From Polytrichum commune (taxonomy: Eukaryota > Streptophyta > Polytrichopsida > Polytrichales > Polytrichaceae): a stretch of 64,000 nt of DNA. The notes beneath the pieces were generated by a model. The model was not told where the DNA came from. It saw nothing but the letters and a program-made list of their open reading frames with translations, and made no database searches. Position 1 is the stretch's first letter; each line of letters opens with the position of its first letter. A program made the position numbers and the translations under genes. Below are positions 1-64,000 of the stretch, one piece after another. The stretch covers positions 24,647,666 to 24,711,665 of the forward strand of contig OX485807.1 of the NCBI GenBank assembly GCA_950295325.1. Direction: 5' to 3'.

Positions 1-770
1 TTTTAAGGGTCCATATAATTGCTTACAAATAGTGAAGGGGATGTTATTTTAACCCCTTAATTTATTATAATGAATTAAAGAAATTAGAAAAGTGAAATCT
101 AAAGATGAAAAAATCCAGCAGCAAGCATAGATGCAATGTTTGTTTGCAGAAGAAACCCTAGCAAAAGCCATGCACACATAACTCGTGATTGAGAATGATG
201 ATGGGGTAACATTTCATTCGTTAGCCAACATAACCCACGTAAAAGGCCAACTTTCACCCACGCCTCAACTACCACTGCACACAACATGTTTGCTTTTCAC
301 CCAAACCCTTTGTCCCACATGGTAGATTAAATATAGAAATACATAAGTTGCATATGTTGTATAGGACTTTATATTAGTTATAATCATATATGACATATTT
401 TATCCATCAAATATTACCTTTAATTTTTTTTTGATTGCAGACAATAAATTACACCAGTTTTTTTTTATTGTACCATTCTAACTAAAGTCTTCTAAGTCAC
501 CCCCTCCTCCAAGAAAGCATGCACATCATTTTCAATGGCCATTTTGCGACGCGTTCATTGTTGAAGATGTGACCACAAAAGCATGAAAAGACGCCGAAAG
601 TGGAATGCCTTATGGTGCCACCATTTGAGTAGGCAGCAGAGCAGGTTCACCCACTCGAGTTGTGGCATTGCAAATTTTGTCATACTAGCCATAAGCTCCA
701 AACAAAGAGATAAGAGAACCATTTGGTCTCCAACAATGATCTTCTACGACGCCCTATCCCTCATCATTTT
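1..770. other. AT-rich sequence, no gene recognised
   Basis: I see only short open frames with no motif, no splice-bounded exon and no terminal repeats. It is treated as intergenic DNA up to the inverted repeat that starts near 778. Confidence 0.5.
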
Positions 771-777
771 GCCCCGG

Positions 778-1124
778 GCTAGATCACATCTTCATTCGGC
801 TGGGCCCTGCCCCTCTCACGCCTAGGCTACTTCACTGCTCGGTCTTCTCGCCCGCACCTATGTGGGAACTTTTCCCTGTTGGGAACCAATATGACAATTC
901 TCCGTCATTTAAGCCATTAAGCTCTTTTGACATGTGAAGGAACTCCATGAATTAACTTGGGAAAATGAAAGTGATGTCAACTTGAATATTTGTAATTTTG
1001 ACCGGGTCTTGTCACATTGATTCCTGACGGAGAAGAGTTCCCACGCAGGTGCGGACAAGAAGACTAGGCAGTGAAGGAGGCATGAGAGGGGTGGGGCCCA
1101 GCTGAATGAAGGTGCGATCTAGCA
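778..1124. repeat. Inverted repeat with arms of about 115 bp
   Basis: The left arm (about 778-896) and the right arm (about 1010-1124) are imperfect reverse complements around a spacer of about 110 bp. Matching landmarks are CTAGATC, CTGGGCCC, CCCCTCTCA, CTTCACTG and the CCGCACCT/GTGGGAACT block. The arms are GC-richer than the surroundings. This is the layout of a foldback-type MITE or a decayed inverted duplication. I could not find a convincing target-site duplication, so the family is unassigned. Confidence 0.6.
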
Positions 1125-3307
1125 TGGGGCCATCATTTTGACAACCAAATTGTAACTGTCATGGCTCTCCCCATATACAAACTGAGAATGTCATGGGTAT
1201 TCTTCATTGTGACCGAAGCCAATGCATTCCTTCCCATTAGCCCTTTCAAAAACCACACGAAAGCATACTTGTAGATTTTGGACGGAGGCGTTGGAAACAA
1301 TGGTGAAGGTTTTGTATATGTTTCAAATCTCATTGTTTCACCAAATTTGCATTGCATTAGTGGATTGAATTTTGAAGTATTAAATGTCAAGATCATCCTT
1401 GTTGTCATCGGTGCTCGTGTCATCATCCTTAAACCCTTGCACTAACTTATGTGGCACTTGAGGAAGCGTAGCCCAAGGTGTAGGCACAAATGGTGCAAAA
1501 CCCTCCCGTTGGTCGAAATCAACAATGACACCATCCACCACATATGCTTCAAGTGGAGGCGGATCAATTGAAGCTTTATGGCCAACGCCATCACCACCTT
1601 CACTTCGGCATCTTTGTTTCGTTGTCGATTCACCTCAAGTGACCTCAACTAGACTACACTAGTTCCAAGTCTCCTAAAGCTAATTTTGGTGTCCAATCAG
1701 CTAAAATAAGTAACCTATGGGTTGGCTTTCTAATTCATGGCTTTATGAGAGGTACACTTTTATACATTAGTTCCCTCTCTTCCATCTATTCAATTGGATT
1801 TGGCATTCCACTTGTAGATGTGGAACTAAAAATACTTAGAACCTAGCTCTTGACAAATGGACCTTCAAGGCCATTTTGGGGTTCAAATTAGTGTGGGACA
1901 CATTGATTGTTTTTGCAGTAAATTGATGTGGATGTGAATACTATTTCACGTTATTGTTGTCCTTTAAGTAATATTGAGGTTGTTGGTTGGAACTTGCCAA
2001 GAAGACTTGTGGAAAGACATGGGGTCTTGAGCCCACGTTATTTGCACCATGACTAGAAAATTAGAGTGGTCCACATTAATTGTCCACCCACTCCAAGAGG
2101 GTGCTAAAACCAACACCTGTAAATGCCTCCCATTTGCCAAGAATTGTTCCCCATGGTGTAGGAGTGCCCAGGCCCACATTGTGACGGTTCCAGGTGCCAT
2201 TAGTGGCGCCACCTCATACCGGGCTCCACTCTATCTCATTACCAGTTCAAGGTGGGTTTAGGTGGCTTGTCGGTGCCTATTCTAATCATTCTATTCATGG
2301 CCGGGGCAAAGGGGGAGGGCAGTTCTAACCATACTATTCACAAAGCCAAGGACATTGCCCCACCAAGCACAAAGGGGGTTGGTCACGGGCATAAAAGGGC
2401 TCAATACTCGGGATGCAAGGTGATAGTTTTAAAATCAAACTGGGTGGGATCATGGAGGTGGCCATGTGGCTTTGCGCACCGTTCCTAGTTTGGCTTTGAT
2501 CTAGCTTGGGTCTAGTACCAAACTTGGTTCTAGGCAATGAAGGTGGGGGTCCTCATCATTGCAAGGTTGTCATACACGGGGTCTAGGGGTTGGTTAAAGG
2601 AAGCTAGTGGTGTTGACTTTGAATATTCATCAAAGGCTAATTGGTTTTCTTTATACCTATGTTTAACCCAAAGGCTAATATGTACATATATACATATATA
2701 AAATATCAACCACATAGCCATAGGTATGTGCACTAGCTTAAGTGTTGGTTTGAGCACCTTCTACCTTAAAAGGACTATTAGTGTGCTTACCAGGGGGTTC
2801 AAGCTTGCATTCAAAAGCATTTCTAGATTTTACTGGTGGTCCCATTTATTTGTGATGCAACATGAAATCAATGGTTTTTTTGTTATTACACCGTATTCAT
2901 ACAACAAATCACATACTTGGTGTATATAATCTCTTAGTTATATGCAATACAACCACAAGTCAATTACTGTATGTGGCCCTATTGTGGGCACTTCCAACTC
3001 CACATACAAAATTGACGTATTGGATGGTCAAGAATTGCCTCATCTTAATAGCAATTGCGAATCACAACAATTGTCATTCCAACTTTCGGAATGGGAATTG
3101 AAATGCAAAAACTATAGGAGTCCAAGTGAAGATTCTTTTTCTCATTAGGTGATCACAAAGACCCTTGTGATTGTATAAACAACTTGCCTAGACATGTGGT
3201 GTCTCATGTAGACCATATGGATTCCACATCATGAAGGATGCAAAAGTTGGTGTTGCCTAAAAACACACAGTTTTGCCTAATCTCAATATATAGCCTAACC
3301 CACGGTC
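1125..3307. other. Non-coding repeat debris
   Basis: No supported gene. A stretch at about 1635-1790 is clearly related to 58485-58650 (shared blocks such as AAAGCTAATT and GGTGTC-AATCA-CTAAAA, and the final CCCTCTCT), so at least this part is a dispersed repeat. Confidence 0.5.
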
Positions 3308-3310
3308 TAA

Positions 3311-3809
3311 GGGCCACTTCACACATGAGACTGAGAGCCCGTGACCATTGCACTTCAAGCACTCTCATTGGTGGAAAAGGCGGAGCCGGTCCAAGTTTGC
3401 TTCACGCTACGCTTGAGGGACCAATGGAGTATGTGAATGCAAGATGGATGTAAAGTCTACATGGATTCCTACATGGCATTGAACGGATCATGTTTCATGG
3501 TCACTTGGATTATTTTCAGACACCACTTCATGGAGATAGGCCTAACACAAAATCAGGAGACTATAGCACTCGGAATGCTCACAATCATTGGTTTATTCTA
3601 TTTTATCATGTGTGAGGATCCGCATGAATAAAAATTTGTTTAAATAGCATTTGATTGAGGACCCGGTCACATATGACTTCACACTACACTTGAAGATCTG
3701 TGACGAAACTATATTATTTTGGAGGTGTGTTGGGACGGCCTTTGGACGCTTTCTTTTGGGCTCTCACAATTTCATGGTCACGGCTCTTGGCTCGTGTGTG
3801 AAGTGGCCC
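3311..3809. mobile_element. PIF/Harbinger-like MITE, TAA target duplication
   Basis: The element is 499 bp with terminal inverted repeats GGGCCACTTCACACAtGAG (left) and its complement at the right end, flanked on both sides by TAA (3308-3310 and 3810-3812). A three-base TTA/TAA TSD is characteristic of the PIF/Harbinger superfamily. Related copies lie at 4093-4572 (opposite orientation), 59842-60075 (truncated) and 62737-63240 (complete, TTA duplication). The open frame inside (MQDGCKVYMDSYMA) recurs in the other copies only because the element is repeated, so it is not evidence of a gene. Confidence 0.85.
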
Positions 3810-4092
3810 TAAGTGCATTCTTAGGTCTAATTTGCTAATCCCCCCCGCCCCCTTTTGAACTACATACCAAAAGTTTGTTTACTATTCTAGGCTTGACATT
3901 GAACACAATTGAAAAGACCTATAGGATTGCTCAAGAGGATAAAACTAAGTTTGCCTTGGGTTTAGAATACTCAGCTTTATGAATGAATTGGAATATTTGA
4001 AAGAATGATTTGGGAAACATATATATGATAAGGAAATAAAATGCTAAACAAAAAACAATGTTCACCTACAAAGAAAAAGAAAAAGAAAAAAA

Positions 4093-4572
4093 GCCAAGAG
4101 CCATGACCATGAAATTGTAAGAGCCCAAAAGACAGTGTTCAAAGGCCATCCCAAGACACCTCCATAATCATGCAGTGTGCTCATGGATCCTCAAGTGTAG
4201 TGTGAAGCCATATGTGACCGGGCCCTCAATCAAATGCTATTTCAATGAATTTAAATTCAAGCAGGTCCTCACAGATGATAAAACAAAGTAAATCAACGGT
4301 TGTGAGCATTCGGAGTGCGATGGTCTCCCGGTTTTGTGTTAGACCTACCTTCAAGAAATGGTTTTTGAAAATAGTCCAAATGACAATGGAACATGATCCA
4401 TTTGATGCCATGTAGGAATCCATGTAGACTTTACATCCATCTTGCATTCACATACTCCGTTGGTCCTCAAGCGTAGTATGAAGCGACCTTTGACCGGCTC
4501 GGCCTTTTCCACCAATGAGAGTGCTTGAAGTATAATGGTCACGGGCTCTCAGTCTCATGTGTGAAGTGGGCC
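4093..4572. mobile_element. Truncated inverted copy of the 3311-3809 MITE
   Basis: This copy runs in the opposite direction to 3311-3809, so the two form a large inverted repeat with a spacer of about 280 bp. The right terminus ends in the family inverted repeat followed by TAA (4573-4575). The left terminus is missing: similarity begins at GCCAAGAGCC directly after an A-rich AAAGAAAAAG tract. Confidence 0.75.
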
Positions 4573-5283
4573 TAACTCGTAACCCCGAACCCTACGTATA
4601 ATAGATAGATGGGTGGGTATGTCACTTGAAGAAGATTAATCCCAAAAACATGTAGAATGATGCTCACATGTTGATTCCTAACATTCCATGTGGAAGCATT
4701 TGTCCAAATGATGAATTTTGGAAGGTTGGACATGTCCAAGTGTTGCTTTTGTAAAACACGAAAGTTGTAAGTAGTCTTTCAAAGAAAGCATTGATGTGTG
4801 GCTTGGACCCTTAGACCCTATACTAACGTGCAATTTGGTTAAATTACTCTAAATGTCAAGGGTTCACAAGAAATGTACATCACATCATAATTGGAAAAGC
4901 TTGACATGTAGAATTCATTATCACAATACACACCATATAAGACAATCATTCTTTATGTCTTAATTTGTACAACATTTAGGCATTTGTGCTATGTGCACTT
5001 TTTCACATTCAAACAAGTAGTACCCATCACCATTTGTATTTAACCCCTTACATTCCAATCAAAAGTTTCCATTTCATGGTGCAATGTTGACCACGCCAAA
5101 GGATTGATGGGAGCTTGATGGGGGTGGAAAATGTTTTAAAAGTCTTTTGGTCTTTACATGGCCTTTATGAACACATGCTTATTCATGCCAATGTCCTTGA
5201 CAACTGTTTTCGAAGTAGGTCCCACAATGTTCACTTTGTGTGGAACATGTTCAATGTCTTCAAAATGCATAGTACATCAATCT
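4573..5283. other. No gene recognised
   Basis: AT-rich sequence with short open frames only; no motif, splice-bounded exon or repeat terminus was recognised. Confidence 0.45.
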
Positions 5284-5293
5284 TAGAATGTTG

Positions 5294-5904
5294 CTGACCT
5301 TGGACAACTGCCAAGATAACTATAGTTAATTATATTTTTTTCAATACATTTTAGGGAACAACGATAATTAACTAGAAAAATTTCAAACCAATTTGAAGAA
5401 CAACTATAGTTAACTAGAAAATTTTAAGACCAAATTCAAAAACAACTATAGTTAACTAGAAAATTTTAAAACCAAATTCAAAAACAACTATAGTTAACTA
5501 GAAAAAGTTAAAGTATTATTATATATTGGAATTAGTTCGTCTCTTGATTTGCTTCAGTTGAGGGTCTTTAATATGCTCGGGCCACTGAGGATCATCAAGA
5601 AATGCCTTTATATGATCACTCACAGTGTTGGGCTCCAAAATATCCTCCATGTACAACATCAACACAAATAACACACTAGTGACACTACAACACTACAACA
5701 TAATTCCGTGAACATGCCGCGCTCAACTGTAGTTAATTACATACTTAGTTGACTAGACATAACTATAGTTAACTATATTTTTTGGCACATCAAATTTAAA
5801 ACAACTATAATTAACTATAATTTTTGGCATGTCAAATTGCGAGAAAATTACAAAAGGCAACTAGTTAACTAATAATTCAATTAGTTGGTTAGTTGTCCAA
5901 GGTC
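5294..5904. mobile_element. Mutator-like MITE with 10-bp target duplication
   Basis: The left end CTGACCTTGGACAACT matches the reverse complement of the right end (GACCTTGGACAACT). The element is flanked by an identical 10-bp sequence TAGAATGTTG at 5284-5293 and 5905-5914. A 9-11 bp TSD points to the Mutator superfamily. No transposase is present. The interior is very AT-rich and contains many TATAGTTAACTA-like palindromes and a 42-bp minisatellite. Confidence 0.75.
5359..5510. repeat. 42-bp minisatellite
   Basis: The motif CAACTATAGTTAACTAGAAA restarts at 5359 (diverged), 5401, 5443 and 5485, a constant period of 42 bp. The units carry the near-palindrome ACTATAGTTAACTA and lie inside the Mutator-like MITE. 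Confidence 0.85.
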
Positions 5905-5914
5905 TAGAATGTTG

Positions 5915-8900
5915 TGTATATTTCTCCTAAAACTAAGTATGTACTCCATTCTCATTATAACACAAGTCTTTCGAGTGTTCCTTCTTAACCCTTAGTGGTT
6001 ATCAAAGCCCCCAACGAGGCTTTTGAGATAAGAGAATAAAATTTTGATGTTGTTGGGTTCGTATTTGGTCCTTTCTTAGAAAAACAAAACAACCATTTTT
6101 GACAAAGTAATATCCTTCTAGTGAGAGCATCTTATGAAATAATGAGTTGAATATAGGGTGAAAATATGATAAAATATGCAACCAAAAATTCTTTGCAATA
6201 TCTTGTATCTTTGGCCACTATTTTTACACATGATTGTTTTTTTTGTTTTTTTTTTCAAGCCTTCAATTTGTGTGGTACATAGGTAGGTTTCGAACCTTGA
6301 GACACAATCACATCATATAATACCTTAATAAATAATATTCATGAATATCTTCAATAAAATTCTTATGTGTGGATTTATGCCAGTTAAGATGTTGAATCTA
6401 GACTTGAACCATATGTGCTTTGGAACAACTTTCCTTTTTCGTGTGGAAAACATTTGAGTATTGAAAGTTGTTCATTTTAAGTCATTCCATCATTAAGAAA
6501 TACATGTGACCTTTATTTGCAAGCCGTTCTATATACTACTCCAATACATTTATGCGAAGAAGAAGAAGAGTGACCACATAAGGCTCACAACCTGTCAAAT
6601 TCCAAGAACTGATATTGAGTGGCCTCAAATTTTAGATGTCCAATATTTAACCCCTAACTTCCCAAGCAACCCATTAATGAAGGATTTCTTTTCTACAGTA
6701 TCCTAGCCGAACTAATTCATTTGCAATCAACATAACTATAAACATCTAGCCAACAAGGATTTCTATCCATAGACACATGCGCCATGTAGTTTGGGGGTCA
6801 TTGAAATATGAACAAAGAATGGCAAAGTGGGAAGTGGTCATGTTTTTGTGTGAGGGTGTTGATCCCAATAAATGGTTGTTGCTCCAATTCAAACTTTGTG
6901 TGACAATCGATGATGTTTGTTTTGGTAGAAGTGATATATATTTTGATGGTCATGTAAAAACAACCTTCGTGCTTGCATTGACCGTTCCGTTTAACATTTA
7001 GACACTATCTGGTTTTTTGGGAATTCTTTGCATGATGTGGTTACAAACACGGGACAATTTACATGCTCTAAATGAAAGGTGGCTAAGGTGCAGTACTTGC
7101 ACATTTGGGAAAGAGAATTTGTGGATGCTCAACTATTGAGTTGTTCCCATCTAGTGGATCACACAAGCATTTCGCTCATTTTCCAAGTGATTTTGATTGG
7201 TCTTTTTTAGGAGATGGCATTTTCTTGCGCATCCCTTTTCTTCGATTATTTCAGATCTTGAAAACCAAATGGTTATTCATGCGTATTTTTCCCACATAAT
7301 AGCTCCTCTCCCATGTTTGAAGATCATAAAAATAATTTTTCTTTTAACATCAAATGTTGTTCATGAAAATTTTACAACCAACATTGATTGAAATGGACTT
7401 AAACAACCCTTTCATAGGTTTCAGAAGTCAGGATTGGAGAAGTGCTATCGTGTGAGTAGTGAGCAAGGAGCGGTAACACATGAGCAATGAGGGAGGAAAT
7501 GTTTTTGGTAATAGGTCCAATTCTATCCTAGAAACCATGGTTTTTAGGCTTAAATAATAACATTTTTCATACACAATAAATTGAGCGGGGTCCATAATAA
7601 ATTGAGCAAGATTGATGAATACCTAAATGTATTGTTGAACTCAACAAGTACAAGCTTGGCATGAGGATGAAATATAAATAAAATGTTTTTTCATAGATTC
7701 AACTTCCACTTCCTTAAACACATGCAAGCACATATTAAGTATTGAGCACGCTCTATAATTTTCTCAAGATTACAATAAGGGTCAAAAAACCAAATTGTTA
7801 TAGGCATTGAAGGAATAAAGCAAAAAACAAGTTTGGGCATAGATGCAAGTACATGTGCATCCCATTGAACCTTCTCCTTCAAACATTTTTCCATGTTCTC
7901 AAACTCTTTCACAAAACCATCTTCCAATTGCACATCAACCCCAAACATTAATGAACACATCAAGCAACATATCATAACAATAGGTAAGGAGGGAAACAAC
8001 AAGATAGATAAGGGTTTACTTGGGCCCAAAAGAAGCTTTAATCAACCATGCTTCAAGTTTTATATATATACATATAAATATAATGTGAGAAGTGTAGTGG
8101 CTCACGTGCCATATCACTCAAATTCCATCACTTCAACCATGTTGCCTTAAATATGGGTTCCACTAGAGTTGTCGCAATCATTTGTAATTTATCCATATTC
8201 ATTGCATGGTCCAAATTGACTCCATAGTGTTTACTGATTTGCAAAATGGAAGATATTAATAACTCTCTTGAAGCATACAAAAATAATGAAAGAAACCTCC
8301 TTGAATCTATTAACCTCATTCATGAACTTCACACCATTAGCTAGATTTACCATGGCTAGCAGTTTCTCAAACTCTTTCCCTTGAATTGATTTTATTGCTT
8401 TCTTTGTTGCATTTTGTATGGCACCTCACACACATTTTGCCGTTATTGATCCAAATGGGGTTTTCTCATTATACTTACCAGAGGCCTCCTTGGTACGTAA
8501 CAAATGCCATCTCAAACTAGATAAAATATAAAATGGATTAGTTGCAAATTCTTCATTCAAGCTATTGTGAATATCAAAATAATCAAGGACATATGAGACA
8601 TACCTTGTAATTAACTTGGAAAAACACATCTGCAATAAGAGCATACCAAGTGGGCTCCCCATCCTTTTTTAATAGACTTAAGATATTGATATGGTGTAAA
8701 GAGGTCCTTGAAGTCCTCGAGTTTGAGTACACCAAAACCACAAACACGGTGGAGCTTATGCACTACATTTGTCTTCACATGATCAATCTTGGTAGATATG
8801 AGGAAGACATGAAGAAACAAACATGGATATCATTTGGAAATAGGAAATAGATAAACATAAACTAAAAATAAATACAATAAGATGAAAATCATCTTTTGAC

Positions 8901-9289
8901 ATCATGCATGGCGTTGAGAAGAATGGCCACCGAGCTAGCATGTTCCTACATTATGCAATGAATTGCGTAATGCTACTCTTTGTGGTCATTATGCATCCTA
9001 TCAATATGTCGTTACCAAACAATGACTTTGTGGTTTCCCTTCAAGACATAAAACATCTTCCTACTTAACTTCAAGTAGTCATTATCACCTTTTAGCATTT
9101 CCTCAAGTGACGAAATCAATACTATTCATAGTGTTCAACCCCAATGTTAGAATCAATGATATCCATAGATTTCCCAATTCTCACATGGTAAAACGTGCAA
9201 CATCTCATCACCCTTCATGTAATCATTCACAAATTAATTCTCTAAAAGTTGCACATTGACCTCCAAGATTGGTTTCAAAAGAGGTAATG
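5915..9289. other. Unassigned sequence with weak coding-like stretches
   Basis: No recognised gene. On the minus strand between about 8820 and 7691 several open frames of 60-112 codons follow one another, which could be the remains of one larger degenerate reading frame, but I recognise no domain and the frames are interrupted. A run of plus-strand frames at 6500-7390 is equally anonymous. The right limit is the hAT element. Confidence 0.35.
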
Positions 9290-9297
9290 GCATCAAC

Positions 9298-10639
9298 CAG
9301 GGCATAAAATTGACACCCTGGGGGGTGTATTTTGCTTCCTAGAGTGTCCTAGGACACCCAAATCTCAAATAGGGTGTCCCCGAGGACACCCAAAAATCCT
9401 ATAAGGGTGTCCTTTTTACACCCAAAAAAAATTCAGGGTGTCCCCTGTACTTGTAGGGCCTATCAGCGTATATGTTTGACAAAGTTTTTGCAAGTTTTTC
9501 TTTTTTGACACGCAAAAACTTGCACAAAAAAAAATGCCCGTCAATTGACATGCACATTCTAGAAATTGACACGTACTGTGACTTGTGAAGAAAAAAATCA
9601 CACGTCAATTGACACACTAGAAATTGAAATGACATGTATTACTTGAGTACTATAAAGTGCAGCTCAAGTATCCGGAAAACATAACCCATAACAGTAGGAG
9701 AACTTCCTACACTCACTCACATACTTAAGTTCAACTTTGCTCTTGCAATTTCCTTTGTAACCGGGAGCTAGGACGGTGAATGGAGAGCGAGACTAACTAG
9801 GAACATGGCGAGGCAAATGTTTCTATCACCGTGGTGCCTCCACATCCTCCACTCAATATGAGTTTTTTCTTGCTTCCAACCAATGTGAGTTTTTCTTGCT
9901 TTTCAACCAAAACTATTTTGAGCAATTCCCTTTGAATCACATGCTTTTAGCCCTGTCTGTTTTTCAACAGACTTGACACTCCTTCATCGAAATGCTCGTT
10001 TATGGCTTCAGAGTTTCATTGACCACTTCTGCACTAATGGAGAGAATCTTTTTGATGAGCGTGGTTTTAAATCAGAGCTTCAAGGTTTTTTGGATACACT
10101 TCATATTTCATGTGGTGGTCTTAAAATGCACCAAGCTTGGATGGTTTATTCTTCCAATTTGGACTATGTTGGAAGATATCCTCATATGACAAAGTTGTGG
10201 CAAGCTGTTCTTGTAATTCATGCTAGTACAACTTCTTGTGAGAGAGGATTTTCTACTCAAAATCATATTAAATCTACTTTACGGTGTAGTTTGGTATTAG
10301 AGACTTTGGAAGCACAAATGAGAGTTGCAATGGCAAAAATCCCCATAGAGGCCATTGACTTTCACCAAGTATGGGTAAAGTGGTGTGCTATGAAAGGCCG
10401 CCGCTTGTAGGTTTGATTTGCATTGCAAGTTATGATATGTAGTGATTTTTTTGATTTTTAATTGAAATTTTGAAATGATATTATATATTTTTCAAAATTG
10501 TACCTATTTTGACAAAAAAAAAATTTAAGAGAAATTTATGACGACACCCAAAAATTGGAGCAGGGTGTCCTTGGGACACCCAAAATTTGGGACAGGGTGT
10601 CCCCTAGAAATTTGGCTAGGGTGTCAAATTTATGGCATG
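9298..10639 (+). mobile_element. Internally deleted hAT element with 8-bp target duplication
   Basis: The left end CAGGGCATAAAATTGACACC and the reverse complement of the right end CATGCCATAAATTTGACACC form imperfect terminal repeats. The element is flanked by GCATCAAC at 9290-9297 and 10640-10647, an 8-bp TSD typical of hAT elements. Both subterminal regions are full of the motif GGGTGTCC and its complement, the usual place for transposase binding. At 1342 bp it is far shorter than an autonomous hAT; it keeps a TATA-like TATAAAGTG near 9650 and only the 3' end of the transposase gene. Confidence 0.85.
9971..10410 (+). pseudogene. hAT transposase, C-terminal dimerisation domain only
   Basis: The frame preserves the hallmark region of the hAT C-terminal dimerisation domain (Dimer_Tnp_hAT): YPHMTKLWQAVLVIHASTTS, then the invariant-type CERGFS and the trailing LRCSLVLETLEAQMRVAM. 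The coding stretch starts right after a TTTTTCAACAG acceptor-like site at 9970, so it looks like a 3' exon. The BED zinc finger and catalytic core expected of a transposase of 600-800 residues are absent, so the copy cannot mobilise itself. Similar C-termini occur in BED/zinc-finger-862-like hAT transposases of plants. Confidence 0.8.
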
Positions 10640-10647
10640 GCATCAAC

Positions 10648-11375
10648 CGACAAAGAAAGATACACATACTAATATTATCACCATAAAAAAATCATAAATG
10701 TATGCTAGGGATTTTCATATGCTCATGAGGGGATCCTAAAATGGGCAGTGAGTGGCCCTCAATCCACACCCCCACACCAAGGCCGTACTATTGAATGTTT
10801 TCTTTTGTGTGTGTGGGGGGGAGATCTCAATCCATCCCCACCATTGTGCTATCTCAAGTGGCCTTTAATTTGGCCATGTGGGCACCCTTAAAGGACAACA
10901 AGACAAACACAAATGGACCAACCAAGAAATGGCAAGGACCATGCATCACCAAATAAAAGTGACAATGCCCAAAAACACAAAATATCCATAATGCTTACCC
11001 CGGGAGGTGTCTTCGCCTCCTACTTGCCGCCACCTCCTCCTCCATACCTTCCACCTCCACATCGGCTCCCCATCACCTTTTTCCCCTCCCTCACCCCCAA
11101 CCACTTCCTTACTTCCCACATTCTATCCCCCATTCTCTCCTCTTTGCATCCAACAACCTCCTCCTCCTCCTCCTCCATGAGCACCTTCACCAAAGTAGGA
11201 GAACAATGACCCTCGTTAGGGTTTTAAGAGGGAGGTCCCCCCCCCGATCTCTTTCTTCACCCCTATTATGTAGAGCCCACCATATCCTTCAAATTCCTTT
11301 ATGCTTCAAAATCCTTTATCTTGCATTAGCAAACTGTTAATATGTGAATTACACTAAGGAGATTTTGAAAAAGAT

Positions 11376-11407
<32 letters not shown>

Positions 11408-12308
11408 ACATAATTTATTTTTTCTGGCAAATGTGTTACGTCTTCCCCTTCATTGTCTAATGACTCTCACGCAATTTTGCTCACCCTTTTGATTGTATGA
11501 TCTCCCAAAAAAATGGAGGCTGAAAGCATCCTCCGACCTTGTGACTATTGTCCTCTTCTCTATTTCTATCAAAACTGAGAACACATGTGTTGCCCTCTAT
11601 ATCATTTTATGATATTATGCATATCATTTGCCCATTTTGGATCTTTTCAATTGTTTCGTGCTAGAGTATTTGAACACCTTTCATCTTCTCCGTCTGGTTC
11701 TCGGTGTTGCATGGCCTAGTTCTTGCATTGAAAGAATGAGTATGCATAAACTATTTGATTTAGATACACTTGAAAGTCCGAAGAGCCTTTTTCCCAAAAC
11801 ATTGCGATTTTTGTTGTGAATGAACTTATTTTTCTTTTCCCCACATACCATTAATTTTAAAAAATCCATTCTAGTTGTCAAGTATGTGGGCATTTGCTTC
11901 ATTGATATTTAATATACTCTTACAATATGGTAATGTTTGGCCCATATTATTATTATTTTTTATTTTTTATTGTCTTGTTCAGCTTGCCCTAAACCTAAAA
12001 TTTACAAAATGACTAATGGTGGTAATAATGCACTTTGAACTTTCATAGTTCACATTTCATGTAGTCAATATATTATTTTAAAACCTTGGAACTACTTATT
12101 GGTGGATCCTCAAATTAGTCACGTTGTCACAATGCAACGTCAACTAATCTAATAAAATAAAGTACAATAAAAAAGTAACGCCCGTATTTTTAGGTACCGG
12201 CATGAATGTGAGCCCATTAGTCTAATGTTGACTATTGATTATGATGCAGCATGAGGTTTTATGCCTCATGTGGGAGGTGGGCTCTGAAGATGTACTAGTA
12301 ATCCTTTT
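10648..12308. other. No gene recognised; low-complexity stretches
   Basis: The stretch contains a proline/serine-rich open frame at 10913-11209 built from CTC/CCT-rich low-complexity DNA, and an AT dinucleotide microsatellite at 11375-11402. No motif supports a real gene. Confidence 0.45.
11375..11402. repeat. (AT)n microsatellite
   Basis: Uninterrupted alternating A/T run of about 28 bp. Confidence 0.9.
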
Positions 12309-13860
12309 TTATTTGGGGGCAGGAACGGGTGCATGTTTATTATCAAGTTTCCTTTTGTTTAGGATAAGGTAGGTGAAGTATTTTATGGCATTTTGATGTA
12401 TGTTTTTCATGAGGGTTTTGATGGTGGTTTTTGGGGTTTTCAGATGGGCAAGTTTATTTATGGAGTGCTCATGTATAGCCCCTCTCACTCCGGCTGTGAT
12501 GGTGATGAGGGGGTTGGTTTGGCGCCCTCTATCTTGTATGACGTTATTTAGTGGGTTGTACTTGTTATGTTTACGTGTGAGGGCTTGGTCAGGGAATTTG
12601 TCATGACAATATGTGAATTCTATGAATTGGACTATGGATGTGGGGGAAGGTGATATAAGGTAGAAATACCATAACCCTTGAAAATAAGGTGATTCTCATT
12701 GAAGATCCGGTCTGACAATCATGAGATAAATTTTCAAGATAAACGAAAAGGATTTGTGAAGGATGCAAGTTGTTTCATATTTTTCTGCCTTGTACAAAAA
12801 ATTCCACGATTTTTCAAAGTGGAAAGTTTGTCCAACCCCCTACTTGTTCACTAGATTCTCCCTACGCTGAACACGGTACTCTACATTTCCATACAAAACA
12901 TCGCCTAAATTGGTTACCTCATGAGTACATTAACACTTGACTCACATTGGCTATACTAAGTGTGCACGCATTGAAGTTGCCGCCGAGCCATGATCCGTTT
13001 CATAAATGGCACTTCACCATTATGACGGCGGTCTAGTGCACGGCTTTAGGGTGGTTAACCGCTTATGGTATTTCTACCTTACGTGTTTGTGTGTGGTTTG
13101 GGGCTTTGATAATACATAGGATATCATGTCTTAATTTGGCGTGGCATTGGTAGGGTGTTTGTGTACATGTGCATTTAAGAAGCTGCTCCGGGATTGTTTG
13201 TTCACGTGGTTCATTGTTGAGGTCAATGTGAAGAACCGGGTGTTTTTGTTGGTTTGTAATGTTTGGGTGAGGAGATGTACCGCCTTGTTGTGTCTTGCAA
13301 TTCTTAGGCCTTTTAAGTACGGGTGTTCACATGTTGATAGGAGGTGGGGCCATGTGTCTCTGTCATTGCAATGGCACAATGTGTAGTTGGGGTTCTGATG
13401 TGTGAGGGGCCAAAAAATATTTTTCATGTGGTTCCCCATGTATTGCACGTATCTAAATTTTAGTGTTTGGGTGATTTGGGTGATTCTGACGTTGTTATTT
13501 TTCCATAAGTGGTTGGATAGTTTTTCATTTATTTGGGTGTTTCATAGCCATTTGTCTACACAAGGACTTTGTTTTTGGCTATTTCAATTTCACGGTTTTG
13601 TGTCCTTTCGTTATGAATGTGTGAAGATTGCGGATGGCTCTGTCATGTGTGGTTGTTGGGCAGCTTGCGAACCAGTGTGGAGTAACATGGGCCGTGTGTA
13701 TGCGTGGGGTGGTGGTTGGTTTTTCTATAAGTGTTCCCTCATTGGCAAGTATGTCGACTATTTCATTTCCAATAATGCATGAGTGTATGCGTAATTTGTG
13801 AATGCCAACTAATCTACACCATACATAGAGGTCATTTGGTGATTCCACCCATTTCTCATA
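12309..13860 (-). pseudogene. LINE ORF2 3' end: RNase H and C-terminal zinc-finger region
   Basis: Read on the minus strand, 13848-13579 encodes an RNase H C-terminal signature (IIGNEIVDILANEGT), 13448-13131 encodes a Cys/His knuckle (CHCNDRDTWPHLLSTCEHPY) typical of the end of plant LINE ORF2, and 12655-12309 continues with EFTYCHDKFPDQALTRKHNK and ITAGVRGAIHEHSINKLAHL up to a TAA at 12311-12309. The frame is continuous across 13081/12657 only if the MITE 12658-13079 and one TA copy are removed. At least one in-frame TAA just downstream of the knuckle, and the missing endonuclease and reverse transcriptase, show a 5'-truncated dead copy. Confidence 0.8.
12658..13079. mobile_element. TA-flanked MITE inside the LINE
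   Basis: Terminal inverted repeat AGGTAGAAATACCATAA is perfect at both ends, with TA on each side (12656-12657 and 13080-13081), as in Stowaway/Tc1-mariner-type MITEs. The 422-bp interior resembles 58039-58460 (shared GCAAGTTGTT, CCTACTTGT and CATACAAAACAT blocks), which is a second family member. Removing it restores the LINE frame, which fixes the order of events. Confidence 0.85.
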
Positions 13861-15403
13861 TCATTTCAACCCATTCTGCATGGCTACCATTCAAGGCCAT
13901 GGATCGTTTGTGCCCTTCACTTTGCTTCTTGAAGATGATGGTCATGTGACTATTTTGGAGGACTTGGTTTGCGTTTCAACCTTCAAATTGGAACCATGTA
14001 TGTCAAGCAAGAGCTCTACAATGATAATGGAAATTTGTCTAATACAATTTTGGTGCAAAAGAACAAGAGTGAGGTTGGAGCAATGTGGATTTTGAATCCC
14101 GATTCATTTAGGATTATAGGTCTTCCAGATTCCTAGATGCAAGCATGTATCGTCATTATGACAAATTTTGTTGGCACATCCACTGTCAAATATATGGTGT
14201 CGCCACTGTCAAATTAAAGCCTAATGATGACAATATTCTTGTCTTGTTGGATTCTGATGACAATGTTTGTGCAACGGTTAATCTTTTGGATAAATCATCT
14301 TTTCCTTATAGAACTAAGATTCATACTATGGTCAATGAATATGTGGATATTGATGAATCCCCTTACACTTCACTTTACACAAGGTTGGCTCGACGTGGAG
14401 GTGACAAAGTCTAGGAGACGGTCTAAATCCGATCTTACCACCATTGAATTTGGTGGTATAGATGTGCGTGATGTCAAGTACTTACGACCATCTTTTCATG
14501 GCGATCTTTTACTTTTGTCGCCCCCTGTGTTAATGGATATTCATAGTGCGTATGGATGTTTCATGAATGGCATGGACAAGATGTGTGTTGGACATCCTTG
14601 GTGTGCTAGAAAACCAACAAACATCCAAAAATAAATAAATAATTAAGACATTTGTCTTGTGCTAGTCATCTCTAGTGCACAAACGACTGTTGTGATTACA
14701 TGTATCACAATGGAGGTGTACGCAACAACAACGAATGGATTGATCAATTCTTTGTTAATGATGTGGCCCCTGTAGAATCTAGATTGGAGGGTAAGGTATG
14801 TTGTTCCACACCAATTTGCATTGCTTTGTACCATGCTCATATAATATATGTCCACTCCATATTCCCTAGGATGTCGAGGGCTTGTATTTATTTAGGTGTG
14901 CATTACCACCTTGTCTCTAGTGGTACATGTCGTGAGTCATTGGACATGGCTTACCAATACGTTGCTAATAAGGTCGTGCATTGGGGGAGGGGGAGGGGGG
15001 GTTTTGAGTGATTTTTGGTTAGGTGTGGATCCAAGAACAAACACCAAATACACGTGATTGGGGAGGAGATGTATCTATATGATGCCTTAATGTGCACGGA
15101 AATCTTCACTTTGGTAGTGGATAGGATATTCATACAAGCTCTGAAAATTATGAGGCAAATGACTAGATGCACAACTTGGTTTTGCTAATCATCTTGCACT
15201 AATTGTGTATTTCATATCCAATGAGGAATGGGGTGCAGAGAGAATAGTATCCGAATAACACACACCTACCTCACGTGCCTACTCATGTGTTACATGGTGT
15301 TTGACTAAAAAACTCTACCATGTTTGAGCTTTATGTGATTTGCACAAACTCACGAGTATCAAACTTCGATGTGCTTGGAGTCCATACGACACCCAAACCT
15401 AGA
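13861..15403. other. Unassigned, with unrecognised coding-like fragments
   Basis: Plus-strand frames at 13880-14095, 14145-14414 and 14224-14634 look protein-like in places (for example VNLLDKSSFPYRTKIHTMV) but match no domain I know. The stretch 15110-15240 is related to 61780-61910, with a shared translated core around ALKIMRQMT and GFANHL, so it belongs to a dispersed repeat, possibly an old transposon coding region. Confidence 0.35.
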
Positions 15404-15728
15404 TACACTAAATATGATATTTAGTATCATATGCCATTTTCTATCAGTATGGTAATTTTTTGGACGACAATTCTTATGAATAAGTGAACAAATATTGTCA
15501 TGGATGATGGACGAGTTCATCCATTGGTAAAAACCCTACCTTCTATTGTCATCAAAATGTGATGAAATATTGTCATGGATGATTGAAATTTGGATGAAAA
15601 ATCACTTGGTTAGTGTCAGTAATTGCAACATTGTAAATTTATAATCCCCGAATTTTTTTTACAAGGAATGACAAATAATGGTGGGTTAACAATTAGTGTC
15701 AGTTACACTATACCACGATTCGCCATTA

Positions 15729-16371
15729 CAGGAATCTCCCACTTAAGTATGCACTTTGAACTAGAGTTGTTGGTGCGCACTTAGTTGGTATGTGCGTACT
15801 TTACTCATATTGCTTTTTAAACCCTTTGATTTGAGGAATCACAATGGGAAACGGATGAAACCTAAGGCAACCCGCTTGGCCAAAGCCCAACAATGTGAAC
15901 TCATTGCAAAGGTGAGCAAGCCAAACGCGTCGAGTAGGCAGGCACTAGGGCCGGAGTGAAGTTAGTGAAGGCGCCATCCGGAAAGTTTGGGACAATCGGG
16001 AGAACATACTGCAACGAATCATTTGTTGCAAGAGCCTATCAAGACATTTGTTGAATTTAGAAGTGCTACTGACTTCACATGCTTTCAAGCTCTACACGTC
16101 ATTGTCCTCGACATCGACGAGCAATTGCTTTGCTTTGATGTTCAAACAGAAGTTGTCAAACATATGTATGATCATCTGCGACGATCGTTTCAAACGTTTT
16201 AGCGAAACATTAACAAACTGACATTGAATGTCAAGCATAAAAAAATCATGCATTCGCTAAAAATGACTCTACATGACATAAAATATGAACCTTGATTTTT
16301 GTCAAAAAAAATTGCACACTTAACCATGATGCGTACTTAAATGGGTGTGTACTTAAGCGGGAGATTACTAT
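15729..16371. mobile_element. Tc1/mariner-type element nested in F1
   Basis: The ends are CAGGAATCTCCCACTTAAGT (left) and TAGTAATCTCCCGCTTAAGT (reverse complement of the right end), flanked by TA at 15727-15728 and 16372-16373. The paralogous F1 copies at 22139 and 60678 read straight through ATTAGTATTG at this position, so the single TA in the empty site and the two TAs here prove insertion and a 2-bp duplication. No transposase was recognised in the 643 bp. Confidence 0.8.
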
Positions 16372-16391
16372 AGTATTGACCAAGACAGTTA

Positions 16392-17521
16392 TGCCCCCTT
16401 CCCACCTGACTTTAGCTAAGACCCAAAGTCTTTCCTAAAATCCGGGTAAAGCTCCCTCGGTTATAGCAGAGGCATCCGGCTATCCCAATGCACCTACAAG
16501 AACTTGCTCCGGAGATTTTCAAGTAGGTTATATTTAAGTAGCTTTCACACATGTTCATTGTTTTATCTATCAAGCAATGAATGTTGGGTAGTTTTTGTCC
16601 CATCCCCAAATGCCTTATTACTCACCTATCTTATGCCCCCTCCCCATCTGACTTTAGCTAAGCCTAAAAGTTGGTTCTAAAAACACGGACTTCACACCAT
16701 CAACATTATCTAGTGCCGAGCCTAGTTGGCAAATGATGTGGCATGGCTTAAAAGTGGAGGTTTTAAGCCTCAAGCACCGACCCTCCCATCGGTACCTAGA
16801 CACAAGGCAAGAATGTAGGACCTTTAAAAAAGTCGCCTCCTGCCCTTGTGATTGGTTGCTTTTAGTCTTAGCTATGAAGGCACGAGGGGCTTCATTAACA
16901 AAACTCGATGGTAAGATAGATGAGTAGCGAGGCATTTGGGGATGGGACAAAAACTATCCAACATTTTAGTGCTTGCTAGATAAACAATGAACATGTGTGA
17001 AGTTTTTCAAAATCATTTGGTATATTCTTGTTTTTCTCATAACTACTTCAGCCCTTCGAGAGGCCCGAGCCAACCAACAAAAAAAATATGCTACTTAACT
17101 AAAACCTACTTGAAAATCTCCGGACCAAGTTCTTGTAGGTGCATTGGGAGAGTTGGATGCCTCCGCTATAACCGAAGGAGCTTTACCCGGATTTTAGGAA
17201 AAACTTTGGTTATTTGGTAAAGTCAGGTGGGGATGGGACATTACCATCGGTTTTTGTTAATGGAGCTCCTTGTGCCTTCATAGCTAAGACTAAAAGCAAC
17301 CAATCACAAGGGCGGAAGTCGACACTTTTTAAACTCCTATATTCTTGCCTCATGTTTAGGTACCGATGGGAAAGTTGGTGCTTGAGACTTAAAACCTCCA
17401 CTTGTAAGCCATGCCACATCAATTGCCAACTAGGCTCAGCACTAGACAATGCCGATGGTGTGAAGGCCGGGTTGTTAGAACCAACTTTTAGTCTTAGCTA
17501 GAGTCAGGTGGGAAGGGGGCA
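16392..17521. mobile_element. PIF/Harbinger-like element nested in F1, interlocked inverted repeats
   Basis: The ends TGCCCCCTTCCCACCTGACT are repeated in inverse at 17521, and the element is flanked by TTA at 16389-16391 and 17522-17524. The empty site in the F1 copy near 60700 reads CAAGACAATTAGAATTGG with a single TTA. Inside, blocks run A (16392-16614), B (16634-16917), A-inverse (16931-17238), B-inverse (17239-17521). Open frames inside are mirror copies of each other and have no recognised domain. Confidence 0.8.
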
Positions 17522-17557
17522 TTAGAATTGGTGGCACTAAATATCATATTTAGTATA

Positions 17558-19020
17558 GCTACCCACATGAAGCAAGGGTCGACCGTGCATCAATAATGCT
17601 CGTTTCTTCTAATAAATTGAATAGGTCTCATCTCCCGACTCACATGCACAGGCAATTTGTTTTGTTGTTTGCAGTGAGTGATGCAGAAAACAGTGAAACT
17701 TGGTGCAGACATCACATGGCTCCCATAGGCGGCCTCCCTAGTCTTTAGGCCACGTGAGTCTTTACGATCGGACTCCACTATAAATGCTTAAAAGTGGTAT
17801 TGGTTATTACATGCTCGTCAAGGTTTGGCCGGCTTGGGGTACGTGGCGCCTATGTAAACTCATCCATCATGGATGAAGGGGCTCTAGTACAAACAAATTT
17901 TCTACATGGTTGAGGGTCTATTCATTTTTAATTGGAGTCCTACAGACTACTTCGAGGTCTATGTTATCATTTAAGGAGTCAAATTATCCATAGATTATAG
18001 TTCGTAAACTATAAAATAGCTCATTGCGTTTTCACCTTGCTATTGATAGAGTTTATGATGACACCACAAATATCTAGCCAACACGGTTTATAGGCTACGA
18101 GGACAACAACAATGGCTTGGTGTCTATGACGTCATAACAACTATCCCATAGATTGAAGGTCAATGCATGTCAGATTGACTCCACTAGATTCTTTCGGGAT
18201 GTTTGATGTCGTTTCATTAGTCAATTAATCTTAAAATAATTTTGTTTGAATATAAAGTAGTTCCATGGAATTTCACTTTCCTAACATATGAGTTTATGTA
18301 AACACCACAAATCCTTGACCTTCAGCAGAGACAAACATCCTCCGATTTGGTCAAGATGTACGTCTTGGTCTTTGAGATTCCCCCCCCCCCCCCAACACTA
18401 ACCTTACATAAGGTGAAAACACAATCACCTATACTGGAGCACACGATTACCATTTGAACCATCTGAAAACTTGACTTGGACTAGGATAATTTGGTTGGGA
18501 TGAATTAACCACGAACATGTAGGGGGGGGGGGCATGGCTTTATTAGACCTCTTTTAGCCCAATAAGATCGGTAAGAATCTAGCATTGCTCTCCAGGTTGG
18601 GTTGTTTGAAGTTATTGGGGGTTGTCAACAAAATTGGAGTAATAATACGGGGGCATGTCAACATCATAGACCCCAAATCATCTATGGGACCCAATTGAAT
18701 TGACCACAATTTTGTGGGGCATGTGTTTTTACTCAACCCCCCTCTATCTTAGTAAGATTGGTGGGAGCCCAATTAAAGGAGCAAGAATCTAACCTTGGTC
18801 CTCTAGGTTGGGTTGTTTTTTCAATTACTACATATTATTAACGGAGTTGAAGGGATGATGTTGAGGGCATCATAGTCCATTAGAGATCCCGAATTAGTCT
18901 AGGGGAACCCATTTGGAATGATTGATGGGGAGTCAATTCAAAGAAACATGAGTTTAGCCCTCGCTATAAATAGCACTATGAGCCGCCTGAGAATGTGCGC
19001 ATCCCAAGGCGTGGGCAAGA
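17558..19020. repeat. Anonymous sequence with a diverged direct repeat at 18555-18930
   Basis: Blocks at about 18555-18690 and 18740-18890 share AGTAAGATTGGT/AATAAGATCGGT, AAGAATCTA, CTCTAGGTTGGGTTGTTT and GGGGCAT-like segments in the same order, so they look like an old tandem duplication. No gene is recognised. C14 at 18380-18393 and G9 near 18523 are homopolymer runs. Confidence 0.45.
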
Positions 19021-19027
19021 CATGTCG

Positions 19028-19245
19028 GGCCGTGGGCAGTGGCGAGAGAAAAATCTTGCGTACATGAACACCGCTTATTCATCCAACATAAAACTTAACC
19101 TTCTCTAGGTTTATTGTTGAATACTCGATTAAGACTAATTATGTGTCTTTTAAAATGATTTTAGTGTCAAATAAATCATTGAAGAAAAATGTTGGATAAA
19201 TGAAAGGTGTGCTCGTACACGAGAAATTTCTCTTGCCTTTGCCTG
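19028..19245. mobile_element. Short MITE-like inverted repeat
   Basis: The left arm (about 19028-19105, including GCGTACATGAACACCG and TTCATCCAACAT) and the right arm (about 19185-19245) are imperfect reverse complements sharing GAGAGAAA, GTAC, ACACC and ATCCAACAT in the same order. The size of about 220 bp fits a MITE. No target-site duplication was identified. Confidence 0.55.
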
Positions 19246-19552
19246 CAGCTTGACATACCTTGACCACACGTCAAGAAGTGCCATAGCATTACATTCTAAT
19301 AGGCTTCTAATGTGAGGGATTCTTTTTATATCCATTTACCAAGGATTGTCAACAAATTGGGATGATCATATGGTGGCAATATGATCTTACTAATACCTCA
19401 AATTAGTCTAGTAAACCCCAATTAATACAAGCACAAAAGTGGTAGTTGGATGAAACAAACATCTAGCATGAAATTACCAAGGTGACATATGGAGGTTTCA
19501 TTTTGATCTTTTCATGTTAGACGGTCGTGTCATTTGGATACCACTTTTGCGC

Positions 19553-19772
19553 TGCACCGTTTATGGTGTTTAGTGTCACTTACTATATGGACTTATGTAA
19601 TGCTATAACTTCTTACTAGAGCTTTTATTTTCAACCAACAAAGATTAAATAAGTTGCATGAACATTATACAACACAACCAATATTACTTGGTATAAGTTA
19701 GATTTATAGCAAAAAGTTATGGTAGTGCGTAACTCCAAATGGTAAGTGACACTAAATACCATAAATGGTGCA
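19553..19772. mobile_element. MITE family F2
   Basis: Terminal inverted repeats of about 45 bp: TGCACCGTTTATGGTGTTTA then GTGTCACTTAC at the left, and the near-exact reverse complement at the right, ending GGTGCA. A related element is at 21609-21832, and a single similar end (ACTAAGTACC...TTACGCGC) is seen near 31423. F2 ends carry the same TTTAGTGT core as F1, so the two families seem related. Confidence 0.7.
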
Positions 19773-19788
19773 ATGTATAAGAGGAGTT

Positions 19789-20090
19789 TGGGATTGTAGG
19801 GTTTCCCGCAAAGTTTGGGATTTCTCCATTGGAATCGTTAACACCATGCATGCAAAACCTGGGCAAAATGGGCCATGGAGACCACTTGATTGGCAACACG
19901 GGATTAATACACAATTATGGCGGAATATGGATATTCAAGGGATTGGGAATGGTTTTAGAAGGAATAGACCAGTGCAACTTCATAGGAATGGCCTTAGTTG
20001 CGTCCAAAACATGTAGGATCTTGAAAATTACCGATTTCTTACTACCACAACCATTGCTCAAAGGGAAGTGTGCACCATTGGTACCATGAT
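19789..20090 (+). pseudogene. LINE fragment, zf-RVT region
   Basis: The plus-strand frame WDCRVSRKVWDFSIGIVNTM matches the end of the reverse-transcriptase zinc-binding region (zf-RVT) of plant LINE ORF2, and its DNA is repeated at 20765-20880 in the second fragment. The 5' side stops next to the F2 MITE at 19772. Upstream reverse transcriptase is absent. Confidence 0.55.
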
Positions 20091-20599
20091 TATTTCCTTG
20101 CCCTACCAAGGAAAACAACTTATCCAACAACACAAATTACATGCCCCCATCGGCCAGTGGATTGGTTGCTTTGACAGCAAAGATCTAGAAGCCCACCTAG
20201 TGATTGTTGTTTAGAGTAGCCAATTTTTTTGCCCCATCTTTGACAAATGTTCATGGGGCCCCTTTCCCCCTCCAACCCTCAATTGCTTCAAAGTTCCGAT
20301 TAGCACAACCATTGGGAATGTGGAGTCACCCATGGAACTAGACATCACCATTAAAACACAATGGTTCAAGTTGATTAGGCTTTGCACCATAAGCAAAGGG
20401 ATTCGGAAGCCTAATATCAATGTTTTGGAAGGAGAGACACGTTGATGATGGACCCCGCTCGGCTCCAATGGAACTCAAGAGCAAATTTCCTTAGCTACAC
20501 ATGTGTTTTGGGAAGGACATGGTGCGAGCACACAATCCTCCACCTAGGACAATTGTCACCAAATGGCATGGCATCATCTCACCTAGGCTTGAATTGAAA

Positions 20600-21105
20600 A
20601 TGGGGGGACATAATGTATAGCAAAAAGGAAGGTGGCTTCATTTGGTCAATTTGCCATAAAGCATTAGCAAACAACTCTTGGAGAGCAAGATTTATCATGG
20701 AGTTTGACGACAAATGTTGTATGTGTAATGTGTACATCCCAAAAACCATTGCCCATAGATGTTGGGGTTGTAGGATTGTTGTAGAGCTTAGAATTTTGCC
20801 ATTGGGATCATTAACACCACGTGTGCAAAACCATAGCAAAATGAGCTGTGGAGACCACTTGATTGGCAACATGGGATTTTTCTGGCAAAATTTTTACCTC
20901 CACCCTTAATAAAATCTCTAGAATTTGGCATCTACTAAGAGGCATCACACTTTGGACAATTTGGGTTGAAAGGAATGACCTCACCTCCAACAACCGTCGT
21001 TGGGAGGTCAACTAAATGCAATAAACGACATGGCAAGGTATTTTTGAATGTGCTAGAAGTGCAATACCCCATTCAATTCTAGCACCAATGATGTGATTGG
21101 TCAAT
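20600..21105 (+). pseudogene. LINE fragment with zf-RVT domain
   Basis: The frame shows IWSICHKALANNSWRARFIM followed by CCMCNVYIPKTIAHRCWGC, the Cys/His arrangement of the zf-RVT domain, and after a frame change LLRGITLWTIWVERNDLTSN, a conserved segment just downstream of that domain in plant LINEs. In-frame stops follow (WEVN*MQ*TTWQGIF), so it is dead. It is a second copy of the family seen at 19789-20090. Confidence 0.65.
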
Positions 21106-21360
21106 GTGATAAGATATTGGGAGGCAACGAACTCATCTACCATAGAGAATATCCACATGCCTAATGTGGGCTTAGTTAGTCATGTTTAAGTTATTCATGT
21201 AGTTGGGGTTGTTATGGTTTCACCAAGTACACCCAAGAGAGACCACCCATCTCTTTGTGCGGGCGCCTCAGGTGCTTTGTAATGGTTTTTTGGCATTGAT
21301 ATAAACATATTTCAAGTGTATTGAAAAAAAAACACACCATTGTGGAGAAAATGGTTTCAC

Positions 21361-21608
21361 TACACTAAATATTCTATTTAGTGTCATATGGTACACTAAA
21401 TATTCTATTTAGTGTCATATGGTACACTAAATATTCTATTTAGTGTCATATGGTACACTAAATATTCTATTTAGTGTCATATGGTACACTAAATATTCTA
21501 TTTAGTGTCATATGGTACACTAAATATTCTATTTAGTGTCATATGGTACACTAAATATTCTATTTAGTGTCATATGGTACACTAAATATTCTATTTAGTG
21601 TCATATGG
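21361..21608. repeat. Tandem array: eight perfect 31-bp units, each a palindrome
   Basis: Units begin at 21361, 21392, 21423, 21454, 21485, 21516, 21547 and 21578 with no visible mismatch. Each contains ACACTAAATA-TTC-TATTTAGTGT, a perfect 10-bp inverted repeat with a 3-base loop, followed by CATATGG. A diverged ninth start at 21609 is the left end of the adjacent F2 element. The unit equals the palindromic tip of the F1/F2 MITEs, so the array looks like local amplification of a transposon end. Confidence 0.95.
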
Positions 21609-21832
21609 TACACTAAATATGATGTTTAGTGTCACTTATTATTTGGGATTACGCAATGCCATAATTGTTTACTAAACATCTCTCTCTTTTTTAACCCACA
21701 AAAGTCAAATTGGTTGTTTGGACATTATAAAACATTAACATCTTCACTTGGTAGTATCTACATGAATAGTAATAGGATATAGGGATGTGTAACTCCGTAT
21801 AGTAAGTGACACTCAATATCATATTTAGTGTA
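21609..21832. mobile_element. MITE family F2, second copy
   Basis: The left end TACACTAAATATGATGTTTA-GTGTCACTTATTA is mirrored by the right end ending at 21832 (TAGTAAGTGACACTCAATATC read forward). Interior landmarks GGGATTACGCAATGC and GGATGTGTAACTCC correspond to the 19553-19772 copy. The right palindrome is shared with the left end of the F1 copy that follows. Confidence 0.7.
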
Positions 21833-22197
21833 GTTTATGTCACTGTGGTAACGTCTCTAATGACACTTCGCATGATAAGTTCACAAGTGTTGTCACGAAT
21901 GATTGAAATTTGGATGGAATCCATGCCAGTTATGGAAACAAAAATTGTCATATTATTCTCCATCCTAACATTTCAACACTGACATATTGTCTTGGATAAA
22001 TAAGATATGGATGAAAAATGACTTAGTAAGTGATGGTAATTGCAACATTGTAAATCCGTAATACCCAATTTGTTTCTACAATGAACGACAAATAATGTTA
22101 AATTTTATTTAGTGATGATAACAATCTATGGACGGTGTGCGATTAGTATTGAGCAAGACAAATGGAATTGGTGGCACTAACTACAATATTTAGTGGA
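21809..22197. mobile_element. MITE family F1, second copy
   Basis: It shares the F1 blocks GATTGAAATTTGGATGGA, GTAATTGCAACATTGTAAAT, GAACGACAAATAATGTTA and ATTAGTATTGAGCAAGACAA with 15404-17557 and 60333-60734. It has no insertion at either of the two sites occupied in the first copy. Confidence 0.7.
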
Positions 22198-22384
22198 GTC
22201 CCCTCCACCAAATTGGTGGGGTCACAACGCAAAGTGCAAGACACCTTGTATGGTACATAAGTTAGCCAGTAGGCCTGGCATGGCCCTATGAAATGGGAGG
22301 GCATGTGAGCCTACCAACACCAAGGCTTTCCTGCTCCCCACACAAGCAAGCGACCACACCAACGGGAAGGACGGTTTTCGGGAA

Positions 22385-22401
22385 GGGGGGGGGGGGGGGG
22401 G
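22385..22401. repeat. G17 homopolymer
   Basis: Seventeen consecutive G; a second run of 20 G follows at 22780-22799. Confidence 0.9.
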
Positions 22402-22480
22402 TGACGTTGTGGATACACATGAAAAAGGAGGAGGAGGGGTGGTGGGTGTTGCTACCCCGGTTAAAACCTAACCTACTTTA

Positions 22481-23072
22481 CGGGATGTTTACACCATAGA
22501 CCATGAAGTCGTTCCAAAGTCCTGTAAAAATATGTGATTGGTTGTTGGGCTCGTGCTAGGACCACTTTAGTTTACACCAAGGGAAAGGAAAAAAAAATGT
22601 CATAGTGATCATGGAGTTCAAGGTCCCCAATAGCATATTCTAAGGCCTACATTGTTCACTGACATGGTTTAACGGGTTTTGCGGTGGGAGAGGCAAAAGA
22701 GGTGCTCATGTAGAAAAAAGGCAAGGGGCCCATGGCAAAGAAATGTTGTTAGAATCAGTTTTTAATGGAAATTTTTTTTGGGGGGGGGGGGGGGGGGGGA
22801 AGAGAAGATGAAGAGAAGAGAAAAGAAAACAAGAGAATGTTCAAACTTGAGTTTTCTTCTTTTCAAAGCTACCTTTGTGGGGAGCATATATTTACAAAAT
22901 CAGCACATTTATTTTTTGGTGCATGGTCATTCCTATTGATCCACAGATGGTTTACACCTAGTGAGGAGCCCGCCCAGAAACTTTGTGAATTTGATTTTTT
23001 TAAGAAATCGAAGCATGGAGAAAAGGCCAGCTTCCATGGTGTGACTTCATGGTCCATGGTGTGAACTGGCCC
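22481..23072. mobile_element. PIF/Harbinger-like MITE, TTA duplication
   Basis: The left end CGGGATGTTTACACCATAGA-CCATGAAGTC matches the reverse complement of the right end (GGGCCAGTTCACACCATGGA-CCATGAAGTC). TTA flanks both sides (22478-22480 and 23073-23075). It carries a G20 run at 22780-22799 followed by a purine tract. Its termini resemble those at 58869-59378 and 29298-29771. Confidence 0.75.
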
Positions 23073-23075
23073 TTA

Positions 23076-25150
23076 GCACATCTCATGTCTTCCTCTTGGA
23101 GACCTGACCTGGCCTCCAGCCTCTTGTGAATGATGTTGCCACAAGTACGAGAGTGCACAGGCGGAAGCATCAGCATTGCATCATGACACTCCCCCTCTGA
23201 TGCCATCCATTGCAGCCGGCCGCATGCGCAATCTCCCAAGGAACGCTGACCTAGGCTGAAGGTAAAGTTGAGTAAATTAATGTCGACAGACTCTTTTAAG
23301 CAATTTCGCACAACTGTAGTATACGTACGTGTGACAGTACTGGAGTGGCTTTTCACACATTTGGAATCGGTGTCACAAACTTTAACCACAAACAAAAAAC
23401 AAACAAAAAACAACCAAACATTATTTCCAAGTTTTGAAATTATCGTATAAATTTGCAAAGGGAAGTTTCTTTCCCACTCCATATTCATATCATAGGTCAA
23501 CCTGTTTTTGATAATTGGGAGACGAAAACTTGAGTGCAATCGGTGCCCTTTTCAAGGATTGAAATCCGTGGTCTCGTCACTTACTCTTTCCATCATGCCG
23601 ATTGTGACGGTGAAACTTCACGGCTTTTTCCATCACGTGAAAAAATTACGGCTACACATGTGGAACTTCACATCTTTAGGAGACTACATGTATAAAGATT
23701 GCAGGGGGGGGGGGTAATTGGAAATAGGTTTGTCAAATATATGTGACCCTGACAGACTCACTATGGCTTGTTTAGAAAGTCCACCAATATGTTTGAAATG
23801 GTCGTGACATCACTCATTACTAAGGTGATGCACTGCTAGTACTGTTAATTTTGAAAGACCATGTCCCACTTATGTAGGGGCACCCTTGCAAAATGAATAG
23901 TATAAACCTAAGTACAACTCATTTCACAAGAAAGTCTAATGGTTGGGTTAGACTCAGGTCTCGATAATCGAAGCAAAGGATTATTATACTACTTTTTAAA
24001 AATAACAATCAAGTAGATTGTTAGCCTATTGGGGCCCATGCGGTTGGTTAGTTCCCGTGAAGCCTCCATCAACTAGCATCAAGAAGCACAATACATGACA
24101 ATCGCACAACATTATGGTCCAAACAATGCAGCTAGCCTACCCGTCCCCGTTTAAAAAGTGTGCAAGGGATAACATATTAGTAATGTTGTGGTCTCCTTGA
24201 TTATGGCAAGATTTAGTGGTAAAAGGTCATGAAGGATTATCCCAAAGTTCTTGAGGTGGTTCAAGAGACCATCTTGAAAATCTTTGACTGCATGTGAGGT
24301 GTTCACCAATTGCTTGATAGTAAGAGAATCGTTGTGGTTTCCTAGAAGGTCTTTGGGGCTTGGTTTGATATCATTATATGAGAAAGTTTTCACCAATTAA
24401 TCACGGTTGGTTGTGCCAAGGTACTTGGTGTTAACATGTGCTCGGGAAATAGCCAACACTACAAGTACACGAGACATGGCAACTTTTCTTAAGTTGGCGA
24501 GTTTTCATGCAAATCCACTCCAGTGGTAGGTTTTTAGAAATATCAATGACACATGACGATTTGTACCAAACCAAAACAAGTTGCCTAGAACTTACCATAT
24601 GCTTATAGTGTTGTTCCAACCCAAAAAAAAGATTCCCTATTCATTTTGGGCATTAGCTCCCCCAAACACTTCCAACTAGGCTCCCTCAAAACTTCCAAAC
24701 ACTAAATATAAATATGTCCCACAATAGCAGAGCTAGCATAGCCCGTTCAACTAACCACTAAATGGCTCCCAAATGGTTTGAGATCTGAATAGTTTATGCC
24801 TACATGGGAAGCATGTTAGTCAAAGTGGCATGCTCATGGTGCCCGCTTGCCATGCAAAATGTTGGCTACTCAACCACCTAATGCCAACCTCTAGGAATTG
24901 ACCCCAACACATGTTGGAACTAGTAGAAAGCCCTTGCTACCACAACACCCACCCTCATGATACCCAAGCAAATACACAACTCACTTATATATAACCTTTG
25001 GCTAATAGAGTGCCCTCATGGGCCCCTTCCTTACATGGATACCACAAGGGACCACCTCCGACAATGAAATTAAAAAAAAAAAACCAACTCGGTCTTCCTT
25101 AACCCTAACCCTTCAAGCACCCAAGGAGTTTCACACCTCCTTGCATTGAG
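23076..25150. other. No gene recognised
   Basis: The minus-strand open frame of 179 codons at 23000-23539 crosses the MITE end and shows no domain. Minus-strand frames at 24151-24619 read like ordinary protein but are unrecognised. I saw no repeat termini with target duplications here. Confidence 0.4.
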
Positions 25151-27322
25151 TATCCCAATTAGTGCATGTGGTACTTCTCCCCCAAACACGCATTATTTTG
25201 CCAGATCTCAAAATTAATGAGGGCTAATTTGTATAGTGAGTGATACTAAAGTCATGAATACATGCTCATTTACCATACATGCCAAGAATTTTAGTGTGTG
25301 CTCTAAGATTTTGTAGAGTGCATAATTTGTTTTGATGAGCTCAACGAGGCTTCTTCTGTTCAAGTGACACCACTCATTCTTGAGACATCTCCTAACACAA
25401 AAAACAAAAGAAAGCTTACATTGAAAGTTTTTGACACTTTGACTCCTTTAACTCCTAAAACCCTAAATCGTATGTTGGCACTAATTTCCCACGGTGGACA
25501 TTAAGTTCGCCCCTACGAACTATGGGGGTGTCAGATCCGGGCGGGGGGCAGCCTCCAGGGGAATTTTTGAACCCGACCGAAAACTACTGCCCGCCCCGCC
25601 CAACTTCGAAAAAAATGTTGCCCTTGCATTCTTGAAGGCCGTTTGCCCACAAATCCCATATTGAGTGCACTTCGCCTTCAAGGTCTAAAATCCAATATAT
25701 ATGTGCACTTCCTATTAGTAAATAAGCAATTCATTGGGATTTCATTCCGGAAATGAAACCATCAATGAAGCACGTAATTAACTTGGAGGTCAAATAAAAT
25801 TACAAAATCCTCATTAACATCGAGGTTATAATTTTTATGACTTACCATTTGAAATCGTCTTTGTCATTCTAGAATGACACTTAAATTTAGTGTGCTGATT
25901 TAGTATGTATATTTTATAATATTTTAGTAATGCCGCCTACTTTCACAAGTATTCATACACATTCAAACCAATTAAGTGTGATTTAATGTCATTAAGTCTA
26001 ATTAATTATCGTAATTAAATTAATTAATTAAATGTGTATGAATACTTGTGAAAGTAGGTGGCATTACTAAAATATTATAAAATATACATACTAAATCAAC
26101 ACACTAAATTTAAGTGTCATTTTAGAATGACAAAGACAATTTCAAATGGTAAGTCATAAAAATTATAACATCAATGTTAATTAGGATTTTGTAATTTTAT
26201 TTGACCTCCAAGTTAATTCGTGCTTCATTGATGGTTTCATTTCCGGAATGAAATCCCAATGAATTGCTTATTTACTAATAGGAAGTGCACATATATATTA
26301 GATTTTAGACCTTGAAGGCGAAGTGCACTCAATATGGGATTTGTAGGCAAACGGCCTTCAAGAATACAAGGGCAACATTTTTTTCGAAGTTGGGCGGGGC
26401 GGGCAGCAGTTTTCGGTCGGGTTCAAAAAATTCCATGGAGGCTGCCCCCCGCCCGGATCTGACACCCCCATAGTTCGTAGGGGCGAACTTAATGTCCGCC
26501 ATTTCCCACAAGCACTATTGGCCCACCATCACCAAATGGGATAATGAGTTTAGATCCATCGTATCATTAACCTTGGCAACTTCTAAAGTGAATTCTGAAT
26601 ATGCTTCTACCCAAAACTGGAAATGCCACCCTCACCATTGCACCCCACTCATATTGTACTAAAGGCCACTAGTCTACAACATCCCTAGATTTGCATTCCC
26701 ATTTCCTTAGAGTTGAAGATACCTAGATTTGTGTCCATTGTAGGCCTGGGTCTCACACCTTAGATTCCATTCATAGGGTCATAAAGTGACCTATTATTCC
26801 CTCAAAAATTCCCGATGCCCGATTGGGTACGTCAAAAGGTGACCCCAAGTCGCACTAGCTAGTCTCGAGGTACCAAGACGATCTTCCATGATCTCTGACT
26901 TGAGATTTCCGCAAGTCTCCCAACATACACTTATTTACACTACACTGATTCTCGCAACTAGTGAGGGAGGGCTAATAGTGCGTGTGGGAAATTAGTGAAG
27001 GTAATACTAGATTTCTTTACACTATGAAATTAGTGTCACCAAAAGCTCTAGGAAGTATTGTTCATCCTGGCAATAATCATCAATAACTATTCACTGAAAG
27101 TACAGGCATCATTCAATGACAAGCCTATGTGTTGGCATATAATATTTTTATCGCTCTACAAGCACCTTAAAACATGCACTAATTTTTCTGAAATGTATGG
27201 TGAATGAACATGTATTCATGGATTTAGTGTCACTTATTAAAAAAATCAGCCCTCACTAATATTAAGACTTGACAATATAGTGCTTGTTTTGTGGATTAGT
27301 GCCAAAGGCGCTAATTGGGATA
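25151..27322. mobile_element. Long-TIR element F3 interrupted by a Mutator-like foldback element
   Basis: About 170 bp at the left (25151-25330) and at the right (27150-27322) are imperfect inverted repeats, with landmarks TATCCCAATTAG, GAGGGCT, GTGA(C/T)ACTAAA, CATGAATACATG and CCATACAT in matching order. The interior holds the 25493-26500 insertion; without it the element would be about 1.15 kb. The exact outer boundary and the target duplication are not resolved. Confidence 0.6.
25493..26500. mobile_element. Mutator-like foldback element, 470-bp arms, 9-bp target duplication
   Basis: Two arms, 25493-25963 and 26031-26500, are nearly identical reverse complements, with a few scattered mismatches and a 67-bp AT-rich centre. 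The element is flanked by ATTTCCCAC at 25484-25492 and 26501-26509, a perfect 9-bp duplication as made by Mutator-superfamily transposases. The outer 130 bp are GC-rich (GATCCGGGCGGGGGGCAGCC), the inner part AT-rich. No coding capacity is recognised. Confidence 0.9.
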
Positions 27323-28286
27323 ATTAGTGTAGTACGCATGCTTACGTCCAACTAGGCATGCTGAGTTAACGTTTCTCGATACTGCTTCTTTTGAACTTTG
27401 GGAGGAATTTGGTGCGAGTGGTTGGTAACAACACATGCCTTAACATTACCCGACCCCAATGTCTTGGCCCGCCTTCATACAACTAGACAGCCGGCCCACC
27501 ACATGCTAGTGTCCACATGGAGCCATAAACCTGAGTTGGGATCTGTCTTGCCTCGCCTTCACACACGCCACCTTGGTGGCAATGTTAGTTGTGACCAACC
27601 CCAATCTCCACATAGGCATGTGCCTCCAAGCTGGTTGCAAAAGTTGTCCAACCTCATTCAAATGCGAGAACCACCTTGCTGGAACCATGAGTGGAAAAGT
27701 TCGAGGGTTGAGAGGCCTCTATAGATGCCTTTGAACGTGCCCAACCATTGTGTGCATGAACGGTGGAAGAAAGGGCAACCCAGGTGGAGGGGGCAGTGGA
27801 GGCTAGTGGAGAACTTGCGGAGCTAGGAAGAAGTGAAGAGCTCGGCAATGGCATGAAACTAAGGTCGAGGAAGAAAGTGGGTGCAAAACCAAGTGCCAAT
27901 CTCTTGCGATGAAGCATAGGGAGGAGGAATGGGTGTTGCACAAGATGAAGAAACTTAAGGGCTCAAAGGATCCCAAGCACAATGTTGAAAAATGTTGCCA
28001 AACATATAGTTTCCTTGGACCAAGTTGAGGATGGTGGTAAGAAAACCAAGATTGTGAAGTCTACAAAGGATCCACCCACAATAGAGGTAAATCAAACATG
28101 AAATAAAGAAATTGTCTCTGAACGTGGAGCTCCTACAACCTTTGTTAAAGTTTTTCCCTCTTCTTGAAACCACTTTTGACTCTAGAGAAAGTGATTGTTC
28201 CCACACCACCACCACCACCACCACCACCACATCTTCAGTTGTATATAAAAAATTGTCGGTAATCACGTCCCCATTGTGCTACAATA
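27323..28286. other. No gene recognised
   Basis: Contains a CAC trinucleotide microsatellite at 28203-28231 and only anonymous short frames. Confidence 0.45.
28203..28231. repeat. (CAC)n microsatellite
   Basis: Run of CAC/ACC triplets of about nine units. Confidence 0.9.
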
Positions 28287-28528
28287 CACAAACTAAGGGC
28301 ACCAAAAATGTGGACATCTCCAACAAAAGGGGGCATAAATGGCAAGCCGATTCATGAACCCGAGGTTCAACTACGAGTTGACAAATGGCATGCAAGAATA
28401 CACAATCCACAAACTAAGGGCACCCAAAATGTGGACATCTCCAACAAAAGGGGGCATAAATGGCAAGCCGATTCATGAACCCGAGGTTCAACTACGAGTT
28501 GACAAATGGTATGCAAGAATACACATTG
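28287..28528. repeat. 121-bp tandem duplication, two copies
   Basis: CACAAACTAAGGGCACC restarts at 28287 and 28408, and the following roughly 120 bases are nearly identical (few substitutions, such as GGCATGCAAG versus GGTATGCAAG). The high identity suggests a recent event. Confidence 0.9.
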
Positions 28529-29294
28529 ACAAATTTTGAAGAATTATCATCATGAGGATACATATATAAGGTCATGGAACACCGAACTTTGCATTTGACA
28601 CACACGACCCCATCGCCATGAATCAAGTGAAATCTACGACCATATATTGTAGCTAAGCTAGCCTGGCCTCCAACCCAAGCGCGTGTCGAACGAATGCAAC
28701 TCTTGAGGAGGCACAACAGACCCGAGCATTGAAGTATGTTATTGTGCTTATTATTATATTTAAAATAAAGTGGGTGGATAAACGACGGAGTACTCTTGGA
28801 ATATGAGTTGCTTGTTGGATAGGATGATGCCAAACTTGTAGTTCTACAGTTGGAATCCAGATGGGATTTACAAGGCATGCTGCTAACTCCGGACGGCCCA
28901 AGTGACCAGTACAAGTGTCCTCCAAAGATCGCCCCTGCTGCTGCTTTTCATTATTATTAGTAGAAATGCCCCTCCCTTTCCTATATTTCATCAAGACCTC
29001 TGGCTCTGGATGTGTATAACATTTCCTAAGACTAATTAATTTGGACACCATATCACAGTATCATACTGTGTGTATTATTTTTAGAGCAAACACTTGTTCA
29101 CTGTTTTGTCCACAGGTTGTGTAAGCTCATGACATCAGGTGTCAAGGGTGTCCTCGTACACACCTGGATGCCACCAATAGCCTTTCCAAAATGCTGTTTG
29201 AAATTAGTGTGGGCCACACTATTTGTAAATATATGGGTCCAATGTTGGGTGTGATGTGAAGCGTTATAGTTCATCCCAAATCCGGTGCTTGACC
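28529..29294. other. No gene recognised
   Basis: Overlapping minus-strand frames at 28492-29051 have no recognised domain. Confidence 0.4.
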
Positions 29295-29297
29295 TTA

Positions 29298-29771
29298 GGG
29301 TCGCTTCACACTATGGCCGTCCAAGTCGAGAGGCCGTGGGATTGAGTGGCCAAACTTTGTTGAGAGTTCAAAGAAATGGGTTGAGAATAATAGCCAATAA
29401 AATATAGTAAGTGGAGCCTTCGGCTGGGCATAGTGTGAAGCCTCCAAAGGCCAAGCCCAAAGGAGCATCCCACTTTATTCCTTGCTCAAGATAATCCCTC
29501 CAATCTAATGGCCAAGATCTTGTCAATGATTGGTTTTTTAATGAAATAAAACCGATGGCCTCTCAACCATAGTTTGGGTTTCCATTCCCGTCCAGCCCAA
29601 ACTTCCTTCGAGAGTCCGTTGCCTTCTTCAAAAGTGAGCATTTAAAATTGCGACGACCTTTGGACTTTGGCCATAGTGTGAAGGGTCGAGAGGCCGAACT
29701 CTTGGTTACTTACAATTTGATTGGTGGAAATTGACGGCCTCTCGACCTTCAGCCATAGTGTGAAGTGCACC
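29298..29771. mobile_element. PIF/Harbinger-like MITE, TTA duplication
   Basis: The ends GGGTCGCTTCACACTATGGC and the reverse complement of the right end (GGTGCACTTCACACTATGGC) are followed by GTCGAGAGGCCGT on both sides; TTA flanks at 29295-29297 and 29772-29774. Extra internal copies of CATAGTGTGAAG (near 29430 and 29680) suggest a composite or rearranged interior. Confidence 0.8.
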
Positions 29772-29924
29772 TTAGACTCATGCCATTGTTCACGGTTGAA
29801 CACTTTGTCGTTGTGTTCAATCTAGATGTGGCATGGAAAAGGGCGATCAAACAAATTAAGATCGGTAGCTTCTCCGCAGCGGCCATGCTCCAAGGGTTCA
29901 AACTTGGGGCGCCATGAATGTCCT

Positions 29925-30180
29925 TTGTAGGAGGAACAATTTACATATTGAGTGGAATTGCAAGCGACAATGTGAATAGGGCTATTTGCTCTCCGTTGAG
30001 GGCCTTTTGGTGGTTTGAGGGTTGTCCTTGGTGGGGTTAGTTCTCATTACTTTTTATGTGGCAGTATTTTACATATAAGGGGCCCTGCCTTCCCTCGGTG
30101 TGGGCGTGCTTTCTTGGTTTGTAATTCATTTTGACGTTGGCTTTGTTGACCTTTTGTCTAAAAGAAAAAAAGAAAAAAAG
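29925..30180 (+). mobile_element. LINE-type 3' tail
   Basis: The segment ends in GACGTTGGCTTTGTTGACCT-TTTGTCT followed by an A-rich AAAAGAAAAAAAG tail. The same 3' block, inverted, closes the fragment at 30452-30700, and a third copy is at 61630-61676. A shared 3' end plus A-rich tail with variable 5' truncation is typical of LINE-1-like or LINE-dependent SINE insertions. Confidence 0.6.
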
Positions 30181-30451
30181 AAGTTATAGTTGCTACAACA
30201 TATGGTGCATAGCATGTTGCTCTCGTCCAATTTTCTTTATAGGGAGACAAAACCATGGGTTGATCCTTTATTTATTTATTAAGAGCTTGTCAGCTTGTCA
30301 GCTTGTCACATGTTGGAGCAATAAATTGAAAAAAAGTAAAACAAATAGAATTGAAATAAATGAATAAATCAGAAACATCTAATTCAATGTACGGGGAGAT
30401 TTTTGGGCATAATTGGTTGAGATCCTAGTGTTTGCAAGTCCAACCGGTTAC

Positions 30452-30700
30452 TTTTTTTTGTTTTTTTTTTGAGACAGAAGGTCAACACAGCCAGCGCCAA
30501 GTGAATAAAACCAAAGAGAAAACGCGCCCTCACCGAGGGGAGGCGGAACTCCTCGGGCGTGAGACATCGCCACGTAAAGAGAACCAAACAACCGACCCCA
30601 CCACAGACAACCCACCGAGCCCACCGAACCGAGGATCCCCCAACCCACCTACCAAGGACAACCCCCAAACCCCCACCCCGCACTTAAGTGGGGCCAAAAT
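30452..30700 (-). mobile_element. 5'-truncated LINE-type insertion with flanking repeats
   Basis: On the minus strand it reads GGTTGTCCTTGGT... and closes with GGCGCTGGCTGTGTTGACCT-TCTGTCTC and an A-rich tail at the low-coordinate end. CAACCGGTTAC (30441-30451) and CAACCGATTAC (30701-30711) look like a target duplication with one change, but a similar CAACCGGTTAC also occurs at 30803, which weakens that reading. Confidence 0.6.
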
Positions 30701-30711
30701 CAACCGATTAC

Positions 30712-32319
30712 ATGTTGACATCTTCCACTTTTCTTTTTTAAGTTGGGGTATATTCTCTAAATTCCTTTAAAACAATTTGTAATCTCCTAAAGTCTGAAGC
30801 CTCAACCGGTTACTTGCTAAACTCAATCGATTCATCTGTAATTGAGTGGTCAGTTGTCCCCGTTCATTGGTATGATTTGAACATGCAGCCACTGCATCTC
30901 ATGACGTGATTGGCAAAATCTAACAATTTTATTTATAATTTTGGCACAAAGGAATGAAGGAATCTTATAAATTTGGTGGCAATAACTATTGATTGTGTTT
31001 CAAAACACTAGATTATGTGGACCTTATGTGATCATTCTTCTTTATTGGACACCTTATGTTTGAGTGGTACGTAGCAAGGATGCCAAAAGAGACATGTATT
31101 ACGATGAGATTAGATTACGTCCAAAAAATGTATAAAAAACATGAGTTAAAAATAATACAATCGGGAGGTCTTGTGTGATCAATTTAAAGAGAAGGTGAAT
31201 CATGCTTTGGACGATCGTGACTTTTGCATCGCTATTCTAATTCTCAAAATTGAAATGACAATCTTTGTTATTCACAACAAGGAATTTGATGACGAGACGA
31301 TTATTGAACCGATTCAACAATCCAAAACGCATGTGGAGTTGAAAACGCCCATAATAGGGTCACATACCTCATATAGGATTTATGATGAGTGTTGCGTAGG
31401 GATCGAGGAGATTCAATAACCACACTAAGTACCCCTATTAGTGTGGGTTACTGATTTGAGTTAGGTTACGCGCTGCTATAACTTTTTACTGAGATTGTCA
31501 TTTTATTATTATACTGTAATTACATATAAGTCGGTGCATCTTTCTAAACTGCGTCTTTGAAATTGAACCTTCAGGCAATTCACCAAACTGTATTTCACAC
31601 GGAAATACTGTATGTTAGAGAAAAATACAAGAAACAGCTGGAACCATAGAACTACAATAAGTGGCCAATTCATCACAAGGAGATTAGAATGTTGGCTGAG
31701 TTGGCTCAAATTTCTCCCCACTCACCAATGTATGTTCATTTGGGAAAACGATTGTCAATAAAAAATAAAATTGGCCAATGATTTTCATTAACATTTCCAA
31801 AAATGGACATAGCCATTCTCCAAACACATTATTATAAGTAATTTGATGCATTACAATCACAACTAATCCGAGTACTAACATGAAATAAATCTTCTCAATA
31901 TGATGGTGATTGTCACTTCGGCTACTACAACAAACATGGGCATTAGTGTGATTTTTTGACCAATCAGTTAGTCGCAAACGTGTAGTGCCCTACTATTATC
32001 ATGTGTATGAGTGGGAATGTGTTATGCTTGCTTAAAACCACAAGGTATGTGACAATTGCATGCAATCATGAGTTTCCATGTACCTAATACTAGTGATAGC
32101 AAGTGTTGGAAACTGGCTTGATGACTATATCATTCAAATGTGTACACACACACACAATGGATCTTCATTTTAAATTAATGATAATTCTTGAATTTGTTTA
32201 AGAAATCGAAGGAAATGACAACAATTTGGCCACAACACCCCATTGCTCTAGGACATTAGCCTTTTTAAGGAACATCTTGTTATACTTTTAGTCCCATAAG
32301 CGCTTTGGCTTCCTAGACT
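30712..32319. other. No gene recognised
   Basis: Short frames only; one end of an F2-like repeat near 31423-31510. The CACTA element begins at 32323. Confidence 0.4.
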
Positions 32320-32322
32320 ATA

Positions 32323-32350
32323 CACTACAAGAAAACCAGCCCAATGTGAC
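32323..32350. repeat. CACTA left terminal inverted repeat
   Basis: 28 bp, perfect match to the complement of 49994-50021; begins with CACTA. Confidence 0.95.
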
Positions 32351-33470
32351 TAGGTTTTATGACTACAATACAGCATAAACCAAAATGTGACTAGCACTGT
32401 TTGTAGTCATTTTGAGTTAGTCACTTCGGACAATCTGACTAGGGGTCATATCGGACACTTCTTGTTCCCAATGTTGCGTTCCCACAGTGTTTTGGGACCT
32501 CAAAACGGGACCTGCAATGAGACTTGGACCATATGACTCTATATAGTCATACCTCTATGACTATATGTAGTCATCTATATGCAAATAGGGTCTGTTTGGC
32601 ATGACTATGTGTAGTGAGGTATGTGTCAATACATGACTAGTTCCATCACTACGCATAGTAGTAAAATGGTGACTGTTTGTAGTCATACATTGAGTTGGGA
32701 GCATACGACTCTTTGAAGTCACATCTATTTGACACCCCATAGTCACAAATGTTGAAATAGCTTCGTGGTGATATGACAAATTGTAGTGAGGTATCAGTCA
32801 ATACATGACTGGTTTTATCACTACGAACAGTAGTGAGATGATGACTGAAATGCGTCATAAATTGAGTTGGGATAATAAGACTCTTTGAAGTCGCATCTAT
32901 TGGACTACACATAGTCACGAATACTGAAATGACTTCTGAATGCTATGACTAATTGTAGTGAAATATTGGTCTCCAGTACTGAAATCATGAGATGGGCATG
33001 ACTAATTATAGTGAGGGTTTAGAGAATATAGCAATGGTTTGATCACTATGCATAGTGATTTGATTGTGACTGTATTACATCATACACACCTGAGAGAATA
33101 CGACACTGTAAAGTCAAATGTGCGTCACTACACATAGTCACCCATATCATCTGATGACTGCATGGAGTCCTTGTATACTCGTTTCTTTCACTACTGGGAG
33201 TCAAAGTTCAATATTAAATCGGAAGCATTTGTCTAGGACTTGATTGTCCTTAGTTTAGTGCAAACGTATGCCATGCAGTCGAATCTGCCATTCTTACGGT
33301 GCATAGTCATAGATTTTAGTTTCAGATTAGTGGGATAATGAGACATCAAGACTATTACAAGTCAACCGTGCGGTTGTGAGCACTGCGTCAGGTCATGCAA
33401 ATGATTTGAACACATTTCATTGAAAGAGAAAATTTCATAGCTGAAACATGATGCTCTGCAACTGGAACTC
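32351..33470. promoter_or_regulatory. CACTA left subterminal region, dense TGACT/AGTCA dyads
   Basis: Dozens of short motifs of the form TGACT-N6-AGTCA or half-sites occur here; two clean dyads are ATGACTCTATATAGTCAT (32533-32550) and ATGACTATATGTAGTCAT (32557-32574). In En/Spm the subterminal repeats are bound by TNPA and set transposition competence; by analogy these dyads are candidate binding sites for the element's own protein. The region also lies just beyond the stop codon of the TNPA-like gene and so contains its 3' end. Confidence 0.7.
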
Positions 33471-33477
33471 CATCACT

Positions 33478-36400
33478 CTAAACTGCTTGGGAGAAGGACA
33501 TATCAATGTCCATGAACTCTGTGGGCCACATTATAAAGTGCCCTACTGCTTGTCCTACCAAGGTCACGGGTGGATCATCTAGATCTATGGGTGCAAACAA
33601 ACTGTAGTTGTCATCTAGGCTTTTCAACACTTCTACAGACACACATCCTGCAATTATGGTTCTCCCGTGTAGAGAAGCACCAGCTACATTCTGCACTTTC
33701 CCGAGTGCCACAACTTTATCCTCCTCCCCTTCTTGAATTCCCTTGAGTCTCACATGGTCACCCTTCTTGAACTCCGGGTCCTCACCTTCTTGTGCAACCT
33801 ATAATAATAATAACAACACAAAACATGCATCAGTTGGGACTCAATTGTTGCTTTTATACAACGATGTACATCTCCAAGGCTCATGGGAATTATTCAAATG
33901 CTATGACTGTGAGAAGACACATATGCTAACGTCATTACTAATATCAGTCACGTATTCTAACTTCATGACTGAATCTAATCAAGCCTGGTCGCTCGTTCCA
34001 TACTACAAGTCTACAAACAGTCACGAACTTGCCATACTGAATTTCTAAAGACCTAAGGCACAACATTCCAGGAAGTGGCACATGGCACTTACATGTTCAC
34101 TTATCTGTACGTTCAAGTTTTTGGAAAGGATCACAGGGTCACCCTTCTTTAAATCCGGGCCCTCGGTTTCTTGTACAACCTATAAAAAAAAACACACACA
34201 AAACATGGATCAGTTGGGATTGAATCACTAAATAGGTGCTTTCAGAAAAAGAAACCTGTGAAAATACATGGCATGTGTGCACTTACATCTTCACTTACCG
34301 CTGCGTTCATGTTTCTCTTCCTCTTCCCTTTCGCGTTTTGCTGACTGTCAATGTTGGCCTCTTTGCTCTTCTCGGGTTGAGCTTTGCTCCCCCGGACTGC
34401 CCTTTGCTTCTTTGTATCATCGGGATCTTTCTTCAGCTTCTCAACCTCTGTCAATCGCATTCTCTTTTGGGTGCGAGTGTCCTCTTTTGCAGGCTTCGAA
34501 GCCCTCAAATTCCGAGTTGAGTACACAATTGGGGCACGTTCTCCTGACTCTGCCACGGTCACTGTACCACAATCCGGAGTGCCTCCTGTAGGGTTGCTCG
34601 AAGTTCCCGACGGATGTGAGTCCTTCACGTCACCTACTGCAGGAATCTCCTCTGCCTTCTCCGGATCTGCCGGCTGCGATTCGCACTCCCCTACTTGCTG
34701 CAAACCCAGTTGATTACAAAGTATAAGGATCCACTCAGTCATTGCTTTTCATCAAGAGCAATGTTTGTAAATGGGTTCAACAAAGCCTCACCTTCTTGTG
34801 AATTCCAGTCACTTATTTGAATTCAATGACAATGGATAGTAATACATATTAAACTGATGACTGTGAGAAGTCACATATTCTAGCTTCATTACTATTATCC
34901 ATCACGAATTTGATGTTCATGACTGCATCTAGTAAAGCCTGGTCACTGTTTCCATATCAATGACTACAATCAGTAACGAACTTGGCATGGTGAATTCTTC
35001 TAGAACTAAGGCACAAGATTTTAAGAAGTGCCCAAGCAGGAGTTGTAACAACAGGAGCTGGACAACACACATGAAGTCATGTTTGTACCTGCAGTGACAT
35101 CAAGCTTTCTTGGACCTGATCTGGCTTTCGTGAAGTGTCGGTGCCGGTGGACTCTGAGCTGGAGTTGCCTTTTGCACTTGCTGCCTTCATGGGGGTGACA
35201 ACGGGAATCTGCAGGTGCTGCATGATGCGTTCAATGTTCTTCTCCATCGCTCTCCGCCAATCACTGTCCTGCTCTGGCTTTGCATCAGACACTCGGCTAC
35301 TCGGGGAGGTTTCACTTCTGGGAATGAGTCTTCGAGGGGCATCTTTGTCGCGTGCAAGCTCCCTTTCAATTTCAACCCTAGTTGGGCTTCTCTCCAGCTT
35401 AATGGCCTGCACAGAGATCTTACATCTTATAGTTAGTGCTGCATGATTACAAAATCTTAGATTCTCTATGACCCAAAAAAGTCACGCAAACTCTGGTGAT
35501 AACTGATGACAGTCACATACTCTAATTTGATGACTGCACCTAGCCACATCATGACCTGGTTTTCGCATTGGAACAGTTGTACAACCTTTGAGATCATCTT
35601 CAACCTTATCTGTCTATTGCAAATATTTCTAATAGGGTAGTTGTATTGTGGCAATTGCCATTGAGTACTCAAAGAGTATCGCTTATATTACGAGGCTTCA
35701 TTCATAAGAGGAGGTTGTTTCTATTCCCAGGTTGAAAGTTATCATATATTATGTTGCATGTGGGTCTCCAATATAGAGTGGATACGGATGTTTTGCAAGT
35801 TGTGAGGTTGGAGCTGTAATGGACTGAAGACTTACCAATTGAGCTCGAACATATTCTTCGTTGCGCCCGGCTGAAGATGGCCTCCTCACTTGGGCTCGGC
35901 TGTATCGCAACTTCTCTGCTTCCTGTTGTTTTTTCTCCTCCAAGATGAGTTTTGACAACTTCACCCAATGGTCATGCCGAATGTGCTTTGGCTTGTCCTT
36001 CCCTTCTTGCATTCTTTTCTTCAACTGATATCTCTTCACCTTCAGTTGGCCCTTCAATATGCTGTGGAAAGCCTCCTCTGTCACCTTGCCAAGGCCCCCA
36101 TGGTACTCAAAAGTGTTGTCCACTCGTTCCTTGACAGCGAGCAACATCGAAGTGTTGAGATTCTTGTAGTTGTCTTCGCTGAAATCTATATCCTGCGCAT
36201 GACCTCGAAGACATGTTAGCCACAGCGGACAATTTTGTCCTTGTGGATGTCCCCTCAGATCGACCTCCACAAGGTGTTTTCTGGGCCCTCCAGCATCTCG
36301 AAAAGTGACCTCCTGAGCCTGTTGTTGCTTCAAAGCGACCCGTCGTCTGGACTTCTGGTCTCTGGAATATGAGGGTTTACCTAAGCTCTCAGTCATCTCC

Positions 36401-39400
36401 GATGGGGAATACGTGGACGAGTTCACCACAGGCTCCTGCATCTCCATCGCTCGCCTCCATTGCAGTAGTTGGAGTTGTTTTTCTGCAATTTGAAGGTCCA
36501 AGCTGCTAATGGGGCCGTGGCGGGGGAGGCCTCGGCCACGCGAAGGAGGTGTGTTGCCTCCCTGAACACGAGGAAGCTCGGGTACTACGTCATTGCAGTA
36601 ATCGAACGGCTCCCCTGTTAGTGAATCCTCTGACATCTTAAGGGGTTTGTCGTGTTGGGGTCGGTCTCTTTGCGGCGGACGGAGGCTCGTTGACGTGGGT
36701 TTTGGAATTCCACAACCTCCAGGACCTCGCTTGCGCACCTCCCAAACAGTTGGCTCGGTTGTCTGAGCTCTGGCCTGCACAGTGCATACAGAGGTCATCA
36801 ATCTCAATGTCAAGGTTAGTCGTTCTCTCAGTTCATGTGACTAGAACCAGTCACATGAGCTCAACGCATACGAAGTTTGTTAGTCAACTATTTAGTTCAT
36901 GTGACTAGAACTAGCGAGAACATCACGAGCGACAACCCCAACATTTCCTGGAGAGATGTCGGGAGGATACTGGGCTCACAATGGCAAAACATGAGCGAAA
37001 AAGATAAGAAGGTCCCCACTCAAAACCCTCATAAATGTGTACCTATCATGCCTTTTGTCTTCCTTCCATTATTGCCTGACAAAATCATTAATTCTTCAAT
37101 GCGATTTGAGATATATTTACAAACACTGTGATAGCAGCTAGACTAAAACTTTACATTAAGGAATGCAGCATACATAACCATAATATAGTGATCAGTGACT
37201 AGTTCCAGATGAAGTCATTGTGGGAAGAATAAACAGGTCTGAATTTGTCGACAGCCTTGGGCAATCAAAACCAATGAAAATATTCTTTTCAACAAAAAGA
37301 CTTCTAAGAAATTCTTTCCAGTGGACTCATAACATGGTGTCAACATGGAAAGGGAAATTGTTTAATTGCATTCACCTGTAAATGAATCCAGCCATATATA
37401 AGGAAGGCAGAGGCAGACAAGAAACGATACCAGAGAGAGCTGAAGCGCTGCAAGAAATGTTAGTGCTCAATACAAGATGCGGCTGACCAAGTGACCTTCT
37501 CCAAGCCCATGGAATTACACATCTTGATTTAGTTGTGATATAGACAAACCTTCCAGATACATTGATTGACAATCTTATTTTGCTACCCTAACCCCTCGAT
37601 TGAGCTGTGTATTCAAAGGATGCCAAAAAAATTTACTAAAAAAACCTTACCTGGTGATTGCACAACGCTACTTGTAAGTTGTTAGACCGGCCACAAAGAG
37701 AGTAGAAACATGTGGACTGTCCAAGACTGCCAATGACAGGCTTCATGAGAATTTCAGAAATGGTATCTTTTGACCCATCGCGAAAAAAATCAAGCATTAA
37801 ACCCCTCTGTATGACACCTTCAGGCCCAGAACGGGCCTTTCGAACCTATAAGGGTTAACAGTAGGAAGGCACTAAGAGAGGTCAGCTTTTCCAATTACTT
37901 CGCATCTCAAGTACACTAAACAAGCTGATGAAGATAATCAATAGCTCGTTGGGCAGGCTGCCTACAAATCGGGAAGTGCAAGTGTGCAGGGGCTTGGTAA
38001 TTTGAGAAATGAAATAAATTGAAAAATTATTAAAAAAAATCTGAATAAGGTTGTGCTCTTGCAGGTTATTGGTAGTCTATATAGAGATGGCAGGCTTGGC
38101 CTTGCAGGATGCAGGCTCCACATCATGGTCCGGGGAGAACTGACAGCTAGTTACAGATGAACTACTTGAGTTTGATAAATAATTGGTTTAATTGACAGGC
38201 TTCATGAGAATTACCGTTTGTTTTAGAGGAATCTCAGGCATCCTTCATTGAATCTACTTAGAAACCTGTGCTTTCACTGAAACTATGACAAATACAATTG
38301 CAAAATCCACCCACTCTTCTTTCAGACTGACCTAGTTCATCACAAGATTTGAGGGCTTGATTGATAAGAGAAGCCTGTGCACTTGAAAAGAAAATTCAAC
38401 ATCCATGAGGCAAGTTCGCCTTCTGCCTGCTCACAGATTCTAAAACGGAATAAAGATGAGCCAGAAATAGTAGGACATTCAAAAAGATAAGTGTGCATCC
38501 TGAAAATGGACACTTGTGATCTGGACAGGACAGAAACCATACTACGGCGCATGAAGGCTGGGATATACCTTTCCATTTTCCTTTTGAATACTGTCAAAAG
38601 TGAGTTGAGGAGTAAATATACAAAGAAAAATATTGACATACAGAAATCGAAAGATGGTCTACACCTGAAAAAGAAGTTGCTTCAAAAATGAACACTTCAA
38701 AGCATATACATTGCCCTTCCTAAACCTGCTGGTGCTCATTAAACTGGAAGTTTGTTTTGAACTTGAACCTTAAGCCTTCCACCAAGAATTATTAGAAATT
38801 CAGTAGGGATTCCACTCTCACAAAGCACGTTGTAGCCAGCGTAGGGCATCCATAAGGAAGGACTGAAGATTTTGTTTTCTGATGCACCTAAACTGGAGAA
38901 ATTTTATGTAGCTCACACAAGGTTCCCCTTACCCTCATGCAAACTATTGTGAGCAGCAAGTAGCACACCAGGGAGTAGAAACTCATCCATGCACCTCTTC
39001 TGCTCACCTCTAACCAAACATCCTTGTCTTTACACCCATCAGGCCAGGTATCGATACAACTTTCTGTCTACCCTATCCCTTTCCAGAAATTCTCTTTCAA
39101 TCAAGGATTCAATGCGCTTTTTAATCACAGCAGGGTTCGGTAAAAAGCGAGCTTGGAGCTGCTTGGTCACCTCACTGATGATATTGTTGTGGTCCAAAAG
39201 TCGTCTTGACTTCATGATTCTCACAATAGCAGCCTCTATTTGCGGTTTCCTATCTTGATCGACTATGCCCAAAAACTGCCCAGACATTGCTCCACCTTAA
39301 ATCTAACTCAGTGTAGCGACACATCGTTGCTACACTTGACGATTACCCACCCCAAATGAATGCTTACAGCATGTGAAGAAATCCCAACAGTGAGTTAGTA

Positions 39401-40209
39401 CACTCACCTGAGGATTTTGCTTGCTTTGATGTGGCTTTCCCACTCCTACTGGCAAGGTGTCATCATCGCCATTGCCACGCTCGTCTTCAAGGCAGATGTC
39501 AGCTTCGCTGTCCGTGTTCTCTTCTTCGTTGTGCCACTCCTCGGAACTGCTATTCACGCTCCGCCCGCCCTCCTTCGATTCCTTCGATTCCGCGTCCTTG
39601 TGCTTCTTCCTTGCACTCCGCAACGTTGTGCCAGATCTTGGTGGGTTTTTGTTTAGTCGCTTACTCCGACGCACGAGCTCCAAACCCCCACTGTAGTCCT
39701 CTCTGCAGGTCAAGCAAACCTGAAGTTAGTGAGGTCGAAACCAAACTCAGTGAAGGAGTTCTGCTCACATTAAATAGAGGAGGCCAGGAGGATGACCTTA
39801 GGGGCTACGGTTTAGGGTTTCCTTACCCTAAACGTGGGTTTTCGAGGCTGCTGGAGCCGGCGCGGCGGGTGCTCTTCACGGTTGCGTGATTCCCCTCTCC
39901 TGTTGCCGCTTCGGTCGTGCATGTGATTGTTGACTCTTTCAACGATGCTGCCAGAATGGGGACTCCAAGCTCCTGTAGCTTGAGGGCGTTCTTCCGTAAG
40001 TTCGCCTCCCGCAGCCTCTCGTAATCGGGCACTTCGGCGTCCTCGTCTCTCCCAAACCCTTCCTCCGATGCCTGGTCCTCAGATCCTTCCGAACCCCGGT
40101 CCTTGGAGTTGGTGTCGTCCTCTTCAGTTGCCGAAGGCGCTGCAACGGCGTTCGTGGGCGTCTCCATCGCCAGAGCAAGCAGGAGCACTGAGGCGTGGGA
40201 GGCATTCAA
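33478..40209 (-). CDS. TNPA-like second CACTA protein (Transposase_24 type), seven-exon model
   Basis: Exons on the minus strand: 40209-39827, 39702-39408, 36774-35836, 35406-35089, 34697-34299, 34179-34093, 33798-33478. Every junction has GT/AG and the frame stays open for about 913 residues, with phase 0 at all introns but the first. The N-terminus is acidic, then [20 protein letters not shown] and a basic [13 protein letters not shown] segment. Exon 3 holds a Transposase_24-like stretch ([34 protein letters not shown]), as in Ptta/En/Spm second proteins. Exons 4-5 are charged and lysine-rich with likely nuclear signals. The C-terminus (KKGDHVRL...[12 protein letters not shown]...[14 protein letters not shown]) resembles the DUF8039-type end of such proteins. 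Start could also be the Met at 40167. Intron 2 (2.6 kb) contains captured host pieces. Expected role: DNA binding at subterminal repeats with TNP2. Confidence 0.7.
33756..34228 (-). repeat. 381-bp-period duplication that doubled the start of the last TNPA exon
   Basis: About 88 bp at 33756-33845 recur at 34137-34228 (GGTCACCCTTCTT, CCGGG-CCTC, TTCTTGT-CAACCTATAA, AAACATG-ATCAGTTGGGA). The two copies contain the 5' part of exon 7 and of exon 6 with their acceptors; their products both begin V-QE-E-P--KKGD-V-L. Confidence 0.85.
36830..36914. repeat. Two TGACT dyads, the second cut at the capture junction
   Basis: GTTCATGTGACTAGAACCAG-TCACATGAG at about 36831-36859 is a complete dyad. A second copy starts at 36894 (AGTTCATGTGACTAGAACTA) but stops at 36914, where HMG-box coding sequence begins without the right half of the dyad. 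Confidence 0.7.
36915..37011 (+). pseudogene. Captured exon fragment of an HMG-box protein
   Basis: The plus-strand frame reads [20 protein letters not shown] then [12 protein letters not shown], the second half of helix 1 through helix 2 of an HMG box (compare the family pattern NP-IS---VG--LG--WK-MS--EK). It is preceded by AG and ends AAG|GTCCCC, so it has the borders of an exon. Which HMG-box gene donated it (HMGB or SSRP1-like) cannot be told from 32 residues. It lies in TNPA intron 2 on the opposite strand. Confidence 0.7.
37651..37845 (-). pseudogene. Captured host exon, unrecognised, in phase with the TNPA gene
   Basis: 195 bp open on the minus strand ([20 protein letters not shown], then [20 protein letters not shown]), bounded by TTATAG| acceptor and CAG|GTAAGG donor, phase 0 at both sides. 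It lies in TNPA intron 2 between exon 2 (ends phase 0) and exon 3 (starts phase 0) on the same strand, so it could be spliced in as a 65-residue cassette without breaking the frame. I do not recognise the protein. Confidence 0.6.
37846..39038. other. Host-derived sequence with possible further exon fragments
   Basis: A minus-strand stretch around 38430-38340 ([20 protein letters not shown]) looks coding but is unassigned. TGACT dyads, abundant elsewhere in the element, are not seen here. The 31-bp sequence at 38997-39027 is repeated exactly at 40941-40971. Confidence 0.4.
39039..39275 (-). pseudogene. CUL3: Captured 3' end of a CUL3-type cullin gene
   Basis: After a GGGCATAG| acceptor-like site the minus strand encodes [60 protein letters not shown] and [13 protein letters not shown] followed by a stop: the complete C-terminal winged-helix domain of a cullin, including the IVRIMKSR neddylation motif (target Lys) and the invariant Y-YLA end. 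Wording is closest to plant CUL3 rather than CUL1 or CUL4. About 74 of 730 or so residues are present, uninterrupted. It lies in TNPA intron 2 on the same strand; its phase does not match exon 2, so it is probably not part of the TNPA product. Confidence 0.85.
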
Positions 40210-40219
40210 GCGCCCTTGC

Positions 40220-40460
40220 CATCGCCATTTTGAAAATCAGGTGAGAGCCGTTGCCAGCGTCAATTTGTGAACTTAATGCTGCTTAGATCAGAGAGTAGCA
40301 CCACTACGTTTGAACGCCGCCGGTAAGTAGGCCGCTTTTAGGGTTTAGGGATCTGTAACGAAAGTGAAATGCAAAGATTCAGGTTTAGGGTTTCTAGTCA
40401 CATTAAGGTACAGATCTAATTGCTACTGTCTAGGCTGCTTTAGGGGTTTAGGGTTTAGCT
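40220..40460. promoter_or_regulatory. Telo-box cluster upstream of the TNPA-like gene
   Basis: TTTAGGG-type motifs occur at about 40337-40353 (TTAGGGTTTAGGG), 40383-40391 and 40443-40459 (GGGGTTTAGGGTTTAG), and another inside intron 1 near 39811. In plants the complement AAACCCTA (telo box) is a promoter element of many growth-related genes. Here the motifs lie 130-250 bp upstream of the TNPA start, in the interval between the two divergent genes. It may be the element's own promoter or a captured one. Confidence 0.5.
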
Positions 40461-40983
40461 ATGGTGTTCGAGAATTTCAATCCACTGGGGTGATGGTATT
40501 ATAAGGGTAAATGGTTCAAATGGTTGTTACTCTGCTCTGGGCTTCTTTTGGCTTGCATGTTGGAAGGAACCGTTAAAGAGCTCAATTGTTGGTGAATGAA
40601 CAAAGCACAAATGCTTCCAATGGATGAGAAGCCCTAATAAAACCCTAACAAAGTTGTTTCAAGTGCCCGGAACTATTTGTTGTTTCAAGTGCCTGGAACT
40701 ATTTGTTTAGATCACTTGTCATACTCTAGGTGGATTACAGTATATCTCACTCCCAACTTGCATATCCACTATCTTAGAACAAGATCCTTATTAGATTGAA
40801 TCCTTCTACTATGGCTTCAATGAATGTTTGGAAATCTTAAGACTTCATTGATATGTTATACTGGACATTCCCAACTTAGATGAGTTGGAGTTGTCATATT
40901 GCCTTCTGATTTCACGCATCTTTAGCTTTCAATACAAAGCCTTCTGCTCACCTCTAACCAAACATCCTTGTTCTGTACATGTG

Positions 40984-41086
40984 ATGACAGTGGCAGCATT
41001 AAAGAAGGCCCTGGATCTGGCATTGAAGGTGGAGAAGGTAACGAAGTTCAAGCAAGTAGAGAGGCACTTGCAGAATCCTTGCAGGT
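40984..41086 (+). pseudogene. Possible captured exon, unrecognised
   Basis: Open in two frames and ending TTGCAG|GTGAAC, a good donor; a GATGACAG| acceptor-like site is at the start. One frame gives GSIKEGPGSGIEGGEGNEVQ, the other ALKKALDLALKVEKVTKFKQ. I cannot tell which is real or what gene it came from. It directly follows the 31-bp repeat at 40941-40971. Confidence 0.4.
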
Positions 41087-41303
41087 GAACAACTGATTGA
41101 ATTTCTAAACTCACTTTGGAGAAGTGTCATTACAGATGCCATTTATTACTTGTACCTGTAAATGTTGTTCCTTCACTGCAAGATTTTGCATCTTAAATGA
41201 AAGTTCTTCATGTGTCATCCTTCTCATTTATATACTTTCCCTGATGGCCATGGCTGCCTAATTAACAGATTTTTTTTCAGGCTCTGATTAACTTGTCTAC
41301 CAG

Positions 41304-41438
41304 GTTCGATTAATTGCCTCAGTCCCAGGCTACCATGAAGGTCGAAATTTGGCCAAATGGGGACACATGAAGCCTCGCTCCATCTTACAAGAGCAATGCT
41401 TTGACAAGCAGTTTGCAGGTGCTCCCTGCATTTATCAG
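41304..41438 (+). pseudogene. TDP1: Captured exon of tyrosyl-DNA phosphodiesterase 1
   Basis: The 135-bp exon, bounded by TCTACCAG| and CAG|GTACCT, encodes [20 protein letters not shown] and [20 protein letters not shown] ending CIYQ. This is the segment between the two HKD-type halves of plant TDP1 (pattern [21 protein letters not shown]). TDP1 removes topoisomerase-I adducts from DNA 3' ends. Neither catalytic motif is included, so the piece has no enzymatic capacity. It is the only TDP1 exon I can see here. Confidence 0.8.
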
Positions 41439-41616
41439 GTACCTACACATGACTGCAAATTCTAGGTAATCCTTTTATTTTATTTTATGTTAAGGATGTG
41501 ATGATTATGTATATGGGTAGACAAGTTTATGTATATAGGAGGACAAGTTTTTGGTGACATAACATCTCTGGGTATGCAACATCTTATAATCTGCTTGGGT
41601 TTATGACTGTCTACAG

Positions 41617-41785
41617 TGCTTGGATATCTGAGTGCTTTAGCCTCTGGGCAGCACTTCCCAATTGTCGGTATTGGAATCTACAGTGGGCTTCTCTTAATGC
41701 ACGCTGCATCAAGCACTCAAGAAGCTCTTTTGATTGGGAGCCTTTCTTGCCCACTCTCTTCACGAATTTTGTGCGCTCCTTTGAG
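41617..41785 (+). pseudogene. Possible captured exon, hydrophobic frame
   Basis: Bounded by CTACAG| and GAG|GTAATT. One frame is fully open and hydrophobic (LGYLSALASGQHFPIVGIGI, YSGLLLMHAASSTQEALLIG), compatible with a membrane segment; another frame is open as well. Source gene not recognised. Confidence 0.45.
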
Positions 41786-41871
41786 GTAATTCACATCCAG
41801 AGAAGGTATTCCTGATGACATCAATATTGTGTTTCTCTTTTGACATGGCACTTGTGATGATATATGCACAG

Positions 41872-42957
41872 GTCAGCAGATGCTTCTGTAAGGTTGTTTG
41901 ATCACCGCAAAATTTCAGCTAGTGGTCAAGGAGTTCCTATTGAGCAATTTGAAGGGCATTCTGCTGCTGTACTGTGTGTCCAGGTATACTCAATTGCATC
42001 AGCAGTAATTAAATTATTTCACTTGTATAAATTTATCAGCACTTGCGCACATAGTTAACTAGAATTTGTAATTTGTCATTGTATAGCACCCTTATTTGCA
42101 AGTAAAGATCCTTGTCATGGAAAATGTGATGTTCTCCCACAGTGCATTTGGAAATTGCAAAATGTTGGGTATAAAAAACAAAATAAGGAATGTCAGCTGA
42201 ATATTGGAAGTAACTGCTTGACAAAACTCTCAACCTTTAAACTCCAACTGCCTTATACTACTTGGAGTCGTGAGGTTAAAAAATTTGTATGTCCGCAAAT
42301 GTATATGAAGAAGCCATGATCAATGAAAGTTTCCGAGCTAATCTTGAGTTGCTTCAACTTATTAAAGTCCACTGATGGTGAGCCATAAGAAGGCCACTAG
42401 GCACCCCAATTATGTTGACTGTTGAGTCTAGAATGGTTGACAATTTTTGAGCACAGGGTCGAATCTCTTTCAAACACAGGTCTCTTTGGTGTCCAATCTT
42501 CAATCTGCACCTACCCACACACCACTCAAACATAGGTGTCCGATTAACCAAATCAGGCCCACTTATCTTAATGAATGACCTTGTGGATTGCAATGTGCAG
42601 TGGTGTCCTGACAGAGCATCCGTTTTCGGAAGCTGTGCTGAGGATGGATTGCTTAATGTTTGGGACTATGAGAAGGTTAGAGTTTTTTGCCTTATTTTAG
42701 TTTGTCTCCAATTGGTCCTTCTGTGAGTTCTCACATTTCGAGTCCCAGTTAGCTGCACCTTTGAGATTGCACGCTGGTTTGTGAAGAGTCAAGTTTGAAT
42801 AACTATGTCCCTCGTCACTTCAATATTAAATCGAAATCTTGTCAAGTAGTTTCTAATGTTGTCTAATATTACAGGTGGGCAAGACACTTGATACAAGTAA
42901 ATTTAAGCAACCAGTGAAGGTGCCTTACGGACTTTTCTTTCAACATACAGGGCACAG
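41872..42957 (+). pseudogene. Captured MSI4/FVE-type WD40 gene fragment, three exons with introns
   Basis: Three consecutive exons with canonical borders: 41872-41983 (SADASVRLFDHRKISASGQG, FEGHSAAVLCVQ), 42601-42675 (WCPDRASVFGSCAEDGLLNV, WDYEK) and 42875-42957 (VGKTLDTS, YGLFFQHTGHR). They give about 1.5 WD40 blades in the order and wording of plant MSI4/FVE (FEGH-AAVLCVQW-PD-SSVFGS-AEDGLLN-WD). That protein is a histone-binding WD40 subunit acting with histone deacetylases and in transposon and flowering-gene silencing. Retained introns show DNA-level, not retro-, capture. The first intron also contains a 170-bp dispersed repeat (42405-42547). Confidence 0.85.
42405..42547. repeat. Dispersed repeat inside the captured WD40 intron
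   Basis: Same-orientation relative of 61335-61473: shared TTTTGAGCAC, AATCTCTTT-AAACACA-GTCT, ACCACTCAAA-ATAGGTGTC-GATTAA. The insertion may predate capture (present in the donor gene) or follow it. Confidence 0.65.
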
Positions 42958-43429
42958 GTGTGCAGTGTGGATACTTCACTTCCATGCCTCAAGTGAATAA
43001 TATTCATGGAACTCTTAATTATTGCATTTGATAGATCACCGTAGACTGTTGTTTGGCTTAACACTATATAGAGTGTTGATAGGTGATTACTATGTTGGAT
43101 TCAGTATGGGCTTCTAGATAGAGAGGACGTCATAGGACACTTGGTGATTTATGATAAGTCATGAAGAGCACTCTATTCAATTGAATATGAATGGAAAAAA
43201 TTGAATATGAATGTGTTTGGTGTTGTGGGAAGTTGCATCACATGTGAGCTTTTGATGAGTATTTATGATATGTGTGATTCTTGGCAGCTAATGGTAAGTG
43301 AAACAAAGAATAAGAGTAATGGATACATATTTGCATCGTATGACTGCTAGCAATCAACCAAGGGTCGAATTCTGTAAACATGTGGTTGCAACCCTTGCTC
43401 CCTTCTTCATTCCTTTTTGCTGAAGGATG

Positions 43430-44378
43430 ATCTGACCAGGGTCAGTCATACTTTTGGTTTATGTGACGGTGCGAAGTCACATAAAAAGTCAGCACATAGA
43501 GAGTTCAGTAGTTAGCAGCTTGGTTCATGTAACTGACGGCAGTGACATGATATGTAGTTGACTTGATATGCTGAATATGTAGTCTGACTTGATATGTAGT
43601 TGACTTGATAATGTAGTTGACTTGATATGCTGAATAAAATTGCAATACCTATATTGTTCTCCACATACAAAAGTTGTTGGTCATTGAACTGGCTGAAGTA
43701 CTATGAGTTCAGCAACTAACAATACATTTAACATTGACAATGGACTTGATTTATATTTTTTGATTTCAGTGGGATTTTTATGCACGTGCCTAATTGTTGA
43801 AGCATTTGAGACACTTGACTGCGCGATTTCATGAACTCGTGTCATAGGTTGTTTATAGACTTCATAGCTATTGGTATTTTATTATAGTTGGCAAATTTAA
43901 CTATTATAGTATATCAATTTGTGGAGGATGTTGTTACTCTGAATTATTAGTCAGTCACATGAACAAAACTTCTCACTACTGAACTGGCTATATGAAGAAG
44001 GATTGTGACTTTGTACAATCACAAAAACCAAACTTATGACTGACCTAGGTGAGTCTTGCAAGCTAGGGCGTCCATAAGTTGGATGATCCTGAAGCAAATA
44101 TAGACTTTAAGGACTGCCACCAAAAATCTTCCAGTCTGAAGTTCTCTTTTAAGCTTACATGAAGGGGGGGGGGGGAGTACGTGTGGCAGTGAGTCTAGTA
44201 TTCTAGATATTGGTAGCAGTCATTTGGTGAACTTGATGGTTAAATTGAGAGTTCTGGCATAACTAGTCAAGATCCATGTTGTGAAATTGTAGTGTGATTA
44301 GGGTTTTTAGTTCCCACGCTCAATTCCGCGTGGTTTTCTGAACAGGAGCAAGTGGCATTGACCGCCTTACATTGACAA
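43430..44378. promoter_or_regulatory. Upstream region of the TNP2 gene with TGACT dyads
   Basis: TGACT/AGTCA motifs reappear from about 43440 (GACCAGGGTCAGTCAT, ATGTGACGGTGCGAAGTCAC) onward, including a short tandem of TGATATGTAGTTGACT at 43548-43630. This is taken as element-derived 5' sequence of TNP2, marking the right edge of the captured region. G10 at about 44166-44175. Confidence 0.45.
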
Positions 44379-47300
44379 ATGGCTAGGCGTGGAGCGACGG
44401 GGGCAAGCGACCTCCACCTCTGGGAACTAGAGGAGAGAGAGGCAGATAGATTGGGGCTAACGCATTACCGTTGCCCATGCAGGAACTGTATGGGAGGTCG
44501 TTGCATCAGTAGGGGAACCATTCGCAAGCATCTCAGAACCATCGGAAGAGACCCTCAATTCACTGTGCCTATTTTGGTATGTCTACATAACTACTAGGAG
44601 AACAGTTGAAATATGACTAGAACAGTTCAATATGGCATGGCCAACATTACTGGTTTTTATTAGAATTTGTGACTAGGTCTAGTCACATATGACTGATTCT
44701 AATCAAGGTTGACTGTCATAAGTAACATCCCACCAAAACTAGTCATGCATTCTTATTAAATCCAGTCATATCGGACACGCAATGAGGTAATGCTCCAGTG
44801 CTAAAATACTTTCAACTATTAATTCCGGGGGGTGTGCTATGTTCAGGCTGGACTCGTGGATGCGGAACAGGACCTTGTTGAAGAGGAAGTTAGGGAAAGC
44901 CCTCATCAGCTGGACAACAACAATGGGGGCATGGACGCAATAAGAATGATCATGGAGTGCCTCTCTAGATACGATAACCTCGAGGACGAAGACCGTGAGG
45001 ATTGTAGAAGAACAGACGATGTGGAGGAGGACGACGCAATCCCCGGGGAGGAAGGGGATTGCACGGCAGATTTAATGGAGGAATTACTTGCGCATGCCCG
45101 AACTCCCCTCTTTGCAGGTGCCACAACAAGTCGCTTGGTCGCAACTCTGCTGCTCCTCAATTGCTTTGCGGTGTTTGGAGTATCGAATGCATTTGCTGAT
45201 GAACTACTTCAACTGCTACATATTCTCCTTCCAAGCGACAATTACCTACCCCGTTCCCACTATGAAGCCCGGAAGTATGTGGTGAAGCTGGGACTGTCCT
45301 ATAACAACATTCATGCATGCCGCAATGGATGTTGCCTATTCAGAAAGGAGTTGCAGGATGCGAAGTCCTGTCCAAAGTGCAACGCCCCGAGATACAAGTC
45401 GGAGTCCAGCCCAATCCCATCCAAAATCCTACGCCACTTTCCGTTGATTCCCCGTCTGAAGCGCATGTACCGGTGCAAAAGATTGGCGGAACTTAACAAA
45501 TGGCACGCCAATCAGAAGAAGGAGGGTATTAACGTGGAATGCGTCCCTGACTCGAAGGCCTGGAAGAATATTGATTCGTTGGATGCCAACTTTACAGATG
45601 AGCATAGGAACATACGCTTGGGGATGGCATTGGACGGTGTGAATCCGTTCGGAAACCAGTCGCTCAGTCACTCGACATGGCCGGTCCTTCTGGTGAACTA
45701 TAATTTGCCTGCATGGCTAGTGACAAAGCCATTTTTCATCATGCTTGCATTGCTTATTCCAGGTATTGCTTACACTCAGAACTGATGACTGCATCTAGTA
45801 ACCAGCATAGTAAGAAGGTTGACTGTGAATAGTGCAATTTCTGAAACCAGTCACTGGTTCCAGTATCTACACTCAGAATTGTTGACTGCATCTAGTAACG
45901 AGCATGGTAAGAAGGTTTACTATAATTTGTCTGCATGACTAGTGACAAAGCCATTTTTCATCATGCTTGCATTGCTTATTCCAGGTCGCGAGAGCGTGAC
46001 CTCGGAGAACATCGATGTGTACCTTACTCCATTGATTGAAGAGCTCTTGGAACTTTGGAAAGGGGTACCAGCCATAGATGTGTCTGAAGAGCCCCCAAGA
46101 CAGCATTTTAAACTACGGGCTCTACTTCTTTGGTGCATTCACGACTTCCCTGCGTACGGACTCACATCTGGCCAAGTCACAAAAGGGTATAGAGCGTGTA
46201 CCAAGTGTGGGCCAGATGTTACAACTCGGCGGTCAAAGGCTCTCGGAAAGAATGTATATTTAGGTCACCGCCGGTATCTCAGTAGATGGCATCCATATCG
46301 TAGGCTCAGGCATTCATTTGATGGTTAACAGGAGTACCGACCTCCCCCTCCAATTCTAACAGGATGCGACATCAAGGGCTATGCACAAGAAAGATTGTCC
46401 TTCCTGCAAGAGTCACAGGGAAGAAGAGGTGGAGGAGAAGGCGACCCCATTCAGCGTACCGGAGTGAAGCGGCTCTCCGCTCTGTACAAGCTTCCGTATT
46501 GGCAGGTACTTAGCGCATTCACAGGTTCCAGTAACTGACATTTAGAATTGTTGACTAAATCTAGTAACAAACACGCTTATCTGGTTGAATGTGAATAGTG
46601 CAATTTCTGAAATCAATCACTGGTTCCAGTAACTGACATTTAGAACTGTTGATTGAATCTAGTAACAAACACGCTTATCTGGTTGAATGTGAATAGTGCA
46701 ATTTCTGAAATCAATCACTGGTTCCAGTAACTGATAGTTAGAATTGTTGACTGACTCTAGTAACAAACACGGTTAGCAGGTTGAATGTGAATAGTGCAAT
46801 TTCTGAAATCAATCACTGGTTCCAGCATGTTCAGTTATAATTGTTGACTGACTCTAGTAACCTGGTTGGTAAGAAGAGTGATTGTGAATAGTGCAATTTC
46901 TGAAATCCATGACTGCCAGTATGGATGAAACAAAATATGGACCTATATCTTTTCAATGAATGCTTAAGAGTTTTTGTCGAAAGTGAGTAAATCTGACGCT
47001 GGAATGCTTTGCTGGGATTTCTGGCAGGACCTCCTCATTAGACATCTTTTGGATCCCATGCACTGCGAAAAAAACATCTGCGAGAACGTGATGAAAACAA
47101 TTTGGGGAGTCCGTGACACTTTGAAGGCCCGGCTAGACTTAAAAGAGGCCAACATTCGACCATATCTGCACCCTCTTCCAGGAAGGAAACTTGGGTCTGT
47201 CGTACTTCCAACAGCTCCATATGTACTATCGAAAGAAGAGAAGGCAAAATTCATAGACATTATCCGCAATTTGAAGACTCCTACGAACTACGCTGGCCAA

Positions 47301-49104
47301 CTTGCAAAATGCATTGCGTCGGATGGGGACTTGAAGGGGCTGAAATCTCATGACTACCATGTCTTGATGCAACAATTGCTCCCCTTGTGTTTGCGCACTC
47401 TCTTAGACAGGGATACGCGGGTGGCAATAATACGGCTTAGCCGGGTGTTTGTACGATTGTGCGCAAAATCCGTAGATCCCTCGTCCATGGAACAGTTATT
47501 GGAGTACACAGCTGAGACTCTATGCATGCTAGAGATGGTTTTTCCACCTTCATTCTTTGATGTCATGTCGCACCTCCCCATTCACCTGGTGCAGCAGTTG
47601 GATATATGTGGTCCCGTACACACCCGATGGATGTATCCTATTGAGCGGTACCTGAAGAGACTGAAGGGCTATGTTAGGCAACGAGCAAAACCTGAGGGAT
47701 CCATGGCGAGGGGGTACACAATAGAGGAGGCGTTAGGATTTTGCACAGAGTACATGCAAGACTGTGAGCTAACACGCAGGAGGACTTGGGACGACGAGGA
47801 GGAAGTAGGGGCCAAGAGTGAGGTCGCGGAGGGTACAGGTCGATATCGACTCTTGACATCAGAGCTGAGGACACGGATTCACGAGTTTGTTCTCACGAAT
47901 GCTGAGCCTCTACAGTCATACAGAGAGTAAGCATCACATGTTTTAGTCATGCACTCTGTCTAGAAGGGACAATGTGACTCTATAGTCAACAAAGGTCTAT
48001 TGCGTATTAATTCCAGTCATCATATTGCAACACATGACTAACAGATAGTAAGCATCACATGTTTTAGTCATGCACTCTGTCTAGAAGGGACAATGTGACT
48101 CTATAGTCAACAAAGGTCTATTGTGTACTAATTTCAGTCATCATATTGCAACACATGACTAGGGAATTAGATGTTGATGACGTTTACATTTATCTGCCGG
48201 TTGTTTTTGTTATGTAAAAAAATTCCATCCACTGTGGCTTCCAATCAGACGTCACTACTTGGAGATGGAAGCGCGGCACAGAATGCGTGCAGAGATACGT
48301 CGTCGATCACGGGGCAGAAGAGCAGAGTATCCAGCAATCGCAAGGAATGAGCAGTTTTCTGAGTGGCTTCCAATCGCGGTGCAACGGGATGTGGCAGCAG
48401 GCACAGAGGTCCATGAAGATATTCTTGGCCTTGTCCTACCACCTTCATGCGAGGCAAAATCGTATCGCAGCATGTATGCATACGGGAACCATATACGTGT
48501 GCGAGGAGCAGAGGGCCACTTGTCAACGTGCGACAGCGGAGTAGCTGCAACATTCTCACAATCTTGCCGTTCCAGCAGAAAGGACAAGAATCACAGGCTT
48601 GCGAACGTGGAGTACGTGGGGTGGGTCGAAGAGATTATTGGGGCTGACTATGGGAAGTTCGAAATACTCCTACTGTATTGCAAGTGGGTCCGCGCCACGT
48701 GGATTGGGCCACGGGCAACTATGAAAAGAGATGAGTACGGTTTCACTCTCGTGAACATTGACCGTACCATTCCGTACTCATCAGATTCGTTTGCGTTTCC
48801 TCTTCATGCTCAACAGGTCTTCTTTGTTGACGATGTGGCACATCCTGGATGGAAGGTAGTTCTACGCAAAGAGGCACGAAGTGTGAGAGTGACTTCCATG
48901 GCTGAAGGAAGACCAGATCTACACTGCCTAAGCTTATGCGACGATGTTGTAACTCAGGGATTGATGGCACATCATGTCGCTGATGATACCGTAGCAATGC
49001 CACCTGTTTTATCAAGTTCCAGGGAGCTTTCTAGCAACGAGGTGCAGCTTGCTATGCAAATGGAGGATACAGAGGCAGACTACAATGATGAATCACCACA
49101 GTAG
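44379..49104 (+). CDS. TNP2 (TNPD-like) CACTA transposase, five-exon model with one in-frame stop
   Basis: Exons 44379-44576, 44847-45762, 45985-46505, 47028-47926, 48249-49104; all borders GT/AG and the frame sums to 1130 codons. Exon 1 has the transposase-associated zinc-binding motif (YRCPCRNCMGGRCISRGTIR). Exons 2-4 carry the Transposase_21/TNP2 core: RLGMALDGVNPFG, LLVNYNLPAWLVTKPFFIML, WCIHDFPAYGLTSGQ, RHLLDPMHCEKNICENV; acidic residues in these motifs are the likely catalytic ones (family knowledge). Then a DUF4218 domain (HDYHVLMQQLLPLCLRTLL, HLPIHLVQQLDICGPVHTRW) and in exon 5 a DUF4216 domain (LLYCKWVR, YSSDSFAFPLHAQQVFFVDD, WKVVLRKEAR). TAA at 46326-46328 (codon 486) interrupts exon 3; both sides are otherwise clean, so the defect looks recent, or the codon is bypassed. 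It cuts and moves the element together with the TNPA-like protein. Confidence 0.85.
45697..45986 (+). repeat. 68-bp tandem copies that define TNP2 intron 2
   Basis: 45697-45764 and 45919-45986 are identical at 66 of 68 positions (ACTATAATTTG(C/T)CTGCATG(G/A)CTAGTG... to TTATTCCAGGT). The offset is 222 bp. The intron, 45763-45984, is also exactly 222 bp: its donor GT lies at the end of copy one and its acceptor AG at the same CAGGT of copy two. Confidence 0.95.
46524..46914 (+). repeat. 98-bp tandem repeats in TNP2 intron 3
   Basis: GGTTCCAGTAACTGA-type starts lie at 46524, 46622, 46720 and 46818, a strict 98-bp period, with the last copy diverged. Each unit has ATTGTTGACT...CTAGTAAC, GTGAATAGTGCAATTTCTGA and CAATCACT. 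A related copy, about one and a half units, fills intron 2 (45771-45915). Confidence 0.9.
47927..48165 (+). repeat. 121-bp tandem duplication in TNP2 intron 4
   Basis: AGTAAGCATCACATGTTTTA starts at 47926 (the splice donor) and again at 48047; the units are nearly identical through AACACATGACTA. Each contains several TGACT/AGTCA motifs. Confidence 0.9.
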
Positions 49105-49993
49105 GACTGTAGGAGCCCAACTACTATCTGTAGAATTTTGGTACAGCAAAAGAGTAGTCACAGAGATTGCACACTTAACAAATTAAAGTTGTATGGACAA
49201 AGGGGGTTCATTACCAATATAAGTAAAGGAAATTGTGTCTGTGACTATGTTATATCGCAGTCATGACTGAATCCAGTAAAGAAAACTGTCCACATGGCTA
49301 CGTTATTTTGTCAACACTTTGGCATCTCAAAAAAGTATGGGAAGGTGATCAATAACGGCTTTGTTGTGAGCATGGGAATTCTGTAGCCTGGTTAAGCATA
49401 CACGGCAATGTCGTGCATCTGAAAAGAAAGTGGGAAGATATTCCAAGTGGAATCATGATTTCTGGACGCCCAAGCCAATTACTTACTAATTTTTGAAGGT
49501 GTGTTTAGTTCCTGTTTCTATGATGGGGTGCCTCTAAAATGACACGTGATCATGTTTGCGCGCAGACATGGTAGTGTTGAATAGACGAGCTATTATGTAA
49601 GTGAAGATTATAGACCTACTTCTATATCACAACACTCACCCATGGAGCCAACGACTAGAGGACTTCAAAATCATCTGATTGAAATATATGACAACTATTA
49701 GTCAGTTCATTTACTACAGGAAGTCATGTAGTCACCCAAACCAACTCTCTTACTGCAGTAAGACATACATAACGCATTAGCATTAGCATGACTACACATA
49801 GTGAGCACTCATAGCATGACTCTGGGAACCGGGCAGGAGAACATATGTCCCGTTCCCGTAGACGTTCCCACCCAGGTCCTCAAAAATATGACTACGTATA
49901 TGACTAGACCATGACTGGACCCTCTTAGGACTGATTTTAGACTAAACCAATGACTGAGGTGACTACATAGTCATATGCCCTTAGTCACATCCG
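49105..49993. promoter_or_regulatory. CACTA right subterminal region
   Basis: 3' flank of TNP2 followed by dense TGACT/AGTCA motifs, most obvious from 49,690 to 49,990. A GGGAAC/GTTCCC-rich block (49,825-49,880) has a counterpart near the left end (32,465-32,515). Confidence 0.65.
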
Positions 49994-50021
49994 GTCACAT
50001 TGGGCTGGTTTTCTTGTAGTG
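49994..50021. repeat. CACTA right terminal inverted repeat
   Basis: 28 bp, perfect complement of 32323-32350; followed by the ATA target copy 50022-50024. Confidence 0.95.
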
Positions 50022-50033
50022 ATAATATCAATT

Positions 50034-50228
50034 TCATTTCATTTCATTGAGAGGACCCATATATTGAATCAAACAATCTATAAAGATGCACTTTTGACAA
50101 CCATAACTAAACCAAGGGAGGTCCAGTTTTTGCAAATGCTTCATCGTAGATTGGCTAATGTAACACATGTGTAAATCCAATTGGTCTAAGTTGGAGAACA
50201 TGAAAATCAATCCCAATAACACCCACAT
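50034..50228 (-). pseudogene. Possible leucine-rich-repeat fragment
   Basis: The minus-strand frame FSNLDQLDLHMCYISQSTMK-HLQKLDLPWF has the spacing of one to two leucine-rich repeats of the F-box/RNI type. It is short, isolated and starts right beside the CACTA target site, so it may be the tail of a gene fragment that was the insertion target. No exon border was identified. Confidence 0.3.
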
Positions 50229-50847
50229 ATCTTTTTTTTTGAAGACTCCATGTGTGGGAAACCCATAGTCTCATCCTTTTAATGTTGCATGTTCACACCA
50301 CTAAAGTGCTCATGATGTGATGAGGTCATAGTGACTAGGCGACTAATAATTGAGTCTTGACACAACTATATGATATATTGGGAGCAAAAGGAAAATGAAT
50401 TACAAATTCACATCATATTTTTCCAATACTGAGGGCATGACCTACTATCCCTAGAAGCTTCCCATGCTCTCTATTGCAACTCTAGTAACTTGTCAAGGTA
50501 TGTAAGTAGTAAAACATTAGTTAAACTCATCAGATAAGTATGTTGGATTCATGCCTCCCTGATGAGAAGTTACCATGTAAGTAACTAGCCACTCGGGGCC
50601 CAGCCCCGCCGTTGGTGGTAGGAGGAGGCCGTAAGAGAGGTGGTGTTGAAATATCATAGATCACTTGGCACATGGGCAATTGCATGTACTCTGAACCTTA
50701 TACCTAAAACCTCTAATAGTTTGCTTACACCAAGTTCATCTAAATGGCAACAAGAAAAATGCATGATTGAACTTCAAACCATACTCAATCATGATATGCT
50801 CAATATGTATGCGAGCTCAATATATGCATGCCCATGTGCCAAAGGTG

Positions 50848-51437
50848 CTCAAATAAGTCTTAATAAAAACAATCCAAATTCTCATTAAAGACTACTAAGT
50901 TGAAAGCAAAAAAGGCAAACATATCTTGCACAACTCACTCACAACACTTAGGTGAGATCAAGCGAAGAGAACTAAGAAGCGATTGGAACTCACAAAGAAT
51001 CGCATAAACCGGCAAATAAGAATGTGTTGTGTCTTTCATCCAATATATCTTTAGGATTGAAGAAACACATAATTTACTTCTCTCAATTCACTTCTCTCAA
51101 GTTCTAGGAGTCTTTTGTATGTCATACCAACAAGAATCACAAAAGAGAATGGTACATCAAAGAGTTCATGATAGTTGAGGTGCTTCTAATAGATCTAATT
51201 ACATTTCTAGTAGGAGGTGCTTCAAATGCAAGCAAGACGATTCTCATTCTTCCTACTTCTTTCCTATAAAAATTCTATGCTTCAAACCCTAAATCTAACT
51301 CCTTGCTCCTCCTTTAGTTTTCATGGAAAAAACTCTAGGGGAAAATGGAGCGATGTGGACATCTCTTTAAGCATACTCCATGTCAACGTGTCCATGGGTG
51401 CGCCCATGATGTGTTTGTCATTTGTCATAATGGGCTT
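50848..51437. repeat. Direct repeat, left copy (about 590 bp)
   Basis: It aligns by eye over its whole length with 52034-52638: CAAATTCTCATTAAAGACT, CACAACACTTAGGTGA, CCAATATATCTTTAGGATTG, CTAGGAGTCTTTTG, TCTCCTTTAGTTTTC, and TCCATGGGTGC-CCCATGATGTG near the end. Divergence is roughly 15-20 percent by eye. It brackets the DDM1-like fragment. Confidence 0.8.
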
Positions 51438-51649
51438 AATGGAGTTGTGGCTAATCAAATGGGTTTGCTTGCCCATTTGAAGGCAAGAAGATGCATGGCC
51501 CATTTCTGGTTATGGTACTAGTCTCAACTCTCTCCAACTGGGTCAATAAAATTAAAAGGTTTTTTTTTTCTTCTTCTTACCTCTGTCCATTTTTCCATGT
51601 AAATAAATCAATGCAATATTCTTATAAAATGTGATATGAAATGTTTTAA

Positions 51650-51855
51650 CGATTATAGATTTGTTCCTACCTTGGAAGTTTTCCTCTATCATTCAGGTTA
51701 TGAACAAGATGGATGTGCAAAACTGCAAAGAAATCACATGCCCATGTCACCTGCTAAAGATTCATTTCTAGTGATTGTCATCTCGTATGAAGTAATCATG
51801 AACGATATAAGATTTGGCAAATGCAAATGGAAATACATAATTGTGGATGAGGTGA
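51650..51855 (+). pseudogene. DDM1-like SNF2 chromatin-remodeller fragment
   Basis: The plus strand reads RFVPTLEVFLYHSGYEQDGC, AKLQRNHMPMSPAKDSFLVI, VISYEVIMNDIRFGKCKWKY and IIVDE, continuing into VRHLLRN. This is the segment of SNF2 ATPases leading to motif II (DEGH in active enzymes, DEVR here) and the wording (RKHMP, SYEVAMND, WKYI-VDE) is that of DDM1/LSH. DDM1 is the plant remodeller that keeps transposons methylated and silent. Only about 70 of some 760 residues are present; the altered DE-box and lack of other motifs exclude activity. An ATAG| precedes the stretch, so it may be exon-bounded. Confidence 0.7.
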
Positions 51856-52033
51856 GGCATTTGTTACGCAATCCGTTTTGTTCAATATTTAGGCGAAGAT
51901 CTTCATTGTCTCCACTACTACATAATTATTCTCTTGTTCATGGAAATCCAAGTATAGTCAAATTTTTATTGAATTTGAAGGGTATGCTTTTGTTTGAGTT
52001 TGAAGAGTGTATAGCTTATTTTTCACAAGTCTA

Positions 52034-52638
52034 GTCGCAATAAGTCTTAATTAAAGAAGTTCAAATTCTCATTAAAGACTGCTAAGTCGAAAGTAGATTA
52101 ACAAAAATATCTTGCACAACTTACTCACAACACTTAGGTGACATCAAGTCAAGAGAACAATGAAGTGATTGGAAGTCACAACGAATCGTAGAATGAGACA
52201 AATAAGAATGCATTGTATCTTGAATCCAATATATCTTTAGGATTGAAGAAGCACATAATCTATTTCTTTCAATCCACTTCTTTGAAGTCTCTAGGAGTCT
52301 TTTGCATGGCATACTAACAACAATCACAAAAAAAATACATCAAAGATCTTGTGATTATTGAGATGCTTCTGATAAATCTAATTACACTAGTAGTAAAAGG
52401 TGATTCAAATAAAAGCATGATGATACTCATTTTTCCAACCCTTTTCTTCTAAAAGTTCCTTGCTTCAAACCCTAATTCTAATTCTTGCTTCTCCTTTAGT
52501 TTTCTTCGAAAGAACGTGGGCAACTCCACTTGAACCCTAGATACTCCTGGGAAAAATGGAGAGATGTGAACATCTTTTGAAGCATACTCCATGTCAACAT
52601 GTCCATGGGTGCACCCATGATGTGATCGGCATAATGGA
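52034..52638. repeat. Direct repeat, right copy (about 600 bp)
   Basis: Partner of 50848-51437. It ends just beyond the 3' end of the Helitron helicase frame (stop near 52644). CATGGGTGCACCCATG at about 52604-52619 is a perfect 16-bp palindrome; the left copy has one change in it. Confidence 0.8.
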
Positions 52639-52643
52639 AATAA

Positions 52644-55500
52644 TCATGTTGTGCCAAGAAGTGGGCATGGAATGAAGTCTGATGGGACCAATTTTCTTAT
52701 TATCTTTGGGTTTTGCCTATTTGTGGTTCTGGATAACATGACATAAGTCAATTTAGGTGCAAATGCATTTCGAAAATCAAAAACAACCTTGGTTGATAAT
52801 GTAGCACCTTGAGATTTGTGGCCGGTCATTGCATATACTAGAAGTATTGGGAATGATGCTTTGTAATAGTATCGTTCATATGTATACTTGTGTTGGAAAT
52901 TGTGACGCTTTAAAGAGATCTTTGTTGATGTCCCTATGAATTGAACACCAATGGTTGTGACCATAGAGTGGTTGTCTTTATGGACCAATCATACCATTGT
53001 GGTTGCGGCATTAACAACACCTTTTGCAATACTGACTTTTGATGTGAACATAAGAAACGCACCTACAACCACATGGTGAAGTTGATCGAATTTTATATCA
53101 TTAAACTATGTCGATATATTGTGAGCTTCGGTTGCATTTGTATCAAATGTCACATAAATTCTCTTTGCTGGGGCAAATTTGCTTGGTATATGATGTCATT
53201 ATACGTGGTGACATCTTCCTGGTGTGAATAAGTTCATTGTGGTTGCTTCTATATGGTCTGAAAGCACATCTTTGTCAATGAAGCATGCATAGAGTGTGTC
53301 TTCAATCTTTGCTTATGTAGGTGGTCGATGTCGTATTATATGGAGAAAATTGAGGTATATTAGGTCGAATGCATGCATGCTAGATGTTCGAAGCATGTTG
53401 TTTGGCAGCTACCCAACATGGAGTGAAAGTGATATGGCATGCTCACCAAATAACGTTCGGGACTCTAGGTGTGTGCATTCATATTGCGAAAAGTTAGGCA
53501 AGGTCCCCAACTAATAGCAAAAGCTTATTTTGAAATAAAAATGCGTCCGTGTTGCAGGTGTTTTGCTTGAAACATTGTTCCACTGTACACAACATATTGC
53601 TAGTCATCATCGACATTGCGTCAATGATTATGACGTCCACATTCTTTAATTTAGTCAAACGGGGCTTGGTTTAAGCAACAAAAACAAATAGCCATGTGTA
53701 AGTATACAAAAGACGGTGCAGTCTGTAGATGCCGACCTAAAAAGTTTGAGTGCAATTGCTTCTTTGGTTGTTAAAAGAATAATTATTTTATTGTGAATAT
53801 GAAAATATTGGGCAATGCATTTCACAAAGATTTTTTTGCCACTTAATGGAGTACATATGAGGGTATATAGTTCTTGTGAATTTTAAACAATGTTGTCCAT
53901 AACGTATTGTTGTTCCTTAGTGAGCACCATATCTCCAATATCAACATCAAACATGTGGTCATCATGTTTTGGTGCTCGTCTTGAATTCATTATTGCATGA
54001 TCCAATAATGGAATCGAAACATGAATGTCTTGTGGTATGTGTTTAGCGTTCAAGTACGGATGGTCTTCCAAAAGTTGCGATCGTTTATTTGTGTTTATCA
54101 GGTTGCAATGTGCGTATTCCAATAAATACTTTTGAATGGTGTCCAAGTTCGAGATGATTCCACCATTCTGACATTCTGACATTCATGGATATAACCTCTT
54201 TGTTTGTTTGTGTTAGAAATAAAATCATTTTCGTTTCTAAAGGAAATGATATGAAGGAGGACGTTGAATAGAAACAACCTTTGAAGTGTAAGTCAGGTGG
54301 AAGTTTGTGAATCTCGTGACTTTCTTGGTCTCATTTACGTGGAATCATGTCTATTCCAAAAGATGGCACATTACGTCGCAATCTTTTATGCATTTTGAAT
54401 TTCTTAAATTATTCAGTGAATATCATGTCCTCACATTCATATGGTTTATTACAATAGAGATCAATGAGTTGAAAACCCAATACCCTTGATTTAGCAACCA
54501 TTGTTGTTTGTAGTGCAGGTGGCTTGGGGTCGATGTATTTGACAATATTGTTTTTTAGAATAACCAATATTTGCAAGCAAGCAAGTGCCGCTTCTAAAGG
54601 TGACAACAATATAGCTATTATAAGTGAGGATATGAATTTGAGTTGTGCGTCAGAAGCTTCATGAAATCTGAATCATTTAGCATTTTTTTGTTCAAATTTA
54701 TGAGACCATGGGGCTCACATTTCATTGCATATTTCAATAAATAGTACAACCAATATGTTGTGTTTATATGTTGTAAATTCAAATGTGCACCCCAAACCAA
54801 CAACAAGGATGCATGATAAGGGACAACATTGCGGTCCTTGTGCCTTGGCCTGTAATATTTTCACCTTTTAGTTATGGGGTTGCAAGTTGTATTCTCTTCA
54901 GTATGCGGTTTGAAAAGGAATCCATGTTTGTAGTTGTTGCAACTATTTCTTTGTCGGCATCGAAAATTGTATGTATACAAAAAAATTCTTATCACAATCT
55001 GATCACAATTTATTTTAATGTGAGTCTATAGGCTCCAAGAATTCAGCAAGGGTTGTATCAAAGATAGCCGGCATTACTGCCACTATCTCATTACTTATTC
55101 ATTCTATATCAACTTAGTTCACCCATAAAATAATATGGGCATGTATAGAGCCTCACAATTGTAATTCATATCGTATGACGTATTGATTGATGGTCACCAA
55201 GATTTTTGGGCCCACTTAAGAAGATCTCACGTATGATTTCTTCAACACATGCATGAAATAAAATTGCATGTTCTACATGGCAACCCTCCCATGACATCAA
55301 TGGGTCTATTGTTTTTGTTATATTCTAACGACGAGAATTTGTTTCATGTGCGGTTAAGGTGAGGAAGAAGTGCGACATTTCAATATTTTTCTACCATTGC
55401 CAACAAGTCTTGCAAATGTGATTTGTGCCAACAAGGATTTCCTGGTTGAATGCGGAAAGATTGTATTTGACCATATGTTGCAGCACATCATGTTATGTCA
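52644..55500 (-). pseudogene. Decayed Helitron Rep/helicase
   Basis: Pieces appear in the right order on the minus strand. Near 55250-55040, with stops, are CHVEHAILFHACVEEIIREI and GSIHAHIILW, the latter with the HUH-type His-x-His of the Rep domain. At 54806-54618 is LLKYAMKCEPHGLINLNKKM, at 54609-54409 are LEAALACLQIL and VAKSRVLGFQLIDLYC, and at 54182-53883 is the helicase start (MVLTKEQQYVMDNIV). From about 53870 to 53500 a Pif1-like ATPase is recognisable despite frameshifts (decayed P-loop PLSGKK, later MSMMTSNMLC-like and VGDLA). At 52988-52644 is the C-terminal helicase motif (LLVYAMTGHKSQGATLSTKV, LTYVMLSRTTN). Many stops and frameshifts make it dead. The Helitron termini (5' TC, 3' CTRR hairpin) were not identified with confidence. 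Confidence 0.8.
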
Positions 55501-56136
55501 TGTGCGGATATTCTTGTTTAACTTGTTTGATATTTTTTATTAAAAAATGTTTTCAAAGTTTTCTTTAGGAACTACAAGGAGTAGCACACATCATACACAT
55601 ACGGTTTGTACAAGGTAAAAGGAGAGAACAACGTTTCCATGCGATTGATTAAGTATTCAAAGAATGTTAGTATCTCATCATTTGCACCATGTCCATCTAA
55701 AAATAAGAATAGGAACAATTCGTTTTCCAGTGGTAGTCCACCACTCTATGTATTTATTGTGTCACTTCAAAAAAGGATTGGTTCACTTGGAATACTAGTT
55801 GCCTTTGTTCCGCGTCAATGAATACTACCTATTATATAAAGATCATTGTCTTTGTTATGAGGTGTTGTGTCACACATGTCAAATTAGATGGTTAAATCAT
55901 AAACTACTAAAGGAATGAACATTGTAGGAAACAATTAATCAACCGGTCTTAATCCTTTGGTGACTAGCACTTGTAGGTCAAAGATTTCTTAGTGGGTGCA
56001 TGGAAGTCTAGTGGCATGTGTCCACAACCCTCCACATTCTAATAGACCGCCAAAATGTGGTTGGATGGCAACATTCTAGTACACCTCTAACTTACTATTA
56101 TCTAGAATTTAGTGGGCGGGTGGCCTACATGGCAAC
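55501..56136. other. Probable Helitron 5' region and flank, unresolved
   Basis: Minus-strand fragments continue (for example ILTFFEYLINRMETLFSPFT, 55,690-55,600) but I do not recognise them with confidence and see no clear 5' terminus. Confidence 0.35.
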
Positions 56137-57545
56137 TGTCAGCCCTAAACCCCCACCCTTGAGCGTCGTAATCCGGGTGAGAGCCCAAGGCTAACATGTG
56201 TTCATTTATGTTGCTAGCACCTTCCCGTCTAGCTACAGTCACTCCAATGGTCTTAACATAAAACACCCAACTCTTTATTCAAATGACACAAGGTAACCAG
56301 TGTTTAAAAACACTCCACACCTTGTGGGCATAATAAATCATGCCTACTCTATTGGCAGCACCATTCATCCTCACACCTCTAATCTAATAAAAAAATGCCA
56401 TGTATTAAATCAGCTAACTAATTGATGCTAAATCCTAGATCTAAATCTCTCTACTCAAACAGTCTCATACCTAGGGTCTCAACTGCAATTTCATGCCAGG
56501 CTCGGCAACATCCCCTGGTTCTCACGAATGGCCCCTGGTTCCTTCCTCATAGCCCCTGTTCCTCGCATTCAGGCCCTCCGTGTAAATTTCCAGCAGCTGA
56601 TACTAACCCAAGTCGCGCTGTCTCAATCCCAGCGGCATCGCCAACCTTAAGGCTCCCAGGTCCCCTGCTCTCTCGAGAGCACTGGCTTTCCTGCCTGCTC
56701 CCACCCAGTCTGTGTAATCTAATGCCCAGATTCAGAGCCGTAGCAGCCTAATGCCCAACTTCCCCTCACCCTGGATTGTTTCTTCTTCCAGCCGCAGATT
56801 TCACCTTGTGTGATTAGCATCAACCTCAATTGGAGGCCTCGTTCCACTCCTGACTGCCCTTCCAACTCTGTCTAGTCTGCTGAGTTCCCATACATTCACC
56901 CTTCCATTCTAGCAGCCATGCCAATGTTCACACCCACTAACCGGAAAAAGGCAGAAACTTGATTTAGCTCAGAGTTCTCAGAGTGAAGTGAGTATCTGAT
57001 GGATTCAACCACATGTTCGGTGGACATGCAGAACAACCACCGATTTTGTCACCGGTCCTCCGAAGGTGCTTGAGGCTCCTCTGTGGTTGCGATAGCTTGT
57101 AAATTCGGTGCCAAGTGTTGCGCCCTTCAGAGATCTACCCACCCGCTGAATCCCCCCGACCTTTAGTCGAATTCAACCGCAATGCCCATGTTCCGTAGGA
57201 GCTGGGATTCCTTGATTCGGCGAGCCATTGAATCCCTCAACAGCTAGCCTCCATGGCCAAGGCAGCTCTTTTGAATCTTCCATTCCCAGCTTTGCTTGAG
57301 CCCCTTAGGCTAGCAAGCCTGACTCCCTTAGCTCGTTGAATCCATCGCCGCAGCTCAATCCTCCTTCCGCCAGGGCTCCGCCCATTCCAGCAGCCGACAT
57401 TTTCCAAGAGAGAGAGCCCGCAGCCTCTAACCGCTCTATTCGGATCCGAGGGCCGGGAAATTCTAGGGGTGCAGTGCACCCCCCCCCCCTTAAATGAACA
57501 CTTGACCAGTCCAACTTGGTCATTTAAACCCACCCTACCTCCTAA
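56137..57545. other. GC-richer insertion, possibly an LTR-type sequence
   Basis: The stretch is clearly richer in G+C than its surroundings and begins TGTCAGCCCTAAACCCCCAC, which resembles the TGT... start of plant LTRs, but I found no paired CA end with a 5-bp target duplication and no PBS or polypurine tract. Open frames on both strands (56422-56751 plus, 57533-57237 minus) lack known domains. A C10 run lies at about 57480-57489. Confidence 0.3.
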
Positions 57546-57798
57546 GCCTAAGTTCTAATCCCACCCTCATTAACTAACTCATAAACTACTCACATTACCC
57601 CCGTGTGTTAAATACTAACACGAAGACTTAATTCTCAATAAAAATCAAAACCAAACACAACACTCTTTTTATGTTTTAATTGATTAAAAGAAACCTCAAA
57701 TCCTAAGTACTACTTATCCTAATTCTTAAATCAAATGTGAGCACCTTATTTGGGCTCATAGCAACTCACTTTAAGTTAGTCTATAATTGTCCATTTCC

Positions 57799-57944
57799 GC
57801 AACATTACTTAGTTGATGAGCTCTCTTCATGGGCCCAACAATAGATTCAAGAGTAAAGACTCCAGATGTTGGAATCCCACTACTTCAAACTAAATTTGAA
57901 GTCATGGCAATTGAACATAACACATCGACTAAGTAATGTTACGC
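57799..57944. mobile_element. Short MITE-like element
   Basis: The left GCAACATTACTTAGTTGATG and the reverse complement of the right end (GTAACATTACTTAGTCGATG) form terminal inverted repeats around about 100 bp. No target-site duplication was defined. Confidence 0.65.
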
Positions 57945-58038
57945 CAGTGATAATATCTTAGCAATATCTACACACACAGAGGGAATTATCGTATACAAGC
58001 ATACCTCTCATCCATCTGCATATATGTTGACCTTGTTA

Positions 58039-58460
58039 AGGTAGAAACGGAAAATGATGAAAATAGGCTGATTTGGCTAGAAAGAGTGGCTTGAAATTTG
58101 TGCATGTTTTCATGGATGGAGTAGAGGAAAAGATGGGGAATGCAAGTTGTTGCATAATTTTGTTCCATGTAAATAATTAGTTATATTTTCCCAAAGAGTC
58201 AAGTAAGTCAAACCTCCTACTTGTACAATAGAGCCTCCCTGATTTGAGCTTCAAAGTATCCTACTGTACATACAAAACATTTAACTCAATGGCACCCAAC
58301 AGTAATCCTAGTGATGTGAAACATGACCTATCTGGTGAATTACCACATCCTTTTTAAGCCACCACTTTTATAATGAGCCATTTTGGGTCCACACAAGAGT
58401 CATTCTACTCCTAGTCTAGTGCACCAGTAGTGGTCATTCATCATTTTCCGTATTCTACCA
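58039..58460. mobile_element. TA-flanked MITE, same family as 12658-13079
   Basis: The left AGGTAGAAACGGAAAATGAT matches the reverse complement of the right end (TGGTAGAATACGGAAAATGA); TA flanks both (58037-58038 and 58461-58462). Internal blocks match the copy inside the LINE at 12.7-13.1 kb. Confidence 0.7.
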
Positions 58461-58484
58461 TAGGTTTGTTGTTGTTTAATCTCA

Positions 58485-58650
58485 AATGACCTCAAATAGA
58501 GTAATTTGGGGGTCTTTAAAGCTAATTCTGGTGTCAAATCAACTAAAAGCAATTACCTCCGGGTTGGTTACTATTTCAAGGCATTTATGTTGGATGAATG
58601 AGAAGTACAATCATATACAATTAAACCCTCTCTCTTATCTACATTGATAT
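58485..58650. repeat. Dispersed repeat shared with 1635-1790
   Basis: Same order of blocks in both places (TGACCTCAA, AAAGCTAATT, GGTGTC-AATCA, GGGTTGG, CCCTCTCT). It lies immediately right of the 58039-58460 MITE, so it may be the old host sequence of that insertion. Confidence 0.55.
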
Positions 58651-58868
58651 GTGTAATTTGGTTGCCAAGTTTAATTATCGACATTGTACTCTAGTTTTAA
58701 AATTTATTATGAAAAAAACAAAAAACATGAATTTGTTTTATATTGTGGTTCGTATATGGTAGAATACACAAAGTGCAAGTTTTTGTGATATGATTTTGAC
58801 CCAAGATAAATTGCACATATTTGCGAAGGCAACCTAATTGCACATGTATATATCATTGTGCATACTTA

Positions 58869-59378
58869 GGGGCGGTTTACACTATGGACCAAGAGCCATG
58901 ACCAAGAAAATTAAATCATTTTCATGGTCACAGCTCTTGGCCAAGAGCCGTGACCATGAAAAATCAAAAATGGATTTTTGAGTGGCTTGGTCACTCTTGT
59001 AGTGTAAAGTGGATTTGGACCGGGACAACTTTGGGCTGATTTTTTTAATTTCTATCCCAACGATCTACAGTAACGTCAAAAAAATTCGGGAAAAAAAAAT
59101 ATTAAAAAAAATCGGCCAATGGCTGATTTTCAGCCTTACGGCTCCTTTGATTTCCGTTGAGTCGAGCATTTTGCCTCGCCTCAACGGAAAACCCGTTGGA
59201 CCATGGCACATTATCCAAATGGCAGATTTTAGTAGTTTTTGGGGACCTCAAAGTTAGTGGTCATTCTCCTTTTTTCAAGGTAGTGTAAAGCCAAATGGGA
59301 CCAAGAGCACTTTACTCTCCAATCACAGATTTTAGAATTTCATGGTCATGGCTCTTGGTCCATAGTGTAAACCGCCCC
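58869..59378. mobile_element. PIF/Harbinger-like MITE with long perfect ends, TTA duplication
   Basis: The ends GGGGCGGTTTACACTATGGA-CCAAGAGCCATGACCA are matched exactly by the right end; TTA flanks at 58866-58868 and 59379-59381. Additional inner copies of TCATGGTCACAGCTCTTGG-type sequence extend the inverted structure. The ends share ACACTATGG with 29298-29771, and the inner AAGAGCCATGACCA with the 3311 family. Confidence 0.85.
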
Positions 59379-59381
59379 TTA

Positions 59382-59841
59382 ACCAAGGAGTCCAGACTAC
59401 AAACTCCATGTTAATTAACAATGTGAATAGGTATCTTCAACATTCTTATCAGTCTATTTACTACTTTTTAAAAATATATATATATTTGAACAAGTCGATT
59501 GCAAAAGAGTAAAATAACACCACAAAAGCAAAACCCGAAACTGGGCCCCCAAGGGAAGCTAACAGGTAATGGCAAGAGAGAATCATCACACATGAGAGAT
59601 ATTTATGTGGATGAAGTATAGGAATCATCAAATATAAAACCCTTGAAAAAGGATGCAACCCAAAGGTTGCTTCTAAGAGTTGATTTCACACCCGAACTAC
59701 TTTAAAGATCCAAATTCGTCTAGTCCAAGTTATTTGGAATGAATCGGCAATAAACTTATAGGGGGTCAAGTTCTTGGTGTTGGGTGGATGGGAGGTATGC
59801 TTCTATGGGATGATATCCTTGTGCCATAGGCAACACCCTTA
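59382..59841. other. No gene recognised
   Basis: Contains a short AT run near 59472-59486. The minus-strand frame at 59461-59658 is anonymous; a retroelement 3' tail is possible but unproven. Confidence 0.4.
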
Positions 59842-60075
59842 GGGTCACCTCACACACGAGATTGAGAGCTTGTGACCGTTACACTTCAAGCACTCTCATT
59901 GGTGGAAAAGGCGGAGCTGGTCCAACTTCGCTTCACACTACGCTCGAGGGACCAACGGAGTAAGCGAATGCAAGATGGATGTAAAGTCTACATGGATTTC
60001 TACATAGCATCAAATGGATCATGTTTCATGGTCACTTGGATTATTTTCAAAAACCACCTCTTGGAGGAAGGCCTT
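59842..60075. mobile_element. 3'-truncated copy of the 3311-3809 MITE
   Basis: Left terminus GGGTCACCTCACACACGAG after TTA (59839-59841), similar to 3311-3809 until about 60075, where similarity stops without a right terminus. Confidence 0.7.
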
Positions 60076-60332
60076 AACCAAACCTTTACCATGCCAAGAC
60101 ACCACCGTATTGATTATGAGAGATATTTACACCCTAATAATGCACCAAAGCATGTCAAACTCTTCCAAAATTCCATGGTGATCAATAAGGGGAGTTTTCT
60201 TAAGTTTTTCCAAGAGTCTTGTGCCAATCAACCTACTACAATCAAGTAAAGCCCCTAAATAGCTTGATGAACTTCTTGTATTAGCTTTGATATTTTCATT
60301 TGGGATCATACAATAAAAATTGTGTGTTACTG

Positions 60333-60734
60333 TACTAAAACTTGTATTTAGTGTCATGTGGTATTTTATGTCAATGTGGGAACTTTTGTAGTGCCACTTC
60401 TTATAATTACGTTTACTAGTGTTGCCATATATGATATAGTTTTCAATGAGATTCATGTCAATTATTGAAACAAAGTTTGGCACATAAGATGTTCTGCATC
60501 GTAACATTTTTGTAACAAAAGATTGTCATGGATGTTTGACATTTAGATGATAATCCACTTAGTGAGTGACAATAATTGCAACATTGTATATCTAGAATGC
60601 CTAAAGATTTTCACAAGGAATGACAAATATTGTTAGGTTTCACACTAGTGTTGGTGACACGACAAGGGCGGTTCACAATTAGTATTGAGCAAGACAATTA
60701 GAATTGGTGACACTAAATACAATGTTTAGTGTGG
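60333..60734. mobile_element. MITE family F1, uninterrupted copy
   Basis: Runs from TACTAAAACTTGTATTTAGT to ACACTAAATACAATGTTTAG. It supplies the empty-site sequence (CACAATTAGTATTGAGCAAG and CAAGACAATTAGAATTGG) for the two insertions in the 15404-17557 copy. Confidence 0.8.
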
Positions 60735-61334
60735 TATAGTTTGGAAGAATTTGGGATGGAAGGAGGGTGGATTTGAAACATTGGAAACACTAACGCACTT
60801 CTAGGTCATTCAAAACCCCACTTTTACTTATGCGCTCCCGTTTGTAGACTTGGACCACAATCGCTTCCAAAAAAACCATGCTCTAAAGTTTTGTGCTCCC
60901 ATAACATTATTGAAATCCATAACATTGTTATACACAATACGGTCAATCCCACAGAACATTGTTATGGATCTGAATAATGTTATGCCATTTCGCAACATTA
61001 AACATTCGAAATCCTAAATCACGTTGGCATGGATTGAATGGAGGAAATGTTGATAAGGTAGACAACCCTCATTTGGTTACTTCCATAATTAAGGCACCTA
61101 TGGCAGATGGGCCCTAAATGGTTACTTTTTTCAACTACCCCACTTCTCCTAGGATATGAAGCACATGATTAGTGCAAGATGATTAACAAATCCCCCCAGT
61201 TCAAATCAAGGCCGTAGCCACTTTCCTCAAAAGATTTGGAGCTCATATGACTATCCTATTCATGATTGGAGTGAAGATTAGTGTGTTCATTAAATGGATG
61301 TATAGCCCCCCTCCCCCCCCCCCAACTAAAAATA

Positions 61335-61473
61335 AAATTGTTGATTATTGAGCGTTGAATGGTTATCGTCTTTTGAGCACGTACACCAATCTCTTTTAAA
61401 CACATGTCTTTTTGGCATCCATTCTTGGAGCCACACGTAACCAAATACCACTCAAATATAGGTGTCTGATTAA
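61335..61473. repeat. Dispersed repeat, partner of 42405-42547
   Basis: See the copy in the captured WD40 intron; the two share about 140 bp including AATCTCTTT-AAACACA and CACTCAAA-ATAGGTGTC. A C13 run at about 61311-61323 precedes it. Confidence 0.65.
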
Positions 61474-61629
61474 GACAAGTAATCGAATTAGGCATGTCTA
61501 CTTGATATTTGAATGGTATGTGGCGTAATGTGACCCCAAGAATGGATAACCAAAAAACGTGTAATCAAAATATAGTGAGCTTTCTATTTGACGAAAAACT
61601 TGCCAGGTGGTCAACTGCCTCCTGTGCTT

Positions 61630-61676
61630 TGGCGTTGGCCTGTCGGCCTTTTGTCTCAAAAAAGAAAAAGAAAAAG
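61630..61676 (+). mobile_element. LINE-type 3' tail, third copy
   Basis: TTGGCGTTGGCCTGTCGGCC-TTTTGTCTC followed by AAAAAAGAAAAAGAAAAAG, matching the 3' blocks at 30132-30180 and (inverted) 30452-30500. Confidence 0.55.
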
Positions 61677-61779
61677 ATGGTGAACTATGTACTCAAGATA
61701 TGATAACCATTCTAAACCCAATATTCAACATAATGGATTTGAAAATACATGATTATTCAATGAGCACGAAAATATTCAT

Positions 61780-61910
61780 TTTGATAATGAATAAGATGTT
61801 CATGCAAGCTTCAACAATTATGAGGAAAGTAACTAAGGCCCAATTTGGATTTGCTAACCATCTTGTGCTAATTGCGCATTTCATATCCTAAGTAAAGTGG
61901 GATAGTCAGA
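61780..61910 (+). repeat. Dispersed coding-like repeat shared with 15110-15240
   Basis: Reads MFMQASTIMRKVTKAQFGFA-NHLVLIAHFIS; the first copy gives FIQALKIMRQMT and, after a frameshift, a similar continuation. Source family unknown. Confidence 0.45.
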
Positions 61911-62181
61911 GAAAAGGAACCCTTTAACACCCATCTACCTTGGTTGGGATGGCTCATCCTACAAGATGCATGGGCGTGCCATGCAATAAAGGCATCACAA
62001 AGAAGTTGTGTTTAAGCCCATTATGAACTAAACTTGGTCCATTGCAACATATACACTTGGCCCTCTTTAGGTATGTGAATGATTCATTGTAAATAACTTG
62101 ATGAGAACAATTTAGGGTCTTTGGAAAACCAATATTCCCCTCACATAGTAAATGGATATCAAAATAATGTATTTTATTTAT

Positions 62182-62190
<9 letters not shown>

Positions 62191-62212
<22 letters not shown>
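62191..62212. repeat. (TA)n microsatellite
   Basis: Alternating TA run of about 22 bp. Confidence 0.9.
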
Positions 62213-62736
62213 GAAGATCCCACCCACCGCAAGGTAGGCAATAAACCCCACCTTGCATCCAGTGGATTCATGAGCAGGATAGGACCAATAGGCTCAAATT
62301 CATGTCAGATTGCCTGACATTAGTTTTTATTCTCTCTTCTTAGGGTCTTTGAAAATAATGTTAGTTTCAAATACCCCTCCCCCTCCTCCCCCCCCCCCCA
62401 AAAAAAAAAACTACTTCCATAATGTATACTAGTTATAACAAGACTTTATGTTGGGTGACCGAGAGCTATATTCATGTGTGATAGTTTCCTCTCGCATGGT
62501 CTTACTCGTAGATCAAGATACTTCAATATTACAAGGGCGTGCTTGGGAAAGAGGACTCAACATACCATCGGTTTAGAAGTTGTTCACCTATGTTAGGGGG
62601 TCCATCCCAAATGAACATGACTTGAACAAGTTCATGGTCCATGATGCTAATTACGGGGTCAAATAGGCTAATTTATATTTCCAAAGGCCATATTTTTGAA
62701 GTAAGAGGAGTTTCTAAAGTTTTGACATGAAACTTA

Positions 62737-63240
62737 GGGTCACTTCACACACGAGCCAAGAGCCATAACCATGAAATTGTGAGAGTTGAAAAGAGAGTGT
62801 CCAAAGGCCGTTCCAACACACCTCCAAATCATGTAGTTTGGTCACGGACCCTCAAATATAGTGTGAATTCATATGTGACCGGGCCCTCAACCAAATGCTA
62901 TTTCAATGAATAATTATTCAATCGGGTCCTCACACATGATAAAATAAAATAAAATAACGGTTGTGAGCGTTTAGAGTGTCATGGTCTCCCGGTTTTGTGT
63001 TAGACCTACGTCCAAGAAATGGTTTTTGATAATAATCCAAATGACCATGACACATGATCCATTCGATGACATATAAGAATCCATTTAGACTTTACATCCA
63101 CCTTGCATTCACCTACTCCGTCGGTCCCTCAAGCGTAGTGTGAAGCGTGAACTTGGACTGGCTCCATCTTTTCCACCAATGAGAGTGCTTGAAGTGCAAC
63201 CAACGGTCACGGGCTCTCAGTCTTGTGTGTGAAGTGACCC
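62737..63240. mobile_element. PIF/Harbinger-like MITE, complete, TTA duplication
   Basis: Reverse-oriented full member of the 3311-3809 family: GGGTCACTTCACACACGAG at the left, complement at the right, TTA at 62734-62736 and 63241-63243, 504 bp. Internal sequence such as GTTTTGTGTTAGACCTAC and ACTTTACATCCA matches the other copies. Confidence 0.85.
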
Positions 63241-63243
63241 TTA

Positions 63244-64000
63244 TATATAGGTTCCACGATCCCTTAGCCATTCAACAAGGATGGCTAAAGCATCACGTTG
63301 TCTATGTAAACTCACCACTGAAAAAGTGGAAAACGTTGCGAATATATTTATAGCGTGGAATGACTCATTTGTAAAACATTTTGACTTGGAACTTGGCATC
63401 AAATATCCCAATTTAGTCTAGTGACAATGGATTCATCCCTCAAACAATCGAAAGCTTGTTTCACACTTGAGTGTCAATGTCCACAATGGATGGGTTTACA
63501 TGGACACCACAAATTAAAGCTCTAGCCAATTGGGACATACGTGTGCATTTATATAAGGAACTGAGAATTCAAAGTATCATCCTGCTTTTCCAACTTTGTG
63601 GGGGTTGTATTTCCAGTTACACGGTCTTACGATAGCTTCCCGTGTGTAGAGTATTTAAATAGTAGTTCTGTAATGTGGATACTAATTGTTTTCTAACCTT
63701 ACCGTTGCCAAAAAAAGGCCGTATATCATCGTTCACGGGCAGTTTGATACAATTCACACCAATCAATAAAAATGGTGCAGTGAGATTAGAGCATGTTCAC
63801 ACATTATCAACACAAACCCTTATAAACCATTGCCGCCAATTTACATGGGAACTTTACAAAAAAAACTTCCACACATTCTCGTTATCAACAATTTATAGGA
63901 GTTCCCTCCCCTCTAAAACCTTATGTCCCTTCAAATATTCAACTTTTAAGAGGGGTGAGTTCCAACTGCTCTATAAGATAATCAATATTGCAATCTTTGA
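63244..64000. other. No gene recognised
   Basis: AT-rich sequence without motif or repeat terminus that I can support. Confidence 0.45.

What the first reader, a model, noticed from the sequence alone, without database searches (positions are those of the whole stretch)
45697..45986. TNP2 intron 2 arose by tandem duplication (intron gain caught in sequence)
A 68-bp block containing the exon end and the string TTATTCCAGGT is repeated at 45697-45764 and 45919-45986 with two mismatches. The offset (222 bp) equals the intron length (45763-45984). Donor and acceptor are the same CAG|GT site of the two copies, so splicing exactly removes one duplication period and restores the conserved LLIPG-RESVTSENIDVY join. 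This is the predicted signature of intron creation by segmental duplication of an AGGT site, a mechanism proposed in the literature but rarely visible in such fresh form.
Basis: partly seen in the sequence, partly recalled or inferred. Interest (0 to 1): 0.85.

Follow-up and report, generated by a model that had tools for sequence, protein, structure and literature searches.

The report
New intron born inside jumping gene
A transposase gene in a (probably plant) genome seems to have gained a new intron when the end of an exon was copied twice with a piece of a neighbouring intron between the copies, and the same genome still holds sister copies without and with it, so the birth of an intron can be read step by step.

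Summary
A 68-bp block (45697-45764, 45919-45986; 2 mismatches, offset 222) brackets a 222-bp GT-AG interval, 45763-45984, inside the Transposase_21 domain of a complete CACTA element (32323-50021; matching terminal repeats, TSD ATA).

15 copies carry the interval; 7 close copies and 136 of the 150 scored TNP2 matches read straight across the site. So it is a gain, most likely a single one.

The interpretation needs correcting. Only the last 66 nt of the intron are duplicated exon. The middle (~150 bp; ~248 bp in four copies) is satellite whose best match (95%) is the next intron of an intronless sister, L015. Eight bases at one junction repeat the exon end; the other shows GGTNNACT microhomology. 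The nine copies tested change sequence type within 83 bp of the new intron's 3' end. Best reading: template-switching repair between transposon copies, i.e. tandem duplication with filler.

Splicing is inferred, not observed: ten of 15 copies are open over 2,249 coding nt if the intron is removed, changes shared between copies show purifying selection (omega about 0.22), and 12 of 13 copies tested have matching 3-bp TSDs.

The parts
32323..50021 (+). Complete CACTA element (17.7 kb), TIR CACTACAAGAAAAC at both ends, TSD ATA (32320-32322 / 50022-50024)
44925..45762 (+). TNP2 exon upstream of the new intron (part tested for coding integrity), start of Transposase_21 domain
45697..45764 (+). Block copy 1 (exonic; repeat extends left to 45692), ends CAG|GT
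45763..45984 (+). New intron, GT...AG, 222 nt here (219, 221, 222 or 319 nt among the 15 copies)
45765..45772 (+). ATTGCTTA, 8 nt identical to exon end 45749-45756: probable templated junction insertion
   Evidence: 26 of 20,000 random 8-mers of filler composition occur in copy 1
45771..45921 (+). Satellite filler, 151 nt aligned without gaps to L015:2207-2357, intron 3 of an intronless sister
45914..45921 (+). Right junction, GGTNNACT: pattern common to satellite (GGTTGACT) and exon (GGTGAACT)
45919..45986 (+). Block copy 2; 45919-45984 is now intronic and carries TGA in place of TGG in 15 of 15 copies; supplies the acceptor
45985..46505 (+). TNP2 exon downstream of the new intron; the window copy has a stop codon at 46326
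45977..46067 (+). Interval in which intron-bearing copies change from L015-like to L016-L021-like sequence (46032-46067 in seven representatives, 45977-46032 in two; nine of 15 tested)
46519..46915 (+). 98-bp satellite array in the next intron (46506-47027); only 76-83% like the filler in the intron-bearing copies, so their present array is not the nearest source
47028..47917 (+). Next TNP2 exon, used in the coding-integrity test

Best explanation
It is a recently gained spliceosomal intron in the TNP2 transposase gene of a CACTA transposon family. SHOWN: 15 copies have it and 7 close ones do not; it consists of exon copy, satellite and an 8-nt junction piece; its best source is the satellite array in the next intron of an intronless sister. 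INFERRED: a break in or near the Pro-Gly (CCAGGT) codons of one element was repaired by copying from another element (strand invasion, synthesis and re-annealing, i.e. SDSA). The new strand ran through exon 2 to CCAGGT, slipped back 8 nt, jumped about 0.75 kb ahead into the satellite, copied about 1.5 (or 2.5) units, jumped back at GGTNNACT to the exon, copied its last 68 bp again and rejoined the recipient in the next exon. This left two copies of one proto-splice site around a filler. The spliceosome uses the first copy as donor (the bases after GT come from the filler) and the second as acceptor, so the protein is unchanged. The intron-bearing element then spread by transposition (12 copies with their own TSD).
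For: Presence/absence across the genome (one search finds the same 22 family loci with a different stretch). Filler to source: 151 nt ungapped to L015:2207-2357 for the window copy, 248 nt ungapped for L011 and L013 and 248 nt at 91-94% for L011-L014; 95% to L015 against 76-83% to the arrays now in the intron-bearing copies. Junction piece and microhomology. Type switch at the intron 3' end: window copy L015-like at 53/71 diagnostic sites left, 1/118 right, 0 of 1000 permutations; in L013/L014 a tract bounded 44913-45010 and 45977-46032 with the other type on both sides. Tree conflict: L015 with intron copies on the left (100/100); L016-L021 as one clade rejected on the right (AU p 0.0098, 0.00037, 0.0006); right side with outgroup also rejects L015 plus intron copies (p 0.0045). 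Splicing implied by: 10 of 15 copies free of stops and indels over 2,249 nt once the intron is removed; shared changes 24 N: 33 S against a site ratio of 3.36 (omega 0.22, p 1.4e-8); intron length varies with GT-AG kept in 15 of 15; TSDs match in 12 of 13 copies tested.
Against: No transcript was seen. Left of the intron, L015 groups weakly with two intron-bearing copies (86/85); one clade of intron copies is not rejected there (p 0.14, 0.063, 0.25) but not shown. With a distant outgroup, exon 3 alone puts the root inside the intron-bearing copies and rejects their being one clade (p 0.019); I discount this because the outgroup branch is 0.28 against about 0.01 within the group and the exon 2 root disagrees. 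In the rooted exon 2 tree L016 falls beside L015 and the intron copies (82/79), though L016-L021 as one clade is not rejected (p 0.10). Which lineage is the recombinant is not settled by distances. Other copies (L017, L013/L014) also look mosaic, so the nearness of switch and intron could be luck: by my arithmetic about 3% for one breakpoint within 83 bp either side in 4.9 kb.
Confidence: 0.7

Rival explanations
1. Two events: the intron was gained within one L015-like element (filler from its own next intron, by local template switching), and an unrelated later recombination replaced everything to its right with L016-L021-like sequence.
For: Filler and left side are both L015-like. Recombination between copies looks common here: L017 moves between clades and L013/L014 change type near 44913-45010.
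Against: Needs the second breakpoint to fall within 83 bp of the new intron by chance. In L013/L014 the L015-like tract has the other type on both sides, as one conversion tract would.
Confidence: 0.3
2. Plain Rogers-type tandem duplication of a ~71-bp AGGT exon segment first gave a ~71-nt intron; satellite DNA was inserted later.
For: Both blocks and both splice sites are as that model predicts; later length changes in the satellite part do occur.
Against: The filler sits at the seam of the two blocks with microhomology or exon-copied bases at both ends, which a later insertion would hit only by chance. No copy with blocks but no filler exists among the 15.
Confidence: 0.12
3. L015 is not a pre-gain sister but a post-gain recombinant that lost the intron by crossover in the repeated block; L016-L021 remain primitively intronless.
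For: L015 groups with L013/L014 left of the intron at 86/85, and in 45000-45764 only two sites (45089, 45569) unite the intron copies against it.
Against: The 86/85 grouping rests partly on three sites within 5 bp (45221-45225); without them the intron copies fall together, weakly (66/40). It leaves the filler's match to L015's own array as a coincidence.
Confidence: 0.15
4. The intron is ancestral to the 22-copy family and was lost in L015-L021 (recombination between the repeats would delete it exactly).
For: Exon 3 rooted with distant outgroups puts the root within the intron-bearing copies.
Against: 136 of 150 scored TNP2 matches lack it. The two blocks within a copy differ at only 4-9 of 73 sites. 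In exons 2-4 the two groups of intron-bearing copies differ by 0.015-0.035, the intronless copies among themselves by 0.03-0.11.
Confidence: 0.04
5. A duplication that is not spliced: broken copies amplified in trans.
For: No RNA evidence; the window copy itself has a stop at 46326; non-autonomous CACTA copies can move in trans (general knowledge).
Against: Ten of 15 copies open over 2,249 nt; purifying selection on shared changes; length changes in the intron but none in the exons of those ten.
Confidence: 0.07

Closest known systems
[quoted passage not shown] ATP2A1, Hellsten 2011), as described in PMC3443670 and PMC4974935
   Same: Duplicated exon segment with CAG|GT, both splice sites from the two copies, protein unchanged, intronless relatives.
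   Different: Most of the intron is not exon-derived: filler like another intron's satellite separates the blocks and supplies the donor bases after GT; the event lies at a recombination boundary.
Potato RdRp intron gained by tandem duplication (PMC4974935; first of five parts read, then passages)
   Same: Recent plant case with identified source and pre-existing intron sequence re-used.
   Different: There the 3' splice signals come from the parental intron; here the 3' signals come from exon and the body from an intron's satellite.
[quoted passage not shown]
   Same: Direct repeat at the ends of an insert, filler DNA, repair origin proposed.
   Different: Daphnia end repeats are 4-12 bp and sources mostly unknown; here 68 bp with a likely source in the same gene family.
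Amphioxus 'mirage' minisatellites at exon-intron boundaries (PMC3087553, passages)
   Same: Tandem duplications over exon-intron borders proposed to seed introns.
   Different: There a hypothetical model; here copies without and with the intron are both present. The 121-bp duplication at 47920-48161 is the nearer match to a mirage.
CACTA transposase intron survey (PMC4158355, passages)
   Same: Same gene family; boundaries of 64 transposases compared.
   Different: The passages seen report loss as dominant and one conspicuous clade-wide putative gain, without a duplication mechanism.
Chimeric SDSA filler at DNA-transposon excision sites in rice (PMC4423477, passages)
   Same: Ectopic copying with filler after transposon-related breaks, linked there to gene conversion.
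   Different: Excision footprints in host DNA, not an intron inside the element.

Membership tests
Rogers-type tandem-duplication intron | Exonic segment with AGGT duplicated in tandem | tested here: met
   68 bp, CAG|GT in both
Rogers-type tandem-duplication intron | Intron consists of the duplicated exon segment | tested here: not met
   45919-45984 is exon copy; most of the rest is satellite like that of another intron
Rogers-type tandem-duplication intron | Intronless relatives show that it is a gain | tested here: met
Rogers-type tandem-duplication intron | Spliced at the duplicated sites | not testable with these tools
   no transcripts held; indirect support
Intron gain by break repair with filler | Inserted sequence with identifiable outside source and microhomology or templated bases at junctions | tested here: met
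Intron gain by break repair with filler | The break itself | not testable with these tools
   past event; only its products are seen
Intron transposition / intron transfer | A whole existing intron with its own ends placed at a new site | tested here: not met
   only internal satellite units align, not the ends of intron 3; splice sites come from the exon
Introner-like element / transposon insertion | Dispersed repeat with its own ends or target duplication at many genes | tested here: not met
   the 85 matches listed lie at the loci of this TNP2 family (places compared by eye); that search skips very common words, so a widespread repeat could be missed
CACTA (En/Spm) transposon | CACTA...TAGTG terminal repeats, 3-bp TSD, TNP2 transposase | tested here: met
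   window element; TSD matches in 12 of 13 intron-bearing copies tested; L013 and L014 start CACAA; PF02992, 4.6e-27 and 6.5e-37

The most novel reading that the evidence does not exclude
One aberrant gene conversion between two transposon copies made the intron in a single stroke: it duplicated a proto-splice site, borrowed ready-made intronic DNA from the satellite array of the neighbouring intron, and installed the product in a recipient of the other lineage. A satellite-bearing intron would thus act as a local seed for further introns, and the element's own breaks (for example repair after excision) would supply the chances.
Probability: 0.45. Interest if true: 0.75.

Novelty: new variant of a known kind. 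Interest (0 to 1): 0.62.

Why it matters
The review PMC3443670 (passages) says that even many recently gained introns fit none of the proposed mechanisms. Here copies without and with the intron, the likely source of the inserted DNA and both junctions sit in one genome, and the gene stayed under selection afterwards. It suggests that 'tandem duplication' and 'break repair with filler' can be one process, shows one way in which a duplicated exon site obtains an intron-like body, and shows that a multicopy transposon can keep the intermediates that single-copy genes lose.

Tried and rejected
Introner-like element: rejected, the listed filler matches lie within this TNP2 family. Whole-intron transposition: rejected, the ends of intron 3 are absent. 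Known RNA elements in the window: none at Rfam gathering thresholds. Outgroup rooting of the family: tried with 8 distant copies of 17 fetched, unstable. Deciding by normalised distances whether the intron-bearing copies or L015 are the recombinant: inconclusive (the normalising was mental arithmetic on its table). First count of differences between the two blocks was off by one base and was redone for 11 of 15 copies. The '31-base deletion' that one search prints for all seven intronless copies is, I think, the aligner splitting the block (one search shows no such gap). L009 was left out of the upstream and left trees, the first tree and because its upstream part does not match; L017 and L021 were also left out of the most upstream tree. 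The rooted trees also omit near-duplicates L002-L004 and L012. The breakpoint test used 9 of 15 copies and skipped sites in 45692-45913. Selection counts used 14 of 15 copies (L009 dropped) without correction for mutation bias; the counter also scored 1 shared and 4 single changes as stops. Part of the output was cut. No scored model of splice sites was run; the remark on the donor rests on recalled plant consensus. Counts of copies are lower bounds in principle (score only the best candidates), though searches agree on 22 loci.

Papers: only search listings or passages were seen except PMC4974935 (first of five parts, plus passages). In the rows listed by searches I saw no title or abstract start that reports an intron gained by duplication plus filler from a neighbouring intron, or such a case in a CACTA element; several of these lists were cut (for example 25 of 340 papers, 20 of 85), and the library holds open-licence papers only. 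Recalled, not seen: plant work on tandem duplications from paired nicks and on patch-mediated break repair in rice, and abortive gap repair of maize transposons.

Full report
WHAT WAS CHECKED. The interval 45763-45984 begins GTATTG and ends TTCCAG. Joining 45762 to 45985 restores LLIPG-RESVTSENIDVY in phase 1. Both sides match Pfam Transposase_21 (tnp2), profile positions 9-81 and 68-190 of 213, so the interval interrupts that domain. It lies in a complete CACTA element, 32323-50021, with 14-nt terminal repeats CACTACAAGAAAAC and TSD ATA.

GAIN OR LOSS. A search of the same genome with 45600-46100 finds 15 copies with the block-filler-block structure (window plus L001-L014), 7 close copies without it (L015-L021) and one truncated copy, L022, that leaves the homology inside the block. 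A search with a downstream stretch of L015 finds the same 22 loci at 93% or more. A search with the joined protein scored 150 of 592 candidates. 14 matches start within the intron's exon copy (intron-bearing copies); the other 136 run through the site (my count from the table). In the intronless copies the exon simply continues...ATTCCAGGTCGC.... The ancestral state is therefore intronless. Within an intron-bearing copy the two blocks differ at 4-9 of 73 sites (11 of 15 copies compared).

WHAT THE INTRON IS MADE OF. From the donor: GT; then ATTGCTTA, identical to the exon end at 45749-45756 (26 of 20,000 random 8-mers of filler composition occur in that block); then satellite; then 66 nt of duplicated exon ending in the acceptor. 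In the window copy the satellite aligns without gaps over 151 nt to L015:2207-2357, the array in the next intron of an intronless copy. The genome search gives 95% there and 76-83% for the arrays now in the intron-bearing copies. L011-L014 have a 319-nt intron whose satellite matches 248 nt of the L015 array at 91-94%. The right junction, GGTNNACT, is a pattern common to satellite (GGTTGACT) and exon (GGTGAACT). This is not the layout of a simple tandem duplication, which would leave only exon sequence between the blocks.

RECOMBINATION AT THE SAME SPOT. At sites where L015 differs from L016-L021, the window copy follows L015 at 53 of 71 sites up to 46032 and at 1 of 118 from 46067. Nine of 15 copies were tested; none of 1000 shuffles reached the signal in any. 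In L013 and L014 the switch lies at 45977-46032, and upstream they return to the other type at 44913-45010, which leaves an L015-like tract of about 1 kb that ends at the new intron. Trees agree: left, L015 joins the intron-bearing copies (100/100); right, L016-L021 as one clade is rejected (AU p 0.0098, 0.00037 and 0.0006) and the intron-bearing copies form one clade (100/96, 100/99, 100/100). Against this, the left-hand data do not settle whether L015 lies outside all intron-bearing copies, distances do not settle which lineage is the recombinant, and in exon 3 a distant outgroup roots within the intron-bearing copies and rejects them as one clade (p 0.019), which I take for a long-branch error.

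IS IT SPLICED. No transcripts can be searched here. Indirectly: GT-AG is kept in 15 of 15 copies; the intron varies in length (219, 221, 222, 319 nt), including lengths that would shift the frame, while 10 of 15 copies have no stop and no indel in 2,249 nt of flanking exons; retention would meet a stop at intron nt 21 or 15. Among 14 copies, changes shared by two or more are 24 amino-acid and 33 silent against a site ratio of 3.36 (omega 0.22, p 1.4e-8); changes in single copies are 48 to 30 (omega 0.48). The exon copy inside the intron has TGA for TGG in 15 of 15 copies. Of 13 intron-bearing copies whose two ends were read, 12 have identical 3-bp TSDs, so the element moved after the gain; L012 did not match, and L009 and L011 were not tested.

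MECHANISM. The evidence fits template-switching repair: copy exon 2 to CCAGGT, slip 8 nt, jump about 0.75 kb forward into satellite, copy 1.5 or 2.5 units, jump back to the exon, recopy 68 bp, rejoin a different element in the next exon. The products of each jump are shown; the order, the break and the claim that it was one event are inference. Repair after excision of the element is a natural source of such breaks; SDSA filler at transposon excision sites is described in PMC4423477 (passages). The filler gives the first CAG|GT an A at +3 in place of the exonic C, which I expect to help splicing (recalled consensus, not scored).

COMPARISON. Known parts: proto-splice-site duplication (PMC3443670, PMC4974935, PMC2891723) and filler at repaired breaks (PMC4202315, PMC3296678). 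New as far as the listings I saw reach: both in one intron, with the filler like a neighbouring intron's satellite, at a conversion-like boundary, inside a transposase gene whose copies without and with the intron survive together. The CACTA survey PMC4158355 (passages) reports mostly loss and one conspicuous putative gain; no duplication mechanism appears in the passages. I file it as a new variant of intron gain, not as a Rogers-type member, because the defining composition test fails.

Noticed in passing
window 47920-48161: A 121-bp tandem duplication covers the end of the next exon and its donor (ACAGAGA|GTAAGC). The donor unit occurs twice in 11 of 15 intron-bearing copies and once in the 4 others and in 7 of 7 intronless copies (up to 4 mismatches allowed): a second exon-intron border duplication in the same lineage.
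   Followed up: partly
window 46326: The window copy has an in-frame stop in exon 3; ten other intron-bearing copies are open over the stretch tested.
   Followed up: partly
L011 and L012 (C7:19.44 Mb and 19.38 Mb): Near-identical element copies in opposite orientation about 66 kb apart, probably an inverted segmental duplication; the two ends I assigned to L012 show no matching TSD.
   Followed up: no
L009 upstream of about 45300 equivalent; L022 after 1453: Two copies leave the family's homology abruptly: L009 upstream is about 40% alike, and L022 breaks inside the very block that was duplicated and runs into a GA-rich repeat.
   Followed up: no
window 46519-46915; L015:2000-2440: The 98-bp array in the next intron differs in unit number between copies and between lineages (about 80% alike), so it evolves fast and could be a marker of exchange between elements.
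   Followed up: partly
G000 C5:8490292-8493476: A roughly 3.2-kb pair of element ends 99-100% like the window element's ends, with no TNP2 match among the 150 scored: likely a short non-autonomous derivative.
   Followed up: no
L013, L014 left ends: The left terminal repeats of these two intron-bearing copies start CACAACAAG rather than CACTACAAG, yet both have matching 3-bp TSDs.
   Followed up: no
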